From Halorubrum trapanicum (GTDB lineage Archaea; Halobacteriota; Halobacteria; Halobacteriales; Haloferacaceae), in contig NZ_AP017569.1 of NCBI RefSeq assembly GCF_002355655.1, positions 1,550,001 through 1,614,000 of the forward strand: a stretch of 64,000 nucleotides of DNA. Direction: 5' to 3'. Shown here in pieces: positions 1-64,000 of the stretch. Under the pieces are notes generated by a model. The model was not told the DNA's origin. It was given only the letters and a program-made list of their open reading frames with translations, and made no database searches. The number at the start of each line of letters is the position of its first letter. Position 1 is the stretch's first letter. A program made the translations under genes and the position numbers.

Positions 1-2
1 GC

Positions 3-758
3 CTGATCACGGCGCTTGCGACGGGGATCGGCGCGTTGCCGTTCTTCTTCTTCGAGACGATCAGCGACCGCGGGAACGTGGCGCTGTGGGGGTTCGCGTC
101 GGGGATCATGCTCGCGGCGTCGCTGTTCGGACTGGTCCAAGAGGGGCTCGCGGAGGGAACGCCGGTCGAAATCGGGGTCGGCATGCTCGCGGGGGTCGCC
201 CTCGTCGTTCTCGCGCACGACGTGCTGATGGACGCCGAGATCGACCCCCGGGAGTACGCGGAGGCGGACTTCAAGAAGCTGATCCTGATCCTCGGGGTGC
301 TGACGGTCCACAGCTTCCCGGAGGGGATCGCGGTCGGCGTCTCCTTCGCGGACCTCGGCGTATCGGGCGGCACCGCGCTGTTCGGCTTCACGGTCCCGCT
401 GTTGGCCGTGTTCATGACCGTCGCCATCTCGATCCACAACGTCCCCGAGGGGACGGCCATCTCGATCCCGCTGCGGGCGATGGGCGTCTCGAAGTGGAAG
501 ATGGTGTGGTGGTCGGTGTTCTCCAGCCTCCCGCAGCCGATCGGCGCCGTCGTCGCCTTCGCGTTCGTGCGGTACGCCCGCGAGTTCCTCCCGTACGGCT
601 TCGGCTTCGCGGCGGGCGCGATGATCTACCTCGTCCTCACCGAGTTCGTCCCCGAGGCGCTCGAAACGGGCGCCGACCTCCCGCACGGCGGCAAGCGGGT
701 CCTCGTCGGCGGCGTCGCGCTCGGCGTCGCGCTGATGATCCCGCTCGCGTATTTATAA
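3..758 (+). CDS. ZIP family divalent metal transporter (5' end cut by window)
   Basis: The reading frame is open to the left edge, so the true start lies outside the window; at least 251 residues are visible. It is a polytopic membrane protein. The two ZIP metal-site motifs are clear: HSFPEG in one transmembrane helix and HNVPEGT in the next, followed by a PQP-containing helix and a final FVPEALE segment. Known ZIP proteins move Zn2+, Fe2+ or Mn2+ into the cytoplasm, some acting as electrodiffusional channels. The substrate cannot be told from sequence. The gene stands alone; 56 bp after its stop an interspersed repeat element begins in the same orientation. Confidence 0.9.
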   Translation: MITALATGIGALPFFFFETISDRGNVALWGFASGIMLAASLFGLVQEGLAEGTPVEIGVGMLAGVALVVLAHDVLMDAEIDPREYAEADFKKLILILGVLTVHSFPEGIAVGVSFADLGVSGGTALFGFTVPLLAVFMTVAISIHNVPEGTAISIPLRAMGVSKWKMVWWSVFSSLPQPIGAVVAFAFVRYAREFLPYGFGFAAGAMIYLVLTEFVPEALETGADLPHGGKRVLVGGVALGVALMIPLAYL

Positions 759-814
759 GCGACCGAAGGCGACGACGAGGTATTTTAAACGAGAGTGACC
801 GGCTGCGACGATCG

Positions 815-1406
815 TTTATAAAACGCAGTGCGGTGGCGCGTGCCGACGAGCGCCCGGTAGGGCGCGAGTCGCAGGCGCGAGGGACGCGGCGAGCGAGGGG
901 GCGACCGAAGGGAGCCCCGAGCGAGCCGCGAGGCTGGGGAGGTGTGAGGTGCGGTCGCTGTGCGGTGCGGGGTGGGACTCAAAGGGGCAGTCGCGAGGAC
1001 GGCGCAGGCGACGCGAGCACCGCAGGAGCGAGTGGAACGAGCGACGAGGAGCGCGGCGAGCGTGCGCCGTCCTCGCGGCTGGGGCTTTGGAGGCGTTCGT
1101 CGCCGATCTTCCGGAAACCGTTTATAAATAAGCGACTGGGGCTTTGGAGGCGTTCGTCGCCGATCTTCCGGAAACCGTTTATAAATAAGCGACTGGGGCT
1201 TTGGAGGCGTTCGTCACCGATCTTCCGGAAACCGTTTATAAATAAGCGACTGGGGCTTTGGAGGTGTTCGTCGCCGATCTTCCGGAAACCGTTTATAAAT
1301 AAGCGACTGGGGCTTTGGAGGCGTTCGTCACCGATCTTCCGGAAACCGTTTATAAATAAGCGACTGGGGCTTTGGAGGCGTTCACCAGCTGTCATCCATT
1401 TATAAA
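815..1406 (+). repeat. Interspersed structured element, copy 1 (core plus 57-bp tail array)
   Basis: This copy starts with a TTTATAAA palindrome (815-822). The core (about 832-1093) contains hairpins that also form in copies 2-4 with different sequences: GCGCCC/GGGCGC near 850-866, CGCGGC/GCCGCG enclosing GGGGC/GCCCC (about 886-930), and a long closing stem in which the 19 nt starting at about 988 pair with those ending at 1080. Invariant blocks are GGGACTCAAAGGGGCAG before the long stem and CTGGGGCTTTGGAGG after it; CTCAAAG and CTTTGGAG extend the stem. The tail is a six-unit array. No credible protein is encoded. It fills the gap between the ZIP gene and the convergent thiD. I do not recognise the family. 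Confidence 0.8.
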
Positions 1407-1410
1407 CAAC
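1079..1410 (+). repeat. Tandem array of 57-bp units with TTTATAAA boxes
   Basis: Five near-identical 57-bp units start at 1079, 1136, 1193, 1250 and 1307, followed by a diverged sixth at 1364. Each begins CTGGGGCTTTGGAGG, continues with a GTTCGTCRCCGATC block and ends in CCGTTTATAAATAAGCGA. The variable base in GTCGCC/GTCACC differs between units, so the array has more than one unit type. TTTATAAA is self-complementary and matches the haloarchaeal TATA consensus, so each unit could bind TBP or be a processing or protein-binding site. The unit length of 19 codons leaves spurious open frames. Confidence 0.9.
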
Positions 1411-1426
1411 CACCCGATTCGACGGC

Positions 1427-2290
1427 TCACTCGCCACCCAACACGGTCGGGTTGACCGCACCCGAGCCCTCGCCAACGTCGTAGCCGCGGCGGACCGCCT
1501 CGGTCATCTCCTCGACCGCGGCGCCGACCGCCTCGGGGAGCGACTCTCCCCGCGCCAGCCGCGCCGCGATCGCGCTCGATAACGCGCAGCCGGAGCCGTG
1601 GGTCGCGTCGGTGTCGATCCGGGGCGTCTCGAAGCGGTCGACGGTCGGCTCGCCGCGCTTCGCGGTTTCGCCCCCACCCGCACCTGCTGCGCGAACGAGC
1701 GTGTCGACGACGACGCCCTCCTCGACCGATTCACCCTCGGTCAGGTGCCCCCCTTTCACCAGCGCCGCGTCCGCGCCGAGCGCGACGAGCTCCCGCCCGG
1801 CCGCCTCGGCCTCGGCCGGGGTCTCGACCGGTTCGTCGGTCAACACCGCGGCCTCGTCGGCGTTCGGCGTGACGAGCGTCGCGGCCGCGACCAACTCCTC
1901 GTAGGCGTCCTCGGCGGCGGGCGAGAGCAGCCGGTCGCCGGTCGCCGCGACCATCACGGGGTCGACGACGAGGGGCGCGTCGGCGTCCCCCGCCAGCTCC
2001 GTCACCGTCTCGACGATCTCGGCGGTCGCCAGCATCCCCGTCTTGACCGCGCCGAGGTCGAAGTCGTCGGCGACCGCCGCGTACTGGCTCGCGACGTGAT
2101 CGGCCGGGAGCGGGTGGACGTCCTCGACGCCGCGGGTGTTCTGTGCGGTCGTCGCCGTCACGACCGACGCGCCGAAGACGCCGTGCGCGCGCATCGCCGT
2201 CAGGTCCGCCTGAATCCCCGCCCCGCCGCCGCTGTCGCTGCCGGCGACCGTCAGCGCGACCGGCGAGTCGACCGGGTCGTACTCGGGCAT
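1427..2290 (-). CDS. thiD: Phosphomethylpyrimidine kinase ThiD
   Basis: At 287 residues it is a ribokinase-fold kinase that phosphorylates HMP and HMP-phosphate to HMP-PP for thiamine biosynthesis in the cytoplasm. The N-terminal block [14 protein letters not shown] binds the hydroxymethylpyrimidine, GAVKTGM and VDPVM are family signatures, and [13 protein letters not shown] is the ATP/anion-hole motif near the C-terminus. The usual C-terminal ThiN-like domain of many archaeal ThiD proteins is absent. An insertion of about 20 residues rich in Gly and Ala (near residue 205) is unusual. A TTAATATC sequence lies about 25-30 nt upstream of the ATG on the minus strand. The gene runs convergently into the repeat array. 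Confidence 0.93.
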
Positions 2291-2406
2291 ACGCGGCGAT
2301 ACAACTTGATGATATTAATCGGTGGTGGTTCACTCACCCTCGACGCTCCCGAACGCCGCCTGCCGTCGCCGAACGACCTTTTCGGCTCGGGGCCGTACCC
2401 CGGATC

Positions 2407-3066
2407 ATGGCAACCGACTCCGACGCCGCGACCGGCGCCGACGAGGCCGAGGCGATCACCGTCTACTCCGACTACGTCTGTCCGTTCTGCTTCCTCGGGC
2501 GGCGGTCCCTCGCGAGCTATCAGGAGACGCGCGAGGAGCCGCTCGACATCGACTGGCACCCGTTCGACCTCCGCGCGGGCCAGCGCGGGCCGGACGGCGA
2601 GATCGACGGCGACGCCGACACCGGGAAAGACGAGGAGTACTACGAGCAGGCGCGCGAGAACGTCCGCCGGCTTCAGGAGGAGTACGGCGCGGAGGAGATG
2701 GAGCTCGAGCTCGCGACCGACGTCGACTCGCTGCCCGCGCAGGTCGTCTCGGTCCGCGTGCGCGAGACCGCGCCGGACGCGTGGCTCGCGTTCGACGAGG
2801 CCGTCTTCGACGCGCTCTGGCTGGAGGGGCGCGACATCGGCGACCGCGACGTGCTCGCCGACATCGCGGCCGACGTCGACGGGCTCGACGCAGCCGTGGT
2901 CGACGAGGCGCTCGGCGACGACGACCTCCGCGAGCGCGTGACCGACATGTTCGACGCCGCGAGGCGGCAGGGCGTCACCGGCGTCCCGACGTTCGCGTAC
3001 GAGGGCCACGCCGCGCGGGGTGCGGTCCCGCCGGAGCAGCTCGAACGGCTCGTCGAAGGCGTCTGA
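2407..3066 (+). CDS. DsbA-family oxidoreductase (FrnE-like)
   Basis: At 219 residues it has a thioredoxin fold with an inserted helical domain. The redox motif CPFC sits at about residues 27-30 in the context YSDYVCPFCFLG, and the cis-Pro loop is GVTGVPTF near residue 197. FrnE/DsbA-type proteins catalyse disulfide exchange or act as GST-kappa-like oxidoreductases. There is no signal peptide, so it should be cytoplasmic. The ATG at 2407 fits the family N-terminus; longer in-frame extension upstream reads through the intergenic region and is unlikely. It is monocistronic, convergent with the PAP2 gene. The electron donor and substrate are unknown. Confidence 0.88.
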   Translation: MATDSDAATGADEAEAITVYSDYVCPFCFLGRRSLASYQETREEPLDIDWHPFDLRAGQRGPDGEIDGDADTGKDEEYYEQARENVRRLQEEYGAEEMELELATDVDSLPAQVVSVRVRETAPDAWLAFDEAVFDALWLEGRDIGDRDVLADIAADVDGLDAAVVDEALGDDDLRERVTDMFDAARRQGVTGVPTFAYEGHAARGAVPPEQLERLVEGV

Positions 3067-3090
3067 TCGCGACGGACTCGGGAGCGCCGA

Positions 3091-3957
3091 TCAGCCGTCC
3101 GCGTCGGGAGCGGAGCCGGAACGTCTTCCGTCCCCCGCGGCGCCCGATTCGGCGGCGTCGGCGCGGGAGCCCACGAATCGGTGCGCGAGCGCGACGCAGC
3201 CGAACGCGAGCGCGAAGCCGGCGACGACGTCGGTGAGCCAGTGGATTCCGAGGTACATGGTCGCGATCACGACCGACAGCGAGAGCGGGACCGCGATCAG
3301 CGTCCACAGCGGGTACTCCTCGCGGGTCAGAATCGCGAACGTCCCGACGGTGACCGAAAGCGAGGTGTGCAGCGACGGGAAGACGTTCGAGGCCTCGTTC
3401 ACCTCGCTCGCGAGCAGTATCACGTCCGGCTGGTTGGTGAACAGCAGCGGCGTCACCATGTCGGGTATCACGTTCCGCGGGCCGTGCGCGAACACCAGCG
3501 TGTAGAGGACAAGTCCGACCCCGTAGTTGAGCGCGTACGCGACGAGCAGTCGCCTGACCGGCGTGGTACGGGGTAACGCGAGGTACGCGATCACCGGGAA
3601 CGCGAGGAGGAACGCGTACCCGTACACGTACACCCGCGAGAAGTAGGCGGTCAGCGGGGGCGACGCGAACGTCGCCTGAACCCACGCGACGAAGCCGCCC
3701 TCCAGCCCGTAGATGAGCGCCGTCGCTTGGATCCCGAAGAGCCTGGAGACGTCCAGCAGCGCCGGGCGGCCGACCGCGCTGGCGAGAAGCACCACGCAGA
3801 CGAGCGCGACGGCCCGACGCGCGTCCCAGATCCGCCCGCGAACTCCGCCCCACGTCTCCCGAAGTCGAGCCGGACCGATTACCACGACGCTCGCGACGGC
3901 CAGCATCGCCCCGACCCACGCCACGACCGACGTGAGGACGGACAGAAGCGGCGTCAT
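3091..3957 (-). CDS. PAP2-superfamily integral membrane phosphatase
   Basis: At 288 residues it has about six predicted membrane segments. The PAP2 signature is visible as SNVFPSLHTSLS (catalytic His in the PSLH block) and YLGIHWLTDVVAG (second His and Asp); the earlier K-x6-RP block is not obvious. Such enzymes dephosphorylate lipid phosphates or polyprenyl diphosphates, or act as phosphotransferases similar to Aur1/Ipt1. Its ATG overlaps the stop of the upstream binding-protein gene by 4 bp (ATGA), so the two are probably cotranscribed. The C-terminal 30 residues are a soluble, disordered tail. The substrate is unknown. Confidence 0.85.
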   Translation of the reverse strand: MTPLLSVLTSVVAWVGAMLAVASVVVIGPARLRETWGGVRGRIWDARRAVALVCVVLLASAVGRPALLDVSRLFGIQATALIYGLEGGFVAWVQATFASPPLTAYFSRVYVYGYAFLLAFPVIAYLALPRTTPVRRLLVAYALNYGVGLVLYTLVFAHGPRNVIPDMVTPLLFTNQPDVILLASEVNEASNVFPSLHTSLSVTVGTFAILTREEYPLWTLIAVPLSLSVVIATMYLGIHWLTDVVAGFALAFGCVALAHRFVGSRADAAESGAAGDGRRSGSAPDADG

Positions 3958-5870
3958 TGCCCCCGCGAGAGCAGCCGGCCGTCCTCGTCGAATCGATACC
4001 CGATCTCTCGGAGCGCCGCGCGGGCCGCCTCGACGTCGAGCGACCCCGCGTCGTCGAAGAACGGGTGAACGGGGTCAGTTCCGTCGTCCCACGCCAGCGA
4101 GTCGGGGACCGCGTCCGGCGACGCCGCGAGCGGCGAGGCCGCCGCCTGCGCGTACCCGTCGAACGTCTCGTCGACGACCGCGGACTTGTCGATCAGCCGC
4201 GCGATAACCGCCCGGAACCGGGGGTTCGACAGCGGGCTCTCCCGCACGTTGTACCCGACGTGGTAGAACGCCGCCGACCGACCGCTCACGAGCCGGGTGT
4301 CGTCCGAGCGGCCGATCCGGGGGACGGACTCGGGGCCGAGGTTCGAGACGGTCGCGTCCGCGAGCCCCTCGGCGACAGCCTCCACGGCCGAGATATCCGA
4401 CGGGGACACCTCAACTCGGAGCCGGTCGAACGCCGGCTTCCCGTGGTACCGCGGCGGGATTCCCGCTCGCGGGTCAGTCGTCTCCCCCGAGGTCTCCGAG
4501 TCGGCGTCGGGCGCCGGACGGACGAGGAAGTGGTCGGGGTTGCGCTCGAAGACGACCGACTCGCCGGCGGTCGCCTCGACGAACCGCAGCGGGCCGCTCC
4601 CGACCGGGTCGGGGTTGTTCGTGACGACCGCCTCCGTCGTCTCGAAGTCGAACTCGAAGCCGGCGATCGTCGCCGCCTCGGTCCGCTCCGACCAGACGTG
4701 TTCCGGGAGGATCGGCACCTGGAGCGCCCGCGTGACGACCGTCTCGTTGACGTCGGGCACGGTGAGCCGGACCGTCGCGTCGTCGAGGACCCGCTCGTCC
4801 TCGACGAGGGAGCTCCGCCCGCGGAACCGCGGTGTCGGCACCGGCGTCTCGACGCTCCCCAGCGAGGTGTCCCGGAGGAACCGATAGGTGAACGCGACGT
4901 CGCTCGCCGTCACGGGTTCGCCGTCGTGCCACCGAGCGTCGCGGACGTCGACGTCGACGGTGTTCGCGCCGGGGCGCTCCCAGTCGGCCGCCAGCCACGG
5001 GACGGTCGACTCGCCGTCGGTGCGGACGAGCGGGTCGTACAGCAGCCCGGTGAACGTGCCGTGCTTCCGGTACTCCGCGGCGATCGGGTTCCAGTTCTCC
5101 GTGATCCGGTCGTCGGTCGTCACCAGCCGGAGGGCGGTCCCCCCCTCGCCGTCGGCGTCCGCGCCGCCCGCCGTCGCCGACGAGGTCGTGTTGCCGCCGT
5201 CCGCCGTCGCGTTGCCCCCGTCCGACCATCCGTCTCCCGACGCGTCGGCGTCGGGGGCGCCGTCAAGGCCGAGGAGCCCGGTGACCGACACCGGCTGGCG
5301 GTCGGCCGTCCACCCCTCGAACCGGTCGCCCCGGACGGCGGTGAGCGCGTCGGGGAACGCGACGACGGAGAACGGCTGGAGGTCGCACACCGTCTCCTGA
5401 AGCGCCTCGACGGCGTCCGATCGGTCGCTCCCGGTCGCGCGGCGCTGTCGCTCCAGCAGGTCGTCGACCGCGATCTCCGTGAGTCCGAAGGGGTTCTGCC
5501 ACCCCGGCTCCGCGACGAACTTCGAGTGCGTCAGCCCGTACAGCGCGTCCGAGTCGAACGGGTCCGTCTCCACGAACTGGCCGACGTAGATGTCGAAGTT
5601 CTGGTTTATGAGCACCTTCCGCCAGAGGTCGGTCTGTCCGACGGTGTTGAGCCGGACGTCGATGCCGACGGCGGTCAGGTGCTCTTCGAGCTGTCTCGCG
5701 ATCCGGATCCCGTTCGGGTCGCCGTCGGCCGGCGTGGCGTTGATCTCCAGGGTCAGCTGCGAGTGCGGGTCCCGCCCGGCGATGTTCTCCGTGCGACCGA
5801 GACAGCCGGCGCTGGCGGCCGCGAGGCCGAACCCTGCGAGCGCCGCTCGTCGACTGATGGGTCGCGTCAT
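3954..5870 (-). CDS. Oligopeptide-type ABC substrate-binding lipoprotein with permuted domain order
   Basis: At 638 residues it begins with a twin-arginine lipoprotein signal (SRRAALAGFGLAAASAGC), so it should be anchored outside the membrane. It belongs to the SBP_bac_5 family, but the order is unusual. Residues about 36-195 resemble the C-terminal lobe of such proteins (RQLEEHLTAVGIDVRLN..., DPFDSDALYG...), then comes a low-complexity Gly/Asn/Thr linker (about 205-240). Residues about 245-638 resemble the normal N-terminus onwards (NWNPIAAEYRKHGTFTGLLY) and end in AARAALREIGYRFDEDG, where the C-lobe would normally follow. No permease or ATPase genes adjoin it; the next gene is a PAP2 phosphatase. 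Confidence 0.85.
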   Translation of the reverse strand: MTRPISRRAALAGFGLAAASAGCLGRTENIAGRDPHSQLTLEINATPADGDPNGIRIARQLEEHLTAVGIDVRLNTVGQTDLWRKVLINQNFDIYVGQFVETDPFDSDALYGLTHSKFVAEPGWQNPFGLTEIAVDDLLERQRRATGSDRSDAVEALQETVCDLQPFSVVAFPDALTAVRGDRFEGWTADRQPVSVTGLLGLDGAPDADASGDGWSDGGNATADGGNTTSSATAGGADADGEGGTALRLVTTDDRITENWNPIAAEYRKHGTFTGLLYDPLVRTDGESTVPWLAADWERPGANTVDVDVRDARWHDGEPVTASDVAFTYRFLRDTSLGSVETPVPTPRFRGRSSLVEDERVLDDATVRLTVPDVNETVVTRALQVPILPEHVWSERTEAATIAGFEFDFETTEAVVTNNPDPVGSGPLRFVEATAGESVVFERNPDHFLVRPAPDADSETSGETTDPRAGIPPRYHGKPAFDRLRVEVSPSDISAVEAVAEGLADATVSNLGPESVPRIGRSDDTRLVSGRSAAFYHVGYNVRESPLSNPRFRAVIARLIDKSAVVDETFDGYAQAAASPLAASPDAVPDSLAWDDGTDPVHPFFDDAGSLDVEAARAALREIGYRFDEDGRLLSRGQ

Positions 5871-5920
5871 CCGTTCGTTTTTCCCTGTTTTCCGTCACCG
5901 GATATATCTCTTCTGTGCCG

Positions 5921-6280
5921 TCACCGCACCGAGAGGTCGTCGTCGCCGGCGATCGACGCGGCCTCGTCCGGAGGGGTCTCCTCCCAGTCGGTGCTCGGGT
6001 CGCCCTCGATGGCGGTCCGGGTCGCCGCCGCGTCGGCGTGGAACACGACGTTGATCGCGAGGGTTCGACCCTCGACACCCCTCGTTCGGCTCGTGTACGG
6101 CCAGAGCCGGTAGTTCCCGTCGACCTCGATGAGGCGGTCGTCCGTCACCTCGTCGACCGTCGGCTCCTCGGCGATATCGACGGAGAAGCCGGAGAGGACG
6201 AGGCCGCCCCCGACGACGGCGAGGAGGGCGACGACGACCGCGATCCGCTTCGTGCGGTCCAGCAGAACCCCGGAACACAA
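5921..6280 (-). CDS. Small membrane-anchored protein of unknown function
   Basis: The frame gives 119 residues from a GTG start at 6280; other starts are possible. One hydrophobic helix (about residues 13-31, IAVVVALLAVVGGGLVL) follows a basic N-terminus, so the rest is probably extracellular. The soluble part contains YRLWPYTSRTRGVEGRTLAINVVF and ends in an acidic tail. I see no catalytic motif; the block around residues 55-80 may be an N-terminal fragment of a longer haloarchaeal membrane-anchored family, in which case the gene is truncated. It lies 50 bp upstream of the binding-protein gene and on the same strand, so it may share a transcript. Confidence 0.6.
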   Translation of the reverse strand: MCSGVLLDRTKRIAVVVALLAVVGGGLVLSGFSVDIAEEPTVDEVTDDRLIEVDGNYRLWPYTSRTRGVEGRTLAINVVFHADAAATRTAIEGDPSTDWEETPPDEAASIAGDDDLSVR

Positions 6281-6335
6281 ACGTTTTCGGCCTGTCAGCC
6301 GCGTTACCGCCGAAATATCTCACGGATTGCGGCGG

Positions 6336-6638
6336 TCACCACGTCTCGACGACGCCGTCGCGGACGTCCTCGGCGCAGCCCTCGCAGTCGGGGTGACCGG
6401 ACTCGAAGCAGGCGGGGCGCCCCTCGGCGTCGACCGGCACGGTCCGGCGCTCCGCGTGGCGGCGACAGACGATGCGGGCCGCACCGGCGTCGTCGGTCGG
6501 GAGGTCGAACCGGGCCGCCGCGGCCGCGTCGCCCTCGGGGTCGTCGCGCCCCTCGGCGTAGGCGCGTCTGGCCTCCTCGAACTGCTTGCCCGCCTTCCGG
6601 AGCTGCTGGCGGATGACGCGTTCGAGCCGGTCGTCCAT
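6336..6638 (-). CDS. Small conserved haloarchaeal zinc-binding protein (DUF7091-like)
   Basis: This 100-residue protein starts MDDRLERVIRQQLRKAGKQF. It has a basic helical N-terminal half followed by a C-terminal cluster that looks metal-binding: VCRRHAERR around residue 60 and ACFESGHPDCEGCAEDVRDG near the end, giving Cys/His pairs in a zinc-ribbon-like spacing. From memory it resembles the family catalogued as DUF7091, which has no known function. It is transcribed divergently from the HIT gene. Nothing in the sequence points to a specific partner. Confidence 0.75.
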   Translation of the reverse strand: MDDRLERVIRQQLRKAGKQFEEARRAYAEGRDDPEGDAAAAARFDLPTDDAGAARIVCRRHAERRTVPVDAEGRPACFESGHPDCEGCAEDVRDGVVETW

Positions 6639-6747
6639 ACCGCCCGTTTCGGCGCGGCGGATATAGGTCCGTTGGCGGTCCGCGTCGTCAGACCGCCCGG
6701 CACTCGCGACCCCGGGAAACGCCGACCCCGGGAAACCTTGATGAGAC

Positions 6748-6767
6748 GCCCGAGCGATCGCTCGGGC
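6748..6767. promoter_or_regulatory. 20-bp perfect palindrome touching the HIT start codon
   Basis: GCCCGAGCGATCGCTCGGGC is self-complementary over 20 bp and ends at the base before the ATG at 6768. In a leaderless archaeal gene this position covers the transcription start, so it could be an operator or an initiation-blocking hairpin. The function is inferred only from position. Confidence 0.45.
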
Positions 6768-7199
6768 ATGTCCGACGACTGCATCTTCTGTTCGATCGTC
6801 GCCGGGGACATCCCCGCTCGGACCGTCTACGAAACCGATTCCGTGCTGGCGTTCCTCGACGCGAACCCGCTCGCGCGCGGACACACGCTCGTAATCCCGA
6901 AGGAACACGCGCAACACGTCGGCGACCTCGACGCCGACCTCGCGAGCGACCTGTTCGACGCGGTCGCGTCGCTCACGCCGCGGATTGAGGCAGCGGTCGA
7001 CGCCGACGGCGCCAACGTCGGCGTCAACGACGGCGAGGCGGCCGGTCAGGAGGTCCCGCACGTCCACGTCCACGTCGTCCCGCGGTTCGAGGGCGACGGC
7101 GGCGCGCCGATCCACGCGGTGGCGGGCGCTCGACCGGATCTCTCGGACGACGAGCTCGACGCCGTCGCGGACGAGGTCGCGGCCGCGATCGAGGGGTAG
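6768..7199 (+). CDS. HIT family nucleotide-binding protein
   Basis: At 143 residues it has the histidine triad HVHVHVV at about residue 104, the middle His being the nucleophile in this family. A Zn-site pair CIFC lies at residues 5-8. HIT proteins hydrolyse or transfer nucleotidyl groups on substrates such as AMP-lysine, AMP-NH2 or dinucleoside polyphosphates. The length and the RGHTLVIPKEH block are typical for the HINT/Fhit-like cytoplasmic branch. The start is the ATG directly after a 20-bp palindrome. It is followed by a ParA-like gene on the same strand 85 bp further on, which has its own TATA-like sequence (TTTTTACAAA, about 7253-7262). Confidence 0.92.
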   Translation: MSDDCIFCSIVAGDIPARTVYETDSVLAFLDANPLARGHTLVIPKEHAQHVGDLDADLASDLFDAVASLTPRIEAAVDADGANVGVNDGEAAGQEVPHVHVHVVPRFEGDGGAPIHAVAGARPDLSDDELDAVADEVAAAIEG

Positions 7200-7284
7200 G
7201 AACGCGACGGACCACGCGACGCGACGCGATACCGCGCCGCTCAGCTTCGGTCTTTTTACAAACGACCTCCGGCGAGAGCGGCAC

Positions 7285-8115
7285 ATGCAGGCGACGACGC
7301 TCGCGCTCGTCGGGGCGACCGGCGGCGCGGGAACGACGCGGACCGCTGTCGAGCTGGCGGCGATGGGCGCGCGCGACGGCGACGACGTCGCGGTCGTCGA
7401 CGCCGCGTTCACGACGCAAGGCCTCTCCGAGTACGTGGCCGGACGGATCGACCCCGACCTGACCGCGCTCCTCACCGACGACCCGGACGCGGCGCTGTCG
7501 GCTGCGGCGTACCCCGTCGCCGGAACCGGCGCGGTCGCCGAGCGCCCCAGGACCGGCGGTGCCCGCGACGACGATCGCGACGCGCCGGACCTCCCCGGAC
7601 GCGTCGACGCGATTCCCGCGAGGGCGCCGTTCGAACGCGTCGCGCGGGCGAAGACCGCGGAGGCCGCCCGGAAGCTGGAGCGGCGGATCGACGAGGCGGC
7701 GACGACGTACGACGCGGTGGTCGTCGACGCCGCGCCGGTCGGGTCGAACGAGGCGGTCGCGGCCGCGACGACCGTCGACCGCGCGGTCGCCGTCAGACCG
7801 GCGACGGCCCACGGGCGCGACGCGGCCCAGCGGCTCCGCGGGCGGATCGCCGACGTGGGCGGAAGCCTCGACGCGACGCTCGCGGTCGAGCGGGCGGGAC
7901 CCGGCGGCGGTGGCGACGAAGACGAGCGCGACGACGGCGACAGCGGCGTCGTCCGCGTTCCGGCGACCGACCCCGACGTGGCGGCCGCGCCGACCGCGGC
8001 AACGGGAGACGACGCGTACGCGCGGGCGGTCGCGACCGCCTACGAGACCGCGTTCGACGCGTCCATCCGCGTCGAGTTCCCGGAGCCGGGGCTCGTCGAG
8101 CGGTTCACGCCGTAA
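7285..8115 (+). CDS. ParA/MinD-like ATPase homologue with degenerate Walker A
   Basis: At 276 residues it has a SIMIBI-class fold, judged from ALVGATGGAGTTRTAVELA at the N-terminus, DDVAVVDAAFTTQGLSEYV as the switch region and YDAVVVDAAPVGSNEAVAA as the Walker B region. The P-loop reads GATGGAGTTRT: both the signature lysine and the canonical lysine of KGGxGKT are missing, which usually abolishes ATP hydrolysis. Two regions are low in complexity and rich in charged residues (about 95-110 and 205-220). It may be a regulatory or structural homologue rather than a partitioning ATPase. No ParB-like gene is nearby. Confidence 0.7.
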   Translation: MQATTLALVGATGGAGTTRTAVELAAMGARDGDDVAVVDAAFTTQGLSEYVAGRIDPDLTALLTDDPDAALSAAAYPVAGTGAVAERPRTGGARDDDRDAPDLPGRVDAIPARAPFERVARAKTAEAARKLERRIDEAATTYDAVVVDAAPVGSNEAVAAATTVDRAVAVRPATAHGRDAAQRLRGRIADVGGSLDATLAVERAGPGGGGDEDERDDGDSGVVRVPATDPDVAAAPTAATGDDAYARAVATAYETAFDASIRVEFPEPGLVERFTP

Positions 8116-8156
8116 ACGGGGGTCGCGGCCGGACGGGGTCGGGAAGCGAGGCGGAC

Positions 8157-8678
8157 TCAGCGGATCCCGTCGCCGGCGCCGAGCGCGTCGCCGAGGGGGT
8201 CGTCGGCGCCGAGTTCCTCGCCGAGCGGCGCGGAGCCGGCGACCTGCGCGTCGACCGCCGCCGCGACGGGCTCGACCGGCTCGTGCGTCTCGACGTACGT
8301 CGCCAGCGCGAAGTCCGCCTCGTCGCCGCCGGTGAGCTCGACGGCCTCGCTGCGCGAGGTCCGGCCCGCGAGCCAGTCGCGGACGACGTCGCGGCCGGTC
8401 GGCGAGAGCGGGCAGACGCCCGCGACGCCGCACCGGTGGAGCGCCTTCGCGGCCGTCATCGGGGAGACGTTCGCCTCGCGGGCGGCGTCGCCGACGCTCC
8501 GCCCGGCGGTGTAGGCGTCGACGAGCGCCGCGGTGGCCTCGGGCGTACACGGAAGCGACTCGGCGTGGGGCGACAGGCGGTCGACGAGCGGCGTCTCGGT
8601 GTCGTCCGCGAGCGCGACCCCCCGATCGCGCTGGCGCGAGGTCACCTCGACCCCGGCCGCGATCTCCGACAGCGTCAT
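8157..8678 (-). CDS. Haloarchaeal HTH-containing protein of unknown function
   Basis: At 173 residues, the middle portion VDAYTAGRSVGDAAREANVSPMTAAKALHRCG (about residues 50-81) reads as a helix-turn-helix of the resolvase/transposon-like type, followed by a second helical region (RDVVRDWLAGRTSRSEAVEL). The C-terminal 35 residues are Gly/Ala/Asp-rich. It may match the family catalogued as DUF7858, recalled from memory only. It is transcribed divergently from TFB with about 160 bp between the two starts. DNA binding is inferred; no target is evident. Confidence 0.6.
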   Translation of the reverse strand: MTLSEIAAGVEVTSRQRDRGVALADDTETPLVDRLSPHAESLPCTPEATAALVDAYTAGRSVGDAAREANVSPMTAAKALHRCGVAGVCPLSPTGRDVVRDWLAGRTSRSEAVELTGGDEADFALATYVETHEPVEPVAAAVDAQVAGSAPLGEELGADDPLGDALGAGDGIR

Positions 8679-8806
8679 GCGAACCGATGGCTCGGGTAGA
8701 GGGTTAAAACCACCGTACTGCGGCGCCCTCGACCGCCCGATCACCGACCGATAACCGGTCAGTTCGGGCGACGCGATCCGACCGATCGACCGCCGATTCG
8801 CCCGGG

Positions 8807-8814
8807 TTTAAGTA
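8807..8814 (+). promoter_or_regulatory. TATA box for tfb
   Basis: TTTAAGTA sits 28-35 nt upstream of the tfb ATG, the spacing expected for a leaderless or short-leader haloarchaeal transcript. Confidence 0.6.
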
Positions 8815-8841
8815 AGGCATCGGGCCGGAGTTCGACGTGTG

Positions 8842-9891
8842 ATGAGTGACGCACGCTCGACCCGCGTTCGTTCGCCCCGGACCGAGACCGACGACGCCGC
8901 GACGACGGAGCACGCGGCGACCGCCGACCGCGCCGCGACCGCCGACCGCGCCGCGTCCGCGGAGCGCCCCGCGGCAGCCGACCGCACCCCCGCGGCCGAG
9001 GAGAAATCCGAGGCGGGTGACGCCGAGGAGACCGGCGACCGCGAGACGTGTCCCGAGTGCGGCGGCCGCACCCGCGTCGACGGCGCCGAGCGCGTCTGCG
9101 CCGACTGCGGGCTCGTCGTCGAGGCCGACCGGATCGACCACGGCCCCGAGTGGCGGTCGTTCGACGACGACGACACGAACCCGAAGCGGACCGGCGCCCC
9201 CCTCACGCGCTCGCGCCACGACCGCGGCCTCTCGACGGAGATCGGCCGCTCGACGAAGGTGAAGGGCCGCAAGCGGCGGCGGCTCGCCCGGATGCGGACC
9301 CAGCACAACCGCGCGCAGATCTCGACGAAGCGCGACCGCAACAAGGTGTACGCCTACACCGAGATCCGGCGGCTCACCGGCGTCATGGGGCTGCCCGACA
9401 GCGTCCGCGACGCCGCCTGCGCGCTGTTCGACTCCGCGCAGGAGGAGAGCCTGCTCCGCGGGCGCTCGCTGGAGGGGTTCGCGGCCGCCTGCGTCTACGT
9501 CGCCTGCCGCACCGCCGACGTGGCCCGCACCGTCGGCGAGGTCTGCGCCGAGGCGAAGGCGACCGAGGCCGAACACCGGGCCGCCTTCGACGCGATGAAC
9601 CGCGAGCTCGGCCTCCCGATCGCGCCGAGCGGCCCCGCGGAGTACCTCCCGCGGTTCGCCAGCGACCTCGGCTGCGACCCGGCCGTCGAGCGCCGGGCGG
9701 GCGAGCTGGCCGAGCGCGCCGTCGAGGAGGGGATCGCGAACGGCCGCAACCCGGTCGGCGTCGCCGCCGCCTGCCTCTACACCGCGGCCCGCGAGCTCGA
9801 CGCCGAGTGTACCCAACAGGCGGCCGCGGACGTCGCCGACGTGACGCCGGTGACCGTCCGCCGGACGTACGTCGACCTGACGGAGGAGTGA
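8842..9891 (+). CDS. tfb: Transcription initiation factor IIB (TFB)
   Basis: At 349 residues it carries a long Ala/Asp/Arg-rich N-terminal extension (residues 1-68), then the zinc ribbon CPECGG...CADCGLVV (about 70-95), the B-finger/linker (PEWRSF...) and two cyclin repeats (about 155-345, for example AAACLYTAARELD near the end). TFB bridges TBP bound to the TATA box and RNA polymerase. Haloarchaea have many TFB paralogues that direct partially separate regulons; the extra N-terminal region of tandem ATADRA-like repeats is not part of the core fold. A GTG codon precedes the ATG; I use the ATG at 8842. Confidence 0.95.
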   Translation: MSDARSTRVRSPRTETDDAATTEHAATADRAATADRAASAERPAAADRTPAAEEKSEAGDAEETGDRETCPECGGRTRVDGAERVCADCGLVVEADRIDHGPEWRSFDDDDTNPKRTGAPLTRSRHDRGLSTEIGRSTKVKGRKRRRLARMRTQHNRAQISTKRDRNKVYAYTEIRRLTGVMGLPDSVRDAACALFDSAQEESLLRGRSLEGFAAACVYVACRTADVARTVGEVCAEAKATEAEHRAAFDAMNRELGLPIAPSGPAEYLPRFASDLGCDPAVERRAGELAERAVEEGIANGRNPVGVAAACLYTAARELDAECTQQAAADVADVTPVTVRRTYVDLTEE

Positions 9892-9906
9892 CCGATCCGA
9901 GGGCTG

Positions 9907-10815
9907 ATGAGCCGCGGCCGTCTGGCCGGGCACATGGATCTGGCCGTCGACGTGACGCCGAGCGGTATCGAGTGGTTTCGCGAGCGCGGCGAGGCGCCGG
10001 CGATCGTCAGTGTCAGCGACGTCCACGGATACCTCAAGGCCGCGCGGAACGCGCTGACGGCCGTCGGCGACGCGGAGGCATTTCCGCCGCTCGTCACCTT
10101 GGACGACGACGGACGCCTCCACTGGGCCGGGAACGACTACATGCTGGTCATCAACGGCGACCTGATCGACCGCGGGGACCGGAACCGCGAGTGTCTGGCC
10201 CTCGTCGAGCGTCTCGCGGCGGAGGCACCGGACGGACGCGTGCGCTACCACCTCGGGAACCACGAGATGGCCGCCCTCTTCCCCGACCGGTTCCGGTGGC
10301 CGGGCGTCTATAGCGTCGAAATGGACGATGACGTGCGGCGGTCGTTCCTCGAACACGTCGCCGACGGGCGCATCGCCGTCGGGTTCGACGGGTACGAGTA
10401 CGCGTACTCGCACGCGGGCGCGAACGATTCGTTCGATACTAAGGCCGTGAACGGACGGGCCCGCGACGCGGGTCGACGGCTGGTCGAGATGTGGCGCGAC
10501 GGACGGTACGAGACGAACCACCTCGACGTGCTCCCGGAGTACCAGCGGATCTTCGGCGTGGGCGGGGAGTTCGGGCGAGGTCCGTCAGCGGGACTACTCT
10601 GGATGGATTTCAAACACATGGAGCCGGACGCACCGCCGCAGGTCGTCGGTCACTCGCGACAGCAGCGGCCGACGCGGACCGGGAACGTGGTCTGCGAGAA
10701 CGTAATCCGGGACAACCTCGGGCTGCCCGGCGGCGAGGCGGTCCTTATCGAGCAGCCCGACGGGATCGTCGCGGTCACGAAGACCTCGGACGGGGCGACG
10801 GTGACCGAGGTGTAG
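9907..10815 (+). CDS. Calcineurin-like metallophosphoesterase (PPP-type)
   Basis: At 302 residues the dinuclear metal-site motifs appear in order: SDVHGY (about residue 37), NGDLIDRG (about 81), LGNHEMAA (about 117), YSHAG (about 160) and VGHS (about 246). This set matches PPP-type phosphatases and bacterial/archaeal diadenosine-tetraphosphatase-like proteins, so the substrate could be a phosphoprotein or a nucleotide. No signal peptide is visible. The gene begins 15 bp after the tfb stop, suggesting cotranscription. ATG 9907 is used; a second ATG at 9934 would drop nine residues. Confidence 0.82.
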   Translation: MSRGRLAGHMDLAVDVTPSGIEWFRERGEAPAIVSVSDVHGYLKAARNALTAVGDAEAFPPLVTLDDDGRLHWAGNDYMLVINGDLIDRGDRNRECLALVERLAAEAPDGRVRYHLGNHEMAALFPDRFRWPGVYSVEMDDDVRRSFLEHVADGRIAVGFDGYEYAYSHAGANDSFDTKAVNGRARDAGRRLVEMWRDGRYETNHLDVLPEYQRIFGVGGEFGRGPSAGLLWMDFKHMEPDAPPQVVGHSRQQRPTRTGNVVCENVIRDNLGLPGGEAVLIEQPDGIVAVTKTSDGATVTEV

Positions 10816-11236
10816 ACGGTTCCCCTCGCGGGAAGACGTGACACTCTCGCGTGGCGAGAACGCACGCGACGACGCGAGAGGCGAGGATTCGCGCGGCGAC
10901 GCGGGAGGGGAACGCGCGTGGCGACTGACCGCAGCCACCATCGAAACGACGGAAGGCCGTACTCCGTGACGTCCGCCGGACGGCCGCAACGCGTCAGCGG
11001 GAACCGATCTGCGGCGGACCACGACGGCAGCGGTCCGCCTCGATCGATAGCAGGCGGGGGAATGGAGGGCAGGGAAGGCGCCCCGACCGCCCGGCGGGCG
11101 TCACGCATCTGAATCGAGGTGCGGGGGGTAGTTCTACGTTCGCCGTCGACAGTACGGACGGACCGAACAATACGAGCCGGTCGGACGAATCGCAGCGCGC
11201 GTCTCGACCGGTTCCCGTCCTCCGGCCGGTTCGGGG
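10816..11236. other. Intergenic stretch with two hairpins, no gene seen
   Basis: This 421-bp gap separates two convergent genes. A small hairpin TTCCC/GGGAA (10820-10834) lies 4 nt after the phosphoesterase stop and CTCTCGCG/CGCGAGAG pair at 10844-10851 and 10873-10880; these may mark the transcript end. Short open frames here have no haloarchaeal amino-acid bias and no start signals, so I call none of them. The rest shows nothing I can support. Confidence 0.4.
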
Positions 11237-12082
11237 CTATCTGTCGAGCTTGTGTTTGAACGCGAAGAAGACGCGGCGGCCGGTCTCGGTGAGCCGGACG
11301 GTGTCGGAGCGGCCGACGTCCTCCAGTTCGACGTAGCCGCGGTCGCGCAGCGGTGAGAGCACGTGCGTCTCCAGCGCGCGGTACTTCGCGGTCCGGCTCT
11401 CGCCCGCCTCGCGCAGGAACGCGAGGTCGCGCTCGCGCGCCCACTCGATCAGGTTCCACTTGTCGGTGGTCAGGTTCTCCTCGGCGCGCTCGTGGAGCCG
11501 ACCGAGGACGGCGACCTGGTCCGCCGTCGGCGCGTCCATCGGGTAGATCGGGAGGTCGACGGTGCGCTCGACGCCTTCGGTGAGGGGCGCCTCACGTCGG
11601 TCGTGGCGGTGGCGCTCGGGCTCGACGCTGTAGGGGCGCGCGCCGACGATCATACACGCCAGCGCGACGCCGACGGCGGCGATCCGCGGCCCGGTCGAGA
11701 CGTTCCCGAAGAGGCGGTCGCCGTCCGCCGCGCTCGCCTGATGGCGGGCGGCGACCGTCGTCGTCACGCCGAGCACGTCGTACACGTCCGCGAGCGCGAC
11801 GGGGATCGGTCGGACCTCGGCGAACTCGGCGGCGGCCGTCCACGCGTCGCGCTGGTAGTCGGTGAGCCCGTCGGGGTCGATTCGGGTGTCCGCGGGGTCG
11901 GCGGCGCTCGCGGCCTCGAAGTCTACGTCCCCGCGGGCCCCCTCGCGGTCGGGCGCGTCGACGAGGAGGTAGGCGACGTCGGCGCCGTGGCGGCGGAGGG
12001 GCTCGACGATCCGGTCGCGCTCGTAGCCGAGCGGGACGACGTGGACGCGGCGTTCGGCGACGCTGGGGACCGAGGTGTCCAT
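11237..12082 (-). CDS. HFX_2341/DUF6293-type transcriptional regulator (CARF-like plus winged helix)
   Basis: At 281 residues it has an N-terminal Rossmann-like region beginning VHVVPLGYERDRIVEPLRRH and containing the Gly-rich loop FGNVSTGPRIAAVGVALACM (about 120-145), which resembles the ligand loop of CARF domains. The C-terminal 90 residues read as a winged helix (RTAKYRALETHVLSPLRDRGYVELEDVG...VRLTETGRRVFFAF). This layout fits the haloarchaeal HFX_2341 (DUF6293) regulators. It is probably a ligand-responsive DNA-binding protein; the ligand and targets are unknown. It is a single gene with a divergent GTPase gene upstream; there is no CRISPR array nearby. Confidence 0.82.
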   Translation of the reverse strand: MDTSVPSVAERRVHVVPLGYERDRIVEPLRRHGADVAYLLVDAPDREGARGDVDFEAASAADPADTRIDPDGLTDYQRDAWTAAAEFAEVRPIPVALADVYDVLGVTTTVAARHQASAADGDRLFGNVSTGPRIAAVGVALACMIVGARPYSVEPERHRHDRREAPLTEGVERTVDLPIYPMDAPTADQVAVLGRLHERAEENLTTDKWNLIEWARERDLAFLREAGESRTAKYRALETHVLSPLRDRGYVELEDVGRSDTVRLTETGRRVFFAFKHKLDR

Positions 12083-12180
12083 ACGGTCGTTGTCCGCGGC
12101 GGTCGGTTAAATAGCCCGCCGGAGCGCTCCCGGGGAGTTAGGGCCGGTCACGAGTTGTGGGGTCACGTACCACGAAAACC

Positions 12181-12188
12181 GTTAAGCC
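12181..12188 (+). promoter_or_regulatory. TATA-like box for the GTPBP1-like gene
   Basis: GTTAAGCC lies 23-30 nt before the ATG at 12211, fitting a leaderless transcript. It is a weak match to the TTTAWA consensus. Confidence 0.4.
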
Positions 12189-12210
12189 GAATCCTCGCCT
12201 ACGAACGGGC

Positions 12211-13866
12211 ATGAGCGCTGACCGGTCCGCCCTCAGGCGGGCCATCGAGCGCGGCGAGCGGGACGGCGGCGCCATCGAGTTCAAAGAGCGGCTGACCCGC
12301 GAGGTCCACCTGGCCGACGGGCGCATGGAGTCGCTCGTCGCCCAGCTCCGCCACCGGATCCTCTCCGGCGACGGCGAGGCGACCTACGTCCTCGGCGTCA
12401 CCGACGACGGGGGGCTCGCCGGGATCTCCCCGGAGGCGTTCTCCGAGACGATGGACGTGCTCTCGCTTTTGGCCGACGAGGCGGACGCCCACATCGCGGA
12501 CGCCGAGACGTGGAGCGCCGGCTCCGGGGGAGACGGCGACGACGCGGGGCTGGTGGGGCTCGCGACGCTCCGCGACGGCGGCGTGTTCGAGGCCGACGAG
12601 GACCACCTCGTGGTCGGCACCGCGGGCCACGTCGACCACGGGAAGTCGACGCTGGTCGGCACGCTCGTCACCGGCCGGGCGGACGACGGAGAGGGCGGCA
12701 CGCGCGGCTTCCTCGACGTTCAGCCCCACGAGGTCGAGCGGGGGCTGTCGGCGGACCTCTCGTACGCGGTGTACGGGTTCGCGGACGACGCCGAGGAGCC
12801 GGTCCGGATGGACAACCCCCACCGGAAGTCCGACCGCGCGGGCGTCGTGGAGGCGGCCGACCGGCTCGTCTCCTTCGTCGACACCGTCGGCCACGAGCCG
12901 TGGCTGCGGACGACGATCCGCGGGCTCGTCGGCCAGAAGCTCGACTACGGGCTGCTCGTCGTCGCCGCCGACGACGGCCCGACGAAGACCACGCGGGAGC
13001 ACCTCGGGATCCTCTTGGCCACCGAGCTGCCGACGATCGTCGCGGTCACGAAGGCGGACGCCGTGAGCGACGAGCGGCTCGCCGAGGTGGAGCGCGAGAC
13101 GGAGTCGATGCTCCGCGACGCCGGGCAGACCCCCCTCCTCGTCGACCGCCACGGGGTCGACACCGCGGTCGCGGAGGTCGGCGGCGGCGTCGTCCCGCTC
13201 CTGCGGACCAGCGCGGTGACGAAGGACGGGATCGGGACGCTCGACCGCCTGTTCGAGCGCCTCCCCAAGCGCGCGACGCCCGACCGCGAGACCTTCCGGA
13301 TGTACGTCGACCGCAGCTACCAGGTGACCGGCGTGGGCGCGGTCGCGTCCGGCACGGTGAACTCGGGGACCGTGGAGACGGGCGACGAACTCCTGCTCGG
13401 CCCCATGCCCGACGGATCCTTCCGCGAGGTGGAGGCGCGGTCGATCGAGATGCACTACCACCGGGTCGACAGGGCGAGCGCCGGCCGGATCGTCGGCATC
13501 GCGCTGAAGGGCGTCGACGAGGCGGAGATCGAACGCGGGATGGCCCTCGTTCCCCGCGACGCGGAGCCGGATCCGGTCCGCGAGTTCGACGCCGAGGTGA
13601 TGGTCCTGAACCACCCGACCCGGATCCAGGAGGGGTACGAGCCGGTGGTCCACCTGGAGACCGTCTCCGAGGCGGCCGCGTTCTTCCCGGCCGAGGGACG
13701 GCTGCTCCCGGGCGACACGGGGGAAGCGCGGGTTCGGTTCAAGTTCCGGGAGTACCTGATCGAGGAGGGGCAGCGGTTCGTCTTCCGCGAGGGGTCGAGC
13801 AAGGGGGTCGGGACCGTGACGGGCACCGGAGACGCGGCCGAGGACCCGCCGCCGCGCGGTCGCTGA
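12211..13866 (+). CDS. GTPBP1-like translational GTPase
   Basis: At 551 residues, a unique N-terminal domain (about 1-130, with the conserved GGAIEFKERLTREVHLADGR block) is followed by a translational-factor GTPase: G1 GTAGHVDHGKS (about 134), G3 DTVGHEPW (about 227), G4 TKAD (about 283), then EF-Tu domains II (QVTGVGAVASGTVNSGTV) and III. It resembles archaeal and eukaryotic GTPBP1/GTPBP2, which are linked to ribosome rescue and mRNA turnover; the archaeal role is not settled. The protein ends in a short Pro/Arg tail, and the stop codon lies at the start of an 18-bp tandem repeat. Confidence 0.88.
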   Translation: MSADRSALRRAIERGERDGGAIEFKERLTREVHLADGRMESLVAQLRHRILSGDGEATYVLGVTDDGGLAGISPEAFSETMDVLSLLADEADAHIADAETWSAGSGGDGDDAGLVGLATLRDGGVFEADEDHLVVGTAGHVDHGKSTLVGTLVTGRADDGEGGTRGFLDVQPHEVERGLSADLSYAVYGFADDAEEPVRMDNPHRKSDRAGVVEAADRLVSFVDTVGHEPWLRTTIRGLVGQKLDYGLLVVAADDGPTKTTREHLGILLATELPTIVAVTKADAVSDERLAEVERETESMLRDAGQTPLLVDRHGVDTAVAEVGGGVVPLLRTSAVTKDGIGTLDRLFERLPKRATPDRETFRMYVDRSYQVTGVGAVASGTVNSGTVETGDELLLGPMPDGSFREVEARSIEMHYHRVDRASAGRIVGIALKGVDEAEIERGMALVPRDAEPDPVREFDAEVMVLNHPTRIQEGYEPVVHLETVSEAAAFFPAEGRLLPGDTGEARVRFKFREYLIEEGQRFVFREGSSKGVGTVTGTGDAAEDPPPRGR

Positions 13867-13926
13867 CTCGCGACTCGCCGCTACTTCGCGACTCGCCGGT
13901 GACTCGTGACTCGCCGGTGACTCGGA
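13863..13926. repeat. 18-bp tandem repeat after the GTPase gene
   Basis: About 3.5 imperfect copies of an 18-bp unit (consensus STGACTCGYGACTCGCCG) begin at 13863, 13881 and 13899 and fade at 13926. The first overlaps the GTPase stop codon. No function is evident. Confidence 0.7.
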
Positions 13927-14116
13927 CGCCCCGACGATCCGACCGCTCGGCGCGCGAGAGCGTCAGGTATTTTATTTTATGATTTCGGCCGCGGATCGAT
14001 TGGTGAATTTCGGATCGCGGCAGTCGTTTCTTCCTGATTCGGACGACGTTCGGGGTGAGGGTGCGCACAAAAGGACAACGAAGCGACCAGATGTGACCGT
14101 ACGGACACGGTGACCC

Positions 14117-14130
14117 AAAATACTTATTAG
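14117..14130 (+). promoter_or_regulatory. TATA region of the oligopeptide transporter operon
   Basis: AAAATACTTATTAG lies 23-36 nt before the ATG of the binding protein, in an AT-rich segment that contrasts with the GC-rich surroundings. A second AT-rich run (TATTTTATTTTATG, about 13968-13982) lies further upstream. Confidence 0.65.
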
Positions 14131-14152
14131 AGTGAAACAAGAGGTCGGCTGT

Positions 14153-15799
14153 ATGCGTCGACAACACACACAACGCATTTCGCGACGGAAGGTTCTCGCC
14201 AGCGGGGCAGCCGGCTCCTCCCTCCTGCTCGCCGGGTGTGCCGGCGGGGGAGACGGCGGTGACGGCTCCGACGGCTCCGACGGCGGCGACGGCTCCGACG
14301 GCGGCGACGGCAGCGACGGCGGCGACGGCGGGAGCGCCCCGACCCTGTACTTCTCGCAGGTGAAGGGTCCGCTCGACCTCGACCCGGTCGTCCTGAACGA
14401 CGTGCCGTCCGCCCAGATCGCCGGGCGGATATTCGACGGGATCTACGAGTACGACGACGCGCTCGGGATCGAACCGAAGATCGCCGCCGAACAGCCCACC
14501 ATCGAGCGCGAGGGCACGCGGTACATCGTCCCGATCCGCGAGGACGCCCAGTTCCAGAACGGCGACCCCGTCACCGCGGAGGACGTCATCCACACGATGC
14601 GGGCCCCCGTCACGGAGGAGACGGCGAACGCCGCCGAGGTCGACATGGTCGAGTCGGCGGAGGCGATCGACGAACACACCGCGCAGTTCGACCTGTCGTA
14701 CCCCTACGGCGCGTTCCAGATCGCGATGATCCGCAACGTCGTCAACGCCGAGGTCCGGCAGGAGGACACGGACGCGTACAACGAGGACCCGGTCACCTCG
14801 GGGCCGTTCCAGCTCGTCGAGTGGGAGCCGGAGTCCTACGCCACCGTCGAGCGGTGGGACGACTACTGGGACGGCGACAACCTCCCGGAGATCGGTGGGA
14901 TCGAGTTCGAACCGATCGAAGAGCAGACCACCCGCGTGACCGAGCTCGAAACGGGGAACGTCGACATCATCGAGACGATCCCGCCGCAGCTGTACGAGAC
15001 GGTCGAGTCGAACCAGAACGCCAGCATCACCGAGGTCCCGGGGATCGGGTACTTCTACCTGGCGTTCAACTGCGCCGAGGGGCCGACGAGCGATCCCCTC
15101 GTCCGAGAGGCGGTCGATTACTGCGTCTCGATGGATCAGGCGGTCGAGAACTTCGTCGAACCGGCCGGCGTGCGGCAGGTCAGCCCGTACCCGGCGTCCA
15201 TCTCCGAGGAGTGGAACTTCCCGGTCGACGAGTGGTCCGACATCCAGCACGACCAGGACCTCGAACAGGCGCAGGCGCTGTTCGATGAGGCCGGCGTGCC
15301 GATGGACTACAACTGGCGGATCATCGTGCCGCCGGACGACAAGCGCGAACAGATCGGCATCTCCATCGGAGACGGCCTCCAGAACGCCGGCTTCCAGAAC
15401 GTGGAGGTCCAGCGCCTCGACTGGGGGACGTTCCTCGACGCGTACCTCACCGGCAACGAGGACGACTACAACATGTACACGCTCGGCTGGTCGGGCTCTC
15501 CGGACCCGGACACGTTCGCGTACAACCTGCTGAGCCAGGAGACGAACGGCGTCACCAACGGGACGTTCCACGAGTACGACGAGGCCTCCCAGAAGCTGAC
15601 GCAGGCCCGCGAGTCGGCCGACCGCGAGGAGCGCCGCCAGCTGTACATCGACGCGACGACGACGCTGCTCGAAGGCCGCGTCCACCTCCCCGCGTACAAC
15701 CTGAACAACTCCTACGGCGTTCGCAGCGTCGTCGACGGGTTCAGCGCACACCCGATCTCGTCTGAGATCCAGATGGACGACGTTACGGTCGACCGGTAA
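14153..15799 (+). CDS. Oligopeptide ABC transporter substrate-binding lipoprotein (DppA/OppA type)
   Basis: At 548 residues it starts with a twin-arginine lipoprotein signal (RISRRKVLASGAAGSSLLLAGC) and a Gly/Asp/Ser-rich tether (SDGGDGSDGGDG) that spaces the domain from the membrane. The SBP_bac_5 order is the normal one: QIAGRIFDGIYEYDD, FQNGDPVTAEDV, DPVTSGPFQLVEWEP, AFNCAEGPTSDPLVREAVDY, then the C-lobe with GWSGSPDPDTF. It should capture peptides or similar solutes outside the cell for the permease genes downstream. The gene is separated from dppB by 198 bp that contain a hairpin, which could set a higher level for the binding protein. Confidence 0.93.
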   Translation: MRRQHTQRISRRKVLASGAAGSSLLLAGCAGGGDGGDGSDGSDGGDGSDGGDGSDGGDGGSAPTLYFSQVKGPLDLDPVVLNDVPSAQIAGRIFDGIYEYDDALGIEPKIAAEQPTIEREGTRYIVPIREDAQFQNGDPVTAEDVIHTMRAPVTEETANAAEVDMVESAEAIDEHTAQFDLSYPYGAFQIAMIRNVVNAEVRQEDTDAYNEDPVTSGPFQLVEWEPESYATVERWDDYWDGDNLPEIGGIEFEPIEEQTTRVTELETGNVDIIETIPPQLYETVESNQNASITEVPGIGYFYLAFNCAEGPTSDPLVREAVDYCVSMDQAVENFVEPAGVRQVSPYPASISEEWNFPVDEWSDIQHDQDLEQAQALFDEAGVPMDYNWRIIVPPDDKREQIGISIGDGLQNAGFQNVEVQRLDWGTFLDAYLTGNEDDYNMYTLGWSGSPDPDTFAYNLLSQETNGVTNGTFHEYDEASQKLTQARESADREERRQLYIDATTTLLEGRVHLPAYNLNNSYGVRSVVDGFSAHPISSEIQMDDVTVDR

Positions 15800-15813
15800 C
15801 ACGACCGACAGGC

Positions 15814-15834
15814 GGGACGCGGTTTCCGCGTCTC
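15814..15834 (+). terminator. Hairpin after the binding-protein gene, possible attenuator
   Basis: GGGACGCGG and CCGCGTCTC pair around a TTT loop (9 bp with one G-U), 15 nt after the stop. Its place between a binding-protein gene and its permeases suggests partial termination or transcript stabilisation; there is no following T-run. Confidence 0.4.
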
Positions 15835-15997
15835 GTCCGTGACGACGGACGCAGGGAGTTTTCGGCGCGGCGGTGAACGCGGACGCTCCCGGACGGTCGT
15901 CGCCGTCCGTCCACGGCCGCCAGACCGACGCGTCGGCGGGAGCGAAACGGATAAGCGACAGCAAAAACCGAATCGAAGCAACGAGGAATCCACGACA

Positions 15998-16993
15998 GTG
16001 AGTCTACTTCGGTACACACTCCGGCGGTTCGCACAGGCGATACCCGTACTGATAGGTATCGTGACGATAACGTTCTTCCTGGCAAACCAGATCCCCGGCG
16101 ACCCGGTCGAGATCATGCTCGGACCGACGCCGGCCCAAGAGCAGGTCGAGGCGATCCGCGCCCAGTACGGCCTCGATCGGCCGATACACGTGCGGTACCT
16201 CGCGTACCTCGGCAGCGTCGCGACGGGCGACCTCGGGCTCAGTATCTACTACGACCGCCCCGTCCTCGAGATGATCATGCTCCGGCTCCCTGTGACGCTG
16301 CTGCTCATGCTGTCGGCGTTCGCGTTCGCGGTCATCACAGCGATCCCGCTGGGCGTCATCTCGGCGAAGCGGCGGAACGAGCCGGCCGACCACGTCTCCC
16401 GGATCGTCTCGCTGATCGGCGTCTCGACGCCGTCGTTCTGGATCGGGCTGGTGTTGATCATCGTCTTCGCGTTCCACCTCGGGTGGTTCCCCGCGCGGGG
16501 GCTCGTCCTCCCGTGGGCGAACCCGGCGGACGTCCGCGGCGCGGCGACGCAGTTCCAAGTGATACGCCAGTCGATGCATCACCTCTTCCTCCCGATGATC
16601 GGGCTCGGAACGCTCCAGATGGCACAGATCACGCGGATCGAGCGCTCGTCGATGGTCGACTCCCTCCAAGGCGAATACGTGAAGCTCGCCCGGGCGTACG
16701 GCGTGCCCGAGTCGACGATCGTCCGTAAGCACGCGTTCCAAGTGGCACAGCTCCCGGTGATCACCATCATCGGGCTCGGGCTCTCGACCGCGCTCGGCGG
16801 CGCCGTCCTCACGGAGACCGTCTTCGGAATCCAGGGGATGGGGAGACTGATCATCACGGCGATCCAAAACCAGGACTACCAGCTGATCATGGGGACGACG
16901 CTCGTGTTCGGGTTCGTCTACGTGATCGGCGTGATCATCACGGACATCACGTACAGCTACCTCGACCCGCGGGTCACCTACGACGAGGAATAA
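15998..16993 (+). CDS. dppB: Oligopeptide ABC transporter permease (DppB type)
   Basis: At 331 residues from a GTG start (VSLLRYTLRRFAQAIPVLIGIVTITF) that matches the canonical DppB N-terminus; an upstream in-frame extension to 15839 is Arg-rich and unlike the family. It has six predicted membrane helices and the EAA-loop EYVKLARAYGVPESTIVRKH, where the ATPases dock, with GGAVLTETVFGIQGMGRL following. It pairs with DppC to form the pore. Its stop overlaps the dppC ATG (TAATG). A GGATAAGC sequence about 48 nt upstream of the start could be a weak internal promoter. Confidence 0.93.
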   Translation: MSLLRYTLRRFAQAIPVLIGIVTITFFLANQIPGDPVEIMLGPTPAQEQVEAIRAQYGLDRPIHVRYLAYLGSVATGDLGLSIYYDRPVLEMIMLRLPVTLLLMLSAFAFAVITAIPLGVISAKRRNEPADHVSRIVSLIGVSTPSFWIGLVLIIVFAFHLGWFPARGLVLPWANPADVRGAATQFQVIRQSMHHLFLPMIGLGTLQMAQITRIERSSMVDSLQGEYVKLARAYGVPESTIVRKHAFQVAQLPVITIIGLGLSTALGGAVLTETVFGIQGMGRLIITAIQNQDYQLIMGTTLVFGFVYVIGVIITDITYSYLDPRVTYDEE

Positions 16994-17982
16994 TGTCTAT
17001 CAACAGCGCAACTTCGGACGACGACACGGCGGACGGCGGCGACGGGAGCGGCGGCGGGCCCGACGAGGTCGAGGCCCGCGTCGGCCTGCGGTACACCCTG
17101 AAGCAGGTCAAACAGGACACGACGGCGCGGATCGGGACCTACATCGTCGGGTTCATGACCTTCGTCGCGGTGTTCGCCGCGTTCGACTACTACGTCCTCG
17201 ACTACGCGATCGCGGAGGCGGTGCTGTACAACCCCGAGACCGACCCGCAGACCGTCCGGCGCCTGCTCCCGCCGGTCGGCATGGAGAATCAGTTCGGGAC
17301 GGGGACGATCGAGCATCCGCTCGGAACCGACCACCGGGGGCGCGACATCCTCTCGCGGACGATCTACGGGACCCGGATCGCGATGACCGTCGGGTTCCTC
17401 GCGACCGCCATCGGCCTCGGCGGCGGCACCGTCATCGGCGCGGTCTCCGGCTACTACGGCGGCTGGATAGACGACGTGCTCCAGCGGATCACCGAGACGA
17501 TCTACGCGATCCCGTTCCTCGTCTTGGTCATCGCGTTCATGACCGCGTTCGGACGCGACCTCACGTTCGCGATGATCGGCGTCGGGATCACGGCGATCCC
17601 CGTGTTCAACCGCCTCATCCGGTCGCGGGTGGTCTCCATCCGCGAGGAGGACTACATCGAGGCCGCGCGGGCGGCCGGGGTGAAAGACCGAAACATCATC
17701 TTCCGGCACATCATCCCGAACAGCTTCGCACCGGTGTTGGTCCAGGCGACGCTCCAGGTCGGCGTGAGCATCCTCATCGTCGCCGGCCTCTCGTTCCTCG
17801 GCTTCGGCGCGCAGCCGCCGACGCCGTCGTGGGGACAGATGCTGTCCGCCTCGCGGGGGTACATGCTCCCCGCGCCGACGTTCAGCATCTTCCCCGGAAT
17901 CGCCATTCTGATCACCGTCATCGGCTTCAACATCCTCGGCGACGGTCTCCAGGACGCCCTCGATCCGCGGATAAACAACTGA
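16993..17982 (+). CDS. dppC: Oligopeptide ABC transporter permease (DppC type)
   Basis: At 329 residues it has a hydrophilic Gly/Asp N-terminus (about 35 residues), a first membrane helix at about 50-70, then the permease core. The EAA loop is EDYIEAARAAGVKDRNIIFR (about 219-238), followed by HIIPNSFAPVLVQATL and the terminal AILITVIGFNILGDGLQD typical of DppC. The motif HPLGTDHRGRDILSR before the core is also diagnostic. It starts one base before the dppB stop ends and is followed 1 bp later by dppD, so translation is probably coupled. Confidence 0.93.
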   Translation: MSINSATSDDDTADGGDGSGGGPDEVEARVGLRYTLKQVKQDTTARIGTYIVGFMTFVAVFAAFDYYVLDYAIAEAVLYNPETDPQTVRRLLPPVGMENQFGTGTIEHPLGTDHRGRDILSRTIYGTRIAMTVGFLATAIGLGGGTVIGAVSGYYGGWIDDVLQRITETIYAIPFLVLVIAFMTAFGRDLTFAMIGVGITAIPVFNRLIRSRVVSIREEDYIEAARAAGVKDRNIIFRHIIPNSFAPVLVQATLQVGVSILIVAGLSFLGFGAQPPTPSWGQMLSASRGYMLPAPTFSIFPGIAILITVIGFNILGDGLQDALDPRINN

Positions 17983-17983
17983 T

Positions 17984-19105
17984 ATGAGCGAACCACTACT
18001 CAGCGTACGCGATCTCAAGACACAGTTCTTCACCGAGGACGGCACGGTCCGCGCCGTCGACGGCATCTCCTTCGACGTCCACGAGGGAGAGATCGTCGGA
18101 CTCGTCGGCGAGTCCGGCGCCGGCAAGTCCGTCGCGACCTCCAGTATCCTCCGGCTCGTCGACAGCCCCGGCGAGATCGTCGGCGGCGAGATCGAGTTCA
18201 AAGGCGAGACGATCTTCGGGCTCGAAGAGGGCGACGACGGCGAGCTCCGCCCCCGCGACGAGATGCTCACCGAGGAGGAGATGCGCGAGCGGATCCGCGG
18301 CCGCGAGATCGCGATCATCTTCCAGGACCCGATGGAGTCGCTGAACCCCGTGTTCACCGTCGGGGGACAGCTCCGCGAGTTCATCGAGATCAACCGCGGC
18401 CTCGGCGCCGCCGAGGCGAAGGAGGAGGCGATCGACATGCTCCGGGAGGTCGGGATCCCGGCGCCGGAGTCGCGGTACGACGAGTACCCGCACCAGTTCT
18501 CCGGCGGGATGCGACAGCGCGTGCTGATCGCGATGGCGCTCGCCTGCCAGCCCGACCTGATCATCGCCGACGAGCCGACGACCGCGCTCGACGTCACCGT
18601 CGAGGGCGAGATACTGGAGATGGTGACCGACCTCCAGGAGAAGTACGACACGTCGTTCATCTGGGTCACCCACGACATGAGCGTCGTCGCGGAGATCTGC
18701 GACCGCGTCAACGTGATGTACCTCGGCGAGATCATCGAGCAGGCCGAGGTGGACGACCTGTTCTACGACACGAAACATCCGTACACGTCGGCGCTGCTCG
18801 ACTCGATGCCGCGCCCCGACCGGACGGTCGACGAGCTCAGGCCGATCCAGGGGGTGATGCCGGAGGCGATCGACCCGCCCGCCGGCTGTCGGTTCCACTC
18901 GCGGTGTCCCGAGGCGCGGGAGGTGTGCCGCGAGGTCCACCCCGAGCCGCGGGACCTGAGCGACGAGGGCGAGGCGCCCCACGCCGCCGCGTGCGTGAAA
19001 CACGACGCGTTCGACGTCGGGTACGACGAGAGCCCGCCGATCGAGACGCAGGCCACCGGCGGGTTCTCCGCCGGCTTCACCGAGACCGGGGGTGAGGCGG
19101 AATGA
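17984..19105 (+). CDS. dppD: Oligopeptide ABC transporter ATPase (DppD type)
   Basis: At 373 residues: Walker A GESGAGKS (about 42-49), Q-loop [12 protein letters not shown], signature FSGGMRQRV, Walker [13 protein letters not shown] and the H-loop THDMSVV. The C-terminal oligopeptide-transporter extension [20 protein letters not shown] carries the conserved Cys cluster that may bind an Fe-S centre in this family. An acidic insertion follows Walker A ([20 protein letters not shown]). It pairs with the next ATPase to power uptake. Its stop overlaps the start of the next gene (ATGA). Confidence 0.94.
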
Positions 19106-20466
19106 CCGAGGTCGGCCCGCCGGAGTCGGACCCCGAGGCGCTGTTACAGGTCCGCGACCTCTGCAAGTACTTCGACAACGAGAGCGGGCTGCTGGCCGGC
19201 GTCCAGCTCGACGACGAGTTCCCGTACGTCTCCCGGTCGACCTCCGACGTCCGCGCCGTCGACGGCGTGAGCTTCGACATCAAGGAGGGCGAGACGCTCG
19301 GGCTCGTCGGCGAGTCCGGCTGCGGGAAGTCGACGCTCGCGCGCACCGTCCTCCGGCTGCTCGAACCGACCAGCGGGAGCGTCTACTTCCAGGGCGAGGA
19401 CCTCGCGGAGCTCTCCGGCGAGCCGCTGCGGCGGATGCGGAAGGACATGCAGATGATCTTCCAAGACCCGCAGTCGTCGCTCGACCCCCGGATGAAGGTC
19501 GGCCCCATCGTCGAGGAGCCGATGAAGGCCCACGGGATGCTCGACGAGGAGGGCCGGGAGGCGCGCGCCAAGGAGCTGTTAGAGAAGGTCGGGCTCGACC
19601 CGCAACACTACAACCGGTACCCGCACGCGTTCTCCGGCGGGCAGCGCCAGCGCGTGAACCTCGCGCGGGCGCTGTCGGTGAACCCCGACTTCATCGTCTG
19701 CGACGAGCCCGTGTCGGCGCTCGACGTGTCGATCCAGGCGCAGGTGCTTAACACGATGGAGGAGCTACAAGCGGAGTTCGACCTCACGTACCTGTTCATC
19801 GCGCACGACCTGAGCGTCATCCGCCACATCTCCGACCGCGTGGCGGTGATGTACCTCGGGAACATCGTCGAGCTGGCCGACAAAGAGGAGCTGTTCGAGA
19901 ATCCGAAACACCCGTACACCCGGGCGCTGCTCGACGCGATTCCGGTCCCGGACCCGCGGAGCGGCGGGCGGACGGCGCTTCTGTCCGGCGACGTGCCCTC
20001 GCCGATCGATCCGCCCTCCGGCTGTCGGTTCCGGACGCGGTGCCCGGAGGTGATCCAGCCGGACGAGTACGAGATGACGGAGGACGCCTGGCGGAACGTC
20101 GTGGAGTTCCAGCGGGCGGTCGAGCGTCGGGCGTTCGATGAGACCGACCCCGACGTCCTCCGGTCGCGGTACTTCGACGACGCGGTGCCGAGCGGCGAGG
20201 CCGGCACCCTGCTCGACGAGGCGCTCGGGCACATCGAGCGCGACGAGTTCGAGGACGCGGAGCGGATCCTCAGCGAGCGGTTCGCAGACGAAAGCGTCTG
20301 CGCGACGACGACGCCCGCCTACGAGGTGCCGTCCGACCTCACTGATGGTCGTCACTACGCGGCGTGTCACCTGCGTCGCGACGAGGCGCTCGCGAGCGCC
20401 GTCGACGAGCCCGCGGTCGAGGGCGCGGCCCGTCCCGGCGCGGAAGCGCCCGAAGCGGACGACTGA
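19102..20466 (+). CDS. dppF: Oligopeptide ABC transporter ATPase (DppF type) with long C-terminal insertion
   Basis: At 454 residues: Walker A GESGCGKS (about 71-78), signature FSGGQRQRV, Walker [14 protein letters not shown]-loop AHDLSVI. The C-terminal Cys cluster is split: CRFRTRCPE near 311 is separated from the final ACHLRR by about 100 residues containing charged helices and [19 protein letters not shown]. This makes the protein about 100 residues longer than typical DppF. It ends the operon dppA-B-C-D-F and is convergent with the next minus-strand gene 60 bp on. Confidence 0.92.
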
Positions 20467-20526
20467 CCGCCCTCGCTTTTCCCCTCGGTTCGTCGGAGAA
20501 ACGGACCGCGGGCCGGCGATCGCCGG

Positions 20527-21024
20527 CTACCGGATCCGGATCTGCGTGGCGTCTTCGTGGCGCTCGTCGGCGCCGGGGACCGGGATGAACACGGAGATCG
20601 TGTGGTCGCCGCGCCCGGCCCGGACCGACCGGTCGAGCCCGTCGGCGTCGGAGCGACGGAACCGGCCGTTCCACGTGACCGTCGCGCGCTTCGTCTCGCC
20701 GGCCCGGAGCGACAGCGAGGACCCCTCGGCGGACACGTAGCGCCGCTCGTCGGTGGCCTCGACGACGCCGTCGACCGCCCACCCCCACAGGCGGCGGGTC
20801 GTCGTGGGGACCTCGATCGGGACCGGCAGGCGATTTCGGATCGCGACGGTGATCGCGACCGGCTCGTCCGGCGCGTACTCGGCGGCATCCGTGCTGACGG
20901 TCACCTCGATCGCTCGCCGCGCCACCGACCGCGGCACGACGCGGCCGAGGGCCTCGGAGAGGTAGTTCTTCGTCTCGTCGAAGCCGGATCGGTCCGTCCG
21001 ACCGTCGTGTCGTCTGTCGACCAT
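20527..21024 (-). CDS. Conserved haloarchaeal protein, beta-sandwich-like
   Basis: At 165 residues, the first 40 are charged and Arg-rich (DETKNYLSEALGRVVPRSVARRAIEVTV). The remainder alternates hydrophobic residues as in an immunoglobulin-like sandwich: AAEYAPDEPVAITVAIRN, VEVPTTTRRLWGWAVDGV, LRAGETKRATVTWNGRF, GDHTISVFIPVPGA. There is no signal peptide, so it is probably cytoplasmic. It may belong to a family catalogued as DUF7974 (memory only). No catalytic motif is seen and the neighbours give no clear clue. Confidence 0.7.
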   Translation of the reverse strand: MVDRRHDGRTDRSGFDETKNYLSEALGRVVPRSVARRAIEVTVSTDAAEYAPDEPVAITVAIRNRLPVPIEVPTTTRRLWGWAVDGVVEATDERRYVSAEGSSLSLRAGETKRATVTWNGRFRRSDADGLDRSVRAGRGDHTISVFIPVPGADERHEDATQIRIR

Positions 21025-21093
21025 GTGGGTCTCTGAAAGCGGGAAATCGGGAGCTTCGGCCGCCGTTCGGCTCGTCGTAGGCGGTTCGCGATA

Positions 21094-21492
21094 CTAAGCG
21101 TTCGGGTCGGCACCGGGCGACGAGTCGGCGTCGTCGGAGCCCGACTGGCCGCCGTCGACCACTTCGACGAGCTTCATCAGGGGGTAGCCGTCCTCCATCC
21201 CCATCCGCGTGCGGACCGTGACGCCCTCGTAGGCGATCCGCATCCGGACGTCCATCAACGAGCCGGTGAGCTCGGTGTAGCCGTTCTCGTGGTCGATGGC
21301 GTCCGCGACGCGGTCGTCGTGGATCGTCACCGCGACCGCCTCGCAGTGCGGCTGGTTCTCGATCGCCTCCGCCATCGCGGCCTCCAGGCTCCGCGCGCTC
21401 GACGGGCTGACGGGCGTGCCGGCGAACTGGTGGTACAGCGAGCCGAACTTGATCCCCGCCTCGAAACACGCCTGCTGGGCGTCGGTTGCCAT
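21094..21492 (-). CDS. mptD: Archaeal dihydroneopterin aldolase MptD
   Basis: At 132 residues, the sequence ACFEAGIKFGSLYHQFAGTPVS and the region MAEAIENQPHCEAVAVTI...NGYTELTGSLMDVRMRIAYEG match the archaeal MptD family (COG2098), which forms a compact homomultimer unrelated to bacterial FolB. It cleaves 7,8-dihydroneopterin to 6-hydroxymethyl-dihydropterin in the folate/methanopterin branch; haloarchaea use it for folate. The catalytic Glu and His of the family are plausible at E12 (FEAG) and H21 (LYHQ). The C-terminal 20 residues are an acidic tail added to the normal fold. Confidence 0.88.
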   Translation of the reverse strand: MATDAQQACFEAGIKFGSLYHQFAGTPVSPSSARSLEAAMAEAIENQPHCEAVAVTIHDDRVADAIDHENGYTELTGSLMDVRMRIAYEGVTVRTRMGMEDGYPLMKLVEVVDGGQSGSDDADSSPGADPNA

Positions 21493-21571
21493 GGCGGAAC
21501 GCGGCCGCGGGCGGGCAAGAAGGTTCGGACGGCGAGCGGAGGTGCGTGCCGAGGTGCGGGACGGCCCGCGG

Positions 21572-22777
21572 TTATCGGTCGGCGACGAGGGGGAGCAGCC
21601 CGCCGTCGTCGTCACCGGAGCCGCCGTCGGTCGTGTTGTCGTCTCCCGAGTCGCCATCAACCGTGTCGTCTCCGGAGCCGTCGTCGCTCGTGTTGTCGCC
21701 GTCGCTGGTGTTTCCGCCGTCGTCGGTCGTGTTTTCACCGTCGCTGGTGTTGTCACCGCCGTCGGAGTCGGTCGAGTCGCCGCCGCTCGTGCCGTTCTCC
21801 TGGTGGAGCCCCTCGTCGAAGATGTCGGTCTCGATCGTCTCCTCGTAGGTCAGCGCGTCCAGCGGGACGGTGAGCTCCTGGCCGGAGGGGAGCTCGACCA
21901 CCGCGTAGAACTCGATCCGGAGATCGCTCACCTGGTGGCCGTTGACGGACTCATTGAGGTGGGTGACCCACCACTCGTCGAGGCGCTCGTTGCGGAGCGC
22001 GGCGGACAGTTCGACCGTCTCGGAGCCGTACGAGGGGATGACGTACTCCGAGTCGGTCGATCCGGACCCCATCTCGACGCCGTTCATCGTGACGTCGTAG
22101 CCGATCTCCGAGACCACGTACGGTTCGAGGTTGGGGTTGTACACGTCGAACTCCATCTCGATCGGGGTCTCCGCCTCGCTCACGGTCCCCCAGCGCCCGC
22201 GCGTCTCGTTGACGTAAAGCACGGGATCGTCGACCAGCGGCGCGTCGGCGTTCACCGGGCGGGTCTCGTCGGAGGTGAACGCGCCGATGAGGTCCGTCTC
22301 GATCTCGCGAGTGCGGGTGAGGTTGGCGCCCCGGCCGAGGAACTCGGAGGTGACCCGCGCGTCGATCGTGACCGTCGTCCGCTCGTCGTTCTCGACGTGG
22401 CTGGTCCACCACGGCGGGATCGCGTCGTTGTCCAGGTCCGTCTCGAACGCGATCGAGGAGTTCCCGGAGGCGACGCTGACGCCCTCGCGACCGCCAGCCG
22501 CCATCTCGACGTCGTTCATCGAGACGGTGTAGTTGATCGAGACGCCGTCGAGGCCGATCCCGATCGGGTTCGGGTTCGAGACGACCAGGTCGGTCTCGAC
22601 GACCGTCGTCTCGTTCGTCACGTCGCCGAAGGAGTTGTTCACGGCGGCGACGCTCGGGACGCCGAACACGCCGAGCGCGAACGCCCCGCCGACCGCGGCG
22701 GCGACGACCGCCAGCCCGACGAGCGCGATCCGGAGCTTCCCCGCGGTGAGCGCCGAAACGATGCGGTCCAGAGCCAT
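21572..22777 (-). CDS. LEA14-like surface protein with two WHy-type domains and acidic stalk
   Basis: At 401 residues, a single N-terminal hydrophobic segment (about 14-36, LRIALVGLAVVAAAVGGAFAL) anchors it in the membrane. Two related domains follow, each with a strand pattern of LEA-2/WHy proteins: VVSNPNPIGIGLDGVSINYT (about 70) and YNPNLEPYVVSEIGYDVTMN (about 205). The last 75 residues form a low-complexity stalk of Asp, Gly, Ser, Asn and Thr with many NXT sequons (for example DNTSDGENTTDDGGNTS), which suggests N-glycosylation outside the cell, and a short hydrophobic end GGLLPLV. Stress tolerance is the role known for some WHy proteins; here it is only an inference. Confidence 0.78.
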   Translation of the reverse strand: MALDRIVSALTAGKLRIALVGLAVVAAAVGGAFALGVFGVPSVAAVNNSFGDVTNETTVVETDLVVSNPNPIGIGLDGVSINYTVSMNDVEMAAGGREGVSVASGNSSIAFETDLDNDAIPPWWTSHVENDERTTVTIDARVTSEFLGRGANLTRTREIETDLIGAFTSDETRPVNADAPLVDDPVLYVNETRGRWGTVSEAETPIEMEFDVYNPNLEPYVVSEIGYDVTMNGVEMGSGSTDSEYVIPSYGSETVELSAALRNERLDEWWVTHLNESVNGHQVSDLRIEFYAVVELPSGQELTVPLDALTYEETIETDIFDEGLHQENGTSGGDSTDSDGGDNTSDGENTTDDGGNTSDGDNTSDDGSGDDTVDGDSGDDNTTDGGSGDDDGGLLPLVADR

Positions 22778-22797
22778 GTCCGTTCGTTTCGAGCGGC

Positions 22798-22807
22798 GAA
22801 TAAAATC
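22798..22807 (-). promoter_or_regulatory. TATA box for the LEA14-like gene
   Basis: On the minus strand GATTTTATTC lies 21-30 nt before the ATG at 22777. Confidence 0.5.
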
Positions 22808-22915
22808 GTATCGTTCGCGAGAGCGGCGTCGACGAGCGGATCGGTCGTCGGTGGGGGTCGACGAGCGGGGACGAGGAACCGAAGGCGTTTGGTGCGGCGG
22901 GCGGAACGGGCGGAC

Positions 22916-24235
22916 ATGAACCACCTCCGCGTGGGCGGCGGACGAGTGCTCCGGCCCGACGGCCGGGTCGAGCGAGCGGACGTCGCGGTCGACCGCGACG
23001 AGGGGACGATTCGAGCCGTGGGGTCGCCGGACGAGGTCGACGACGCGGTCGACGAGGCGGCCGCCGAGACGCTCGACGCGTCGGGGTCGCTCGTGATCCC
23101 GGGGCTCGTCAACGCGCACACGCACGTGGCGATGACGCTGCTCCGCGGCTACGCCGACGACAAGCCGCTCGACCCGTGGCTCCGCGAGGACATCTGGCCG
23201 GCGGAGGCGGAGCTGACGCCCGACGACGTCGAGGCGGGCGCCGAGCTCGGCGCCGTGGAGATGATCCGCTCGGGGACGACCGCGTTCGCGGACATGTACT
23301 TCGCGATGGACCGGGTCGCCGACGCCGTCGACCGCGCGGGGCTGCGCGCGCGGCTCGGGCACGGCGTCGTCACAGTGGGGAAGGACGACGCGGACGCCCG
23401 CGCGGACGTCGAGGAGAGCCTCGCGGTCGCGCGCGAGCTCGACGGCGCCGCGGACGGCCGGATCCGCACCGCGTTCATGCCGCACTCGCTGACGACGGTC
23501 GGCGAGGAGTTCCTCCGGGAGGGCGTCACGGAGGCGCGCGAGGCCGGGATCCCGATCCACCTCCACGCGAACGAGACGACCGACGAAGTGGACCCCATCG
23601 TCGACGAGCGCGGCGAGCGACCGATCGCGTACGCGGACGACCTCGACGCGCTCGGTCCGGACGACTTCTTCGCGCACGGCGTCCACCTCGACGGCTCGGA
23701 GATCGACCGGCTCGCCGACGCCGGGACCGCGGTCGTCCACTGTCCGGCGTCGAACATGAAACTCGCCAGCGGGATGGCGCCCGTCCAACGCCTGCGCGAG
23801 GCGGGGGTGACCGTCGCGCTCGGCACCGACGGCGCGGCCTCGAACAACGATCTCGACCTCTTCGACGAGATGCGCGACGCCGCGATGCTCGGCAAGCTGG
23901 CCGCGGACGACGCGAGCGCGGTCCCCGCGGCGGCGGTCGTGGAGATGGCGACGCAGGGCGGCGCGGACGCCCTGAACCTCCCCGGCGGCCGGATCGAGGA
24001 GGGCGCGGCCGCCGACCTCGCCGTCGTCGACCTCGACGCCCCGCACCTGACGCCCGTCCACGACCCGGTCTCGCACCTCGCGTACGCGGCGCGCGGGAGC
24101 GACGTGCGCCACACCGTCTGCGACGGCGAGGTCCTGATGCGCGACCGCGAGGTGCTGACGCTCGACGCCGAGGCGGTCCAAGAGCGCGCCGCGAACGCCG
24201 CGAGCGACCTCGTCGACCGCGTCGGATCGGCGTAG
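22916..24235 (+). CDS. 5'-deoxyadenosine / S-adenosylhomocysteine deaminase (MtaD/DadD family)
   Basis: At 439 residues it is an amidohydrolase-fold enzyme. Metal ligands are visible: NAHTHVAM (about 68), HLHANE (about 220), the HGVHLD histidine (about 250) and GTDGAASNNDLDLFDEM (about 304). The DKPLDPWLREDIWPAEAELT block is typical of MtaD/DadD proteins. These deaminate SAH, MTA or 5'-deoxyadenosine to the inosyl compounds, which matters in archaea that recycle S-adenosyl by-products. The adenosylhomocysteinase gene lies 2.2 kb downstream, consistent with SAH recycling, although the two are not an operon. Substrate preference cannot be read from sequence. Confidence 0.9.
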   Translation: MNHLRVGGGRVLRPDGRVERADVAVDRDEGTIRAVGSPDEVDDAVDEAAAETLDASGSLVIPGLVNAHTHVAMTLLRGYADDKPLDPWLREDIWPAEAELTPDDVEAGAELGAVEMIRSGTTAFADMYFAMDRVADAVDRAGLRARLGHGVVTVGKDDADARADVEESLAVARELDGAADGRIRTAFMPHSLTTVGEEFLREGVTEAREAGIPIHLHANETTDEVDPIVDERGERPIAYADDLDALGPDDFFAHGVHLDGSEIDRLADAGTAVVHCPASNMKLASGMAPVQRLREAGVTVALGTDGAASNNDLDLFDEMRDAAMLGKLAADDASAVPAAAVVEMATQGGADALNLPGGRIEEGAAADLAVVDLDAPHLTPVHDPVSHLAYAARGSDVRHTVCDGEVLMRDREVLTLDAEAVQERAANAASDLVDRVGSA

Positions 24236-24323
24236 CGCGCGGCGCGAGCGCGATCGAACGCGACGCGCAAAGCCGACCCACGTAGGCAGTATTTAAATAG
24301 AGAAGCTGAGTCTGACGTACTTC

Positions 24324-24734
24324 TTATAAATGAACCGCGGTGGCGCGTGCCTGCGAGGCCGCCTCGCGGCCGAGCCGCGAGGGACCGGAGGTCCCTCTGG
24401 AAGCCGGCGCGAAGCGCCGGCGACAGCACCGCGCGAGGGACGCCGTGAGCGACGGGCGACCGAAGGGAGCCCGGAGCGAACGGCGAGGCTGGGGAGGTGT
24501 GAGGCGCTGTGCTGTGCGGGGCGGGACTCAAAGGGGCAGTCGCGAGGACGAAGCTCGGCGACGCAAGCACCGCAGGGAGCGAGTGAAACGAGCGACTGAG
24601 GAGCGCAGCGAGCCGCGCGAGTCCTCGCGGCTGGGACTTTGGAGGTGTTCGCTGTCGATCCGCTATCAACCGTTTATAAGCGAACGGCTGAGGCTTTGGA
24701 GGTCATCGCCGCGAAACGGTCGCCTGCCTATAAA
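24324..24734 (+). repeat. Interspersed structured element, copy 2
   Basis: TTATAAA at 24324 opens the element, 88 bp after the upstream stop. The core shows GGCCGC/GCGGCC, CGCCGT/ACGGCG enclosing CGGGC/GCCCG, and the closing stem CAGTCGCGAGGAC/GTCCTCGCGGCTG. The block GGGACTCAAAGGGGCAG is present, as is CTGGGACTTTGGAGG. Tail units start at 24631 and 24688 (57-nt spacing) with TATAA boxes at 24675 and 24729. A double-hairpin module (24376-24424) interrupts the core. The rest of the gap, to 24965, holds the promoter of the next gene. Confidence 0.8.
24376..24424 (+). repeat. Double-hairpin module, copy A
   Basis: GAGGGACC/GGTCCCTC (24379-24397, loop GGA) is followed by GCCGGCGC/GCGCCGGC (24403-24421, loop GAA). 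Relative to element copies 3 and 4, about 49 nt including both hairpins are extra, so this is an insertion into an older element. A related module with compensatory differences lies at 63560-63604. Confidence 0.75.
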
Positions 24735-24928
24735 CGAGAGAACACAACTCGGTCGAGCGCGACACTCCCAGAGACGTATCGCGCGCGAGCGATGACCGAC
24801 CCGCGTCCGGGGTCGAAACCGGGTTCGATCGAGGGCGAAACCGCCACCGAACCACGATCAACCAAAACAAACGTCTCAGCGCCGTTAACCCGGATGAAAA
24901 CCGAATTAAACCGCGTTAAGCGAGTCCG

Positions 24929-24939
24929 CTTTTTATAGG
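24929..24939 (+). promoter_or_regulatory. TATA box for the secreted repeat protein gene
   Basis: CTTTTTATAGG lies 27-37 nt before the ATG at 24966. Just upstream (about 24890-24920) is an AT-richer stretch with GTTAAC, ATTAAA and GTTAAG blocks at roughly regular spacing that may contribute to the promoter. Confidence 0.55.
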
Positions 24940-24965
24940 GTAACAGGGAGTGGACCCGAGTGGAC

Positions 24966-26327
24966 ATGAGCGAACGCACGACAGCAATCCTACTGATCGC
25001 GGTCGTCGCGCTGGGCGCGATGACCGGCGTCGCGGCCGCCGACGGCCACCTCGGAGTGGGCGTCGAGCAGGACGCGGACGGGACAGCGACGGTCACGGTG
25101 ACCGAGAACGACACCGCGGTCGAGAACGCCACGGTCGTCGTGAGCGTGGTCGACGCGGAGAACGAGTCGTACCCGGGCACGGGCGAGTACGAGACGGACG
25201 CCAACGGCACCGTCGACCTCGAAGCGCCCGAGGAGGACGTGACCGTCGAGGTCACGGCCGCCGCGGGTAACGACACCGCCGCGACGACGGTCGACCTCGA
25301 AGCCCCCGACGGGCTCGAACTCGAAGTCGAAAACACCGACGGCGAACCGGTCGTCACGGTCACTGACAACGACACCGCCGTCGAGAACGCGACGGTGAAC
25401 GTCACGGTCGCCGACCCCGCGAACGAGTCGTACGCGGGCGCCGGCGAGTACGAGACCGACGCGAACGGGACGGTCGAGCTCCCGGCCGCCGAGGAGGACG
25501 TGACCGTCGACGTGACCGCCGAGTACGAGAACGAGAGCGTCTCCGAGACGGTCGACATCGAGGCGCCCGACGGCCTCGAACTCGACGTCGCCGACACCGA
25601 CGGCGAGCCGGTCGTCACGGTGACGGACGACGACGAGGCGGTCGAGAACGCCTCCGTCGTCGTCGAACTCGCGGACGACGCTGGCGAGAACGCCTCGTAC
25701 GCGGGCACGGGCGAGTACGAGACGGACGCCAACGGCACCGTCGGCCTGCCCGCCGCCGAGGAGAACGTCACGGTCGACGTGACCGCGACGTACGAGAACG
25801 AGAGCGTCTCGACGACCGCCGACCTCACCGTCGGCGGCGAGGACGACGAGTCCGAAGCGGGAACGCCGTTCGGCCAGCTCGTCCAGGAGTTCATCGAGAG
25901 CCTCGAGAACCGCGACGGCGGCATCGGCAGCGCGGTCTCCGACTTCGTGACGGAGAACAACCCCGGTAACGCCCCGGACCACGCGGGCGGCCCCGGCGGT
26001 CCCGACGAGGCCGACGATGACGACGACGCCGAAAACGAGACCGACGCGCCCGGCAACGCGCCCGACCACGCCGGTCCCGACGGCGAAGAGGACGGCGAAC
26101 GCGGCCCGCCGGCCCACGCCGGTCCGGGCGGTGACGACGCGGACGACGACGACGCGGACGATGAGGACGCGGACGACGACGCGGAGGAGACCGAAACCGA
26201 GGCAGACGACGCGGACGATGACGAAGCTGAAGAGGACGACGCGGAAGACGACGATGACGAAGACGACGATGACGACGACGGCGAGAGCGGCCCGCCGGAC
26301 CACGCCGGCGGCCCCGGCGGTAACTGA
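24966..26327 (+). CDS. Secreted repeat glycoprotein with GPPxHAG C-terminal motifs
   Basis: At 453 residues it has a Sec signal peptide (ILLIAVVALGAMTGVAAA, likely cut near AAA-DGH). Three tandem domains of about 90 residues follow (roughly 30-115, 118-205, 208-300), each with a TVTxNDTAVENATVxV strand, the motif GEYETDANGTV and many N-glycosylation sequons; they look like Ig/CarboxypepD-reg-like sandwiches. After a helical segment (QLVQEFIESLENRD) comes a very acidic region with repeats PGNAPDHAG, GPPAHAGPGG and a terminal GPPDHAGGPGGN. An extracellular or cell-surface place is inferred. The function is unknown. A GTG six bases upstream is an alternative start. Confidence 0.78.
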   Translation: MSERTTAILLIAVVALGAMTGVAAADGHLGVGVEQDADGTATVTVTENDTAVENATVVVSVVDAENESYPGTGEYETDANGTVDLEAPEEDVTVEVTAAAGNDTAATTVDLEAPDGLELEVENTDGEPVVTVTDNDTAVENATVNVTVADPANESYAGAGEYETDANGTVELPAAEEDVTVDVTAEYENESVSETVDIEAPDGLELDVADTDGEPVVTVTDDDEAVENASVVVELADDAGENASYAGTGEYETDANGTVGLPAAEENVTVDVTATYENESVSTTADLTVGGEDDESEAGTPFGQLVQEFIESLENRDGGIGSAVSDFVTENNPGNAPDHAGGPGGPDEADDDDDAENETDAPGNAPDHAGPDGEEDGERGPPAHAGPGGDDADDDDADDEDADDDAEETETEADDADDDEAEEDDAEDDDDEDDDDDDGESGPPDHAGGPGGN

Positions 26328-26446
26328 CGACGCGGACCGCAGTTCGGGTCGGTAACCCGAGTCTCGGTCGCTGACGACCGACTTCTCTTTTCCGGAGCGG
26401 ACTCCGTGTCGGCAGGGTTTAGTGCGCCGTGAGCGAACCGAGAGAC

Positions 26447-27736
26447 ATGAGCGAAACCGCGTATCCGCCGGTGTCACAGCACCTCTCGGACGTCGAAGCC
26501 GCCCGGGAGGAGGGGCGCCGGAAGATGGACTGGGCGCTCCAGCACATGCCGATTCTCAACGCCCTCCGCGAGGAGTTCGTCGACGAGCAGCCGCTCGCGG
26601 GCGAGACCATCGCGATGGCGATGCACGTCGAGGCGAAGACCGCGAACCTCGTCGAGCTGCTCGCCGAGGGGGGCGCCGAGGTCGCGATCACCGGCTGTAA
26701 CCCGCTCTCGACGCACGACGACGTGTCGGCCGCGCTCGACGCCCACGAGTCGATCACCTCCTACGCCGTCCGCGGCGTCGACGACGACGAGTACTACGAC
26801 GCGATGCACGCCTGTATCGCCCACGGCCCCACCATCACCGTCGACGACGGGATGGACATGGTGAAGCTCGTCCACGAGGAGTACCCGGACCTGATCGACT
26901 CCATCGTCGGCGGCGCCGAGGAGACGACCACCGGCGTCGACCGGCTGCGCGCGATGGACGCCGACGGCGCGCTCGGCTACCCCGTCTTCGCCGTGAACGA
27001 CACGCCGATGAAGCAGCTGTTCGACAACGTCCACGGCACGGGCGAGTCGTCGCTCGCGACCATCGCGATGACGACGAACCTCTCGTGGGCCGGCAAGAAC
27101 GTCGTCGTCGGCGGCTACGGGCAGTGCGGGAAGGGCGTCGCGAAGAAGGCGTCCGGGCAGAACGCGAACGTCATCGTCTGCGAGGTCGACCCCCGGAAGG
27201 CCTTAGAGGCCCACATGGAGGGGTACGAGGTGCTCCCGATGAGGGAGGCCGCGAAGAAGGGCGACGTGTTCATCACGACGACGGGCAACCGCGACGTGAT
27301 CACCCGCGAACACTTCGAGGAGATGAACGACGGCGTCCTGCTGGCGAACGCCGGCCACTTCGACGTGGAGGTCAACCTCGATCACCTCGACGAGCTCGCG
27401 GTCGACCGCTACGAGGTCCGCGACGGCGTCGAGGGGTTCGAGATGGAAGACGGCCGCGTCCTGAACGTCATCGCGGAGGGGCGGCTCGTCAACCTCGCCG
27501 CGCCCATCGCCCTCGGTCACCCGGTCGAGGTGATGGACCAGAGCTTCGGCGTTCAGGCGGTCGTCGTCCGCGAGCTGGCCGCCAACGGCGACGCGTACGA
27601 CGCCGGCGTCCACGACGTGCCCGACGAGCTCGACCGCGAGGTCGCGGACATCAAGCTCGCTGCCGAGGGCGTCGAGTACGACGAGCTCAGCGACGAGCAG
27701 CGCGAGTACATGGGCAGCTGGGAACACGGGACGTAG
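26447..27736 (+). CDS. ahcY: Adenosylhomocysteinase
   Basis: At 429 residues, cytoplasmic S-adenosylhomocysteine hydrolase, splitting SAH to homocysteine and adenosine. The NAD-binding motif GGYGQCGKGVA (about 213-223), the substrate site HVEAKTANL (about 56), GAEETTTGVDRL and the terminal NAGHFDVEV and APIALGHPVEVMDQSF blocks are all present. The length fits the short archaeal/Thermotoga form that lacks the mammalian insertion. ATG 26447 is chosen; the GTG at 26429 would add MSEPRD, which looks like 5' leader. Element copy 3 begins only 13 bp after the stop. Confidence 0.96.
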   Translation: MSETAYPPVSQHLSDVEAAREEGRRKMDWALQHMPILNALREEFVDEQPLAGETIAMAMHVEAKTANLVELLAEGGAEVAITGCNPLSTHDDVSAALDAHESITSYAVRGVDDDEYYDAMHACIAHGPTITVDDGMDMVKLVHEEYPDLIDSIVGGAEETTTGVDRLRAMDADGALGYPVFAVNDTPMKQLFDNVHGTGESSLATIAMTTNLSWAGKNVVVGGYGQCGKGVAKKASGQNANVIVCEVDPRKALEAHMEGYEVLPMREAAKKGDVFITTTGNRDVITREHFEEMNDGVLLANAGHFDVEVNLDHLDELAVDRYEVRDGVEGFEMEDGRVLNVIAEGRLVNLAAPIALGHPVEVMDQSFGVQAVVVRELAANGDAYDAGVHDVPDELDREVADIKLAAEGVEYDELSDEQREYMGSWEHGT

Positions 27737-27749
27737 GCGGGCAGCGCTG

Positions 27750-28096
27750 TTTATAAACGAAAAATGCGGTGGCGCGTGCCTGCGAGGCCGCCTCGCGGCC
27801 GAGCAGCACGCGCGAGGGAGTCGGCCGACCGCGGGGAGGCCGACGAGGCTGGGGAGGCGTGAGGTGCGGTTGCGGTGCGGGCGGGACTCAAAGGGGCAGC
27901 CGCGAGGCCGCCGTAGGCGACGCAAGCACCGCAACGAGGGAGCGGAGCGACCGAGTGAGGAGCGCAGCGAGCGTACGGCGGCCTCGCGGCTGGGGCTTTG
28001 GAGATGTCCGCCGTCGATCCACTATCAGCTATTTATAGGCGAGCGGCTGGGGCTTTGGAGGTCGTCACCGAGTCAGCGCCAGGAACAATTTATAAG
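27750..28096 (+). repeat. Interspersed structured element, copy 3
   Basis: TTTATAAA (27750-27757) opens the copy. It has the simplest core: GGCCGC/GCGGCC, then GTCGGCC/GGCCGAC, then GGGACTCAAAGGGGCAG and the 19-bp stem CAGCCGCGAGGCCGCCGTA / TACGGCGGCCTCGCGGCTG, which is perfect. Tail units start at 27990 and 28047 (57 nt) with TTTATA boxes at 28032 and 28089. The interval to 28221 otherwise holds only the likely promoter of nucS (CTTTTTGAG at 28191-28199). Confidence 0.82.
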
Positions 28097-28221
28097 CGAT
28101 CGATAGCAGCGTCGATCCCGTAACGCGCTCCACCACCGTCGACAACAACGGCGACTTACGACCGACTACCACCAACCGCTTCCTCGCGCCCTTTTTGAGC
28201 GACAACCACGTACGACTCGTA

Positions 28222-28986
28222 GTGACAGTCACGAGCGTCCACGACCCGAGCCACCGCGAGGCCCTCTGGGAGCTGGAGGACGCCTTCGAGCGCGGCGACC
28301 TCGTCAGCGCCTTCGGCACCTGTACGGTCTCGTACGAGGGCCGCGCGGCCTCGGACCTCGGCCCCGGCGACCGGCTGCTCGTGTTGAAGCCCGACGGCGC
28401 CGCCCTCGTCCACACCGACGAGGGGCGCCAGCCGGTCAACTGGCAGCCGCCGGGGTCGGAACACCGCGCCGCGGTGCGCGAGGGGCGGCTCCGCGTGCGC
28501 TCGACCCGAAGCAACCCCGACGAGACCCTGACGGTCCGGTTTTCCGACATCCACCAGCTCTCCGCGATGGCCGTGACGGGCGGCCGCGACCTCACCCTCC
28601 ACGGCAGCGAGGAGGACCTCCGGACCCGAATCCTGGAGCGTCCCGACCTCGTCGAGTCCGGGTTCGAACCCCGCGAGACCGAACGCCCCTCCAGCGCCGG
28701 CCCGATGGACGTCTTCGGCGTCGACAAGAACGGGACCCCCGTCGTCGTCGAGCTGAAGCGCCGGCGCGTCGGCCCGGACGCCGTCGGGCAGCTGGCGCGC
28801 TACGTCCGGGCGCTCCGCGAGGAACTGGGGATCGATGACACCGCGGGAGGCGACGATGCCGACAGCGACGACGCCCCCGCCGCCCGCGGCGTCCTCGTCG
28901 CGCCGTCGGTCACCGACCGCGCCGCGGAGCGGCTCGCGGACCGCGGGTTCGACCACGTCGCGCTCGACCCGACGGCGGAGGAGTGA
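28222..28986 (+). CDS. nucS: Mismatch-specific endonuclease NucS/EndoMS
   Basis: At 254 residues it has the N-terminal dimerisation domain and a C-terminal RecB-like nuclease domain. The catalytic block [20 protein letters not shown] (about residues 160-180) holds the Asp and the E-x-K of this family, and [15 protein letters not shown] follows. Known EndoMS/NucS proteins cut both strands at mismatches and interact with PCNA. I use the GTG at 28222 because CTTTTTGAG lies about 25 nt upstream as TATA-like; a TTG start at 28195 falls inside that element. A short acidic insert (about 209-220) precedes [11 protein letters not shown]. Confidence 0.92.
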
Positions 28987-29100
28987 GGGGGGCGTGTCGA
29001 CTCGGACCGCGGCCGGGACGGTGTGTCAACGCACCCCGCGATCCGGCGGCACGCCGGCGCTGCCTCCCGACGAGCCGACGAAGCCGCCTCGCTATCGAAG

Positions 29101-29109
29101 GGTTTATCG
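29101..29109 (+). promoter_or_regulatory. TATA box for the L10e/L16 gene
   Basis: GGTTTATCG lies 32-40 nt before the ATG at 29141, allowing a short leader. Confidence 0.5.
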
Positions 29110-29140
29110 CCGCAGCGGCGGCTACATCGGACAAGTAGCC

Positions 29141-29671
29141 ATGTCTGACAAACCCGCCTCTATGTATCGGACGATCGACAAGCCGTCCTACACCCGCCGC
29201 GAGTACATCACGGGCATCCCCGGCTCGAAGATCGCCCAGCACAACATGGGCGACCTCTCCGCGGAGCCGGACGACTACCCCGTCCAGATCAGCCTCCGCG
29301 TCGAGGAGGAGCTCCAAGTCCGACACGGTTCCTTGGAGAGCGCGCGCCTCTCGGCGAACCGCCACCTGATCAAGGAGCTCGGCGAGGGCAACTACAAGAT
29401 GACCCTCCGCAAGTTCCCCCACCAAGTCATCCGGGAGAACAAGCAGGCGACCGGCGCCGGTGCGGACCGTGTCTCCGACGGGATGCGCCAGGCGTTCGGC
29501 AAGCCCGTCGGCACCGCCGCGCGGCTCGACAAGGACGACGTCGTCTTCACGGCGTACTGCGACGTCGAGCAGGCGTCCGTCGTGAAGGAGGCGTTCCGCC
29601 GCGCGTACAACAAGCTCTCCCCGCCGTGCCGGATCACGGTCGACCGCGGCGAGAAGCTGCTCGTCTCGTAG
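29141..29671 (+). CDS. rpl10e: 50S ribosomal protein L10e (L16 family)
   Basis: At 176 residues it is the archaeal uL16 protein of the large ribosomal subunit, near the A-site tRNA. Diagnostic stretches are [21 protein letters not shown] at the N-terminus, [20 protein letters not shown], the basic [25 protein letters not shown] loop that reaches the peptidyl-transferase region, and [15 protein letters not shown]. The length is normal. It is a single-gene transcript in this window, not within a large ribosomal cluster. Confidence 0.96.
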
Positions 29672-29806
29672 ACCCCTCGACCCCGTCCGTGAGGCGGGTT
29701 CTTTTCCGCGCGTTCGCGTGACGTAGCCGCGGCGCCGCGCGTCTCGGGACCGGTTCCGATCCCCGAGCCGAACACCTGAAATACCTCGCTCGCGTACCGC
29801 ACGGCA

Positions 29807-31861
29807 GTGTCACAGCAGCTGGCCGAGGTCGAGACGCTGTTCCTCCACGAGGCGCGGAGCGACTACACCGTCGTCGCGAACCGCGACGGGAAGCGCGTGC
29901 TCCGCGGGCGGCTCGAACTCAAGGAGACCTCCGCGGGCCCGCGCCCGGGGAAGTTCCGCGTGATCCGCGACGGCGAGGACCACCCCCGCCAGCCGGACGA
30001 GTTCGTCGACCTCGCCCGCGCTGCCGGCCGGATCCGGATCTCCGAGCAGACCTCGCCGGAGAGCCGGAAGCGGCTGAAGGAGATGCTCGACGGCTACCAG
30101 CTGGAGGCGACGGCGGTCCGGACCTGTCGGCGCTGCGCGAGCGACGGGCGATACGGCCCGATCACCTCGGAGGACGCCATCGACCACAACGGCGAGCTGA
30201 TCTGCCGGGACTGCGCCCGCCGGGAGTTAGAGCGGGAGCTGTCGTACAAGGGGGAGTTCACGGGCGCGGCCGAGGAGCGCCTCGAAGAGCTGCTGTACGA
30301 GTCGGGCGACTTGGACCGCATCGTGAGCCTCCTCCAGGGCGGGCTCGACCCCGACCTCACGAAGTACGACGAGGTGTCCGCGAACGTCGACGACGTGAGC
30401 CCCGTCCGCACCGAGGACCTCGACCTCCACCCGGACCTCTCTTCGCACCTCCAGGGGCGGTTCGAGGAGCTGCTCCCCGTCCAGAGCCTCTCCGTGCGGA
30501 ACGGGCTGCTCGACGGCGACGACCAGCTGGTCGTGAGCGCCACGGCGACCGGGAAGACGCTCGTCGGCGAGCTGACCGGGATCGACCGCGCGCTGAAGGG
30601 CGACGGGAAGCTCCTGTTCTTGGTCCCGCTCGTCGCGCTCGCCAACCAGAAGCACGAGGACTTCGAGGACCGCTACGGCGACCTGCTGGACGTCTCCATC
30701 CGCGTCGGCTCCTCGCGGGTGAACGACGACGGCAACCGCTTCGACCCGGGCGCGGACGTGATCGTGGGCACCTACGAGGGGATCGACCACGCGCTCCGGA
30801 CCGGCAAGGACCTGGGCGACGTGGGGACGGTCGTCATCGACGAGGTCCACACGCTGAAGGAGGGCGAGCGCGGCCACCGCCTCGACGGGCTCATCTCGCG
30901 GCTGAAGTACTACAGCGAGAACCGGATGGAGACCCACGAGGGATACGACGGCACGCAGTTCGTCTACCTCTCAGCGACCGTCGGGAACCCCGAGTGGCTG
31001 GCGAAGAAGCTCCGCGCGACGCTCATCGAGTACGAGGAGCGACCGGTCCCCATCGAGCGACACGTCACCTTCGCGGACGGCCGCGAGAAGGCCGATATCG
31101 CGGACAAGCTCGTCAAACGCGAGTTCGACACGAAGTCGTCGAAGGGGTACCGCGGGCAGACGATCATCTTCACGAACTCGCGGCGGCGCTGCCACGAGAT
31201 CAGCCGGAAGCTGCGCTACGACTCCGCGCCGTACCACGCCGGCCTCGACTACGGGCGCCGGAAGAAGGTCGAGCGCATGTTCGGCAATCAGGACCTCTCG
31301 GCGGTCGTCACCACCGCGGCGCTGGCGGCCGGCGTCGACTTCCCCGCCTCGCAGGTGATCTTCGACTCGCTGGCGATGGGGATCGAGTGGCTCTCGGTCC
31401 AGGAGTTCTCGCAGATGCTCGGCCGCGCCGGGCGCCCCGACTACCACGACCGCGGCCGCGTCTACCTCCTCGTCGAGCCCGACGGCGTCTACCACGGCTC
31501 GATGGACCGCACCGAGGACGAGGTGGCGTTCACCCTCTTAAAAGGCGAGATGGAGGACGTGGCGACCCACTACGACGAGACCGCGGCCGCCGAGGAGACG
31601 CTCGCGAACGTCGTCGTCGCCGGCAAGAAGGCGAAGCGCCTCAACGACCGCATGATCGGCGAGGTCCCTACCAAGCACGCGCTCGGGAAGCTGCTGGAGT
31701 GGAACTTCATCGACGGCTTCGAGCCCACGCCGCTCGGCCGCGGCGTCACGAGGCACTTCCTCGCGCCCGACGAGGCGTTTTTCATCCTCGACGCGGTCCG
31801 GAAGGGAACCGACCCCTACGACATCGTCGCGGACCTCGAACTTCGCGACGACGAGGAGTGA
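29807..31861 (+). CDS. Ski2-like DEAD/DEAH-box helicase with embedded zinc ribbon
   Basis: At 684 residues from a GTG start. A unique N-terminal region (1-100) precedes a zinc ribbon with CRRC (about 106) and CRDC (about 133). The helicase core has Walker A SATATGKT (about 244), DEVH (about 344), SAT (motif III), IIFTNSRRR (motif IV), TTAALAAGVDFP (V) and QMLGRAGRPDYHDRG (VI), as in Ski2/Brr2/HelQ-like superfamily-2 enzymes. It probably unwinds DNA or RNA; the haloarchaeal family with an N-terminal DUF5814 fits. A C-terminal helical domain (about 560-680) follows. The gene is monocistronic, 70 bp before tRNA-Pro. Confidence 0.88.
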   Translation: MSQQLAEVETLFLHEARSDYTVVANRDGKRVLRGRLELKETSAGPRPGKFRVIRDGEDHPRQPDEFVDLARAAGRIRISEQTSPESRKRLKEMLDGYQLEATAVRTCRRCASDGRYGPITSEDAIDHNGELICRDCARRELERELSYKGEFTGAAEERLEELLYESGDLDRIVSLLQGGLDPDLTKYDEVSANVDDVSPVRTEDLDLHPDLSSHLQGRFEELLPVQSLSVRNGLLDGDDQLVVSATATGKTLVGELTGIDRALKGDGKLLFLVPLVALANQKHEDFEDRYGDLLDVSIRVGSSRVNDDGNRFDPGADVIVGTYEGIDHALRTGKDLGDVGTVVIDEVHTLKEGERGHRLDGLISRLKYYSENRMETHEGYDGTQFVYLSATVGNPEWLAKKLRATLIEYEERPVPIERHVTFADGREKADIADKLVKREFDTKSSKGYRGQTIIFTNSRRRCHEISRKLRYDSAPYHAGLDYGRRKKVERMFGNQDLSAVVTTAALAAGVDFPASQVIFDSLAMGIEWLSVQEFSQMLGRAGRPDYHDRGRVYLLVEPDGVYHGSMDRTEDEVAFTLLKGEMEDVATHYDETAAAEETLANVVVAGKKAKRLNDRMIGEVPTKHALGKLLEWNFIDGFEPTPLGRGVTRHFLAPDEAFFILDAVRKGTDPYDIVADLELRDDEE

Positions 31862-31932
31862 GCGCTCCCGGCCGACCGCGGCGCGGAGCGCAACGAAACC
31901 CTTTAGCGCCCGATGCGGGTACGTATAGGCAC

Positions 31933-32003
31933 GGGACCGTGGGTTAGTGGTATACTCCGAGCCTTGGGTGCTCGTGACCCCGGTTCGAATCCGGGCGGTC
32001 CCA
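31933..32003 (+). tRNA. tRNA-Pro (anticodon UGG)
   Basis: A full cloverleaf is visible over 71 nt. The acceptor stem GGGACCG pairs with CGGTCCC; the anticodon stem CGAGC/GCTCG encloses the loop CTTGGGT, giving anticodon TGG; the T arm is CCCGG-TTCGAAT-CCGGG; the discriminator is A. No intron is seen and CCA is not encoded. Element copy 4 begins 43 bp downstream on the same strand. Confidence 0.96.
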
Positions 32004-32045
32004 CTTCTGCGGCGCGAGCAACTCCGCGAGCGACGGAAACGATTA

Positions 32046-32395
32046 TTTATAAATGAACGAAGCGGTGGCGCGTGCCTGCGAGGCCGCTTTGCGGCCGAGC
32101 AGCACCGCGCGAGGGAGTCAGTCGCCGGAGCGAAGCGGAGGCGACTGACGAGGCTGGGGAGGTGTGAGGTGCTGTCGCGGTGCTGTGCGGGGCGGGACTC
32201 AAAGGGGCAGCCGCGAGGCCGTAGTAGGCGACGTAAGCACCGCAGCGAGCGAAGCGAGCGAGGAGCGCAACGAGCGTACTACGGCCTCGTGGCTGGGGCT
32301 TTGGAGGTATTCGCCGCCGATCTACCAGCGACTATTTATAAACAAGCCTCTGGAACAGTGGAATCCTTCACCGAACCGCCGAGGACTATTTAAAA
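32046..32395 (+). repeat. Interspersed structured element, copy 4
   Basis: TTTATAAA at 32046 opens the copy. The core has GGCCGC/GCGGCC (loop TTT, whereas copy 3 has CTC), GTCAGTCGCC/GGCGACTGAC replacing the shorter stem of copy 3, the invariant GGGACTCAAAGGGGCAG and the long stem CAGCCGCGAGGCCGTAGTA / TACTACGGCCTCGTGGCTG. Tail units begin at 32293 and 32350; the second is decayed (CTGGAACAGTGG) but keeps the 57-nt phase and ends in TTTAAAA, 7 bp before the methyltransferase stop codon. Confidence 0.8.
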
Positions 32396-32401
32396 CCGAT
32401 C

Positions 32402-33613
32402 TCAGGCCAAGTCAGTCAGCGACTGCTGCTCGTACACGTCGGGGTCGGCGGGGGGCGCGTCGCGGACGTCGGGGTAGTACTCCAACAGCTGACGCGCCAG
32501 CTCCTCGCCGAGCCGGACCGGAACCGCGTTGCCGATCTGTTTCATCACGTCGGTCTTCGTCCCCTCGAAGACGAACTCGTCGGGGAACGTCTGGAGCCGC
32601 GCCATCTCGCGGGGCGTGAGGTAGCGGTCCTCGGTCGGGTGGATGAAGACGTTCGTGCTCACCGTCAGCGACGGCTCCTCGGGGTCGAGCCGGCGGAGGT
32701 ACGTGCCGTAGCGCTTGACGATCTCCGGCTCGTGGGGACAGGTGTCGGTGTCCTCGCAGTCGCACTGGTACTTCTTCGTCTTCAGGCGGTCGGGGAGGTC
32801 GCGGTAGTAGCCGCCCGGGGGGACGTGGCGGATGCGTTCGAGCGTCTTCTCGCCGGTGTCCGCGTACGTCATGTTCGGGAGGTCGTCGGTCGCGTCCGCG
32901 AGCGCCGCGCCGGCGGTGCGCCACTGTCCCTCGGGCGTCGTCGGCTCCGGGAAGCGGATCGGCACGTCGCGGTCGGTGCCCATGAAGAAGATCCGGCGGC
33001 GCTTCTGGGGGACGCCGTACTGCTCGGCCTCCAGCACCCGGTACTCGCACTTGTAGCCCTGCGCCGCGAACTCCTCGACGATGAGGTCCTTCACGTACCG
33101 GTCGTCGCTGGTCTGGCGGTTGATCAGGTCGCGGACGTTCTCCATCAACACCAGCTGCGGTTCGAGGACGGAGACGACCCGGAGGAACTCCTCGAAGAGC
33201 GTGTTCCGGCGGTCCTTCTCCATCTCGTCGAGCTCGATCTGCTCGTTGTTGAGCCGGCTGAACCCCTGACAGGGGGGCCCGCCGATCACCACGTCGATCC
33301 CCTCGTGGTCGTAGCCGGCCCGCTCGACGGCGGCGCGGATCGCCGGGGCGTCGAATTCGCGGACGTCCTCCTCGACGAACTCGGTGTCGGGGAAGTTGCG
33401 GCGGTACGTCTCGGCGGCCGGCTCCCACTGGTCGCTCCCGAGCGCGACGTCGAACCCCGCGCGCTCGAAGCCCAGATCGAGGCCGCCGCAGCCGGAGAAG
33501 AAGCCGGCGACGACCGGCGCGTCGGCGTCGGCGCTCGTGGCGCGCGCGCCGTCCGCGTCGCTCGCGGCGTCCGATCCGGAGCCAGCGTCGCCGTCAGCGT
33601 CCACCGACACCAC
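32402..33613 (-). CDS. DNA (cytosine-5-)-methyltransferase
   Basis: About 403 residues from a GTG at 33613. A 30-residue acidic Ala/Asp/Ser leader precedes motif I VVAGFFSGCGGLDLGFERAG; motif IV GGPPCQGFS holds the catalytic Cys; ENVRDL (VI), QYGVPQKRRRIFF (VIII) and the C-terminal RLQTFPDEFVFEG and KQIGNAVPVRLGEELA (IX-X) are all present. A Cys-rich insert YQCDCEDTDTCPHEPE in the target-recognition region may bind zinc. It methylates C5 of cytosine in an unknown motif. No restriction enzyme gene adjoins, so it is a solitary methylase here. GTTTTTATGC at 33671-33681 is a likely TATA box. Confidence 0.92.
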   Translation of the reverse strand: MVSVDADGDAGSGSDAASDADGARATSADADAPVVAGFFSGCGGLDLGFERAGFDVALGSDQWEPAAETYRRNFPDTEFVEEDVREFDAPAIRAAVERAGYDHEGIDVVIGGPPCQGFSRLNNEQIELDEMEKDRRNTLFEEFLRVVSVLEPQLVLMENVRDLINRQTSDDRYVKDLIVEEFAAQGYKCEYRVLEAEQYGVPQKRRRIFFMGTDRDVPIRFPEPTTPEGQWRTAGAALADATDDLPNMTYADTGEKTLERIRHVPPGGYYRDLPDRLKTKKYQCDCEDTDTCPHEPEIVKRYGTYLRRLDPEEPSLTVSTNVFIHPTEDRYLTPREMARLQTFPDEFVFEGTKTDVMKQIGNAVPVRLGEELARQLLEYYPDVRDAPPADPDVYEQQSLTDLA

Positions 33614-33731
33614 CCCGCCCGACCGCGGACGCGCGTGCTCGGTCCATTCGTGACCGAGTTCGCCGCGGGCGCATAAAAACGTCACACCTCGGGGCGCGAG
33701 GCGTCGCCCTCGCGCCGTCGGGCGCCGACAC

Positions 33732-34349
33732 TCAGGCCCGCCGCTCGCTGATCTCCTCGGCGATGCGCTCGTCGGGGCGGCGGAGCTCGCCGGACTCGAC
33801 CTCGTAGACGTAGCCGGAGACGGTCGTGTCGTCGGGAATGAATTCGGACTCGCGGAGGTGCTCGACCTGCGCGGCACAGGCCGCGTCGATGTCGTCGGTC
33901 ATCTTCACCCAGTCGAGGAGGTCGGCGTCACCGATGTTCAGCTCAGGGAGCGAGGGGTCGAGGTCGGCGTCGTCGAGGTCGCCGGCCTGCGCTTCGAGCC
34001 CCTCGCGGACCGCCTCGTCGGGCGCGCTCATCATGCCGCAGTCAGTGTGGTTGATCACGACGATCTCGTCGGTGTCGAAGAAGTTCGTCGTGAGCGCGGC
34101 CGAGCGGATCACGTCGTCGGTGACCTTCCCGCCCGCGTTGCGGAACACCTGCGCGTCGCCGAGGTCGATGCCGAGCGCCTCCTCTACGGGGATTCGCTCG
34201 TCCATACAGGCGACGACGAGGAGGTTCTCGTCGGTCGGGATCCCCTTGCGGCGGCGGCGCGCCCAGTCGTCGCGGGCGTCGACCGCAGCGTCGAGCTTCT
34301 CGTGGTGGGTGTCGTGGTCGGCGTGGTCGTGGTCGTCGTGAGATGCCAT
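33732..34349 (-). CDS. Beta-class carbonic anhydrase
   Basis: At 205 residues, the zinc ligands and the active-site dyad are visible: ACMDERI (Cys, then the Asp-Arg pair, about 48-54) and NHTDCGM (His and Cys, about 99-105). RNAGG and GYVYEVESGEL complete the fold. It interconverts CO2 and bicarbonate in the cytoplasm. The N-terminus is unusual: MASHDDHDHADHDTHHEKLD contains seven His among acidic residues and could bind metal. The gene precedes the methyltransferase on the same strand by 118 bp. Confidence 0.92.
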   Translation of the reverse strand: MASHDDHDHADHDTHHEKLDAAVDARDDWARRRRKGIPTDENLLVVACMDERIPVEEALGIDLGDAQVFRNAGGKVTDDVIRSAALTTNFFDTDEIVVINHTDCGMMSAPDEAVREGLEAQAGDLDDADLDPSLPELNIGDADLLDWVKMTDDIDAACAAQVEHLRESEFIPDDTTVSGYVYEVESGELRRPDERIAEEISERRA

Positions 34350-34548
34350 CAAGGGATCGGAGGGGCGCGAGAAAGGGGGCGGTTGCGGAAGCCACGATCC
34401 GCGCCGTCGCCGCGGATCGGCGGCGATATCGTCCGATACCGCGACGATGGTCGGCGTCCCGATTCGAGCGACGCGAGTGGGTTGCGCGCGATCGGCGCGC
34501 GGCCTTTCGAAATCCTTTTGTCTGGAATCGGCGTTGGTGCGAGTGCGA

Positions 34549-34622
34549 GCCGCCTTAGCTCAGACTGGGAGAGCACTCGACTGAAGATCGAGCTGTCCCC
34601 CGTTCAAATCGGGGAGGCGGCA
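34549..34622 (+). tRNA. tRNA-Phe (anticodon GAA)
   Basis: A 74-nt cloverleaf: acceptor GCCGCCT with AGGCGGC, D arm with TAGCTCAGACTGGGAGAGC, anticodon stem CTCGA/TCGAG with loop CTGAAGA (anticodon GAA), T arm CCCCG-TTCAAAT-CGGGG, discriminator A. No intron. Its last 21 nt plus the following T are repeated 141 bp downstream, as expected of an integration site. Confidence 0.96.
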
Positions 34623-34742
34623 TTTTCCTGCGAACCTACGAGGGAGCGCAGCGACCGAGTTGTGCGCAGCGAAAATACTCCCGACCCGATTTGAGCAGAC
34701 GAGTCGTGAGCCCGAGCGGAGCGAGGGCGAGCGTCTCGGCGA

Positions 34743-34764
34743 GTTCAAATCGGGGAGGCGGCAT
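34743..34764 (+). repeat. Duplicated tRNA-Phe 3' end (att-like site)
   Basis: The 22 nt from GTTCAAATC to GGCGGCAT are identical to 34602-34623 at the tRNA-Phe 3' end. The 119 bp in between contain no gene. The adjacent CCCGATTTGA (about 34684) is the inverse of TCAAATCGGG, so a stem can form across the interval. It is best explained as an att site left by an integrative element that used tRNA-Phe; no integrase remains nearby. Confidence 0.75.
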
Positions 34765-34827
34765 ATTCCGAACCCGCGAGCGACAGCGAGCGGGTGAAGA
34801 AACGACGCCGTGCGGCCCCCACCGGAC

Positions 34828-35337
34828 CTACTCGCCCGGGGGCGCAGCGAGGTCGAGGCCGACGGGGCGTCCCCGGTCCCACTCGACCGCGAGGACGACA
34901 TCTCGGAGCGAGTCAAGGTGTCGCTCGACGACGTCCAGCGGATGTGAGTTGATGAACTGCGCCGGCTCGTGCGCGGCGGGCGTCGCACCGTCGTTGACTT
35001 GTAGATGAACTGTACTGAGGTCATCGTGCGTGTCGTCCCGATGCCAACCCACCAGCAGCCTCCGGTCTGGCTCTATCCAGTTGAACCGGTAGTACTCGTG
35101 CGGCTCACCAGTCTGTGGTTGAAACCCGATTTCGATCCGCGCAGCCGTCACCGGGTACTCGTCGTCGTCCAAGAACTGCCGCGGGTTCACGTCGGCGACG
35201 ACGCGGTACGGGCCCGCTTCGCGCGGTTCGGCACGTCTCCGTCGGACGGTGTCGAACTCGACGCCGAGCCGGTTCCCGATGCGGTCGTGGAGCCGCTTGC
35301 TCTGAAGGTTCGTCCGGTCAGCGAGGAAAACGACCAT
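34828..35337 (-). CDS. TumE-like toxin of a toxin-antitoxin pair
   Basis: At 169 residues. The middle and end of the protein (ARIEIGFQPQTGEPHEYYRFNWIEPDRRLLVGWHRDD, and INSHPLDVVERHLDSLRDVV) resemble the DUF6516/TumE family found beside small HTH antitoxins. The gene overlaps the upstream HTH gene by ATGA, so the two are translationally coupled, HTH first. TumE-type toxins are thought to act as growth inhibitors; the target is not established here. It lies just beyond the att-like repeat at tRNA-Phe, a common site for mobile cargo. The assignment rests on recall of the family, not on a search. Confidence 0.65.
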   Translation of the reverse strand: MVVFLADRTNLQSKRLHDRIGNRLGVEFDTVRRRRAEPREAGPYRVVADVNPRQFLDDDEYPVTAARIEIGFQPQTGEPHEYYRFNWIEPDRRLLVGWHRDDTHDDLSTVHLQVNDGATPAAHEPAQFINSHPLDVVERHLDSLRDVVLAVEWDRGRPVGLDLAAPPGE

Positions 35338-35876
35338 CAGGCGAGCGTCGAGGGAGAGTCAGTCCGCGGCGAGGAGAGTTCGAGGACGTCATCGTACAGC
35401 TGGAGGGCGTGCTTCACAAGCCCGAGTTCCGTGTTGATCGCCTCCCACGTGGCGATCGCGTTGCGACGCTCACGGAGTTCCGCGGCCGAGAACGCCTCGT
35501 CAGCGAGGCGTTCCCGGAACTCAGCGAGCGAATCGACGTCGTACTCCGTCGCCAGCTCTTCCTGTTCCTCCTTCAGTTCCGTGAGTCGACGCTCCAGTTC
35601 CTCACGCGAGTGGGCTTCGATCAGGTCCGTCACCTCGTCGAAGAGCATCCGCACGGGGTTCAGGTCGTAGGCTTTCGTCCCGTCGACGGTCGTCTCAGTC
35701 ACCCAGTCGTCGCTCTCCAGTCGACGAAGTTCGTCGTCGGCCGTCGCGCGTGAGACGTCCGCCCGGTCCGCGATCTCCTGTACCGGCGTCGGCTCGTCCA
35801 GCAGCTCCGCGACGTGCCGGACGCGCTCACGCCCGCTCATGGTCTCTCTCCACGGTTCGGACTCCGAGTCGCCCAT
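35337..35876 (-). CDS. Winged-HTH protein, probable antitoxin (DUF7342-like)
   Basis: At 179 residues. A DNA-binding region SGRERVRHVAELLDEPTPVQEIADRADVSRATADDELRRL (about 14-53) is followed by the wing WVTETTVDGTKAYDLN, then two long helices (LTDLIEAHSREELERRLTELKEEQEELATEY...) that look like a coiled coil, and a C-terminal helical region. It is the first gene of the pair with the TumE-like toxin and should autoregulate the promoter. GC is lower than in neighbouring genes. The ATG at 35876 is chosen over an extended frame because an AT-rich promoter lies just upstream. Confidence 0.72.
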   Translation of the reverse strand: MGDSESEPWRETMSGRERVRHVAELLDEPTPVQEIADRADVSRATADDELRRLESDDWVTETTVDGTKAYDLNPVRMLFDEVTDLIEAHSREELERRLTELKEEQEELATEYDVDSLAEFRERLADEAFSAAELRERRNAIATWEAINTELGLVKHALQLYDDVLELSSPRTDSPSTLA

Positions 35877-35902
35877 TCGACTTGACGTTGTACCGCTGAG
35901 CT

Positions 35903-35919
35903 CGAATAATTTTGTATAG
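35903..35919 (-). promoter_or_regulatory. AT-rich promoter of the HTH/TumE-like operon
   Basis: On the minus strand CTATACAAAATTATTCG lies 27-43 nt before the ATG at 35876; it is the most AT-rich spot of this region. Confidence 0.5.
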
Positions 35920-35971
35920 TTCAGATATTCAGACGGAACCGGTTCCGCGAACGCAGCGGTCGGAGCGGGCG

Positions 35972-36262
35972 CTAATTTGGCCCCAGCGGCGCCGCACACT
36001 CGCGACAGTAGCGAAATCCGGCCGCGTTTTCGGCGCCGCACTGCGGACAGGTCGACCGCGCCGCTCCGTCAGCCTCCGGGTCCGCCGGATCGCGGTCGTA
36101 AACGGGGTCCTTGGTGTAGCGTTCGAGCTCGCCCTCGCGTCGCTTCCGGCTGCGCTCGCGGGCCTCGCGGAAGATCCGGACGAGAGCTCGGGCCCCGACG
36201 CCGAGCGCGACGAGCAGCAGCGCGCCCGCCGCGACGAGGTAGGCCGTGCCGACGTCGAGCAT
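35972..36262 (-). CDS. Membrane protein with C-terminal zinc ribbon
   Basis: At 96 residues, a single membrane helix (about 8-27, YLVAAGALLLVALGVGARAL) is followed by a basic/charged helix (FREARERSRKRREGELERY) and a double-CxxC zinc ribbon: STCPQCGAENAAGFRYCREC. The ribbon should face the cytoplasm. This organisation is common in small haloarchaeal proteins of unknown role (possibly DUF7577). It shares no operon with the divergent or flanking genes. Confidence 0.7.
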   Translation of the reverse strand: MLDVGTAYLVAAGALLLVALGVGARALVRIFREARERSRKRREGELERYTKDPVYDRDPADPEADGAARSTCPQCGAENAAGFRYCRECAAPLGPN

Positions 36263-36351
36263 GGGTCGGCTACGGGCCGCAGCCGTAGATAATGTGGGAT
36301 GTCAGCACGGACCGCGACGGATCGGCCGGCGCTCGGGAGGAGGGCCGCGGC

Positions 36352-36519
36352 TCACTCGTCGCCGACGAAGACGGTCGCGAGGCGGTCGCCGCAGTGCGGA
36401 CAGTTCAGCGTCTGCCACGTGTCGGGGTCGAGGTCGCCGAACGGCTCCGACCGGCGGGCGTCCGCGACGGCGACGCTCGCGCCGCACGTCTCGCAGTCGT
36501 AGGTGTCGGCGTCGGTCAT
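36352..36519 (-). CDS. Small zinc-finger protein
   Basis: At 55 residues, with two CxxC pairs: YDCETCGASV near residue 8 and NCPHCGDRL near residue 40. It is cytoplasmic and probably binds one zinc. Its ATG overlaps the stop of the membrane protein gene upstream (ATGA), so it is translated from the same transcript. The function is unknown; such proteins are abundant in haloarchaea and several affect growth and motility. Confidence 0.72.
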   Translation of the reverse strand: MTDADTYDCETCGASVAVADARRSEPFGDLDPDTWQTLNCPHCGDRLATVFVGDE

Positions 36520-37085
36520 ACTTCGAGCGAGTACAGCGCGGTCGCCGCGAGGATGCCCGCGGTCTGTCCGGCGCCGACGAGCGCGATTCCCGCGACGGTT
36601 CCGGTCGGTGAGCCCGCGAGCGCGGCGACGACGGCGCCCGTGACCGAACACGCGGCGGCGACGTGGTGGACGACCGAGCGCGGGACCGCCGGGTCGCGCA
36701 GGCCCGTGTAGACGAACGCGGGCGCGGGCAGCAGCATCCAGCCGTAAAAGGCGACGGCGAGGAGCGCGTCGGCCGGGAGCGCGGCCGCGAGCGCGGTCCC
36801 GTCGCGCGCGAGGAACCCGGCGACGCCCGCGAGCGTGACCGGCGTGCCCGCGAGGATGGCCAGCTTCCACGCGCGCAGGACGCCCGTCGCCATGTCGCGC
36901 CACGAGGCCGCGACGAAGGCGACGAGCAGGGCGCTCATGACGACGTGGGCGACGAACAGCGCGTGCGAAGAGACGACGCCGAGGACGGCTCCCGCCGCAA
37001 CGGCCCACGCCGCCGGGACCAACAGCGCGGGACCGTTCTCGCGGAGCGTCAGGCCGGGGCCGCTCGCTCGATGCGCGTGAGACAC
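36516..37085 (-). CDS. Polytopic membrane protein of unknown function
   Basis: About 189 residues from GTG 37085, with six or so membrane helices (for example LLVPAAWAVAAGAVLGVVSS and TAGILAATALYSLEV). It contains HHVAAACSVTGAV and a hydrophobic pore-like arrangement but no transporter signature I recognise. The start is uncertain: an ATG at 37112 adds nine residues, but a TTTAT box (37111-37115 on the minus strand) overlaps that ATG and lies about 25 nt from the GTG, favouring the GTG. It is cotranscribed with the small zinc-finger gene. Confidence 0.6.
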   Translation of the reverse strand: MSHAHRASGPGLTLRENGPALLVPAAWAVAAGAVLGVVSSHALFVAHVVMSALLVAFVAASWRDMATGVLRAWKLAILAGTPVTLAGVAGFLARDGTALAAALPADALLAVAFYGWMLLPAPAFVYTGLRDPAVPRSVVHHVAAACSVTGAVVAALAGSPTGTVAGIALVGAGQTAGILAATALYSLEV

Positions 37086-37259
37086 ACGCCTCGCTTTCGC
37101 GGCCGGAGACATAAACGTCGGCGTCGGACTGGGCGGCAGAGAACTCGACGGATCGGCCAAGCCCTCGATACAAGTCCGTCGTACGGCCAGTTATCGTCAG
37201 TAGAACTCGAGTTTTCGAAGACAAACGTTCGGAGAGAGACGTGGTAACTGTACACTCGC

Positions 37260-37269
37260 AATTCTTATG
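37260..37269 (+). promoter_or_regulatory. TATA box for the cold-shock gene
   Basis: AATTCTTATG lies 28-37 nt upstream of the ATG at 37297. Confidence 0.5.
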
Positions 37270-37296
37270 CCCGACCGGGCTCTGCCTTTAGTCGCA

Positions 37297-37491
37297 ATGG
37301 CGACCGGAAAGGTTGATTTCTTCAACGACACTGGCGGCTACGGATTTATCGAGACTGACGACGCGGACGACGACGTGTTCTTCCACATGGAAGACGTCGG
37401 CGGCCCGGACCTCGAAGAGGGCCAGGAGCTCGAGTTCGACATCGAGTCCTCCGAGAAGGGCCCCCGCGCGACCAACGTCGTTCGGCAGTAA
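37297..37491 (+). CDS. cspA: Cold-shock domain protein
   Basis: At 64 residues, a single OB-fold. RNP-1-like GGYGFIET (about 13-20) and RNP-2-like DVFFHMED (about 26-33) mark the nucleic-acid surface. It starts MATGKVDFFNDTGGYG, close to bacterial CspA but more acidic, as expected in haloarchaea. It probably binds single-stranded RNA or DNA as a chaperone. Haloarchaea have several such genes with varied temperature response. It is monocistronic. Confidence 0.94.
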   Translation: MATGKVDFFNDTGGYGFIETDDADDDVFFHMEDVGGPDLEEGQELEFDIESSEKGPRATNVVRQ

Positions 37492-37674
37492 GCCGATCCG
37501 AGAAGGTGGGTCGGTCGGCTGACGCCGAACGCGACTCTGACACACGGTACCAAGCGTTCTCGTCCGCGTCGCGGGCTCACGTCCGCCGCGGCCGTATTTT
37601 ATTCCCGACCAGCGCACCGCTCGTCGCGCGTGCGCCGTCGGGCTTCGAACGTCAACGCGAGCGACCGCGCTCGC

Positions 37675-37989
37675 TCAGATATGCTGGCCGAAGAGCCCGC
37701 GGCCCTTCGTCACCTCGACGTCGCCCTCGACCTTCGTCTGACAGGCGAGGCGGACGTCGTGGCTCGGGTGGTGCGGCGGGAGCCAGAGGCGGGCGCGCTC
37801 CTTCTTGCTCGGCTCGCTCACCTCGCCGTCGACCTGGACCGCACAGGAGCCGCACGAGCCGGCGCCGCGGCAGTTGAGCTGCTCCATCTTGCCGTTGTAG
37901 ACGGAGAGACCGGCCTCCTTGAGCACGTCGCGCAGGTTGGCGCCCTCCTCGCACTCGATTTCCTCGCCCTTGTAGGATACGGTAGGCAT
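37675..37989 (-). CDS. [2Fe-2S] ferredoxin
   Basis: At 104 residues it is a plant-type ferredoxin fold. Cluster ligands are in CRGAGSCGSCAVQV (three Cys at about 40, 46, 49) and LACQTKV (about 83). The N-terminus MPTVSYKGEEIECEEGANLRD matches the family. It transfers electrons in the cytoplasm; the partner is unknown. Upstream in-frame residues from 38019 are unlikely. Halophilic adaptation is seen as extra acidic residues, but the classical acidic insertion of halobacterial ferredoxin is lacking. Confidence 0.9.
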   Translation of the reverse strand: MPTVSYKGEEIECEEGANLRDVLKEAGLSVYNGKMEQLNCRGAGSCGSCAVQVDGEVSEPSKKERARLWLPPHHPSHDVRLACQTKVEGDVEVTKGRGLFGQHI

Positions 37990-38148
37990 GTGAGTACACG
38001 GTACGCGAGCGATCCACAAAGAGTCTGTGTCCGCGGCGCGCGCGGCGGAATCGGGCGCGGAGACGGCGTCGTCCCGCGATACCGGTCGTGTGCCGAGCGT
38101 CGGACGCCGACGGGGCGTTTTTTACCCTCGGCACCGCAGGGTGGCACA

Positions 38149-39276
38149 ATGGGACTCAGGTGTCTGCTCGGACACGACTTCGGCGAACCCGAACTCCGGC
38201 GGGAGCGCGAGGAGGACGGCGACGAGGTCGTCACGACCGTCAAGGAGGTGAAGACCTGCGCTCGCTGCGGCGAGACGCAGATCGTCAGCGAAAACACCGA
38301 GGTGACGACGATGGAGCAGCTCGCAGACGAGGCCGCCGCGAACGCGGCCGGCGAGAGCGACGCGGGCGCGGCCGCGACGCCGGAAGGCGGCAGCGGTCCG
38401 AGCCCCGCCGAGGGGACGACGCCGGACGCGGCGTCGGGGACCGTCGACGCGGACGACGCGGGGACCGGCGCCGGCGGACTGACGCTCGACGAAGAGCCCG
38501 GGGCGGGGAGCGACGACGCCGTGATCCTCGACGACGGAGCCGACGACGAGGGGACCGAAGCCGCCGACGGGGAGGCGTCCCCGGAAGCGGGCGACGCGCC
38601 GGCGGACGCGTCGGAACCCCCCGACGCCGCGGGGGCGTCTGACGCTTCGGGCGGTCCGGACCCGGCGGACGAGGACGCGGAGCTGTTGGACGCGGGCGAG
38701 GAGTCGGCGTCGGCTTCGTCCGCCTCCGCCGCGTCATCCACGACGGACGCCGCGCCGGAATCGGTGTCGAGCGACGAGACCGACGCGGAGAGCGACGACG
38801 GCGTGATCCTCGACGAGGAGGAGGAGGAATCGGGCGACGACAGGGAGCGGGGCGCGTGGCCGTCCGTCGACGAGGACGACGGCGACGCCGACGGCGCGAC
38901 CGCCTGGCCCGACCACGGCGGCGAGGACGAGGGGTTCAGCGCGGAGGTCGGCGAGGGCGGCGACGCGGGCGTCGAGTTCGGCGGCGGGCTCACCCCGGAG
39001 GCCGCTGAGGAGCCGGCGGCCGAGGACGGGGAGGAGACGGAGTACGTCGAGGCCCCCGACGACGCGGAGAGCGTCGCGTTCGACGCCGGCGACGGGGGCG
39101 AGACGGGCATCACCCGCGGCGAGAGCCCCGAGCTGGAGACGATAGGAGACGACGGGCCGACGGAGTACTACTGCCCCGAGTGCGGGATGGTCCGGGCCGC
39201 GGACGGGAGTTCGATGCGCGCTGGCGACATCTGTCCGGAGTGCAAGCGCGGGTACGTCGACGAGCGGCCTCAGTAG
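38149..39276 (+). CDS. Zinc-ribbon protein with very long acidic linker (DUF7093-like)
   Basis: At 375 residues. An N-terminal domain (MGLRCLLGHDFGEPELRRER...VKEVKTCARCGETQIVSENTEV, about 1-50) holds a CARC pair; a C-terminal ribbon YYCPECGMVRAADGSS...GDICPECKRGYV ends the protein. Between them about 270 residues are Asp/Glu/Ala/Gly/Ser-rich with recurring short motifs such as DDGVILDEEE and AVILDDGADDE, which look like repeated linear elements. The linker is predicted disordered. It probably links two zinc modules, for instance to nucleic acid or the transcription machinery; this is inferred. I recall the N-terminus as DUF7093. Confidence 0.72.
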   Translation: MGLRCLLGHDFGEPELRREREEDGDEVVTTVKEVKTCARCGETQIVSENTEVTTMEQLADEAAANAAGESDAGAAATPEGGSGPSPAEGTTPDAASGTVDADDAGTGAGGLTLDEEPGAGSDDAVILDDGADDEGTEAADGEASPEAGDAPADASEPPDAAGASDASGGPDPADEDAELLDAGEESASASSASAASSTTDAAPESVSSDETDAESDDGVILDEEEEESGDDRERGAWPSVDEDDGDADGATAWPDHGGEDEGFSAEVGEGGDAGVEFGGGLTPEAAEEPAAEDGEETEYVEAPDDAESVAFDAGDGGETGITRGESPELETIGDDGPTEYYCPECGMVRAADGSSMRAGDICPECKRGYVDERPQ

Positions 39277-39366
39277 ACGGACGGAAAAGAGCGCCGCGTC
39301 GGCGGTCGAACCCGCCGAGCGGCCGTGACGAAACTGGTTTACGCCGGCCTGTCGAACGGTCGCGGC

Positions 39367-39750
39367 ATGAAGGAGTACAAGATGCGCCGCGGCGAGCATC
39401 TGGACGATCGCATGCCGGACCTGAAGGGCTCTATCGAGGAGTACTTCGGCGAGGTCACCGACACCGAGGAGTGGCAGGGCCACGAACTGTACGTCGTCGA
39501 GGACCCCGAGAACCCGGTGTTCGATCGGATCGTCGCGGGCGCCGCCGAGTACGGGAGCAAGAAGGACAAGCTGGCGGTCCACTTCGAGGAGCGGCCCGCC
39601 GAGGACGTCATCGCCGAGGGGAACGCCGAAGCCGCCGCGGACGCCGTCGACGCGAAAAACGAGTTCCTCCTTGAGGCGACCGGCCGCGACGCGAAGTCCC
39701 GCCGCGACTCGCTGAAGCGCGAAGTCGAAGACGACGCGCCCGACTACTGA
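39367..39750 (+). CDS. DUF5611-like conserved protein
   Basis: At 127 residues. It begins MKEYKMRRGEHLDDRMPDLKGSIEEYFG, and GHELYVVEDPENPVFDRIVAGAAEYGSKKDKLAVHFEERPAEDVIAEG follows, which fits the archaeal DUF5611 family from memory. The C-terminal third is charged and helical (DAKSRRDSLKREVEDDAPDY). The role is unknown. The start at 39367 is preferred over 39325 because the family begins at MKEYKM. It sits alone between the zinc-ribbon gene and the usp gene. Confidence 0.75.
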   Translation: MKEYKMRRGEHLDDRMPDLKGSIEEYFGEVTDTEEWQGHELYVVEDPENPVFDRIVAGAAEYGSKKDKLAVHFEERPAEDVIAEGNAEAAADAVDAKNEFLLEATGRDAKSRRDSLKREVEDDAPDY

Positions 39751-39907
39751 TCGGGTTCCCCCGCAGTCGTCGCCGCCATTCTCTGGTCGAGAGCCGTTCG
39801 AGAGGCCCGTAGCGCCCCGCTCGTCCGACCGGAACCGGTCGAGGACGTCGTCTCGCGGCCGAAACTGTCTCGCTGGCGGGAGAGTGTCAGGATCGATCGC
39901 ATAAAAG

Positions 39908-39927
39908 TTAATTCAGAACTGAGTTAA
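39908..39927. promoter_or_regulatory. Inverted repeat upstream of usp, candidate operator
   Basis: TTAATTCAG-AA-CTGAGTTAA is a 9-bp inverted repeat with one mismatch, ending 42 nt before the usp ATG and just upstream of the TATA-like TCTTAAACC (39939-39947). Its place next to the BRE/TATA suits a regulator site. Confidence 0.45.
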
Positions 39928-39968
39928 AACTCCGACAGTCTTAAACCGACAGGGCGCGAAGAGGAGGT

Positions 39969-40427
39969 ATGAGCATAGAAACGATTGTTCTGGCGGTCGG
40001 CAGCGAAGACGAGAAACGCACCGAGCGGCTCGCGAACGAGATCATCGCGCTCGCGGGGCCGGCTGACGCCGAGGTCGTGTTGACCCACGTGTTCGACGAG
40101 GAGGAGTTCGACGAGACCCGCACGAAGCTGGGCTTCGACCCGGATAGCGAGAACTCGACGCCCGACGACGTCGCGGAGCGACACCGGACCACCCGAGACC
40201 TCTCGAAGGCGCTGTCGGCGGCCGGCGTGCGCCACTCGGTCCGCGGCGCGGTCGGCGACCTCGCGGACGAGGTCGTCGAGACCGCAGAGGGGCTCGAGGC
40301 CGACCGCGTCGTCGTCGGCGGCCGGCGGCGCTCGCCGACCGGGAAGGCCGTCTTCGGCAGCGCGGCACAGGAGGTCATGCTCTCGGCGCCGTGTCCGGTG
40401 ACGTTCGTCCGCGAGACGGCGTCGTAA
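39969..40427 (+). CDS. Universal stress protein family protein
   Basis: At 152 residues, an UspA fold. It starts SIETIVLAVGSEDEKRTERLA and ends with the ATP-binding loop VVVGGRRRSPTGKAVFGSAA followed by APCPVTFVR, which matches the G-2x-G-9x-G(S/T) pattern, so it should bind ATP. USPs respond to stress or starvation and often act as regulators by binding partners. The upstream inverted repeat and AT-rich promoter suggest regulated expression. Haloarchaea carry many paralogues. Confidence 0.92.
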   Translation: MSIETIVLAVGSEDEKRTERLANEIIALAGPADAEVVLTHVFDEEEFDETRTKLGFDPDSENSTPDDVAERHRTTRDLSKALSAAGVRHSVRGAVGDLADEVVETAEGLEADRVVVGGRRRSPTGKAVFGSAAQEVMLSAPCPVTFVRETAS

Positions 40428-40517
40428 CGCGGTTTCGCGGAAACGGCTCGGTTCTTTTCCCTCGCTCGACCGCCCGAAGCGTCCCGCTTAAGTGAGACGG
40501 GTCCGCGCTTACACCCG

Positions 40518-41495
40518 ATGTACTACGTGGGCGTCGATCTCGGGGCGACGAACGTCCGGGCGGTCGTCGGCGACGAGACCGCGGCGGTCCTCGGCTCCGC
40601 GTCGCGAGGCACCCCGCGGGGACCGAACGGCATCGCCGTCACGGAGGCCGTCCTGGAAGTGGTTCGTGGGGCCTGTACCGACGCGGGAATCGCGCCGAGC
40701 GAGGCGGTCGCGGCCGGGATCGGCTCGATCGGCCCGCTCGACCTCGCGGAGGGAGTGGTCCAGGGGCCAGCGAACCTCCCGGACACCGTCGAGCGCATCC
40801 CGCTCGTCGGGCCGGTCGGGCGACTGCTCGACACCGACGAGGTGTACCTCCACAACGACACGATCGCGGGCGTCATCGGCGAGCGGTTCCACTCCGAACG
40901 CAACCCCGACGACATGGTGTACCTCACCATCTCCTCGGGGATCGGCGCGGGCGTCGCCGTCGACGGCAACGTGCTCTCGGGGTGGGACGGCAACGCCGGC
41001 GAGGTCGGCCACATGACCGTCGACCCGCACGGGTTCATGACCTGCGGCTGCGGGCTCGACGGCCACTGGGAGGGGTACTGCTCCGGCAACAACATCCCGA
41101 AGTACGCCCGCGAGCTGTACGAGGAGGACCCGATCGAGACGAGCCTCCCGATCGAGGACCCCGACTTCTCCGCGGTCGACGTGTTCGAGGCCGCGGGCGA
41201 GGACACTTTCGCCGACCACGTGATCGATCAGGTCGCCCACTGGAACGCCATGGGGATCGCTAACGTCATTCACGCGTACGCGCCGCTCGTCGTGAGCGTC
41301 GGCGGCGCGGTCGCGCTCAACAACCCCGACCGGATACTCGATCCCATCCGCGAGAAGCTCCCGGAGATGGTGTTCATCAACGTCCCGGAGGTGCGGCTCA
41401 CCGACCTCGGCGACGACGTCGTGGTGAAAGGCGCCCTCGCGAGCGCGCTGACTGGCGGCACCGGCGACCGCTCGCGGGTCGAAAAGGCGCCCTGA
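40518..41495 (+). CDS. ROK family sugar kinase (probable glucokinase)
   Basis: At 325 residues. The phosphate-1 motif DLGATNVRAVVGD (about 7-19), the phosphate-2 region SSGIGAGVAVDGNVLSGWDG and the zinc-site block EVGHMTVDPHGF...CGCGLDGHWEGY are visible; the usual CGCxGCxE reads CGCGLDGHWE, with His in place of the second Cys pair member. The C-terminal VVVSVGGAVALN is the adenosine motif. It phosphorylates hexoses, most likely glucose, with ATP. A TATA-like GCTTAAGTG lies 24-32 nt before the ATG. Its substrate is inferred from the closest family (glucokinase), not shown. Confidence 0.85.
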   Translation: MYYVGVDLGATNVRAVVGDETAAVLGSASRGTPRGPNGIAVTEAVLEVVRGACTDAGIAPSEAVAAGIGSIGPLDLAEGVVQGPANLPDTVERIPLVGPVGRLLDTDEVYLHNDTIAGVIGERFHSERNPDDMVYLTISSGIGAGVAVDGNVLSGWDGNAGEVGHMTVDPHGFMTCGCGLDGHWEGYCSGNNIPKYARELYEEDPIETSLPIEDPDFSAVDVFEAAGEDTFADHVIDQVAHWNAMGIANVIHAYAPLVVSVGGAVALNNPDRILDPIREKLPEMVFINVPEVRLTDLGDDVVVKGALASALTGGTGDRSRVEKAP

Positions 41496-41528
41496 CGGCG
41501 GAAGGCGGAAACGAGGCCGGTTTCGCCC

Positions 41529-42539
41529 TTACTGTTCGAACTCGTCGAGCTCCGGTTCGACGTCCTCGCCCACCTCGTCGCGCGTGTCGAGGTACGCGTC
41601 GCGGTACCGCCAGATCTTCCGGAGGAGGACGTACCCGAACGCGCCCTGGAAGACCACGACGAAGCCGAACAGCGCGACGACCTGCGGGAGGCCGAGCAGC
41701 TGCGAGGCGACGCCCGTCACCGGGCCGACGAGCGTGTTGTACAGCGCGTGGATCGCCGCCGCGAGGACGAGCCCCTTGACGATGATGGGGCCGCGGTTCC
41801 CGGGGTTGAACTTCGCGAGCCCGAGGTAGTAGCCCGCGAACGCCGAGTAGACGACGTGGCCGGGGCCCGCGAGCGCCCGGAGCGCGGCGATGCCGTCGCC
41901 GGCGCCGAGCGCCGCGATCCCGACCGTCAGCTCCGCCATGTCGACGTTCTGGGCGATGTACACGAAGTTCTCGATGACGACGAATCCGAGCCCCGCGATG
42001 GCGCCGTAGACGGCGCCGTCGATGACGGCGTCGAACCGGGCGTCGGTGTACGCGTACAGCCGCACCGCGAGCAGCTTCACCGACTCCTCTATCGGGCCGA
42101 CGACGACGAAGAAGAACACGACGAGCCCGAGGAAGCCGAACGGCCGGAAGTACGGCTGGAGCACGCTGTTCAGGACCGCCGCGAACGTCGCGGTGAGGAT
42201 CGAAAGCAGGAACGTCGCCACGAGGAGCGACAGCGGCTCGGCGGTCGTGACGTCCGAGACGTACACGTAGGCGGCGAGGCCGAGCGCGGGGACGGCGGAG
42301 AGCCCGAGGAGGATCGCGATGGCCGGGTCGAAGACGAGCCCCAGCCCGAACGAGCCGACGATCGCGAGGAGTCCGACGAAGGCGACGAAGACGACCAGCG
42401 CCTTCGCCGAGCGAGTAATGAACCAGTGTAACGCGACCGACAGCCCGTCGAGGGAGGTCCGTTCCTCCCAGGTCGCGACGTCGTAGAGGTCGCGGTCGTC
42501 GTCGGCCCGGGACGCGATCGGGTCCTCGTCGGATGGCAT
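41529..42539 (-). CDS. PrsW-family intramembrane metalloprotease
   Basis: At 336 residues, with about nine membrane helices. The Glu-Glu motif GPIEESVK (about 152) and the two His sites GHVVYSAFAGYYLG (about 229) and AIHALYNTLVGP (about 264) are the family's catalytic elements, shared with CAAX-type proteases. PrsW cleaves anti-sigma factors in Bacillus; archaeal homologues have unknown substrates. The cytoplasmic N-terminus is acidic. An upstream in-frame extension beyond 42539 lacks family similarity, so the ATG at 42539 is used. The gene is convergent with the ROK gene. Confidence 0.87.
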   Translation of the reverse strand: MPSDEDPIASRADDDRDLYDVATWEERTSLDGLSVALHWFITRSAKALVVFVAFVGLLAIVGSFGLGLVFDPAIAILLGLSAVPALGLAAYVYVSDVTTAEPLSLLVATFLLSILTATFAAVLNSVLQPYFRPFGFLGLVVFFFVVVGPIEESVKLLAVRLYAYTDARFDAVIDGAVYGAIAGLGFVVIENFVYIAQNVDMAELTVGIAALGAGDGIAALRALAGPGHVVYSAFAGYYLGLAKFNPGNRGPIIVKGLVLAAAIHALYNTLVGPVTGVASQLLGLPQVVALFGFVVVFQGAFGYVLLRKIWRYRDAYLDTRDEVGEDVEPELDEFEQ

Positions 42540-42659
42540 GGCTCCCGTTTGCCACCCGGGTGACTTAATTACTGGGCGGCACCCGAGCGGCGTCCGGCGA
42601 TGAGCGGGCGGAAGCGGCGCAGCCGACAGCGTTGAAACGGCGGCGCCCGAAGGCGGGGT

Positions 42660-43052
42660 ATGCACTTCGATCCACGGGTCCAGCGCGCCCTCCGAGAGGC
42701 CGGGCTGGACGCGGACGCCGTCGCCGACGCCTCGGACCGCGTCGCCGAGCTCGTCGCCCGCGACGCCGACCGACTCCGAGCGTTCTTCGACGCGGACGCA
42801 GCCTACTACTCCGACATGGAGATGGCCCACAGCGCGTCCGAGACGCAGGAACACGCGACCGCCGACGTCGACCTGTTCACTCACGGGAGCGACCTCCGCG
42901 GCTACCTCTCGCTCGACGGGTGGGGCGTCCCGGTCGAGGGCGGACGAGTCCTCCGCGAGGGCGACGGCGGCGACCCCGTCGTCGTCGAGCTCTCGCTCGG
43001 CGACACGGTGAACGACCGGGTGCGGTTCGCGCGCGAGCGCGAGGAGCTCTGA
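42660..43052 (+). CDS. Conserved haloarchaeal protein (DUF7532-like)
   Basis: At 130 residues. It begins MHFDPRVQRALREAGLDADAVADASDRVAELVARDADRLRAFF, which is all-helical, then YYSDMEMAHSASETQEHATADVDLFTHGSDLRGYLSLDGWGVPVEGG, and a C-terminal strand region. From memory this fits DUF7532. It has no metal site or membrane segment. It lies 2 bp upstream of the FAU-1 gene on the same strand and is probably cotranscribed, which hints at RNA metabolism, but this is an inference. Confidence 0.75.
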   Translation: MHFDPRVQRALREAGLDADAVADASDRVAELVARDADRLRAFFDADAAYYSDMEMAHSASETQEHATADVDLFTHGSDLRGYLSLDGWGVPVEGGRVLREGDGGDPVVVELSLGDTVNDRVRFAREREEL

Positions 43053-43054
43053 GA

Positions 43055-44509
43055 ATGCCGCGAGCCCGCGTCCGCGGCATCTACGCGACGGCGCTCACCG
43101 CGCGCCTGCTCGACGCCGGCCACGACGTCGTCGACGCCTCGCCGCCGATCCGTCGGCGCTTCGACGCCGCGTTCGGAGACGACCCGCCGGACGTCCGGAT
43201 CGAGACGAGCGGCAATCGGCAGGGCGTCGGCGCGCACGGCGACGCCGACGCGGTCGACGCGGTTCGGGGCCTCCTGACCGACGCCGGCCGCGACGCGCTC
43301 GCGTGGGCGGACACGACGCCGCCCGGCGCGGTCCTCGACGGGGAGGTGACGGAGACGCTCGGCGGCGGCGCGGTGGTGCGGCTCCGGACCGACGACGATA
43401 CCGCCGAGGGGTACCTCCCGTACGGCGCCGTCGACGACCGGGTGGAGACGGGCGACCCGGTCCGCGTTCAGGTGCGCGAGTCGGCGGCGCCGTGGACCGA
43501 CCGGAGACCGGAGCTCGCCGGGGAACTCCGGGTCGGCGGCGACCTCGTCGCGCTCGAACCGGGATCCGGGACGCGGGTCAACGTGCGAGACGACGAGGCC
43601 GCCCGCGAGCTGTCCGGGATGCTCGACCTGCTCGACCTCGAACCGCCCGAGGGGTGGCGCGCGGTGTGGCGACCCCCGGCCGTCGACGCCGACACCGAGG
43701 CGCTGACCGCGGGGCTCGACGCGGCGGTCGACGCCGCCGAGGAGCTACGCGCGGCGGCGGGTTCGAGAGACGAGACGGGGTCGGGGCTCGGCGTACTCGA
43801 CGACGGAAGCCGCCTCCGCGAGGCGCCGGTCGCCGCGCCGAACGCCGGCGTCTGGGTCTGGTTCGGCCGCGAGAGCCGGTTCGGGCTCGACGACGCGCGC
43901 CGGACCGCGACCGCGACGATGCCCGGCCACCACCGCGTGAAGGCGGGCGCCGCAGACGCCTCGGCCGGGGTCGACCTCGCGGAGGCGCTCTGCGAGCCCG
44001 CCCCCGACGCCGAGTTCCCGTTCGCGGTCGTGACCGACGCGTTCGGGCCGCAAGAGGGCGACGCGCTCCGGATCGACCACGGGAAGCCGGACGGCCGGCT
44101 GATCACCCTCGGCGAGGCGACGGTGACGGGGGTCGACCCCGACGGGACCGTGGCCGTCGAGCGCGAGATGACCGGCGGCGGGACGTACGACGGGCTCGGG
44201 GTCGACCGCGTGGCCGGCGACGTCGCCGAGACGAGCCTGAAGGAGGGACGCTGGTGGTACCCGACGACGTACCGCGGCCGCGACGGGACCGTCCGCGGGA
44301 CGTACGTCAACGTCTGTACGCCCGTGGAGGTGTTCCCCGACGCCGCGCGCTACGTGGACCTCCACGTCGACGTGGTGAAGCGCCCCGACGGAACGGTCGA
44401 GCGCGTCGACGACGACGAGCTCGACGAGGCGGTCGCGGCCGGAACGGTCCCCGAGCCGCTCGCCGAGAAGGCGCGGAGCGTCGCGTCGGCGCTTGAGAAC
44501 GCGCTGTGA
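43055..44509 (+). CDS. fau1: Ribonuclease FAU-1 (RNase E/G-like)
   Basis: At 484 residues. The N-terminal half contains the RNase E/G-like region RGIYATALTARLLDAGHDVVDASPPIRRRF and an S1-type segment (GAVLDGEVTETLGGGAVVRL...GYLPYGAVDDRVETGDPVRVQV, about 92-140). The C-terminal half has the DUF402 domain (GRWWYPTTYRGRDGTVRGTYVNVCTPVEVFP). FAU-1 binds AU-rich RNA and is implicated in 5S rRNA maturation in archaea. It should act in the cytoplasm. It follows a small conserved gene by 2 bp. Confidence 0.92.
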   Translation: MPRARVRGIYATALTARLLDAGHDVVDASPPIRRRFDAAFGDDPPDVRIETSGNRQGVGAHGDADAVDAVRGLLTDAGRDALAWADTTPPGAVLDGEVTETLGGGAVVRLRTDDDTAEGYLPYGAVDDRVETGDPVRVQVRESAAPWTDRRPELAGELRVGGDLVALEPGSGTRVNVRDDEAARELSGMLDLLDLEPPEGWRAVWRPPAVDADTEALTAGLDAAVDAAEELRAAAGSRDETGSGLGVLDDGSRLREAPVAAPNAGVWVWFGRESRFGLDDARRTATATMPGHHRVKAGAADASAGVDLAEALCEPAPDAEFPFAVVTDAFGPQEGDALRIDHGKPDGRLITLGEATVTGVDPDGTVAVEREMTGGGTYDGLGVDRVAGDVAETSLKEGRWWYPTTYRGRDGTVRGTYVNVCTPVEVFPDAARYVDLHVDVVKRPDGTVERVDDDELDEAVAAGTVPEPLAEKARSVASALENAL

Positions 44510-44595
44510 GGCGCCCAACGCCTCGAACAGTCCTCCCGGAGTAACTCGTCAACTCGGTCGTTTCGAAATTCAATCACTTTGCTGCGTTACAATAA

Positions 44596-44606
44596 CATTA
44601 TTATTC
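44596..44606 (+). promoter_or_regulatory. TATA region of the GH97 gene
   Basis: CATTATTATTC lies 24-34 nt before the ATG at 44630, within an AT-rich spot. Confidence 0.55.
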
Positions 44607-44629
44607 ATCGCATAGACGATGCGGACGGA

Positions 44630-47600
44630 ATGAGTGAAAAACGATCACAGCAGTCGTTAGACGGATCGACGCGGCGGGGGTTCCTCGGGAGCGTGGGGGC
44701 GCTGGTCGCCGCGGCCGCCTACTCGCGGGACGTGTCGGCCGACGACGCCGCGCCGGTGGCGAACCGCGAGGACGACCCCGTCCAGCGGATCGAGTCGCCG
44801 GACGGGTCGATCGCGGTCACCCTCGACGCCTCGGACGGGGTCCCGACCTACGAGGTCGCGCGGAACGGGACGACGTACGTCGGCCCGTCGGAGCTCGGCT
44901 TCGACTTCCGGAACCAGCCGGCGTTCGGCGCGAGCGCCGAGGGGTCGGACGGTTCCGTCGCGGTCACGGGGACGGTCCGGGCGGTCTCGACCGAGGAGTG
45001 GGAGCCGGTGTGGGGCGCCTACGACGAGGTCTCGGCCGAGTACAACGCTCTCAGCGTCGGGCTCGCGGACGCGGGATCGGACGGGGGCGCCGCCGAGGAC
45101 GCACGGACCGCGAACCTCCAGATCCGCGTCTTCGACGACGGTGTCGGCCTTCGGGTCGTCCTCGGCGAGGGGTTCGCGGCCAACTCGGGGAAGGCGGTGA
45201 TCGACTCGGAGAACACCGGCGTCGACTTCGCCGACGACTACGACGCGTGGTGGATCGAGAACGCGGTGACGAACCCGCGGTTCGAACAGGAGTACGCGAA
45301 CACGCCGCTGTCGGAGGTGTCGGCCGGGGTCGACGACCGGCGACCGAACGGCACGCCGATGCGGAACGGAGCGCACACGCCGCTCACCGTCGACGCGGGC
45401 GACGCGTACCTCAGCGTCCACGAGGCGAACCTCGACGACTACGCGGCCGCGACGCTGGCGCCCCGGAGCGACGACGGCGGGACGGCGTTCGCGACCGAGC
45501 TCACGCCGCTGCCCGACGGGTCGAGGGCCTCGCTGGAGCTCCCGGCGGCGACGCCGTGGCGCACGATACAGGTCGTCGACGGTCCGGGCGAGCTGATCGA
45601 GTCGCAGCTCGTCCCGCTGCTCGCGGACTCGCTCGACGAGGCCGCCCTGCCGAGCGGGGCGGGCGGGCCCGACACCGACTGGATCGAGCCCCGCAAGTAC
45701 GTCGGCATCTGGTGGACGATGATAGCGGGGTCGGCCAACTGGGAGTACAGGACCGACGACGAGGTCGCGGCCGGGGGCGGCAACCCCGCCGCGTACATCC
45801 ACGGCGCACGCACCGAGCGGATGAAGCGGTACATGCGCTTCGCGAGCGAGAACGGCATCGACAGCGTGCTCGTCGAGGGGTGGAACGAGGGCTGGAGCAC
45901 CTACCCCGGCGACGGCTCCGGACTGGAGTTCGGCGTGGACGACTCCTACCCCGACTTCGACGTGCGGGAGGTGACCGACTTCGGCGCCTCGCTCTCGGAG
46001 CCCGTCGAGATGACGGCCCACAACGAGACGGCCGGCAACATCCCGAACTACGAGGACGCGGTCCTCGACGGGGACGCATTCGCCGAGTACGACTCGGTCG
46101 GCATCAACTCGATCAAGAACGGCTACGTCGCCGACCGGGGGCTCGGCATCGACGGCGACGGGACGGCGGCGACCCACAACCACCACAACCAGCTCGCGGT
46201 GAACCACCATCGGCGGGTGATCCGCGAGGCGGCGGCGAACCGCCAGCTGCTGGAGATCCACGAGGGAATCAAGCCGACCGGCGAGATCCGCACCTACCCG
46301 AACGTGGCGAACCGCGAGGTCGTCAAGGCCCAGGAGTACGACGGGTTCGGCCAGCTGGGGTCGAACGTGGGCCGCGACCACCACGTCACGCTGCCGTTCA
46401 CGCGGAACCTCGCCGGCCCGGTGAGCTACCAGCCCGGCATCTTCGACATCACCTTCAACGACGACCGCGGCGACCAGATCCAGACGACGCGGGCGAAGCA
46501 GCTCGCGATGTACCCGACGTACCTCAGCGGCCTCCAGATGGCCGCCGACCGGATCGAGGGGTATATCGACGAGACGTTCGCGGTCGGCGAGGGGCTCCAG
46601 GCCGCCGCGGGCGAGCTCGACGGGCTGGTCACCAGCGACAGCTGGCGCGACGCGTTCGGGACCAACTACGTCGCCGTCGACCCCAACCGCGCGCCGAGCG
46701 GGTCGTCGGTGTCGTTCACGGTCGAGGACGTGCCGAGCGCCGGGACGTACGACCTCCACCTCCGGTACGCGAGCGACGCGGAGGAGAACGCACAGCGGGT
46801 GAAAAACGCCGGCACCCCGCGGGCGACGCTGCGCGTCAACGACGAGACCGAAACGATCGAGCCCGACTTCACCGACTACTGGGACGACTGGCAGCTGTTC
46901 ACGACCGAGGTCGAGCTCGACGCGGGCGACAACGAGGTCGCGATCGAGCTCGACTACGAGCAGGGCGACGACGGGTTCAGCGGCGACGTCGGCGGCTTCA
47001 ACCTCAACACCGTCGCCGTCACCGACCCCGGCGAGCCGTCGCCGGTTCCGGCCGACTACGAGGGGTACGAGCCCGACGGCGAGAACTTCGACGCCGAGCC
47101 CGAGTTCGGCTTCATCGAGTCGGTCCCGGCCGCCGGCTGGGACGAGACGCGCGTCGTCGGCGCCGCGATCGGCGACTACCTCGCGATCGCCCGCCGCAGC
47201 GGCGACGAGTGGTACGTCGGCGTCATGACGAACGGCGACGGCCGCGCAGTCGACGTGCCGCTCGACTTCCTCGCGCCCGGAAACTCCGGTAACGCGCCCG
47301 GTAACTCGGGTGACGCGCCGGGTCGCGGAAAGGGGCGGGGCAACGGCAACGGAAAGGGGCGGGGCAACGGCCGCGGCAACGGCAACGGTCGCGGCGGCCG
47401 GAACGGACCGAAGTACGTCGCGGAGATCTACTCGGACGCGGTCGGCGCCGGCGTCGACCTCGATCCGACCGGCGTCCGCGTCGACGAGGCGGTCGTCACG
47501 CCGAGTACGACCCTGCTCGCGTCGGTGGCCCGGAGCGGCGGGACAGCGGTCCGGCTGCGTCCCGCGCGGGGTCGCGAGATCAATCGGCTTCCCGAGTACG

Positions 47601-48562
47601 AGCGGCCGGAACAGGAGGTGGCGACGGTCGAGGTCGCCGACGAAGCGGACCTCGAAGAGCCGTTCATCACCGCGACCGGCTCCAACGACGCGGGCTTCGT
47701 CGGCGGGACGCCGGTCGAAATCTTTGTCGACGGCGAGTTCCAAGAGGTCGGCAACGTCAGACTTCCGCCGAACGCGACCGACGAGACGGTCGATCTCGGC
47801 TTCAGCATCTCGGGGATCGGTACGTTCGACGTCGTCGTCAGGGATGCCGACGGCGGAACGGAACTCGGCTCCGGGAGCGTCACGGTCGCGCCCGGCGACC
47901 TCGTCGCCGAGTTCACCGACCCGCGAGGGGACGATAACGGTCCCGGTGAGTACACCTATCCGAAAGCCAGCGCGTTCCAAGATGGCGCGTTCGACTTGCG
48001 CTCGTTCCGCGTCTTGGAGACCGACGACCAGTACCGGTTCTTCTTCGAGGTCGAGAATCTCTACACCGGGTTCGGCGGGACGTTCTCGCCCCAGTACTTC
48101 GTCGTCTACCTGCGCGATCCCGAGGCGAGCGGAGGACGGACGACCGAACTCGGTGACTTGAACGTCACCGCCGAGTTCGCCGACCCGTGGCAGTACCGAG
48201 TCGGTTCAGACGGGTTCGGCGGCGGAAGAATCGTCGACGACGGCGGGAACGGGTTCGGGTCACCGGGCCTGTTTGCCGCGCTCGACGCGAACGTCGCGAT
48301 CGTCTCAGTTCCGAAGACGGTCTTCGGCGGAGCCGACATCTCCGACTGGGAGGTTCTTCCGGTCGTCGGGTCGGCGGACTTCGGTGCGTTCCGTGACGTC
48401 CGGGTCAACGCCAGCGCCTTCCGTTTCGGCGGCGCACGCGAAGACGCGGTCGGCAACGCGCCGAGCGTCATCGATCTCGTGACGCCGGAGGGAACGAGTC
48501 AGTCCGACGCGCTCGCCTACGACGCCGACACGCTCGCGTCGCTACCGTTCACACCGCTGTAG
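44630..48562 (+). CDS. Secreted GH97 glycoside hydrolase with CBM and glucodextranase-type C-terminal domain
   Basis: At 1310 residues it begins with a twin-arginine signal (STRRGFLGSVGALVAAAAYS). N-terminal beta-super-sandwich: about 45-275. Catalytic barrel: about 350-620, with KYVGIWWTM, DSVLVEGWNEGW and IHEGIKPTGEIRTYPN; the last holds the HE that acts as base in inverting GH97 enzymes such as SusB. A CBM6/35-like sandwich follows (about 677-800), then a GN/GR-rich insert (884-927), and a C-terminal domain (about 1085-1300, starting EFTDPRGDDNGPGEYTYPKA) like that of glucodextranases. It should degrade alpha-glucans outside the cell. The GC content falls slightly after about 47.7 kb, hinting at a younger origin of the last domain. 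Confidence 0.87.
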   Translation: MSEKRSQQSLDGSTRRGFLGSVGALVAAAAYSRDVSADDAAPVANREDDPVQRIESPDGSIAVTLDASDGVPTYEVARNGTTYVGPSELGFDFRNQPAFGASAEGSDGSVAVTGTVRAVSTEEWEPVWGAYDEVSAEYNALSVGLADAGSDGGAAEDARTANLQIRVFDDGVGLRVVLGEGFAANSGKAVIDSENTGVDFADDYDAWWIENAVTNPRFEQEYANTPLSEVSAGVDDRRPNGTPMRNGAHTPLTVDAGDAYLSVHEANLDDYAAATLAPRSDDGGTAFATELTPLPDGSRASLELPAATPWRTIQVVDGPGELIESQLVPLLADSLDEAALPSGAGGPDTDWIEPRKYVGIWWTMIAGSANWEYRTDDEVAAGGGNPAAYIHGARTERMKRYMRFASENGIDSVLVEGWNEGWSTYPGDGSGLEFGVDDSYPDFDVREVTDFGASLSEPVEMTAHNETAGNIPNYEDAVLDGDAFAEYDSVGINSIKNGYVADRGLGIDGDGTAATHNHHNQLAVNHHRRVIREAAANRQLLEIHEGIKPTGEIRTYPNVANREVVKAQEYDGFGQLGSNVGRDHHVTLPFTRNLAGPVSYQPGIFDITFNDDRGDQIQTTRAKQLAMYPTYLSGLQMAADRIEGYIDETFAVGEGLQAAAGELDGLVTSDSWRDAFGTNYVAVDPNRAPSGSSVSFTVEDVPSAGTYDLHLRYASDAEENAQRVKNAGTPRATLRVNDETETIEPDFTDYWDDWQLFTTEVELDAGDNEVAIELDYEQGDDGFSGDVGGFNLNTVAVTDPGEPSPVPADYEGYEPDGENFDAEPEFGFIESVPAAGWDETRVVGAAIGDYLAIARRSGDEWYVGVMTNGDGRAVDVPLDFLAPGNSGNAPGNSGDAPGRGKGRGNGNGKGRGNGRGNGNGRGGRNGPKYVAEIYSDAVGAGVDLDPTGVRVDEAVVTPSTTLLASVARSGGTAVRLRPARGREINRLPEYERPEQEVATVEVADEADLEEPFITATGSNDAGFVGGTPVEIFVDGEFQEVGNVRLPPNATDETVDLGFSISGIGTFDVVVRDADGGTELGSGSVTVAPGDLVAEFTDPRGDDNGPGEYTYPKASAFQDGAFDLRSFRVLETDDQYRFFFEVENLYTGFGGTFSPQYFVVYLRDPEASGGRTTELGDLNVTAEFADPWQYRVGSDGFGGGRIVDDGGNGFGSPGLFAALDANVAIVSVPKTVFGGADISDWEVLPVVGSADFGAFRDVRVNASAFRFGGAREDAVGNAPSVIDLVTPEGTSQSDALAYDADTLASLPFTPL

Positions 48563-48595
48563 AGAGAAGAGACGCGACGGGAGCCCCCGTCGCGT

Positions 48596-48931
48596 TCAGA
48601 AGTGGTTCGCGGACTCGGTCTCGTGTTTCAGCTCGCCGCCGCGGCCGCCCTCGACGGTGGAGGCCCCGTTGTCACCGGAGGAGGCGGTCCGCACGGTGAC
48701 GTTGTCGACCTCCTCGAAGTCCATGATGAGGTCGCGGCGGATGTTGTCGGCGGTGATGTTCGAGATGCCGCAGCCGGAGCAGGTGCCGCCGAGCTCGACG
48801 ACGACCTCGCCGGTCTCGGGGTCCGCCTCGCGCACGACGCTCGTGCCGCCGTGCATCTGGATGATCGGCATCTGACCGACCATCCACTGCTCCACCCGGT
48901 CTGCGAGGCTCTCGTCGCTCTCGTCGCTCAT
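48596..48931 (-). CDS. NifU C-terminal-like Fe-S cluster protein
   Basis: At 111 residues. The NifU/NfuA motif [21 protein letters not shown] (CxxC, about 48-68) should hold a labile [4Fe-4S] cluster for transfer to apoproteins. The preceding helix [21 protein letters not shown] is the domain's start. The last 30 residues are a disordered tail. It is cytoplasmic and lies convergent with the GH97 gene; there are no other Fe-S assembly genes in the window, though two ferredoxins are within 11 kb. Confidence 0.9.
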
Positions 48932-49089
48932 TACCTCCAGTACAGCGCCGACGGTATGGAAAGTTGCGGTTTAGGAGCCTCGGAGCGCGACGAAAGGAAC
49001 TGTGTCATCGTCGATGAGACGGAACGGCGCCCGGTGGGGCCGCGATCTGTCGGCGCAAGCGTCCCGGTCTATTTCGGTCGCCGGGGGCG

Positions 49090-49428
49090 CTACCGGTCCG
49101 GGTCGTCGCCCGAGTCCGCCGACTCGCCGGACTGGCTCGGGAGCCGCGTCGGGTCGGCCGCGTCCTCGCCGTTCATCGAGTCGTCGCGTTCGAGCAGGTA
49201 GAGGAGCGGGCCGAGCGCGGTCAACACGAGGACGCCGGGCAGGGGCGCGTCGGGGACGAGGACCAGCGTGACGAGGCTCGCGCCGCCGGTGAGGACGACG
49301 AGCGCGGCCCAGGCCGCCGGCGACCCGAGGTCGACGCCGACGCGGACCGCGTCGCGGTAGACGGCCGCGGCGATCAGCGCGACGGCGACGCCTCCGCCGC
49401 CGGCGACGAGCGCCGTGGTGACGGACAT
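49090..49428 (-). CDS. Small membrane protein of unknown function
   Basis: At 112 residues, with three hydrophobic helices (ALVAGGGGVAVALIAAAVY, AAWAALVVLTGGASLVTLVLV, LPGVLVLTALGPLLYLL) and a disordered acidic tail from residue 80. No known domain is recognised. It is upstream of the NifU-like gene on the same strand with about 160 bp between them, in which I see nothing clear. Confidence 0.6.
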   Translation of the reverse strand: MSVTTALVAGGGGVAVALIAAAVYRDAVRVGVDLGSPAAWAALVVLTGGASLVTLVLVPDAPLPGVLVLTALGPLLYLLERDDSMNGEDAADPTRLPSQSGESADSGDDPDR

Positions 49429-49521
49429 ACGGTGGGTTGGGGCGAGACGCGAAAAAGGGTGTCGCGAGCGAGCGCGACCGGAGAGAGCGGAGGGCGAGGG
49501 AGAAGGGAGGGGAGCGCGGAG

Positions 49522-50136
49522 CTACGGCGCCTCGCCGGTCTCGATGCTGAAGGAGTCGCGCGGGTAGGCGACGCAGGTGAGCGTGTAGCCGTCGTCGATC
49601 TCGGCCTCCTCGAGCATCTGCTGGTTGTCGTGCTCGACGAAGTCCTCCGAGGGGCCGTCCGCGATCCGGCCGGCGCAGGAGACGCACTGGCCCTGCCGGC
49701 AGGCGTACGGGAGGTCCCACCCCTCGTCTTCGCCCTGTTCGAGGATGGGCTCATCGTTGGAGAGCTCGACCGTCTCGCCCTGCTTGACGAACTCGACCTC
49801 GAAGTACTCCACCTCGTCTTCGGGGATGTCGCCGGGGCCCGAGCTTCCGGTACCGCCCTCTTCGAGCTCGCCCTCCTCGCCCTCGGCGCCGCCGGCCGGG
49901 ATGGCGCCGCCGCCGCCACCGCCGCCGATCGCGCGGTTACCCGGCTCCGGGAACTCCGTCTCGGGGACCGCGGACGCGCGGTGTTCGAGGACTTCGTCCG
50001 AGATGTCGGTCGTGGGTTCCCACCCCGTCCCCCTCACCGAAGTGACGAGAACGACGAGCAGCGTCGCGACCGCCGCGAGCACGATCGCGGGGGGATTCAC
50101 GATCGCCACGAGCACGATCGCCAGTGGGTTGAGCAT
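49522..50136 (-). CDS. Membrane-anchored [2Fe-2S] ferredoxin
   Basis: At 204 residues, a hydrophobic N-terminal helix (IVLVAIVNPPAIVLAAVATLLVVLVTS) is followed by a Gly/Glu-rich linker with GGGGGGGAIPAGGAEGEEGELEEGG, then a plant-type ferredoxin domain. The ligands are in YACRQGQCVSC (three Cys) and LTCVAYP. The membrane anchor is unlike soluble halobacterial ferredoxins and suggests coupling to a membrane complex; no such complex is encoded nearby. A TTAAA box (50157-50164, minus strand) lies about 25 nt before the ATG. Confidence 0.85.
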   Translation of the reverse strand: MLNPLAIVLVAIVNPPAIVLAAVATLLVVLVTSVRGTGWEPTTDISDEVLEHRASAVPETEFPEPGNRAIGGGGGGGAIPAGGAEGEEGELEEGGTGSSGPGDIPEDEVEYFEVEFVKQGETVELSNDEPILEQGEDEGWDLPYACRQGQCVSCAGRIADGPSEDFVEHDNQQMLEEAEIDDGYTLTCVAYPRDSFSIETGEAP

Positions 50137-50156
50137 ACGAGGGGATATGGAGAGGT

Positions 50157-50164
50157 GGTTTAAG
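50157..50164 (-). promoter_or_regulatory. TATA box for the membrane ferredoxin gene
   Basis: CTTAAACC on the minus strand sits 21-28 nt from the ATG, as in leaderless genes. Confidence 0.5.
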
Positions 50165-50248
50165 GCCGTTTTGATCGGTCCAACGAGTCGAGACCGGGTC
50201 GGGGCCGAAACCGCGGCGGATCGCCCGAGCTCACGCCGCGGAGCGGTC

Positions 50249-50257
50249 CATTTATCG
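50249..50257 (+). promoter_or_regulatory. TATA box for the PUA gene
   Basis: CATTTATCG lies 24-32 nt before the ATG at 50281. Confidence 0.55.
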
Positions 50258-50280
50258 GCCGAGCGGCCGACGGGACGCCC

Positions 50281-50763
50281 ATGGAAGTGAAATCCCGGCA
50301 CCACCTCCGGAGCGACGAGATCACGGCGATCCAAGAGGCGGTCGCCGACCACCTCGGGGTCGACATCGACGGGGAGGCCTTCGAGTTCGTCGAGTTCGTC
50401 GACGCCGGCTACGAGCTCGTCTTGGTCGACGGCGACCCCGCCGTCTTCTACGTCGACGACGACGAGCCGTTCCTCACCGTCCGGGGCGCGAACGACTACG
50501 ACCCGGAGACGGGCGTCGTCACGGTCGACGCGGGCGCGATATCCTTCGTCTCGGACGGCGCCGACGTAATGCGCCCGGGGATCGTCGAGGCCGACCCGGA
50601 GATCCGCGAGGGCGACCTCGTCGTGATCGCCGAGGAGACCCACGGGAAGGTGCTGGCGGTGGGCCGAGCGATGGCCGACGGCGACGAGATGGTCGGTGAC
50701 AGCGGGAAGGTGGTCGAGTCGATCCACCACGTCGGCGACGACCTCTACGAGTTCTCGGTGTAG
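50281..50763 (+). CDS. PUA domain RNA-binding protein (COG2016-like)
   Basis: At 160 residues. The N-terminal part (VKSRHHLRSDEITAIQEAVADHL) is the pre-PUA module typical of archaeal MCT-1/Tma20-like proteins, and the C-terminal half is a PUA domain: VTVDAGAISFVSDGADVMRPGIVEADPEIREGDLVVI...GKVLAVGRAM. It probably binds structured RNA, perhaps the ribosome, in the cytoplasm. Element copy 5 follows 26 bp after the stop. Confidence 0.9.
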   Translation: MEVKSRHHLRSDEITAIQEAVADHLGVDIDGEAFEFVEFVDAGYELVLVDGDPAVFYVDDDEPFLTVRGANDYDPETGVVTVDAGAISFVSDGADVMRPGIVEADPEIREGDLVVIAEETHGKVLAVGRAMADGDEMVGDSGKVVESIHHVGDDLYEFSV

Positions 50764-50789
50764 CGCTCGGGCGGCGACAGTGCCGACTG

Positions 50790-50948
50790 TTTATAAATGA
50801 ACGACGCTGTGGCGCGTGCCTGCGAGCGGCCGCCCTCGCGGCTGGGGCTTTGGCGGTGTCTACCACCGATCTGTCGGCAGCCATTTATAAGTAAACGGCT
50901 GTGGCTTCGGCGGTGTTCGCCGCCGATTCGCACGCAGTCATTTATAAA
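50790..50948 (+). repeat. Interspersed structured element, copy 5 (core mostly deleted)
   Basis: It begins with TTTATAAA (50790-50797) and GTGGCGCGTGCCTGCGAG as in the other copies, then jumps directly to CCCTCGCGGCTGGGGCTTTGG. The whole of the central hairpin region, about 170-200 nt, is gone. Two tail units start at 50842 and 50899 (exactly 57 nt) with TTTATAA at 50884 and 50941. The phase of the units is kept although most bases between the constant blocks have changed. Confidence 0.8.
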
Positions 50949-51005
50949 CGAGCGGAATCACACCCACCGACCACGAGCCAAACGAACTCGCGATCGCTCC
51001 GCGTC

Positions 51006-51013
51006 TTTTAATC
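51006..51013 (+). promoter_or_regulatory. TATA box for the EEP hydrolase gene
   Basis: TTTTAATC lies 25-32 nt before the ATG at 51038; it is separated from element copy 5 by about 60 bp. Confidence 0.5.
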
Positions 51014-51037
51014 GCCTCGCCCGCGAGTCCCGACGTG

Positions 51038-51892
51038 ATGACCGGGATCCGGGTGCTCAGCTACAACGTCCGCTACGCCAACCGCGGCGACCACCACGAC
51101 GCCTGGCACGACCGCCGGGACGCCGTCGCGCGGCTCGTCCGGTTCCACCGCCCCGACGTCGCCGCCTTCCAGGAGCCGCTCCCCGGGCAGCGCGAGGACC
51201 TCCGCGAGCGGCTCCCGGCGTACGAGTTCGTCGGTCGCGGCCGCGAGGCCGGCGGCGAGGGCGAGGGGTGCCCGATCGCGGTCCGGAACGACCGCTGGGA
51301 GGTCGTCGAGGGTGACACGTTCTGGCTCTCGGAGACGCCGGGAGAGCCCTCGACCGGCTGGGACGCGTCTCATCCGCGGATCGCGACGTGGGCACGGGTG
51401 CGCGCCCGCGACGGCGACACCGCGGTTCGCGTTATAAACACGCACTTCGATCACGTGAGTGCCCGCGCGAGGCGCGAATCCGCCCGCCTGCTCCGCGAGC
51501 GACTCCCGACGGTAGCGACGTCGGACGGGACCGGCGGCGACCCCGACGAAACGCCCCCCGTCGTCCTCGTCGGCGACCTCAACTGCACGCCGGGGTCGGA
51601 GCCGCACCGGATCCTCGTCGGCGACGGCTCGGAACCCGACGAGAAGGGCTCCGCGACGCCGGTAGACGACGACGCCCGCCCGCTCCGCGACGCCGCGGCC
51701 GCCGCCGACCTCCGGCACGGCCCGGAGACGAGCCTCACCGACTTCGCTCGCCTCATCGACGGGCGCCGGATCGACCACGCGCTCGTCTCGCCCGAACTCT
51801 CGGTCGAGGCGTTCGCGACGCTCGCGGACCGAGACGATCGCGGCCGGTACCCGTCCGACCACCTGCCGATCCTCGCCCGGCTGTCGGTGTAG
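51038..51892 (+). CDS. Endonuclease/exonuclease/phosphatase family protein
   Basis: At 284 residues. The EEP (DNase I-like) motifs are present: LSYNVRY (about 8), AAFQE (about 44), NTHFDHV (about 133), VLVGDLNCTP (about 175), and the terminal SDHLPILARL. The active-site residues Asn, Glu, Asp-Asn and Asp-His are therefore in place. It may be a phosphodiesterase, nuclease or sphingomyelinase-like enzyme; there is no signal peptide. A GTG just before the ATG is an alternative start. Confidence 0.88.
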   Translation: MTGIRVLSYNVRYANRGDHHDAWHDRRDAVARLVRFHRPDVAAFQEPLPGQREDLRERLPAYEFVGRGREAGGEGEGCPIAVRNDRWEVVEGDTFWLSETPGEPSTGWDASHPRIATWARVRARDGDTAVRVINTHFDHVSARARRESARLLRERLPTVATSDGTGGDPDETPPVVLVGDLNCTPGSEPHRILVGDGSEPDEKGSATPVDDDARPLRDAAAAADLRHGPETSLTDFARLIDGRRIDHALVSPELSVEAFATLADRDDRGRYPSDHLPILARLSV

Positions 51893-51902
51893 CGAGCGAA
51901 CG

Positions 51903-52658
51903 CTACTCGCCGTCAGCGGCTCCCGCGTCGTCGCTCGCTTCCTCGTCGGCGGCGTCGGCATCAGTCTCCTCTTCCGCCTCCTCTTCGGCGTACTTCTCTA
52001 AGATCGTCTCGTAGCCGCGCTTGGCGGTCTCGTACGTCTCGCGGAGGTCTGCGACCGGCGTCTCGCTCGCGTCGACCCGGAGGTCGTTGTAGTAGGCGTC
52101 GTCCGCGTCTTCCTCCGTGTTCCGGACGAGCAGCGCGGCGGACTGCACTTCGAGGTCCTCCCGCTTGTCGCCGCCCGCGGCGTGGCCCGCGGCGAGGGCG
52201 TCGATCAGCCGCTCGGCGAGGGGCGCGTCGCCGTGGGCGTCGGACTCGTAGGCGGCCGCGGTGTCCTCGATCACGTCCTCGCCCGTCAGGAGGTTGCCCG
52301 CGACGGTGTAGTTCTGCCCTTCTCGGTGGCCGTACCAGCCGTTACACTCGTCGCCGGAGAACGCGAACGTCCCGTCGGCGTCGACGCCGTGGAGCTGACG
52401 CTGGGCGCTCCCCTCGTCGGCGTTCAGGAGCGCTTCCAGCGCGTCGTCGACCGCGAGCCCGTCGCCGAGGTACTCGATCCCCTTCCGCCCCAGCTCGACG
52501 TTGACGAGCGACTGGGTCGCCACCGCGCCGTCCGAGGAGGCGAACGGACAGAGCGTGCCGACGCCGGGCAGGCGGGTGGTCACCGCCACGCCGAACCGGA
52601 TCTGGTCGCCGCCGTCGTCGTCGGTGTACCGCTCGCGAACGCAGATGCTGAACGTCAC
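51903..52658 (-). CDS. DUF1028 family protein (Ntn-hydrolase-like)
   Basis: At 251 residues. The family pattern is followed closely: TFSICVRERY...RFGVAVTTRLPGVGTLCPF near the start, DGAVATQSLVNVELGRKGIEYL, and YTVAGNLLTGEDVIEDTAAAY in the middle. DUF1028 proteins have an Ntn-hydrolase-like fold and some sit with peptidases; the reaction is unknown. The C-terminal 45 residues are acidic and Glu/Asp-Ala-rich, a halophilic addition. It is convergent with the EEP gene. Confidence 0.88.
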   Translation of the reverse strand: MTFSICVRERYTDDDGGDQIRFGVAVTTRLPGVGTLCPFASSDGAVATQSLVNVELGRKGIEYLGDGLAVDDALEALLNADEGSAQRQLHGVDADGTFAFSGDECNGWYGHREGQNYTVAGNLLTGEDVIEDTAAAYESDAHGDAPLAERLIDALAAGHAAGGDKREDLEVQSAALLVRNTEEDADDAYYNDLRVDASETPVADLRETYETAKRGYETILEKYAEEEAEEETDADAADEEASDDAGAADGE

Positions 52659-53089
52659 ACGCGTACTGGGGCGGCGGCCCGCAAAAGAGTGGGTTCCGGG
52701 GGCGAGCTTTCCGGTTCTCGGGCGGGGGGTGAAACGGACGGCGCGCGCGAGCGATCCGCGAGGGTCCGAGGTCCGCGCCCGCCGTGGATCTCACGAACCC
52801 CGGATAAAACCGGCCGACGGACCGTCACCGATCGGGGCGAATCCGGGGACTGCGACGGCGCCGAACGGATCGAGCGGGATGTGAACTGGCGACATACTTA
52901 TCCGTGCCAATCCCTCCCACATATATAGCCTCGGATACGGGCGAGGCGATCACCGGCACCGACGCGCGCCTCCGACGACGCGCCGCTCGCGGCTCGACGA
53001 GTTGCCGACACGCGCACGGAGAGCGACAGCTCCGGCCGTCGCGTCGGACGCCGGCGACGTCGCCTCGCCGTCCGAGCGAACGTGATACG
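52659..53089. other. Intergenic region and long leader of the prkA operon
   Basis: This 431-bp gap separates divergent genes. TATA-like CATACTTATCC (52893-52903) and CATATATAGCC (52920-52930) give possible starts that leave a 5' leader of about 140-170 nt before prkA, longer than usual in haloarchaea. The frame of prkA is open upstream to 52904, but this stretch is Arg/Pro-rich and unlike the family, so I read it as leader. GATAAAACC near 52804 is another TATA-like site. No other gene is seen. Confidence 0.45.
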
Positions 53090-55165
53090 ATGGCAGACCG
53101 ACACACGCTCGAACGGCTCAGCGAGGAGTACCGGACGGAGGTCCCCGACGACCTCAGAGCGGCGCGCTCGTTCGACTGGTACCTCGACGCGCTGTACGGC
53201 GACCCCCGGATCGCGCGGAACGCCCACCAGCGCGTCGCGGACATGTTCGACCACTACGGGACGCGCTACGACGAGGAGCGCGGCGTCGTCGAGTACGCGC
53301 TCGCCGCCGAGGACCCGCTCCACGACGGCGAGAACGTCTTCTACGGCCGCGAGGTCCACGAGGCGATCCACGAGTTCGTCAACAAGGTGAAGTCCGGGGC
53401 CCGCGGGCTCGGCCCCGAGAAGCGGATCAAGCTCCTGCTCGGCCCGGTGGGCTCCGGCAAGTCCCACTTCGACTGGCTCGTGCGCCGCTACTTCGAGGCG
53501 TACACCCGCGAGGACGCCGGCCGGATGTACACCTTCCGCTGGGTCGACCTCTGTTCGGTGATCGACGACCAAGACCCGGACGACGACACGGTCCGCTCGC
53601 CGATGAGTCAGGACCCGCTCGTCCTCCTCCCGAAGCCGCAGCGGCAGGCGGTGATCGACGACCTCAACGAGCGGCTCGACGCCCCCTACACGCTCCGGAA
53701 CGACCAGCACCCGGACCCGGCCTCGGAGTTCTACCTGAACGAGCTGCTCGCGCACTACGACGACGACCTGGAGCGCGTCCTCGACGAACACGTCGAGGTC
53801 GTCCGGCTCGTCGCCGACGAGAACCGCCGGGAGTGCATCGAGACGTTCGAGCCGAAGGACAAGAAGAACCAGGACGAGACGGAGCTCACCGGCGACGTCA
53901 ACTACGCGAAGCTCGCGGTGTACGGCGAGTCCGACCCGCGCGCGTTCGACTACGCCGGCGCGTTCTGCAACGCGAACCGCGGGCTCTTCTCCGGCGAGGA
54001 GCTGCTGAAGCTCCAGCGGGAGTTCCTCTACGACTTCCTCCACGCCTCCCAAGAGTCGACGATCAAGCCGAAGAACAACCCCCGGATCGACATCGATCAG
54101 GTGATCGTCGGCCGGACGAACATGCCGGAGTACCGCGAGAAGACCGGCGACGAGAAGATGGAGGCGTTCAACGACCGCACCAAGCGGATCGACTACCCCT
54201 ACGTGCTGGAGTACGGGAGCGAGGCGAAGATCTACGAAAAGATGCTCGACAACGCCGACGTGCCCAACGTCCACGTCGAGCCGCACGCCTTAGAGATGGC
54301 CGGGCTCTTCGGCGTCTTGACCCGCTTGGAGGAGCCGACCGACGAGACGGTGACGCTCGTGGAGAAGGCGAAGGCGTACAACGGCGAGCTCGAAGACGAG
54401 GAGATCGACCGGCGGAAGCTCCGCGAGGACGCCGCCGAGTCCGCCGACGTCGGCGAGGGGATGGACGGCATCTCCGCGCGCTTCGTCGGCGACGAGATCG
54501 CCGAGGCGATCATGGACGCCACCCACCGCGAGCGGGGGTACCTCTCGCCGCTGTCCGTTTTCGACCACTTCGAGGCGAACCTCGGCGGGCACGGCTCGAT
54601 CGCGGCCGAGGACCTCGACCGCTACGAGCGCCTGCTCGACCGCGTCCGCGAGGAGTACCGCGAGCGCGCCATCGAGGACGTGCGCCACGCGTTAGCGTAC
54701 GACGTGGACGAGCTCCGCCGACAGGGCGAAAAGTACATGGACCACGTGATGGCGTACATCGACGACGACACCGTCGACGACGAGCTGACCGGGCGGGAGA
54801 CGGAGCCGGACGAGACGTTCTTACGCGCCGTCGAAGAGCAGCTCGACGTGCCCTCCGACCGGAAGGACGACTTTCGACAGGAGGTGTCGAACTGGGTGTC
54901 GCGGCGCGCCCGCGAGGGGCGCGGGTTCGACCCGCAGGAGAACGACCGGCTCCGCCGCGCCCTCGAACGGAAGCTGTGGGAGGACAAGAAGCATAACATC
55001 AACTTCTCCGCGCTGGTGTCCGCGACCGACCTCGACGACGACGACCGGAGCGACTGGGTCTCGGCCCTGGTCGACCGCGGCTACTCCGAGGACGGCGCCG
55101 CCGAGGTGTTGGAGTACGCGGGCGCGGCCGTCGCGCGCTCGGAGATCGAAGACGGCGGTGGGTGA
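53090..55165 (+). CDS. prkA: PrkA family serine protein kinase/AAA protein, first copy
   Basis: At 691 residues. The PrkA order is recognisable: N-terminal AAA-like domain with Walker A LLLGPVGSGKSHFDWL (about 115-128), the RVDLCSVIDD-like Walker B area, and SPMSQDPLVLLP, then the kinase-like C-terminal half with QESTIKPKNNPRIDIDQVIVGRTN and RTKRIDYPYVLEYGSEAKIYEKML. PrkA proteins are soluble and linked to stress or sporulation regulation in bacteria, and their phosphorylation activity is known in Bacillus and E. coli (YeaG). It heads a four-gene operon: its stop is 1 bp from the next start. Confidence 0.92.
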   Translation: MADRHTLERLSEEYRTEVPDDLRAARSFDWYLDALYGDPRIARNAHQRVADMFDHYGTRYDEERGVVEYALAAEDPLHDGENVFYGREVHEAIHEFVNKVKSGARGLGPEKRIKLLLGPVGSGKSHFDWLVRRYFEAYTREDAGRMYTFRWVDLCSVIDDQDPDDDTVRSPMSQDPLVLLPKPQRQAVIDDLNERLDAPYTLRNDQHPDPASEFYLNELLAHYDDDLERVLDEHVEVVRLVADENRRECIETFEPKDKKNQDETELTGDVNYAKLAVYGESDPRAFDYAGAFCNANRGLFSGEELLKLQREFLYDFLHASQESTIKPKNNPRIDIDQVIVGRTNMPEYREKTGDEKMEAFNDRTKRIDYPYVLEYGSEAKIYEKMLDNADVPNVHVEPHALEMAGLFGVLTRLEEPTDETVTLVEKAKAYNGELEDEEIDRRKLREDAAESADVGEGMDGISARFVGDEIAEAIMDATHRERGYLSPLSVFDHFEANLGGHGSIAAEDLDRYERLLDRVREEYRERAIEDVRHALAYDVDELRRQGEKYMDHVMAYIDDDTVDDELTGRETEPDETFLRAVEEQLDVPSDRKDDFRQEVSNWVSRRAREGRGFDPQENDRLRRALERKLWEDKKHNINFSALVSATDLDDDDRSDWVSALVDRGYSEDGAAEVLEYAGAAVARSEIEDGGG

Positions 55166-55166
55166 G

Positions 55167-57584
55167 ATGAGCGATCGAACCCGAAACGACGGCGATGGGT
55201 TCCTCGACGCCGCCGACGAGGTGCTCCGCGGGGCGTACGACCCGCCGATGAGCCTCGCCGCCTACGTCGACCGCGTGCTGGAGAATCCGACCGCGGCCGC
55301 CTCCGGCGCGGGGTACCTCCTCGCGGCCGTGGAGTCGTACGGCACCCGCGAGGTCCGCGAGCGCGGCGAGACGCTCGACCGCTATCGGTTCTTCGACGAC
55401 CCCGCGAACGACGGCGAACACGCCGTCCTCGGAAACACCCGCGCGCTCAACGGGTTCGTCGACGACCTCCGCGCGGCCGCGACCGGGCGGGGCGGCGACG
55501 AGACGATAGTCTGGGTCGACGGGCCGACCGCGACGGGGAAATCGGAGTTCAAGCGGTGCCTGATCAACGGCCTCCGCGCGTTCTCGAAGACGGACGCCGG
55601 CCGGCGGTACACCGTCGAGTGGAACGTCGCGGGCGCCGGGGGCGGCGTCGGCGGGGGCGGTGGCGCGGGCGCGGCGTCGCTCTCGTACGGCGACGGCGGC
55701 GACGCCGGGGAGTGGTACCGCAGCCCGGTCCAGTCGCACCCGCTGTCCGTCTTCCCCGAGGCGGTCCGGGAGTCGATCGCCGACGCGGTCGACGGCGACG
55801 CCTACCCGATCGCCGCCGACGTGGAGCTCGACCCGTTCAGCCGCGAGGCGTACGACCACCTGGAGTCGACCTACCGCGAGCGCGGGCGCCGCGACCTCTT
55901 CTCGGCGATCACCGACCGCGACCACCTCCGCGTGACGAGCTACGTCGTCGACGTGGGCAGCGGGATCGGCGTCCTCCACGCCGAGGACGACGGGACCGCG
56001 AAGGAGCGGCTCGTCGGCTCGTGGATGGGCGGCATGCTCCGCGAACTCGACTCGCGCGGGCGGAAGAACCCGCAGGCGTTCAGCTACGACGGCGTGCTCT
56101 CGCAGGGGAACGGCGTCGCCACGGTCGTCGAGGACGCGAGCCAACACGCCGACCTGCTCCGGCGGCTGCTCAACGTCCCCGACGAGCGCCGCGTGAAGCT
56201 CGACAAGGGGATCGGGATGGACGTGGACACCCAGCTGATCGTCATCTCGAACCCCGACCTCGACGCGGAGCTGGACCGGCACGCCGAGCGCGGCGACGCC
56301 GACCCGCTGAAGGCGCTGAAGCGCCGGCTCTCGAAACACGAGTTCCGGTACCTCACGAACCGCCGGCTGGAGGCGCGGCTGCTCCGGCGCGAGATCGCCG
56401 GCGCGACCGCGGTCGAGGAGTCGGTCGGCGAACCCGCCGAGCCGACCGGCGTCGGTCGGGGAAGCGGGCCCGCAGAGGGGGACCGGGACCCCGGCGCCGC
56501 GCCGCTGTCGATCGAGGTCAGAGAGTCCGACGGGAGCCTCGTCGAGCGCGAGCTCGCGCCGCACGCGGTCGGGGCCGCGGCGCTGTACGCGGTCGTCACG
56601 CGCCTCGACGCCGAGGACTCGCCGGGCGACCTCGACCTGATCGAGACCGCGGAGCTGTACGAGACGGGCGAGGTCCGGCGCGGCGACGACGCGGTCACCG
56701 TCGACGACGTCGCCCTCGCCGAGGGGGACGGCCGCAACGGGATCCCGGTCACCTACGCCCGCGACGCGGTCGCCGACCTGCTCGCGACGACGGCGGACCG
56801 GAGCCACCCCGACCTCCCCGTCGAGCGCGTGGTCACCCCGACGGACGTGCTCGACGCGATGGCGGAGGGGCTCGCCGACGCCCCCCTCTTCTCGCGGGCC
56901 GAGGCCGCGGAGTTCGAGGGGCGGCGCAGCCCGGTCGCCGAGCGGATCCGCGAGCGCCAGCGCGAGGACGTGGTCGACGCGATCCTCGCCGAGGAGACGG
57001 TCCCGACGGAGACGGTCGCCGAGTACGTCGAACACGTGTACGCGTGGGACGAGGACGACCCGACCGACCGCGAGCGCGAGGACGCGGCGCCGGACCCGCT
57101 CGCGATGAAGGTGTTCGAGACGGAGACGCTCGGGCGGTTCGACGAGAGCGACTACCGCGGGACCGACCCGGGCCGCGACGTCGAGCGGTTCCGGCGCGAG
57201 CGGGTGATCCGCGGGCTCACGCGGTACGCGTGGCGCAACCGCGGCGAGGAGTTCAGCGTCGACGACGTGGAGCTCGCGGAAGTGCCCGAGCTGAAGGCGG
57301 TGATCGACGCGAACGATCTCGCCGACGTGAAGCGGCGATTCCCCGACCTCGACCCCGCCGCGTGGGCCGACCCGCCCGCCGATACCGAGACGGAACGGGT
57401 GAAGGCCGACACGATCGACCGACTGTGCGAGCGGGGGTACAGCCGCGCGTCCGCGGAGCTGACGAGCCGCGCGGTGATGGAGGACGTGCGCGAGGAGTGG
57501 CCCGACGTCGACGCCGGCCGCGCCGGCGACGACGGGGATGACGGCGGCGCCGACCGGAACGGGGGTGGTGACCCGTGGGACTGA
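55167..57584 (+). CDS. PrkA family protein, second, divergent copy
   Basis: At 805 residues it is a paralogue of the previous protein. Walker A is [19 protein letters not shown] (about 114-132), and [20 protein letters not shown]...[13 protein letters not shown] corresponds to the RTN region. Two insertions make it longer: a Gly/Ala-rich segment ([16 protein letters not shown], about 155) and a linker at about 420-450. The C-terminal half has LRRALxx-like helices and [17 protein letters not shown]. The GTG of the next gene lies 10 bp before its stop, so the two overlap. Two PrkA paralogues side by side are typical of haloarchaea. Confidence 0.85.
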
Positions 57585-58960
57585 CCGAGGACCGCGAGCG
57601 GTTCCGCGAGGTGGGCGAGAGCCGGCGGGAGGACCTCGCGGAGTTCATCAGCCGCGGCGACCTCGGCGGCTCCGACGCCGACCGGGTCAAGATTCCGGTG
57701 AAGGTGGTCGACCTCCCCGCGTTCGAGTACGACCAGCGCTCCGCCGGCGGGGTGGGACAGGGCGGCGACGGCCAGCCGCAGCCCGGCCAGCCGGTCGACC
57801 CCGAGCCGGGCGACGGCGACGAGGAGGGCGACCCCGGCGAGGAGGGCGGCGACCACGAGTACTACGAGATGGACCCCGAGGAGTTCGCCAAGGAGCTCGA
57901 CGAGGCGCTCGGGCTCGACCTCGAACCGAAGGGGAAGCGGGTGATCGAGGAGGTGGAGGGCGACTTCACCGACACCGCCCGCGCGGGGCCGCGGGGGGCC
58001 CTCGACGTCGACGAGTTCTTCAAGCGCGGGCTGAAGCGCCACCTCGCGACCGACTTTGACGAGGCGTACGTCCGCGAGGGGCTGTTCGTCGCGGGCGCCG
58101 ACGTCGACGACGTCTTCGCGTGGGCGCGCGAGCAGGGGATCCCGGTCTCCCGCGCGTGGGTCGCCGACGCGGCGGCGACGCTCGAAGGCGAGCGGGGCGA
58201 GCCGGTGGCGGCGCTCGACCGCTGGGAGAGCTTCGACGCGCTCGACGCCGAGGTCGACCGCGAGCCCGTCACCCACCGGATCCGCCGGGAGGGGCTCGAC
58301 AGCGTCCCGTTCCGCCGGGAGGACGAGCGGTTCCGCCACCCGGAGGTGATAGAGAAGCGCGAGCGCAACGTCGTCGTGATCAACGTGCGCGACGCCTCCG
58401 GCTCGATGCGCGAGACGAAGCGGGAGCTCGTCGAGCGCGTGTTCACCCCGATGGACTGGTACCTCACCGGGAAGTACGACGCCGCCGAGTTCCGGTACGT
58501 CGTCCACGACGCGGAGGCGTGGGAGGTCGACCGGGAGGAGTTCTTCGGGATCCAGTCCGGCGGCGGCACCCGGATCTCCAGCGCGTACGACCTCGTGGAG
58601 GAGATCCTCGAGGAGTACCCGTACGGCGAGTGGAACCGGTACGTGTTCGCCGCTGGCGACTCCGAGAACGCCGGCAGCGACACCACCGAGCGCGTGATCC
58701 CGAAGATGGAGTCGATCGACGCCAACCTCCACGCGTACGTGGAGACCCAGCCCGGCGACGGCGCGGCGAACGCCCGCCACGCCGACGAACTCGAGGAGGC
58801 GTTCGGCGACGCCGACGACGTGGCGGTCGCGCGCGTCTCCGAGCCGGACGACGTGACGGACGCCATCTACGAGATCCTCAGCACCGAGTCGTCGGGCGAC
58901 GGATCCGGGACCGCCGACGGCCGTGCGACGGGACGCGCGGACGGGGGTGAGCGGCGATGA
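57575..58960 (+). CDS. YeaH/YhbH family protein (UPF0229, DUF444)
   Basis: At 461 residues. The N-terminal [38 protein letters not shown] matches the family start; a Gly/Asp/Glu/Pro-rich stretch (about 60-95) follows; then the vWA-like domain contains [14 protein letters not shown] (DxSxS MIDAS-like, about 269-282) and [11 protein letters not shown]. In E. coli YeaH and the PrkA homologue YeaG work together in nitrogen-starvation response. It starts inside the end of prkA2 and its stop overlaps the spoVR ATG (ATGA), so the four genes are coupled. Confidence 0.92.
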
Positions 58961-61900
58961 GAGACGACCGGATCGAGGCGAAACGGGAGGCCGAGTCGCT
59001 CGACGAGCCGGCCCGCGAGGCGCGCGACCTCGCCGAGCGGCTCGGGCTGGCGCCGTACCCGGTGCGCTACTGGGTGGTCGACCACGACCAGATGAACGAG
59101 CTGATCGCCTACGGCGGCTTCCAGCGCCGGTACCCCCACTGGCGGTGGGGGATGAACTACGAGCGGCAGTCGAAGTTGGACCGCCACGGGCTGGGGAAGG
59201 CGTTCGAGATCGTCAACAACGATGACCCCGCGCACGCGTTCCTCCAGGAGTCGAACTCGACGGCCGACCAGAAGGCCGTCATCACCCACGTGGAGGCGCA
59301 CGCCGACTTCTTCGCGAACAACGAGTGGTTCGGGCTGTACGCCGACCGCGGCGAGGGCGGCCCGAACGCGGCGGCGCGGCTGGAGCGCAACGCCGACCGG
59401 ATCGCGGCGATCGCCGAGCGGACGGACGTCGACCGCGACGAGGTGGAGCGGCTGATCGACGCCGTGACCGCGTTAGAGGACACGATCGACCAGCACAGCC
59501 CGGTCGACGCCGCCCGGTCGGTCGAGGAGCCCGGCGTCGCGGCCGACGTGAGCGACGGTGACGACGACCCGCTCGCGGCGATCGAAGAACGGATCGACGA
59601 GCTCGACCTCTCCGAGGAGGTGCGCCGCGACGTGTTCGACGACGAGTGGCTGGAGGCGCGCGGCGAGGGCGTCGAGCCCGAGGAGCCGCGCCCGGACGTG
59701 CTCGCGTTCCTGCGCGACCACGGGAAGCGGTACGACTCCGACAGCGGGAAGGCGGTCGACCGCGAGCCGTGGGAGACCACCGTCATCGACGCGATCCGCG
59801 AGGAGGCATATTATTTTGCGGGACAGAAACAAACGAAGGTGATGAACGAGGGATGGGCCTGTGTCGCACCCGAAACTCCCGTCTTCACCGAGGGGGGACT
59901 CCTCCCGATGCGCGAGGTCGTTGATGATCTTCCCGCCGTATCGGACGGTGACGGGGCACAAGCCGTCTACGACTCCAACGTCATTTCGGATCACGACACC
60001 GTTTCGATCGAAACTCGACGCGGCTTCGAACTACGCGGCTCCGACAACCACCGGATCCGGAAACCAGACGGTTCGTGGGTCGAGCTACGAGATATCTCGA
60101 AAGGCGACAAGATCGAGATATCAGGTGGAGACGGTCTCTGGCCGACGAGTTACGTCGACGTCGACTGGCAGAACCCGGAACACACTACGCTCAACGACGT
60201 GGCCGCCGAGGCGGGCGTCTCGATCTGGACAGTTATGCGCTATCGTAAGACGGGGCGTGCGGAAAAGTCCGAGGCCATCGAGAGAGCATTTGCGTCGTAC
60301 GATGGGGAGAATCAGAGCGTCGCGAAGAGCGATGTCATCGCAGTTCCCGATCAAGTGTCCGAGAAACTCGGACGGTTTCTCGGATTACTGGTCGGAGACG
60401 GACACGTTTCGGAAGCGTCCGGACAGGTCGGATTTACATCCGGCTCGAAGGCCAAAGCGGAGGAGTTCGCCGGATTGGCTGACGAACTGTTCGGTATCTC
60501 TCCGACCGTCTCCGAAGACGGGGCTCGATGGCGGACGTACATTTACTCCGCGAATCTGGTTCGACTGCTCACGGAGTGGTTCGATCTGCGAACGGGTGCC
60601 GCCGACAAGGTCGTCCCGAAGCCAGTCCTTCGCTCGCCGAAAACGGTCGTGAGCGAATTCCTTAGAGGGTTGTTCGATGCTGACGGATACGCCGGGGACC
60701 AGGGGGTGATACTCAGCAGCAAGAGCGAATCGGTCTCGAAGGTCGTACAGTTACTGCTGACAAACTTCGATATTATCTCACGCCGTCGAGAGCAGTCCGA
60801 CGGCTGTTTCCACGTACATCTGACCGGCAAGTCCGCCGATCGATTCCATACGGAGATTGGGTTCGGCTACTCCTCTAAGGACGAAGCACTCGAGAGGTAT
60901 GTCGACGAACTCGCGTGGTTCGAAACCGAAGAGTGGACTGACGAGGTCGTAAGCGTCGAAGAGGGAACCGGAGACGTATACGACATCTCCGTGGAGGAAA
61001 CTCACCGATACGTGGGTGCCGGATTCATCAATCACAACTCGTACTGGGAGTCGATGATGATGGGCGGCGAGGGGTTCGCCGGCCCCGACGAGTTCCTCAC
61101 GTACGCCGACCACATGTCCCGGGTGCTCGGCTCGCCCGGGCTCAACCCGTACAAGCTCGGCTTCGAGCTGTGGACGCACGTGGAGCTGCGGGCCGCCCGC
61201 CGGGAGGTGACCGACAAGCTGCTCCGCGTCGAGGGGGTGACCCCCGAGAACTTCCACTCACGGGTCGACCTCGACGAGGTCGCCGACCTGCTCGAACCCC
61301 ACCCCGCAATCGCGGGCGCCGGCCCGGCGACGCTGGACGAGCTCGCCGACATGGCCGCCGACGGCGACCCGCGCGTCGACGCCGAGGCGGTCGACCGGGC
61401 GCTGTCCGCTCGGGAGGACTCCGCCAGCGGCGGTCCCGGCGAGGGCGAGACGGGCGGCGACAAGATCGACATCGAGCGCTACCCGTGGAAGCTGCTCACG
61501 CGCGAGGGGCTCGCCGAGCGCCACTACGTCCTCTCGCGGCCGGAACACCGGGGTGCCCTCCGGAACGTCTCCCGCGAGGCGCTCGAAGAGCAGGCGCGGT
61601 ACCTGTTCGACGTGGACCGGTACGAGACGGTCGCGGCGGCGATCGACGACGTCGACCGCGCGGCCGGCTGGGACCGCATGTTCGAGGCCCGCGAGAGCCA
61701 CAACGACGTGACGTTCATCGACGCGTTCCTCACGGACGAGTTCGTCCGCGAGGGGAACTACTTCACCTACGAGTACAGCCGGGCCACCGAGGAGCACCGC
61801 GTCGCCAGCGTCGACGCCGACGACGTCCGGAAGAAGCTGCTCCTCCGGTTCACGAACTTCGGGAAGCCGACAATCGTCGTGTTGGACGGGAACTTCCGGA

Positions 61901-62217
61901 ACCGCGGCGAGCTCCTCCTGGGCCACCGGTACAACGGCGTCGAACTCGACGAGGAGCGCGCGAAGGCGACCCTGAAGCGCGTCTTCGAGCTGTGGGGGCG
62001 CCCGGTGAACCTCGCGACGATCCGCGTCGAGTACGACGACGGCGAGATCCGGCGCGCCAAGCGGCGCGGCGAGGAACCCGAGGGCACCGAGGTCGGCGTG
62101 CGGTTCCAGTACGACGGCGGCGAGGTGACGGAACACGACCTCGACGCCGAGACCGAAGCCCGGATCGCGGCCGACGACGTCGACTACGACACGAAGCCCG
62201 ACGACTGGCTGGCGTGA
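58957..62217 (+). CDS. spoVR: SpoVR family protein with in-frame intein
   Basis: The precursor is 1086 residues; without the intein (302-694) the mature SpoVR-like protein is 693. Extein motifs are the family ones: [29 protein letters not shown] (about 36-64), [40 protein letters not shown] | [10 protein letters not shown] at the junction, [10 protein letters not shown] and [15 protein letters not shown] near the end. SpoVR affects spore cortex in Bacillus and works with PrkA and YeaH elsewhere. It is soluble with no signal peptide. The sequence around the insertion site in the extein is the most conserved part of the family, as usual for inteins. Confidence 0.94.
59860..61038 (+). mobile_element. 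LAGLIDADG-type intein in spoVR
   Basis: 393 residues from Cys1 ([13 protein letters not shown], block A) to Asn393 (VGAGFINHN, block G), followed by extein Ser+1. Block B is [12 protein letters not shown], block [19 protein letters not shown] homing endonuclease domain has two DOD motifs: [13 protein letters not shown] and [11 protein letters not shown]. Between block B and the endonuclease lies an HTH-like segment [19 protein letters not shown]. All splicing residues (Cys1, block B His, His-Asn end, Ser+1) are present, so it should splice. Its GC is visibly lower than the host gene. Confidence 0.94.
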
Positions 62218-62297
62218 GCCGGACGGGACCGCCGACGGCTTCGACGGCCTCCGCCCGTCGGACCCGCACTTATCCCCGTCCGGCGACAACGACCGAC

Positions 62298-63002
62298 ATG
62301 GACGCTCCGGAGACGGAGGCGGCCGAGCCCGAGGCCGACCGGTCGAGGTCGCTGCCGGACGGGACGTCGCTCGCCTTCGCGGACCGGGATCCGACGGCGC
62401 TCGACGACGCGACTGAGCTGTACCTCCTGGACCGGCACGCCGCCGGGGACGGCACCGTCCGGATCCAACTGATCGGCTGGGAACGCGACGGCGACGCGGT
62501 CCGCGTCGCGTACGCGCTCCCGACGGGCGAGCGCCTGTGCGACCGGTACCGCTGGCCGACCGCGGGCCGGTACGACGAGAGCGACTTCCTCGCGCTGGTC
62601 CGCGGACTCGGCTATCCACCGGGCGCCGCCGACCTCGTCGCGGGGGAGTACGCCCGGGCGCGGAACGAGAACGGCCGCTGGCGGATCGTGACCGGGCGAG
62701 GCTCGGGAGCGGGGAGAGACGCCACCGTCGAGAGCGGCGCGGAGGGCAACCGAGAGGCCGAGAGCCCGCCGGACGGACGGGCCGCGGCGCTAGACAGCAC
62801 GGCCGGACTCGGGCGGTTCGTGCGTGGCGCCGACCCAATGGCTGCGGGGAGCGCGTCGGTCGCCCTGTTCGTCCTCGCGGTCGGCGTCCCGGCGATGCTG
62901 GCGACGCTGACGGGGGGACTCACGGCCGCGGCGACCGCGATCGGGACCGTGCTGTTCGCCACGGCGGTAACGACGCTGTGGCTGTCGGTCGCGGCGGCGT
63001 GA
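62298..63002 (+). CDS. Haloarchaeal membrane protein of unknown function
   Basis: At 234 residues. The soluble N-terminal part (about 20-130) looks folded (LYLLDRHAAGDGTVRIQLIGWERDGDAVRVAYALPTGERLCDRYRWP), then a disordered linker (about 140-175), then two hydrophobic helices (SVALFVLAVGVPAMLATL and IGTVLFATAVTTLWLSVAAA) at the very C-terminus, so it is probably a tail-anchored or hairpin membrane protein. CACTTATCC at about 62266-62275 is a suitable TATA box. No family is recognised. Confidence 0.7.
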   Translation: MDAPETEAAEPEADRSRSLPDGTSLAFADRDPTALDDATELYLLDRHAAGDGTVRIQLIGWERDGDAVRVAYALPTGERLCDRYRWPTAGRYDESDFLALVRGLGYPPGAADLVAGEYARARNENGRWRIVTGRGSGAGRDATVESGAEGNREAESPPDGRAAALDSTAGLGRFVRGADPMAAGSASVALFVLAVGVPAMLATLTGGLTAAATAIGTVLFATAVTTLWLSVAAA

Positions 63003-63033
63003 GCGGCGACCGGCGGCCGGGGCCGGGAGGCGG

Positions 63034-63792
63034 CTACGCGAGCGCGGCGACCAGCTCCGACACGGCCGCGACCTCCTCGTCGTTGATCCCGTGGCCCATC
63101 CCCTCGTAGATCCGCTCGTCGACATCGGCGCCGAGCGCCTCCAGCACCGCGGTCGTCTCGTGGACCCGTTCCTCGGGAATGTGCGGGTCGACGTCGCTAC
63201 AGCCGACGAACGCGGGCGTGCCGGCGAGCGGGCCGTCGCCGTCAGCCGACTCATCCGCCGCGTCGCCGCCCGCGAGGTAGTCGTCGACGTCGACCGACTC
63301 GCCGATCAGCCCGCCGCTGAAGACGGCGAGCCCGCCGTAGCGGGTCGGGTTGCGGGCGACGAACTCGCTCGCGAGGCAGGCGCCCTGCGAGAAGCCGCCG
63401 ACGAGGACGCGGTCGCGTGCGATCCCGGCGTCGACCGCGCGGTCGACCGCGGCGCCGACCGCCCGGAGCCCGGAACTCCGACCCGGCTCGTTGTCTTCGA
63501 CCGGGGCGAGGAAGGAGTTCGGATACCAGGTGTTGCCGGCCGCCGCGGGCGCGAGTAGTGAGAGACCGGAGGTCTCTCCGACAGCCGGCGGTGAAGCCGC
63601 CGGCGAGAGCGCGACGTCGCGGTCGCCGGCCAGCTGCTCGCCGAGGTCGACGACGCTCCGAGCGGTCGCGCCGCGGCCGTGGACGAGCACGAGCGCCGCG
63701 TCGGCGTCGTCGAGCGGCGTCCCGGCCGTGACCAGCGGCTCGTCGCCGTGCGGGTCCTCGCCCGTGTGCGGTCCCGGAGCGCGGTCGGCCAT
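63034..63792 (-). CDS. Alpha/beta-hydrolase, phospholipase/carboxylesterase family, with inserted palindromic peptide
   Basis: At 252 residues. HGRGA (oxyanion region, about 38), nucleophile motif GGFSQGACLA (about 139-148), VGCSDVDPHIP (Asp) and EGMGHGIND (His) complete the catalytic triad; LVLVHGRGATARSV and AGNTWYPNSFLAP are typical of the YpfH/MhqD-like branch. About 17-18 residues (SPAASPPAVGETSGLSL, around 61-77) are extra relative to the usual spacing and coincide with a double-hairpin DNA module. The upstream partial gene ends 1 bp before its start, so the two form an operon. Confidence 0.88.
   Translation of the reverse strand: MADRAPGPHTGEDPHGDEPLVTAGTPLDDADAALVLVHGRGATARSVVDLGEQLAGDRDVALSPAASPPAVGETSGLSLLAPAAAGNTWYPNSFLAPVEDNEPGRSSGLRAVGAAVDRAVDAGIARDRVLVGGFSQGACLASEFVARNPTRYGGLAVFSGGLIGESVDVDDYLAGGDAADESADGDGPLAGTPAFVGCSDVDPHIPEERVHETTAVLEALGADVDERIYEGMGHGINDEEVAAVSELVAALA
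63560..63604 (+). repeat. Double-hairpin module, copy B, within a coding sequence
   Basis: GAGAGACC/GGTCTCTC (63560-63578, loop GGA) and GCCGGCGG/CCGCCGGC (63584-63604) repeat the structure of copy A (24376-24424), with compensatory changes in both stems. GCGAG flanks the module on both sides at 63551 and 63603, about 52 bp apart. It is in frame in the esterase gene on the opposite strand. Confidence 0.72.
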
Positions 63793-63793
63793 C

Positions 63794-64000
63794 TCAGACC
63801 CCCACGCCGGCGTCGGCGTCGGGCAGGTCGTGTTTGTTCACGGGGAGGCCGAGCTCTTCGAGGGCCCCCTCCATGTGGCGGTCCTGCGCGAAGTCGGCGC
63901 CGTCCTCCTCGCGGAGCCGCTGCGCGGTCGCGAGCACCTCTCCCTTGCGGTCGTCGGGGATCTCGTACTTGTCCGCCGACAGCTCGATGACGAGCCCGTT
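63794..64000 (-). CDS. C-terminal part of a VOC/glyoxalase-like protein
   Basis: The visible 68 residues run from the window edge to the stop: NGLVIELSADKYEIPDDRKGEVLATAQRLREEDG..., ending DLPDADAGVGV. The NGLVIEL block resembles the final metal-ligand strand of vicinal-oxygen-chelate proteins (the Glu as ligand), and VOC dioxygenase genes often stand next to esterases of this kind (MhqO-MhqD in Bacillus). It is cut by the right edge of the window, so the N-terminus is unseen. The stop is 1 bp upstream of the esterase ATG. Confidence 0.55.
   Translation of the reverse strand, partial: NGLVIELSADKYEIPDDRKGEVLATAQRLREEDGADFAQDRHMEGALEELGLPVNKHDLPDADAGVGV

Follow-up and report, generated by a model that had tools for sequence, protein, structure and literature searches.

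A double hairpin within an esterase gene of Halorubrum trapanicum is best explained, with a probability that we put at roughly 0.6, as a mobile insert that is translated, is tolerated by the protein through its terminal LSL residues, and has been re-acquired through recombination between esterase alleles. An archaeal mobile palindrome would in this way have become part of a protein gene. The gene lies in a window of 64,000 nucleotides, the whole stretch of DNA that was analyzed, and the coordinates of its features are collected in the table. In the open-licence literature, we found neither a prior description of the element nor one of archaeal palindromic inserts that keep the reading frame. 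As filled and empty states both occur in dozens of related genes, the gain, tolerance, and spread of the insert can be studied directly.

The closest relatives of the esterase are found in named Halorubrum species, and the modelled protein matches the fold of carboxylesterase 4h0c. We compared 42 orthologues of the same group, drawn from Halorubrum and one record named Halobellus, with each species sampled by one genome. The insert is present in 12 and absent from 30, all at one exact codon junction, and in the empty genes precisely 17 codons are missing where V-A-(L/I/V) meets L-A-P. The preliminary description had proposed that the peptide is a palindromic in-frame insertion, and the clean 17-residue gap in 30 of 42 aligned orthologues bears this out; a segment of the same length is not shared by all close orthologues. 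No remnants of the insert were detected in the 30 empty orthologous genes, and it is lacking in every esterase of more distant haloarchaea whose sequence is readable at this point. The filled copies are 51 nt long, save those of genome G027 (48 nt) and H. lipolyticum (39 nt). All 12 are in frame, including these 3-nt and 12-nt deletion variants, and the frame that is used contains no stop. Alignment of filled with empty orthologues set both limits of the esterase insert unambiguously, with no target duplication.

On the minus strand, the insert encodes 17 in-frame residues, SPAASPPAVGETSGLSL, which are residues 63-79 of the esterase. The plus-strand letters of the element are TAGTGAGAGACCGGAGGTCTCTCCGACAGCCGGCGGTGAAGCCGCCGGCGA, and this orientation is the one common to the intergenic copies. 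The module had been assigned to 63551-63607; it does lie there, but the empty orthologues place its exact limits at 63556-63606. Of the GCGAG motifs described on both sides, the left one stands as target sequence, whereas the right one (63603-63607) is not a flank, being made up of the element’s own end, GCGA, and the first flanking base. The GCGAG pentamer also precedes the composite-repeat copies of the esterase-type subfamily. Folded as single-stranded DNA, the module region scored better than 199 of 200 shuffled sequences (z -3.2). As read from the sequence, the frame starting with TAG is the only one of the element’s six reading frames that is closed by a stop and the other five are open, so that tolerance in frame comes easily.

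Table. Features of the esterase insert and of the related intergenic copy (positions in the window)
Feature	Position	Strand	Details or basis
Host gene, alpha/beta-hydrolase esterase (Abhydrolase_2, PF02230), 252 aa	63034-63792	-	ORF, family match, fold match
51-nt double-hairpin element, TAG-stem1-spacer-stem2-GA	63556-63606	+	Exact limits from 30 empty orthologues
Stem 1	63560-63567/63571-63578	+	8 bp, GAGAGACC/GGTCTCTC, loop 3 nt (GGA)
Stem 2	63584-63591/63597-63604	+	8 bp, GCCGGCGG/CCGCCGGC, loop 5 nt (TGAAG)
GCGAG, left half of insertion site	63551-63555	+	Flanks compared, empty-site joins
GAGCGCG, right half of insertion site in the H. trapanicum genome	63607-63613	+	Empty orthologues
Peptide stretch of the insert region in the filled esterase			VALSPAASPPAVGETSGLSLLAP
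Second family copy, inside the intergenic composite repeat	24379-24421	+	Two stems
Intergenic composite repeat	24300-24660, approximate	+	TTATAAA ... GCGGTGGCGCG ... CTCAAAGGGGCAG ... CTTTGGAGG

The effect of the insert on the protein was evaluated with AlphaFold models. Mean pLDDT was 90.7 for the filled protein and 92.5 for an empty orthologue, and the order of strands and helices is identical in the two. Strand beta-4 comprises residues 77-82 (LSLLAP) in the filled model and 61-66 (VAILAP) in the empty orthologue, and pLDDT in the filled model is ~52 over residues 61-70. In these models, the insert-encoded LSL stands in for VAL as the first half of beta-4, and the displaced VAL together with SPAASPPAVGETSG is predicted to be a low-confidence, disordered loop. 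The fold would remain unharmed because LSL, from the last three codons of the insert, takes the place of VAL in starting beta-4. The presumed catalytic residues S135 and H234 do not vary among the proteins, whether filled or empty. The models, which place the insert in a loop and keep the fold order, agree with the earlier proposal of a tolerated surface peptide. They point to a rule of tolerance by which the end of an insert re-creates the start of the beta-strand that it disrupts.

The module had also been described as recurring, and it does so both at 24379-24421, the only other double hairpin of the family in the window, and at tens of related places in the genome. The same-genome search returned about 45 places, mostly partial, the weakest of which are chance matches in genes. 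Across the genus, matches were present in 41 of 52 genomes; outside Halorubrum, at the threshold used, they are rare (17 of 243 genomes of the order, 4 of 78 genera). The family consists of genus-wide double hairpins of 45-51 nt with fixed ends, YAG ... GGCGA, in which the 5' tag is TAG preceded by G in esterase-type copies and CAG in many others. Stem 2 is nearly invariant across the family. Stem 1 is variable and falls into sequence families (GAGAGACC, GAGGGACC, CGTGGCGC, GAGGCGC, and GCGAGAGC), with compensatory changes at five of its eight pairs, a value as high as that in 0 of 500 shuffles; one whole-family structure alignment, in which 49-nt and 51-nt copies were out of register, was excluded from these counts.

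We examined 103 distinct double-hairpin contexts, and nearly all of those outside the esterase are in a composite intergenic repeat. The esterase is the sole gene insertion among about 100 inspected contexts, a sample that was picked by resemblance to the esterase copy and so may not include every insertion in a gene. For each context the two flanks were joined and sought elsewhere, with one flank displaced as the control. An exactly joined empty site exists for 57 of the 103 contexts, compared with 3 and 5 in the controls. Within the composite repeat the hairpin element is found at many different points, its left flanks vary (GCGAG, GTAAG, CGCGG, GACTC, AGCGG, AGCGA, and AGGCG), and more than 10 different insertion sites were seen to lack a target duplication. 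The exact empty sites therefore imply fixed ends, a lack of target duplication, and many past moves. Judged by these sequence comparisons, the double hairpins are small mobile elements, a tiny family with boundaries exact to the base. Searches of viral contigs, by exact pattern, and of plasmid and phage records yielded no copy of the element, and no Rfam family matched it.

The history of the esterase insert was followed on a gene tree built without it. Presence of the insert requires at least eight changes on this tree, at least five of them forced by well-supported branches. Between the two main clades, the inserts are 0.89 identical compared with 0.63 for the fourfold sites of the same genes, and insert identity exceeds fourfold-site identity in every pair. 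For H. trapanicum and H. saccharovorum, the insert differs at 2 of 51 positions and the fourfold sites at 49 of 116 (P 5e-10, where P values assume an unconstrained, neutral insert). With 89% versus 63% identity, the insert cannot descend from before the split of the clades unless strong constraint acts on its DNA; inserts so much more alike than silent sites therefore point to recent arrival, more than once. A signature, T4/A8/GG13-14, is carried by 9 of 12 esterase copies and by 1 of 88 other copies, which fits descent within one esterase lineage better than independent sampling of a pool and suggests, at the level of sequence, that the insert has spread from esterase to esterase. No shared recombination tract is visible, as cross-clade similarity within 15-120 nt of the insert is scarcely higher for filled genes than for empty ones, and the flanks directly beside it are clade-specific. 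Both short-tract allele recombination followed by reshuffling and targeted re-insertion could produce this pattern. A published study documents frequent recombination in Halorubrum (PMC3990103). As a tentative extension, perhaps one chance in a few, the inserts may form an esterase-specific, homing-like lineage of 51-nt hairpins, tolerated by the protein and enzyme-free, that crosses Halorubrum species with almost no co-conversion of flanks.

Clade-specific flanks and the eight or more changes on the tree are also what would be seen if copies from a mobile pool had inserted repeatedly and independently into GCGAG^GAGCGCG or a looser target, with the esterase as a hot spot. The GCGAG^GAGC join is, moreover, the main site of the esterase-type subfamily in the composite repeat. 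Nonetheless, we consider independent insertion doubtful, as the signature is concentrated in the esterase copies, the best copy outside the esterase in the H. trapanicum genome is only about 80% identical, and the draft assembly of H. persicum (G018) contains no other close copy. The target is also not strict because the right-hand flank bases vary among filled genes (GAG, CAG, GAT, GAC, and CAC). A single old ancestral insertion followed by repeated precise excision is improbable. It would need 13 losses on the gene tree, and the cross-clade inserts are too alike for such an age, even though the empty genes hold no remnants and single-strand movers without target duplication (IS200/IS605 type) can leave perfectly.

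That the segment is never translated, being spliced from the mRNA as an archaeal intron or bypassed by the ribosome, is very improbable given that all copies are in frame, that both indels are multiples of three, that no stop occurs, and that the model of the translated protein is sound. The double hairpins themselves would suit such a process, and GC clusters are bypassed in the mitochondria of the yeast Magnusiomyces (PMC8811140). GC-rich haloarchaeal DNA gives many short hairpins, and the peptide could be imagined as an ordinary variable surface loop with DNA that is palindromic by chance; the 51-nt unit is, however, dispersed through non-coding DNA and has exact empty sites, which refutes this idea.

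In the preferred reading, that of a mobile insert spread by allele recombination, the esterase gene would have received one copy of a double-hairpin element that is GC-rich, non-autonomous, and widespread in Halorubrum genomes. The filled and empty genes show this insertion to lie between a V/I/L codon and an L codon, without target duplication and with the reading frame open. The ribosome presumably translates the insert, as frame conservation indicates, and in the models LSL takes over the start of beta-4 as VAL and SPAASPPAVGETSG are pushed into the disordered loop. From the divergence comparison, different species would later have gained the filled site more than once, most likely when esterase alleles recombined homologously over short tracts in a homing-like spread. 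The lack of target duplication and the near-terminal hairpins suggest that the original insertion may have been a single-strand (HUH/Y1-type) or copy-repair process. Y1 transposases, with the RAYT subtype lumped in, are present in 41 of 52 genomes but absent from several that carry the element, and the analysis linked no transposase to it. The single Y1 locus of the H. trapanicum genome was inspected for element-like ends. No such double hairpin is nearby, which gives no support to this IS200-type locus as one carrying the element at its ends, and no link to an IS605-type element was found there.

A likeness to Rickettsia palindromic elements had been proposed for the insert. Those elements are short palindromes, in frame in genes and also present in non-coding DNA, that leave the host protein intact (PMC10969869, PMC3733652). 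The likeness extends to behavior, namely tolerated in-frame gene insertion with clean orthologue gaps (12 filled, 30 empty), and not to spread through many genes. Rickettsia elements are ~150 bp and occupy many unrelated genes, whereas the Halorubrum element is 45-51 nt, has two distinct hairpins and an archaeal host, and is known in one gene so far, being mainly part of an intergenic composite repeat; the two are likened by behavior alone. By analogy, the element comes closest in behavior to the optional GC cluster that lies in frame in var1 of yeast mitochondria. Yeast mitochondrial GC clusters are GC-rich palindromes, mostly intergenic, and those of var1 are optional, in frame, and spread by gene conversion and interspecies exchange at flanking homology (PMC8811140, PMC4478555). 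The Halorubrum insert is likewise optional, in frame, and a repeated recent arrival, but a co-converted flank was not seen. Yeast GC clusters are also mitochondrial and reportedly show AG/TAG target duplications, of which the Halorubrum element has none, and the parallel implies no common origin.

Other small elements resemble the double hairpin in part. In Haloquadratum walsbyi, PATEs have near-terminal palindromes, with terminal-only forms of 52 bp; PATEs and small mobile repeats are both transposase-free and without target duplication, and the small mobile repeats insert into other repeats (PMC3119063). The Halorubrum element shares with the PATE and IS200-IS605 type the lack of target duplication, of terminal inverted repeats, and of a gene, as well as the near-end palindromes, but it has no fixed 4-6-nt 5' target and its stem 1 varies widely. 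REP elements are short, dispersed, mosaic palindromes with a YAG/GTAG-like 5' tag (PMC3733652), and the GTAG type resembles the Halorubrum element, itself tagged G|TAG in esterase-type copies and CAG in many others; REPs, however, are single bacterial hairpins with a cognate RAYT, whereas the archaeal element is a double hairpin for which a RAYT was not identified. Two hairpins occur as one repeated unit, also within genes, in fungal and sponge mitochondria (PMC2800124), but those elements are organellar and have no sequence relation to the Halorubrum element. Classification as a MITE was rejected, as the two ends, YAG and GGCGA, do not form inverted repeats and the target is not duplicated.

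The composite repeat matched no Rfam family. Its marker, CTCAAAGGGGCAG, is located at window positions 978, 24527, 27887, and 32198 on the plus strand. Allowing up to one mismatch, there are 166 copies in the H. trapanicum genome compared with 7 for the reversed control; other Halorubrum genomes contain up to 156 exact copies, and the marker is present in 48 of 52. A weak, sub-threshold Rfam match of the double hairpin to CRISPR-DR20 at 24393-24426 on the minus strand (E 0.012, 24 bits versus a cut-off of 42) was taken as chance; double hairpins of this kind could be mistaken for CRISPR repeats. One intergenic copy (L017, ~1440-1600) contains four successive hairpins with linkers GGCAG/GGCAA/TGACA, which suggests that elements grow by adding hairpin units. 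At another locus (L080, G021:C49), a tandem duplication covers the double hairpin along with the rest of the composite repeat’s left half. An unrelated double hairpin with 7-bp arms lies outside the element family at window positions 15816-15851. Also in the window, an intein bearing a LAGLIDADG endonuclease domain splits a SpoVR-like protein (58957-62217, plus strand).
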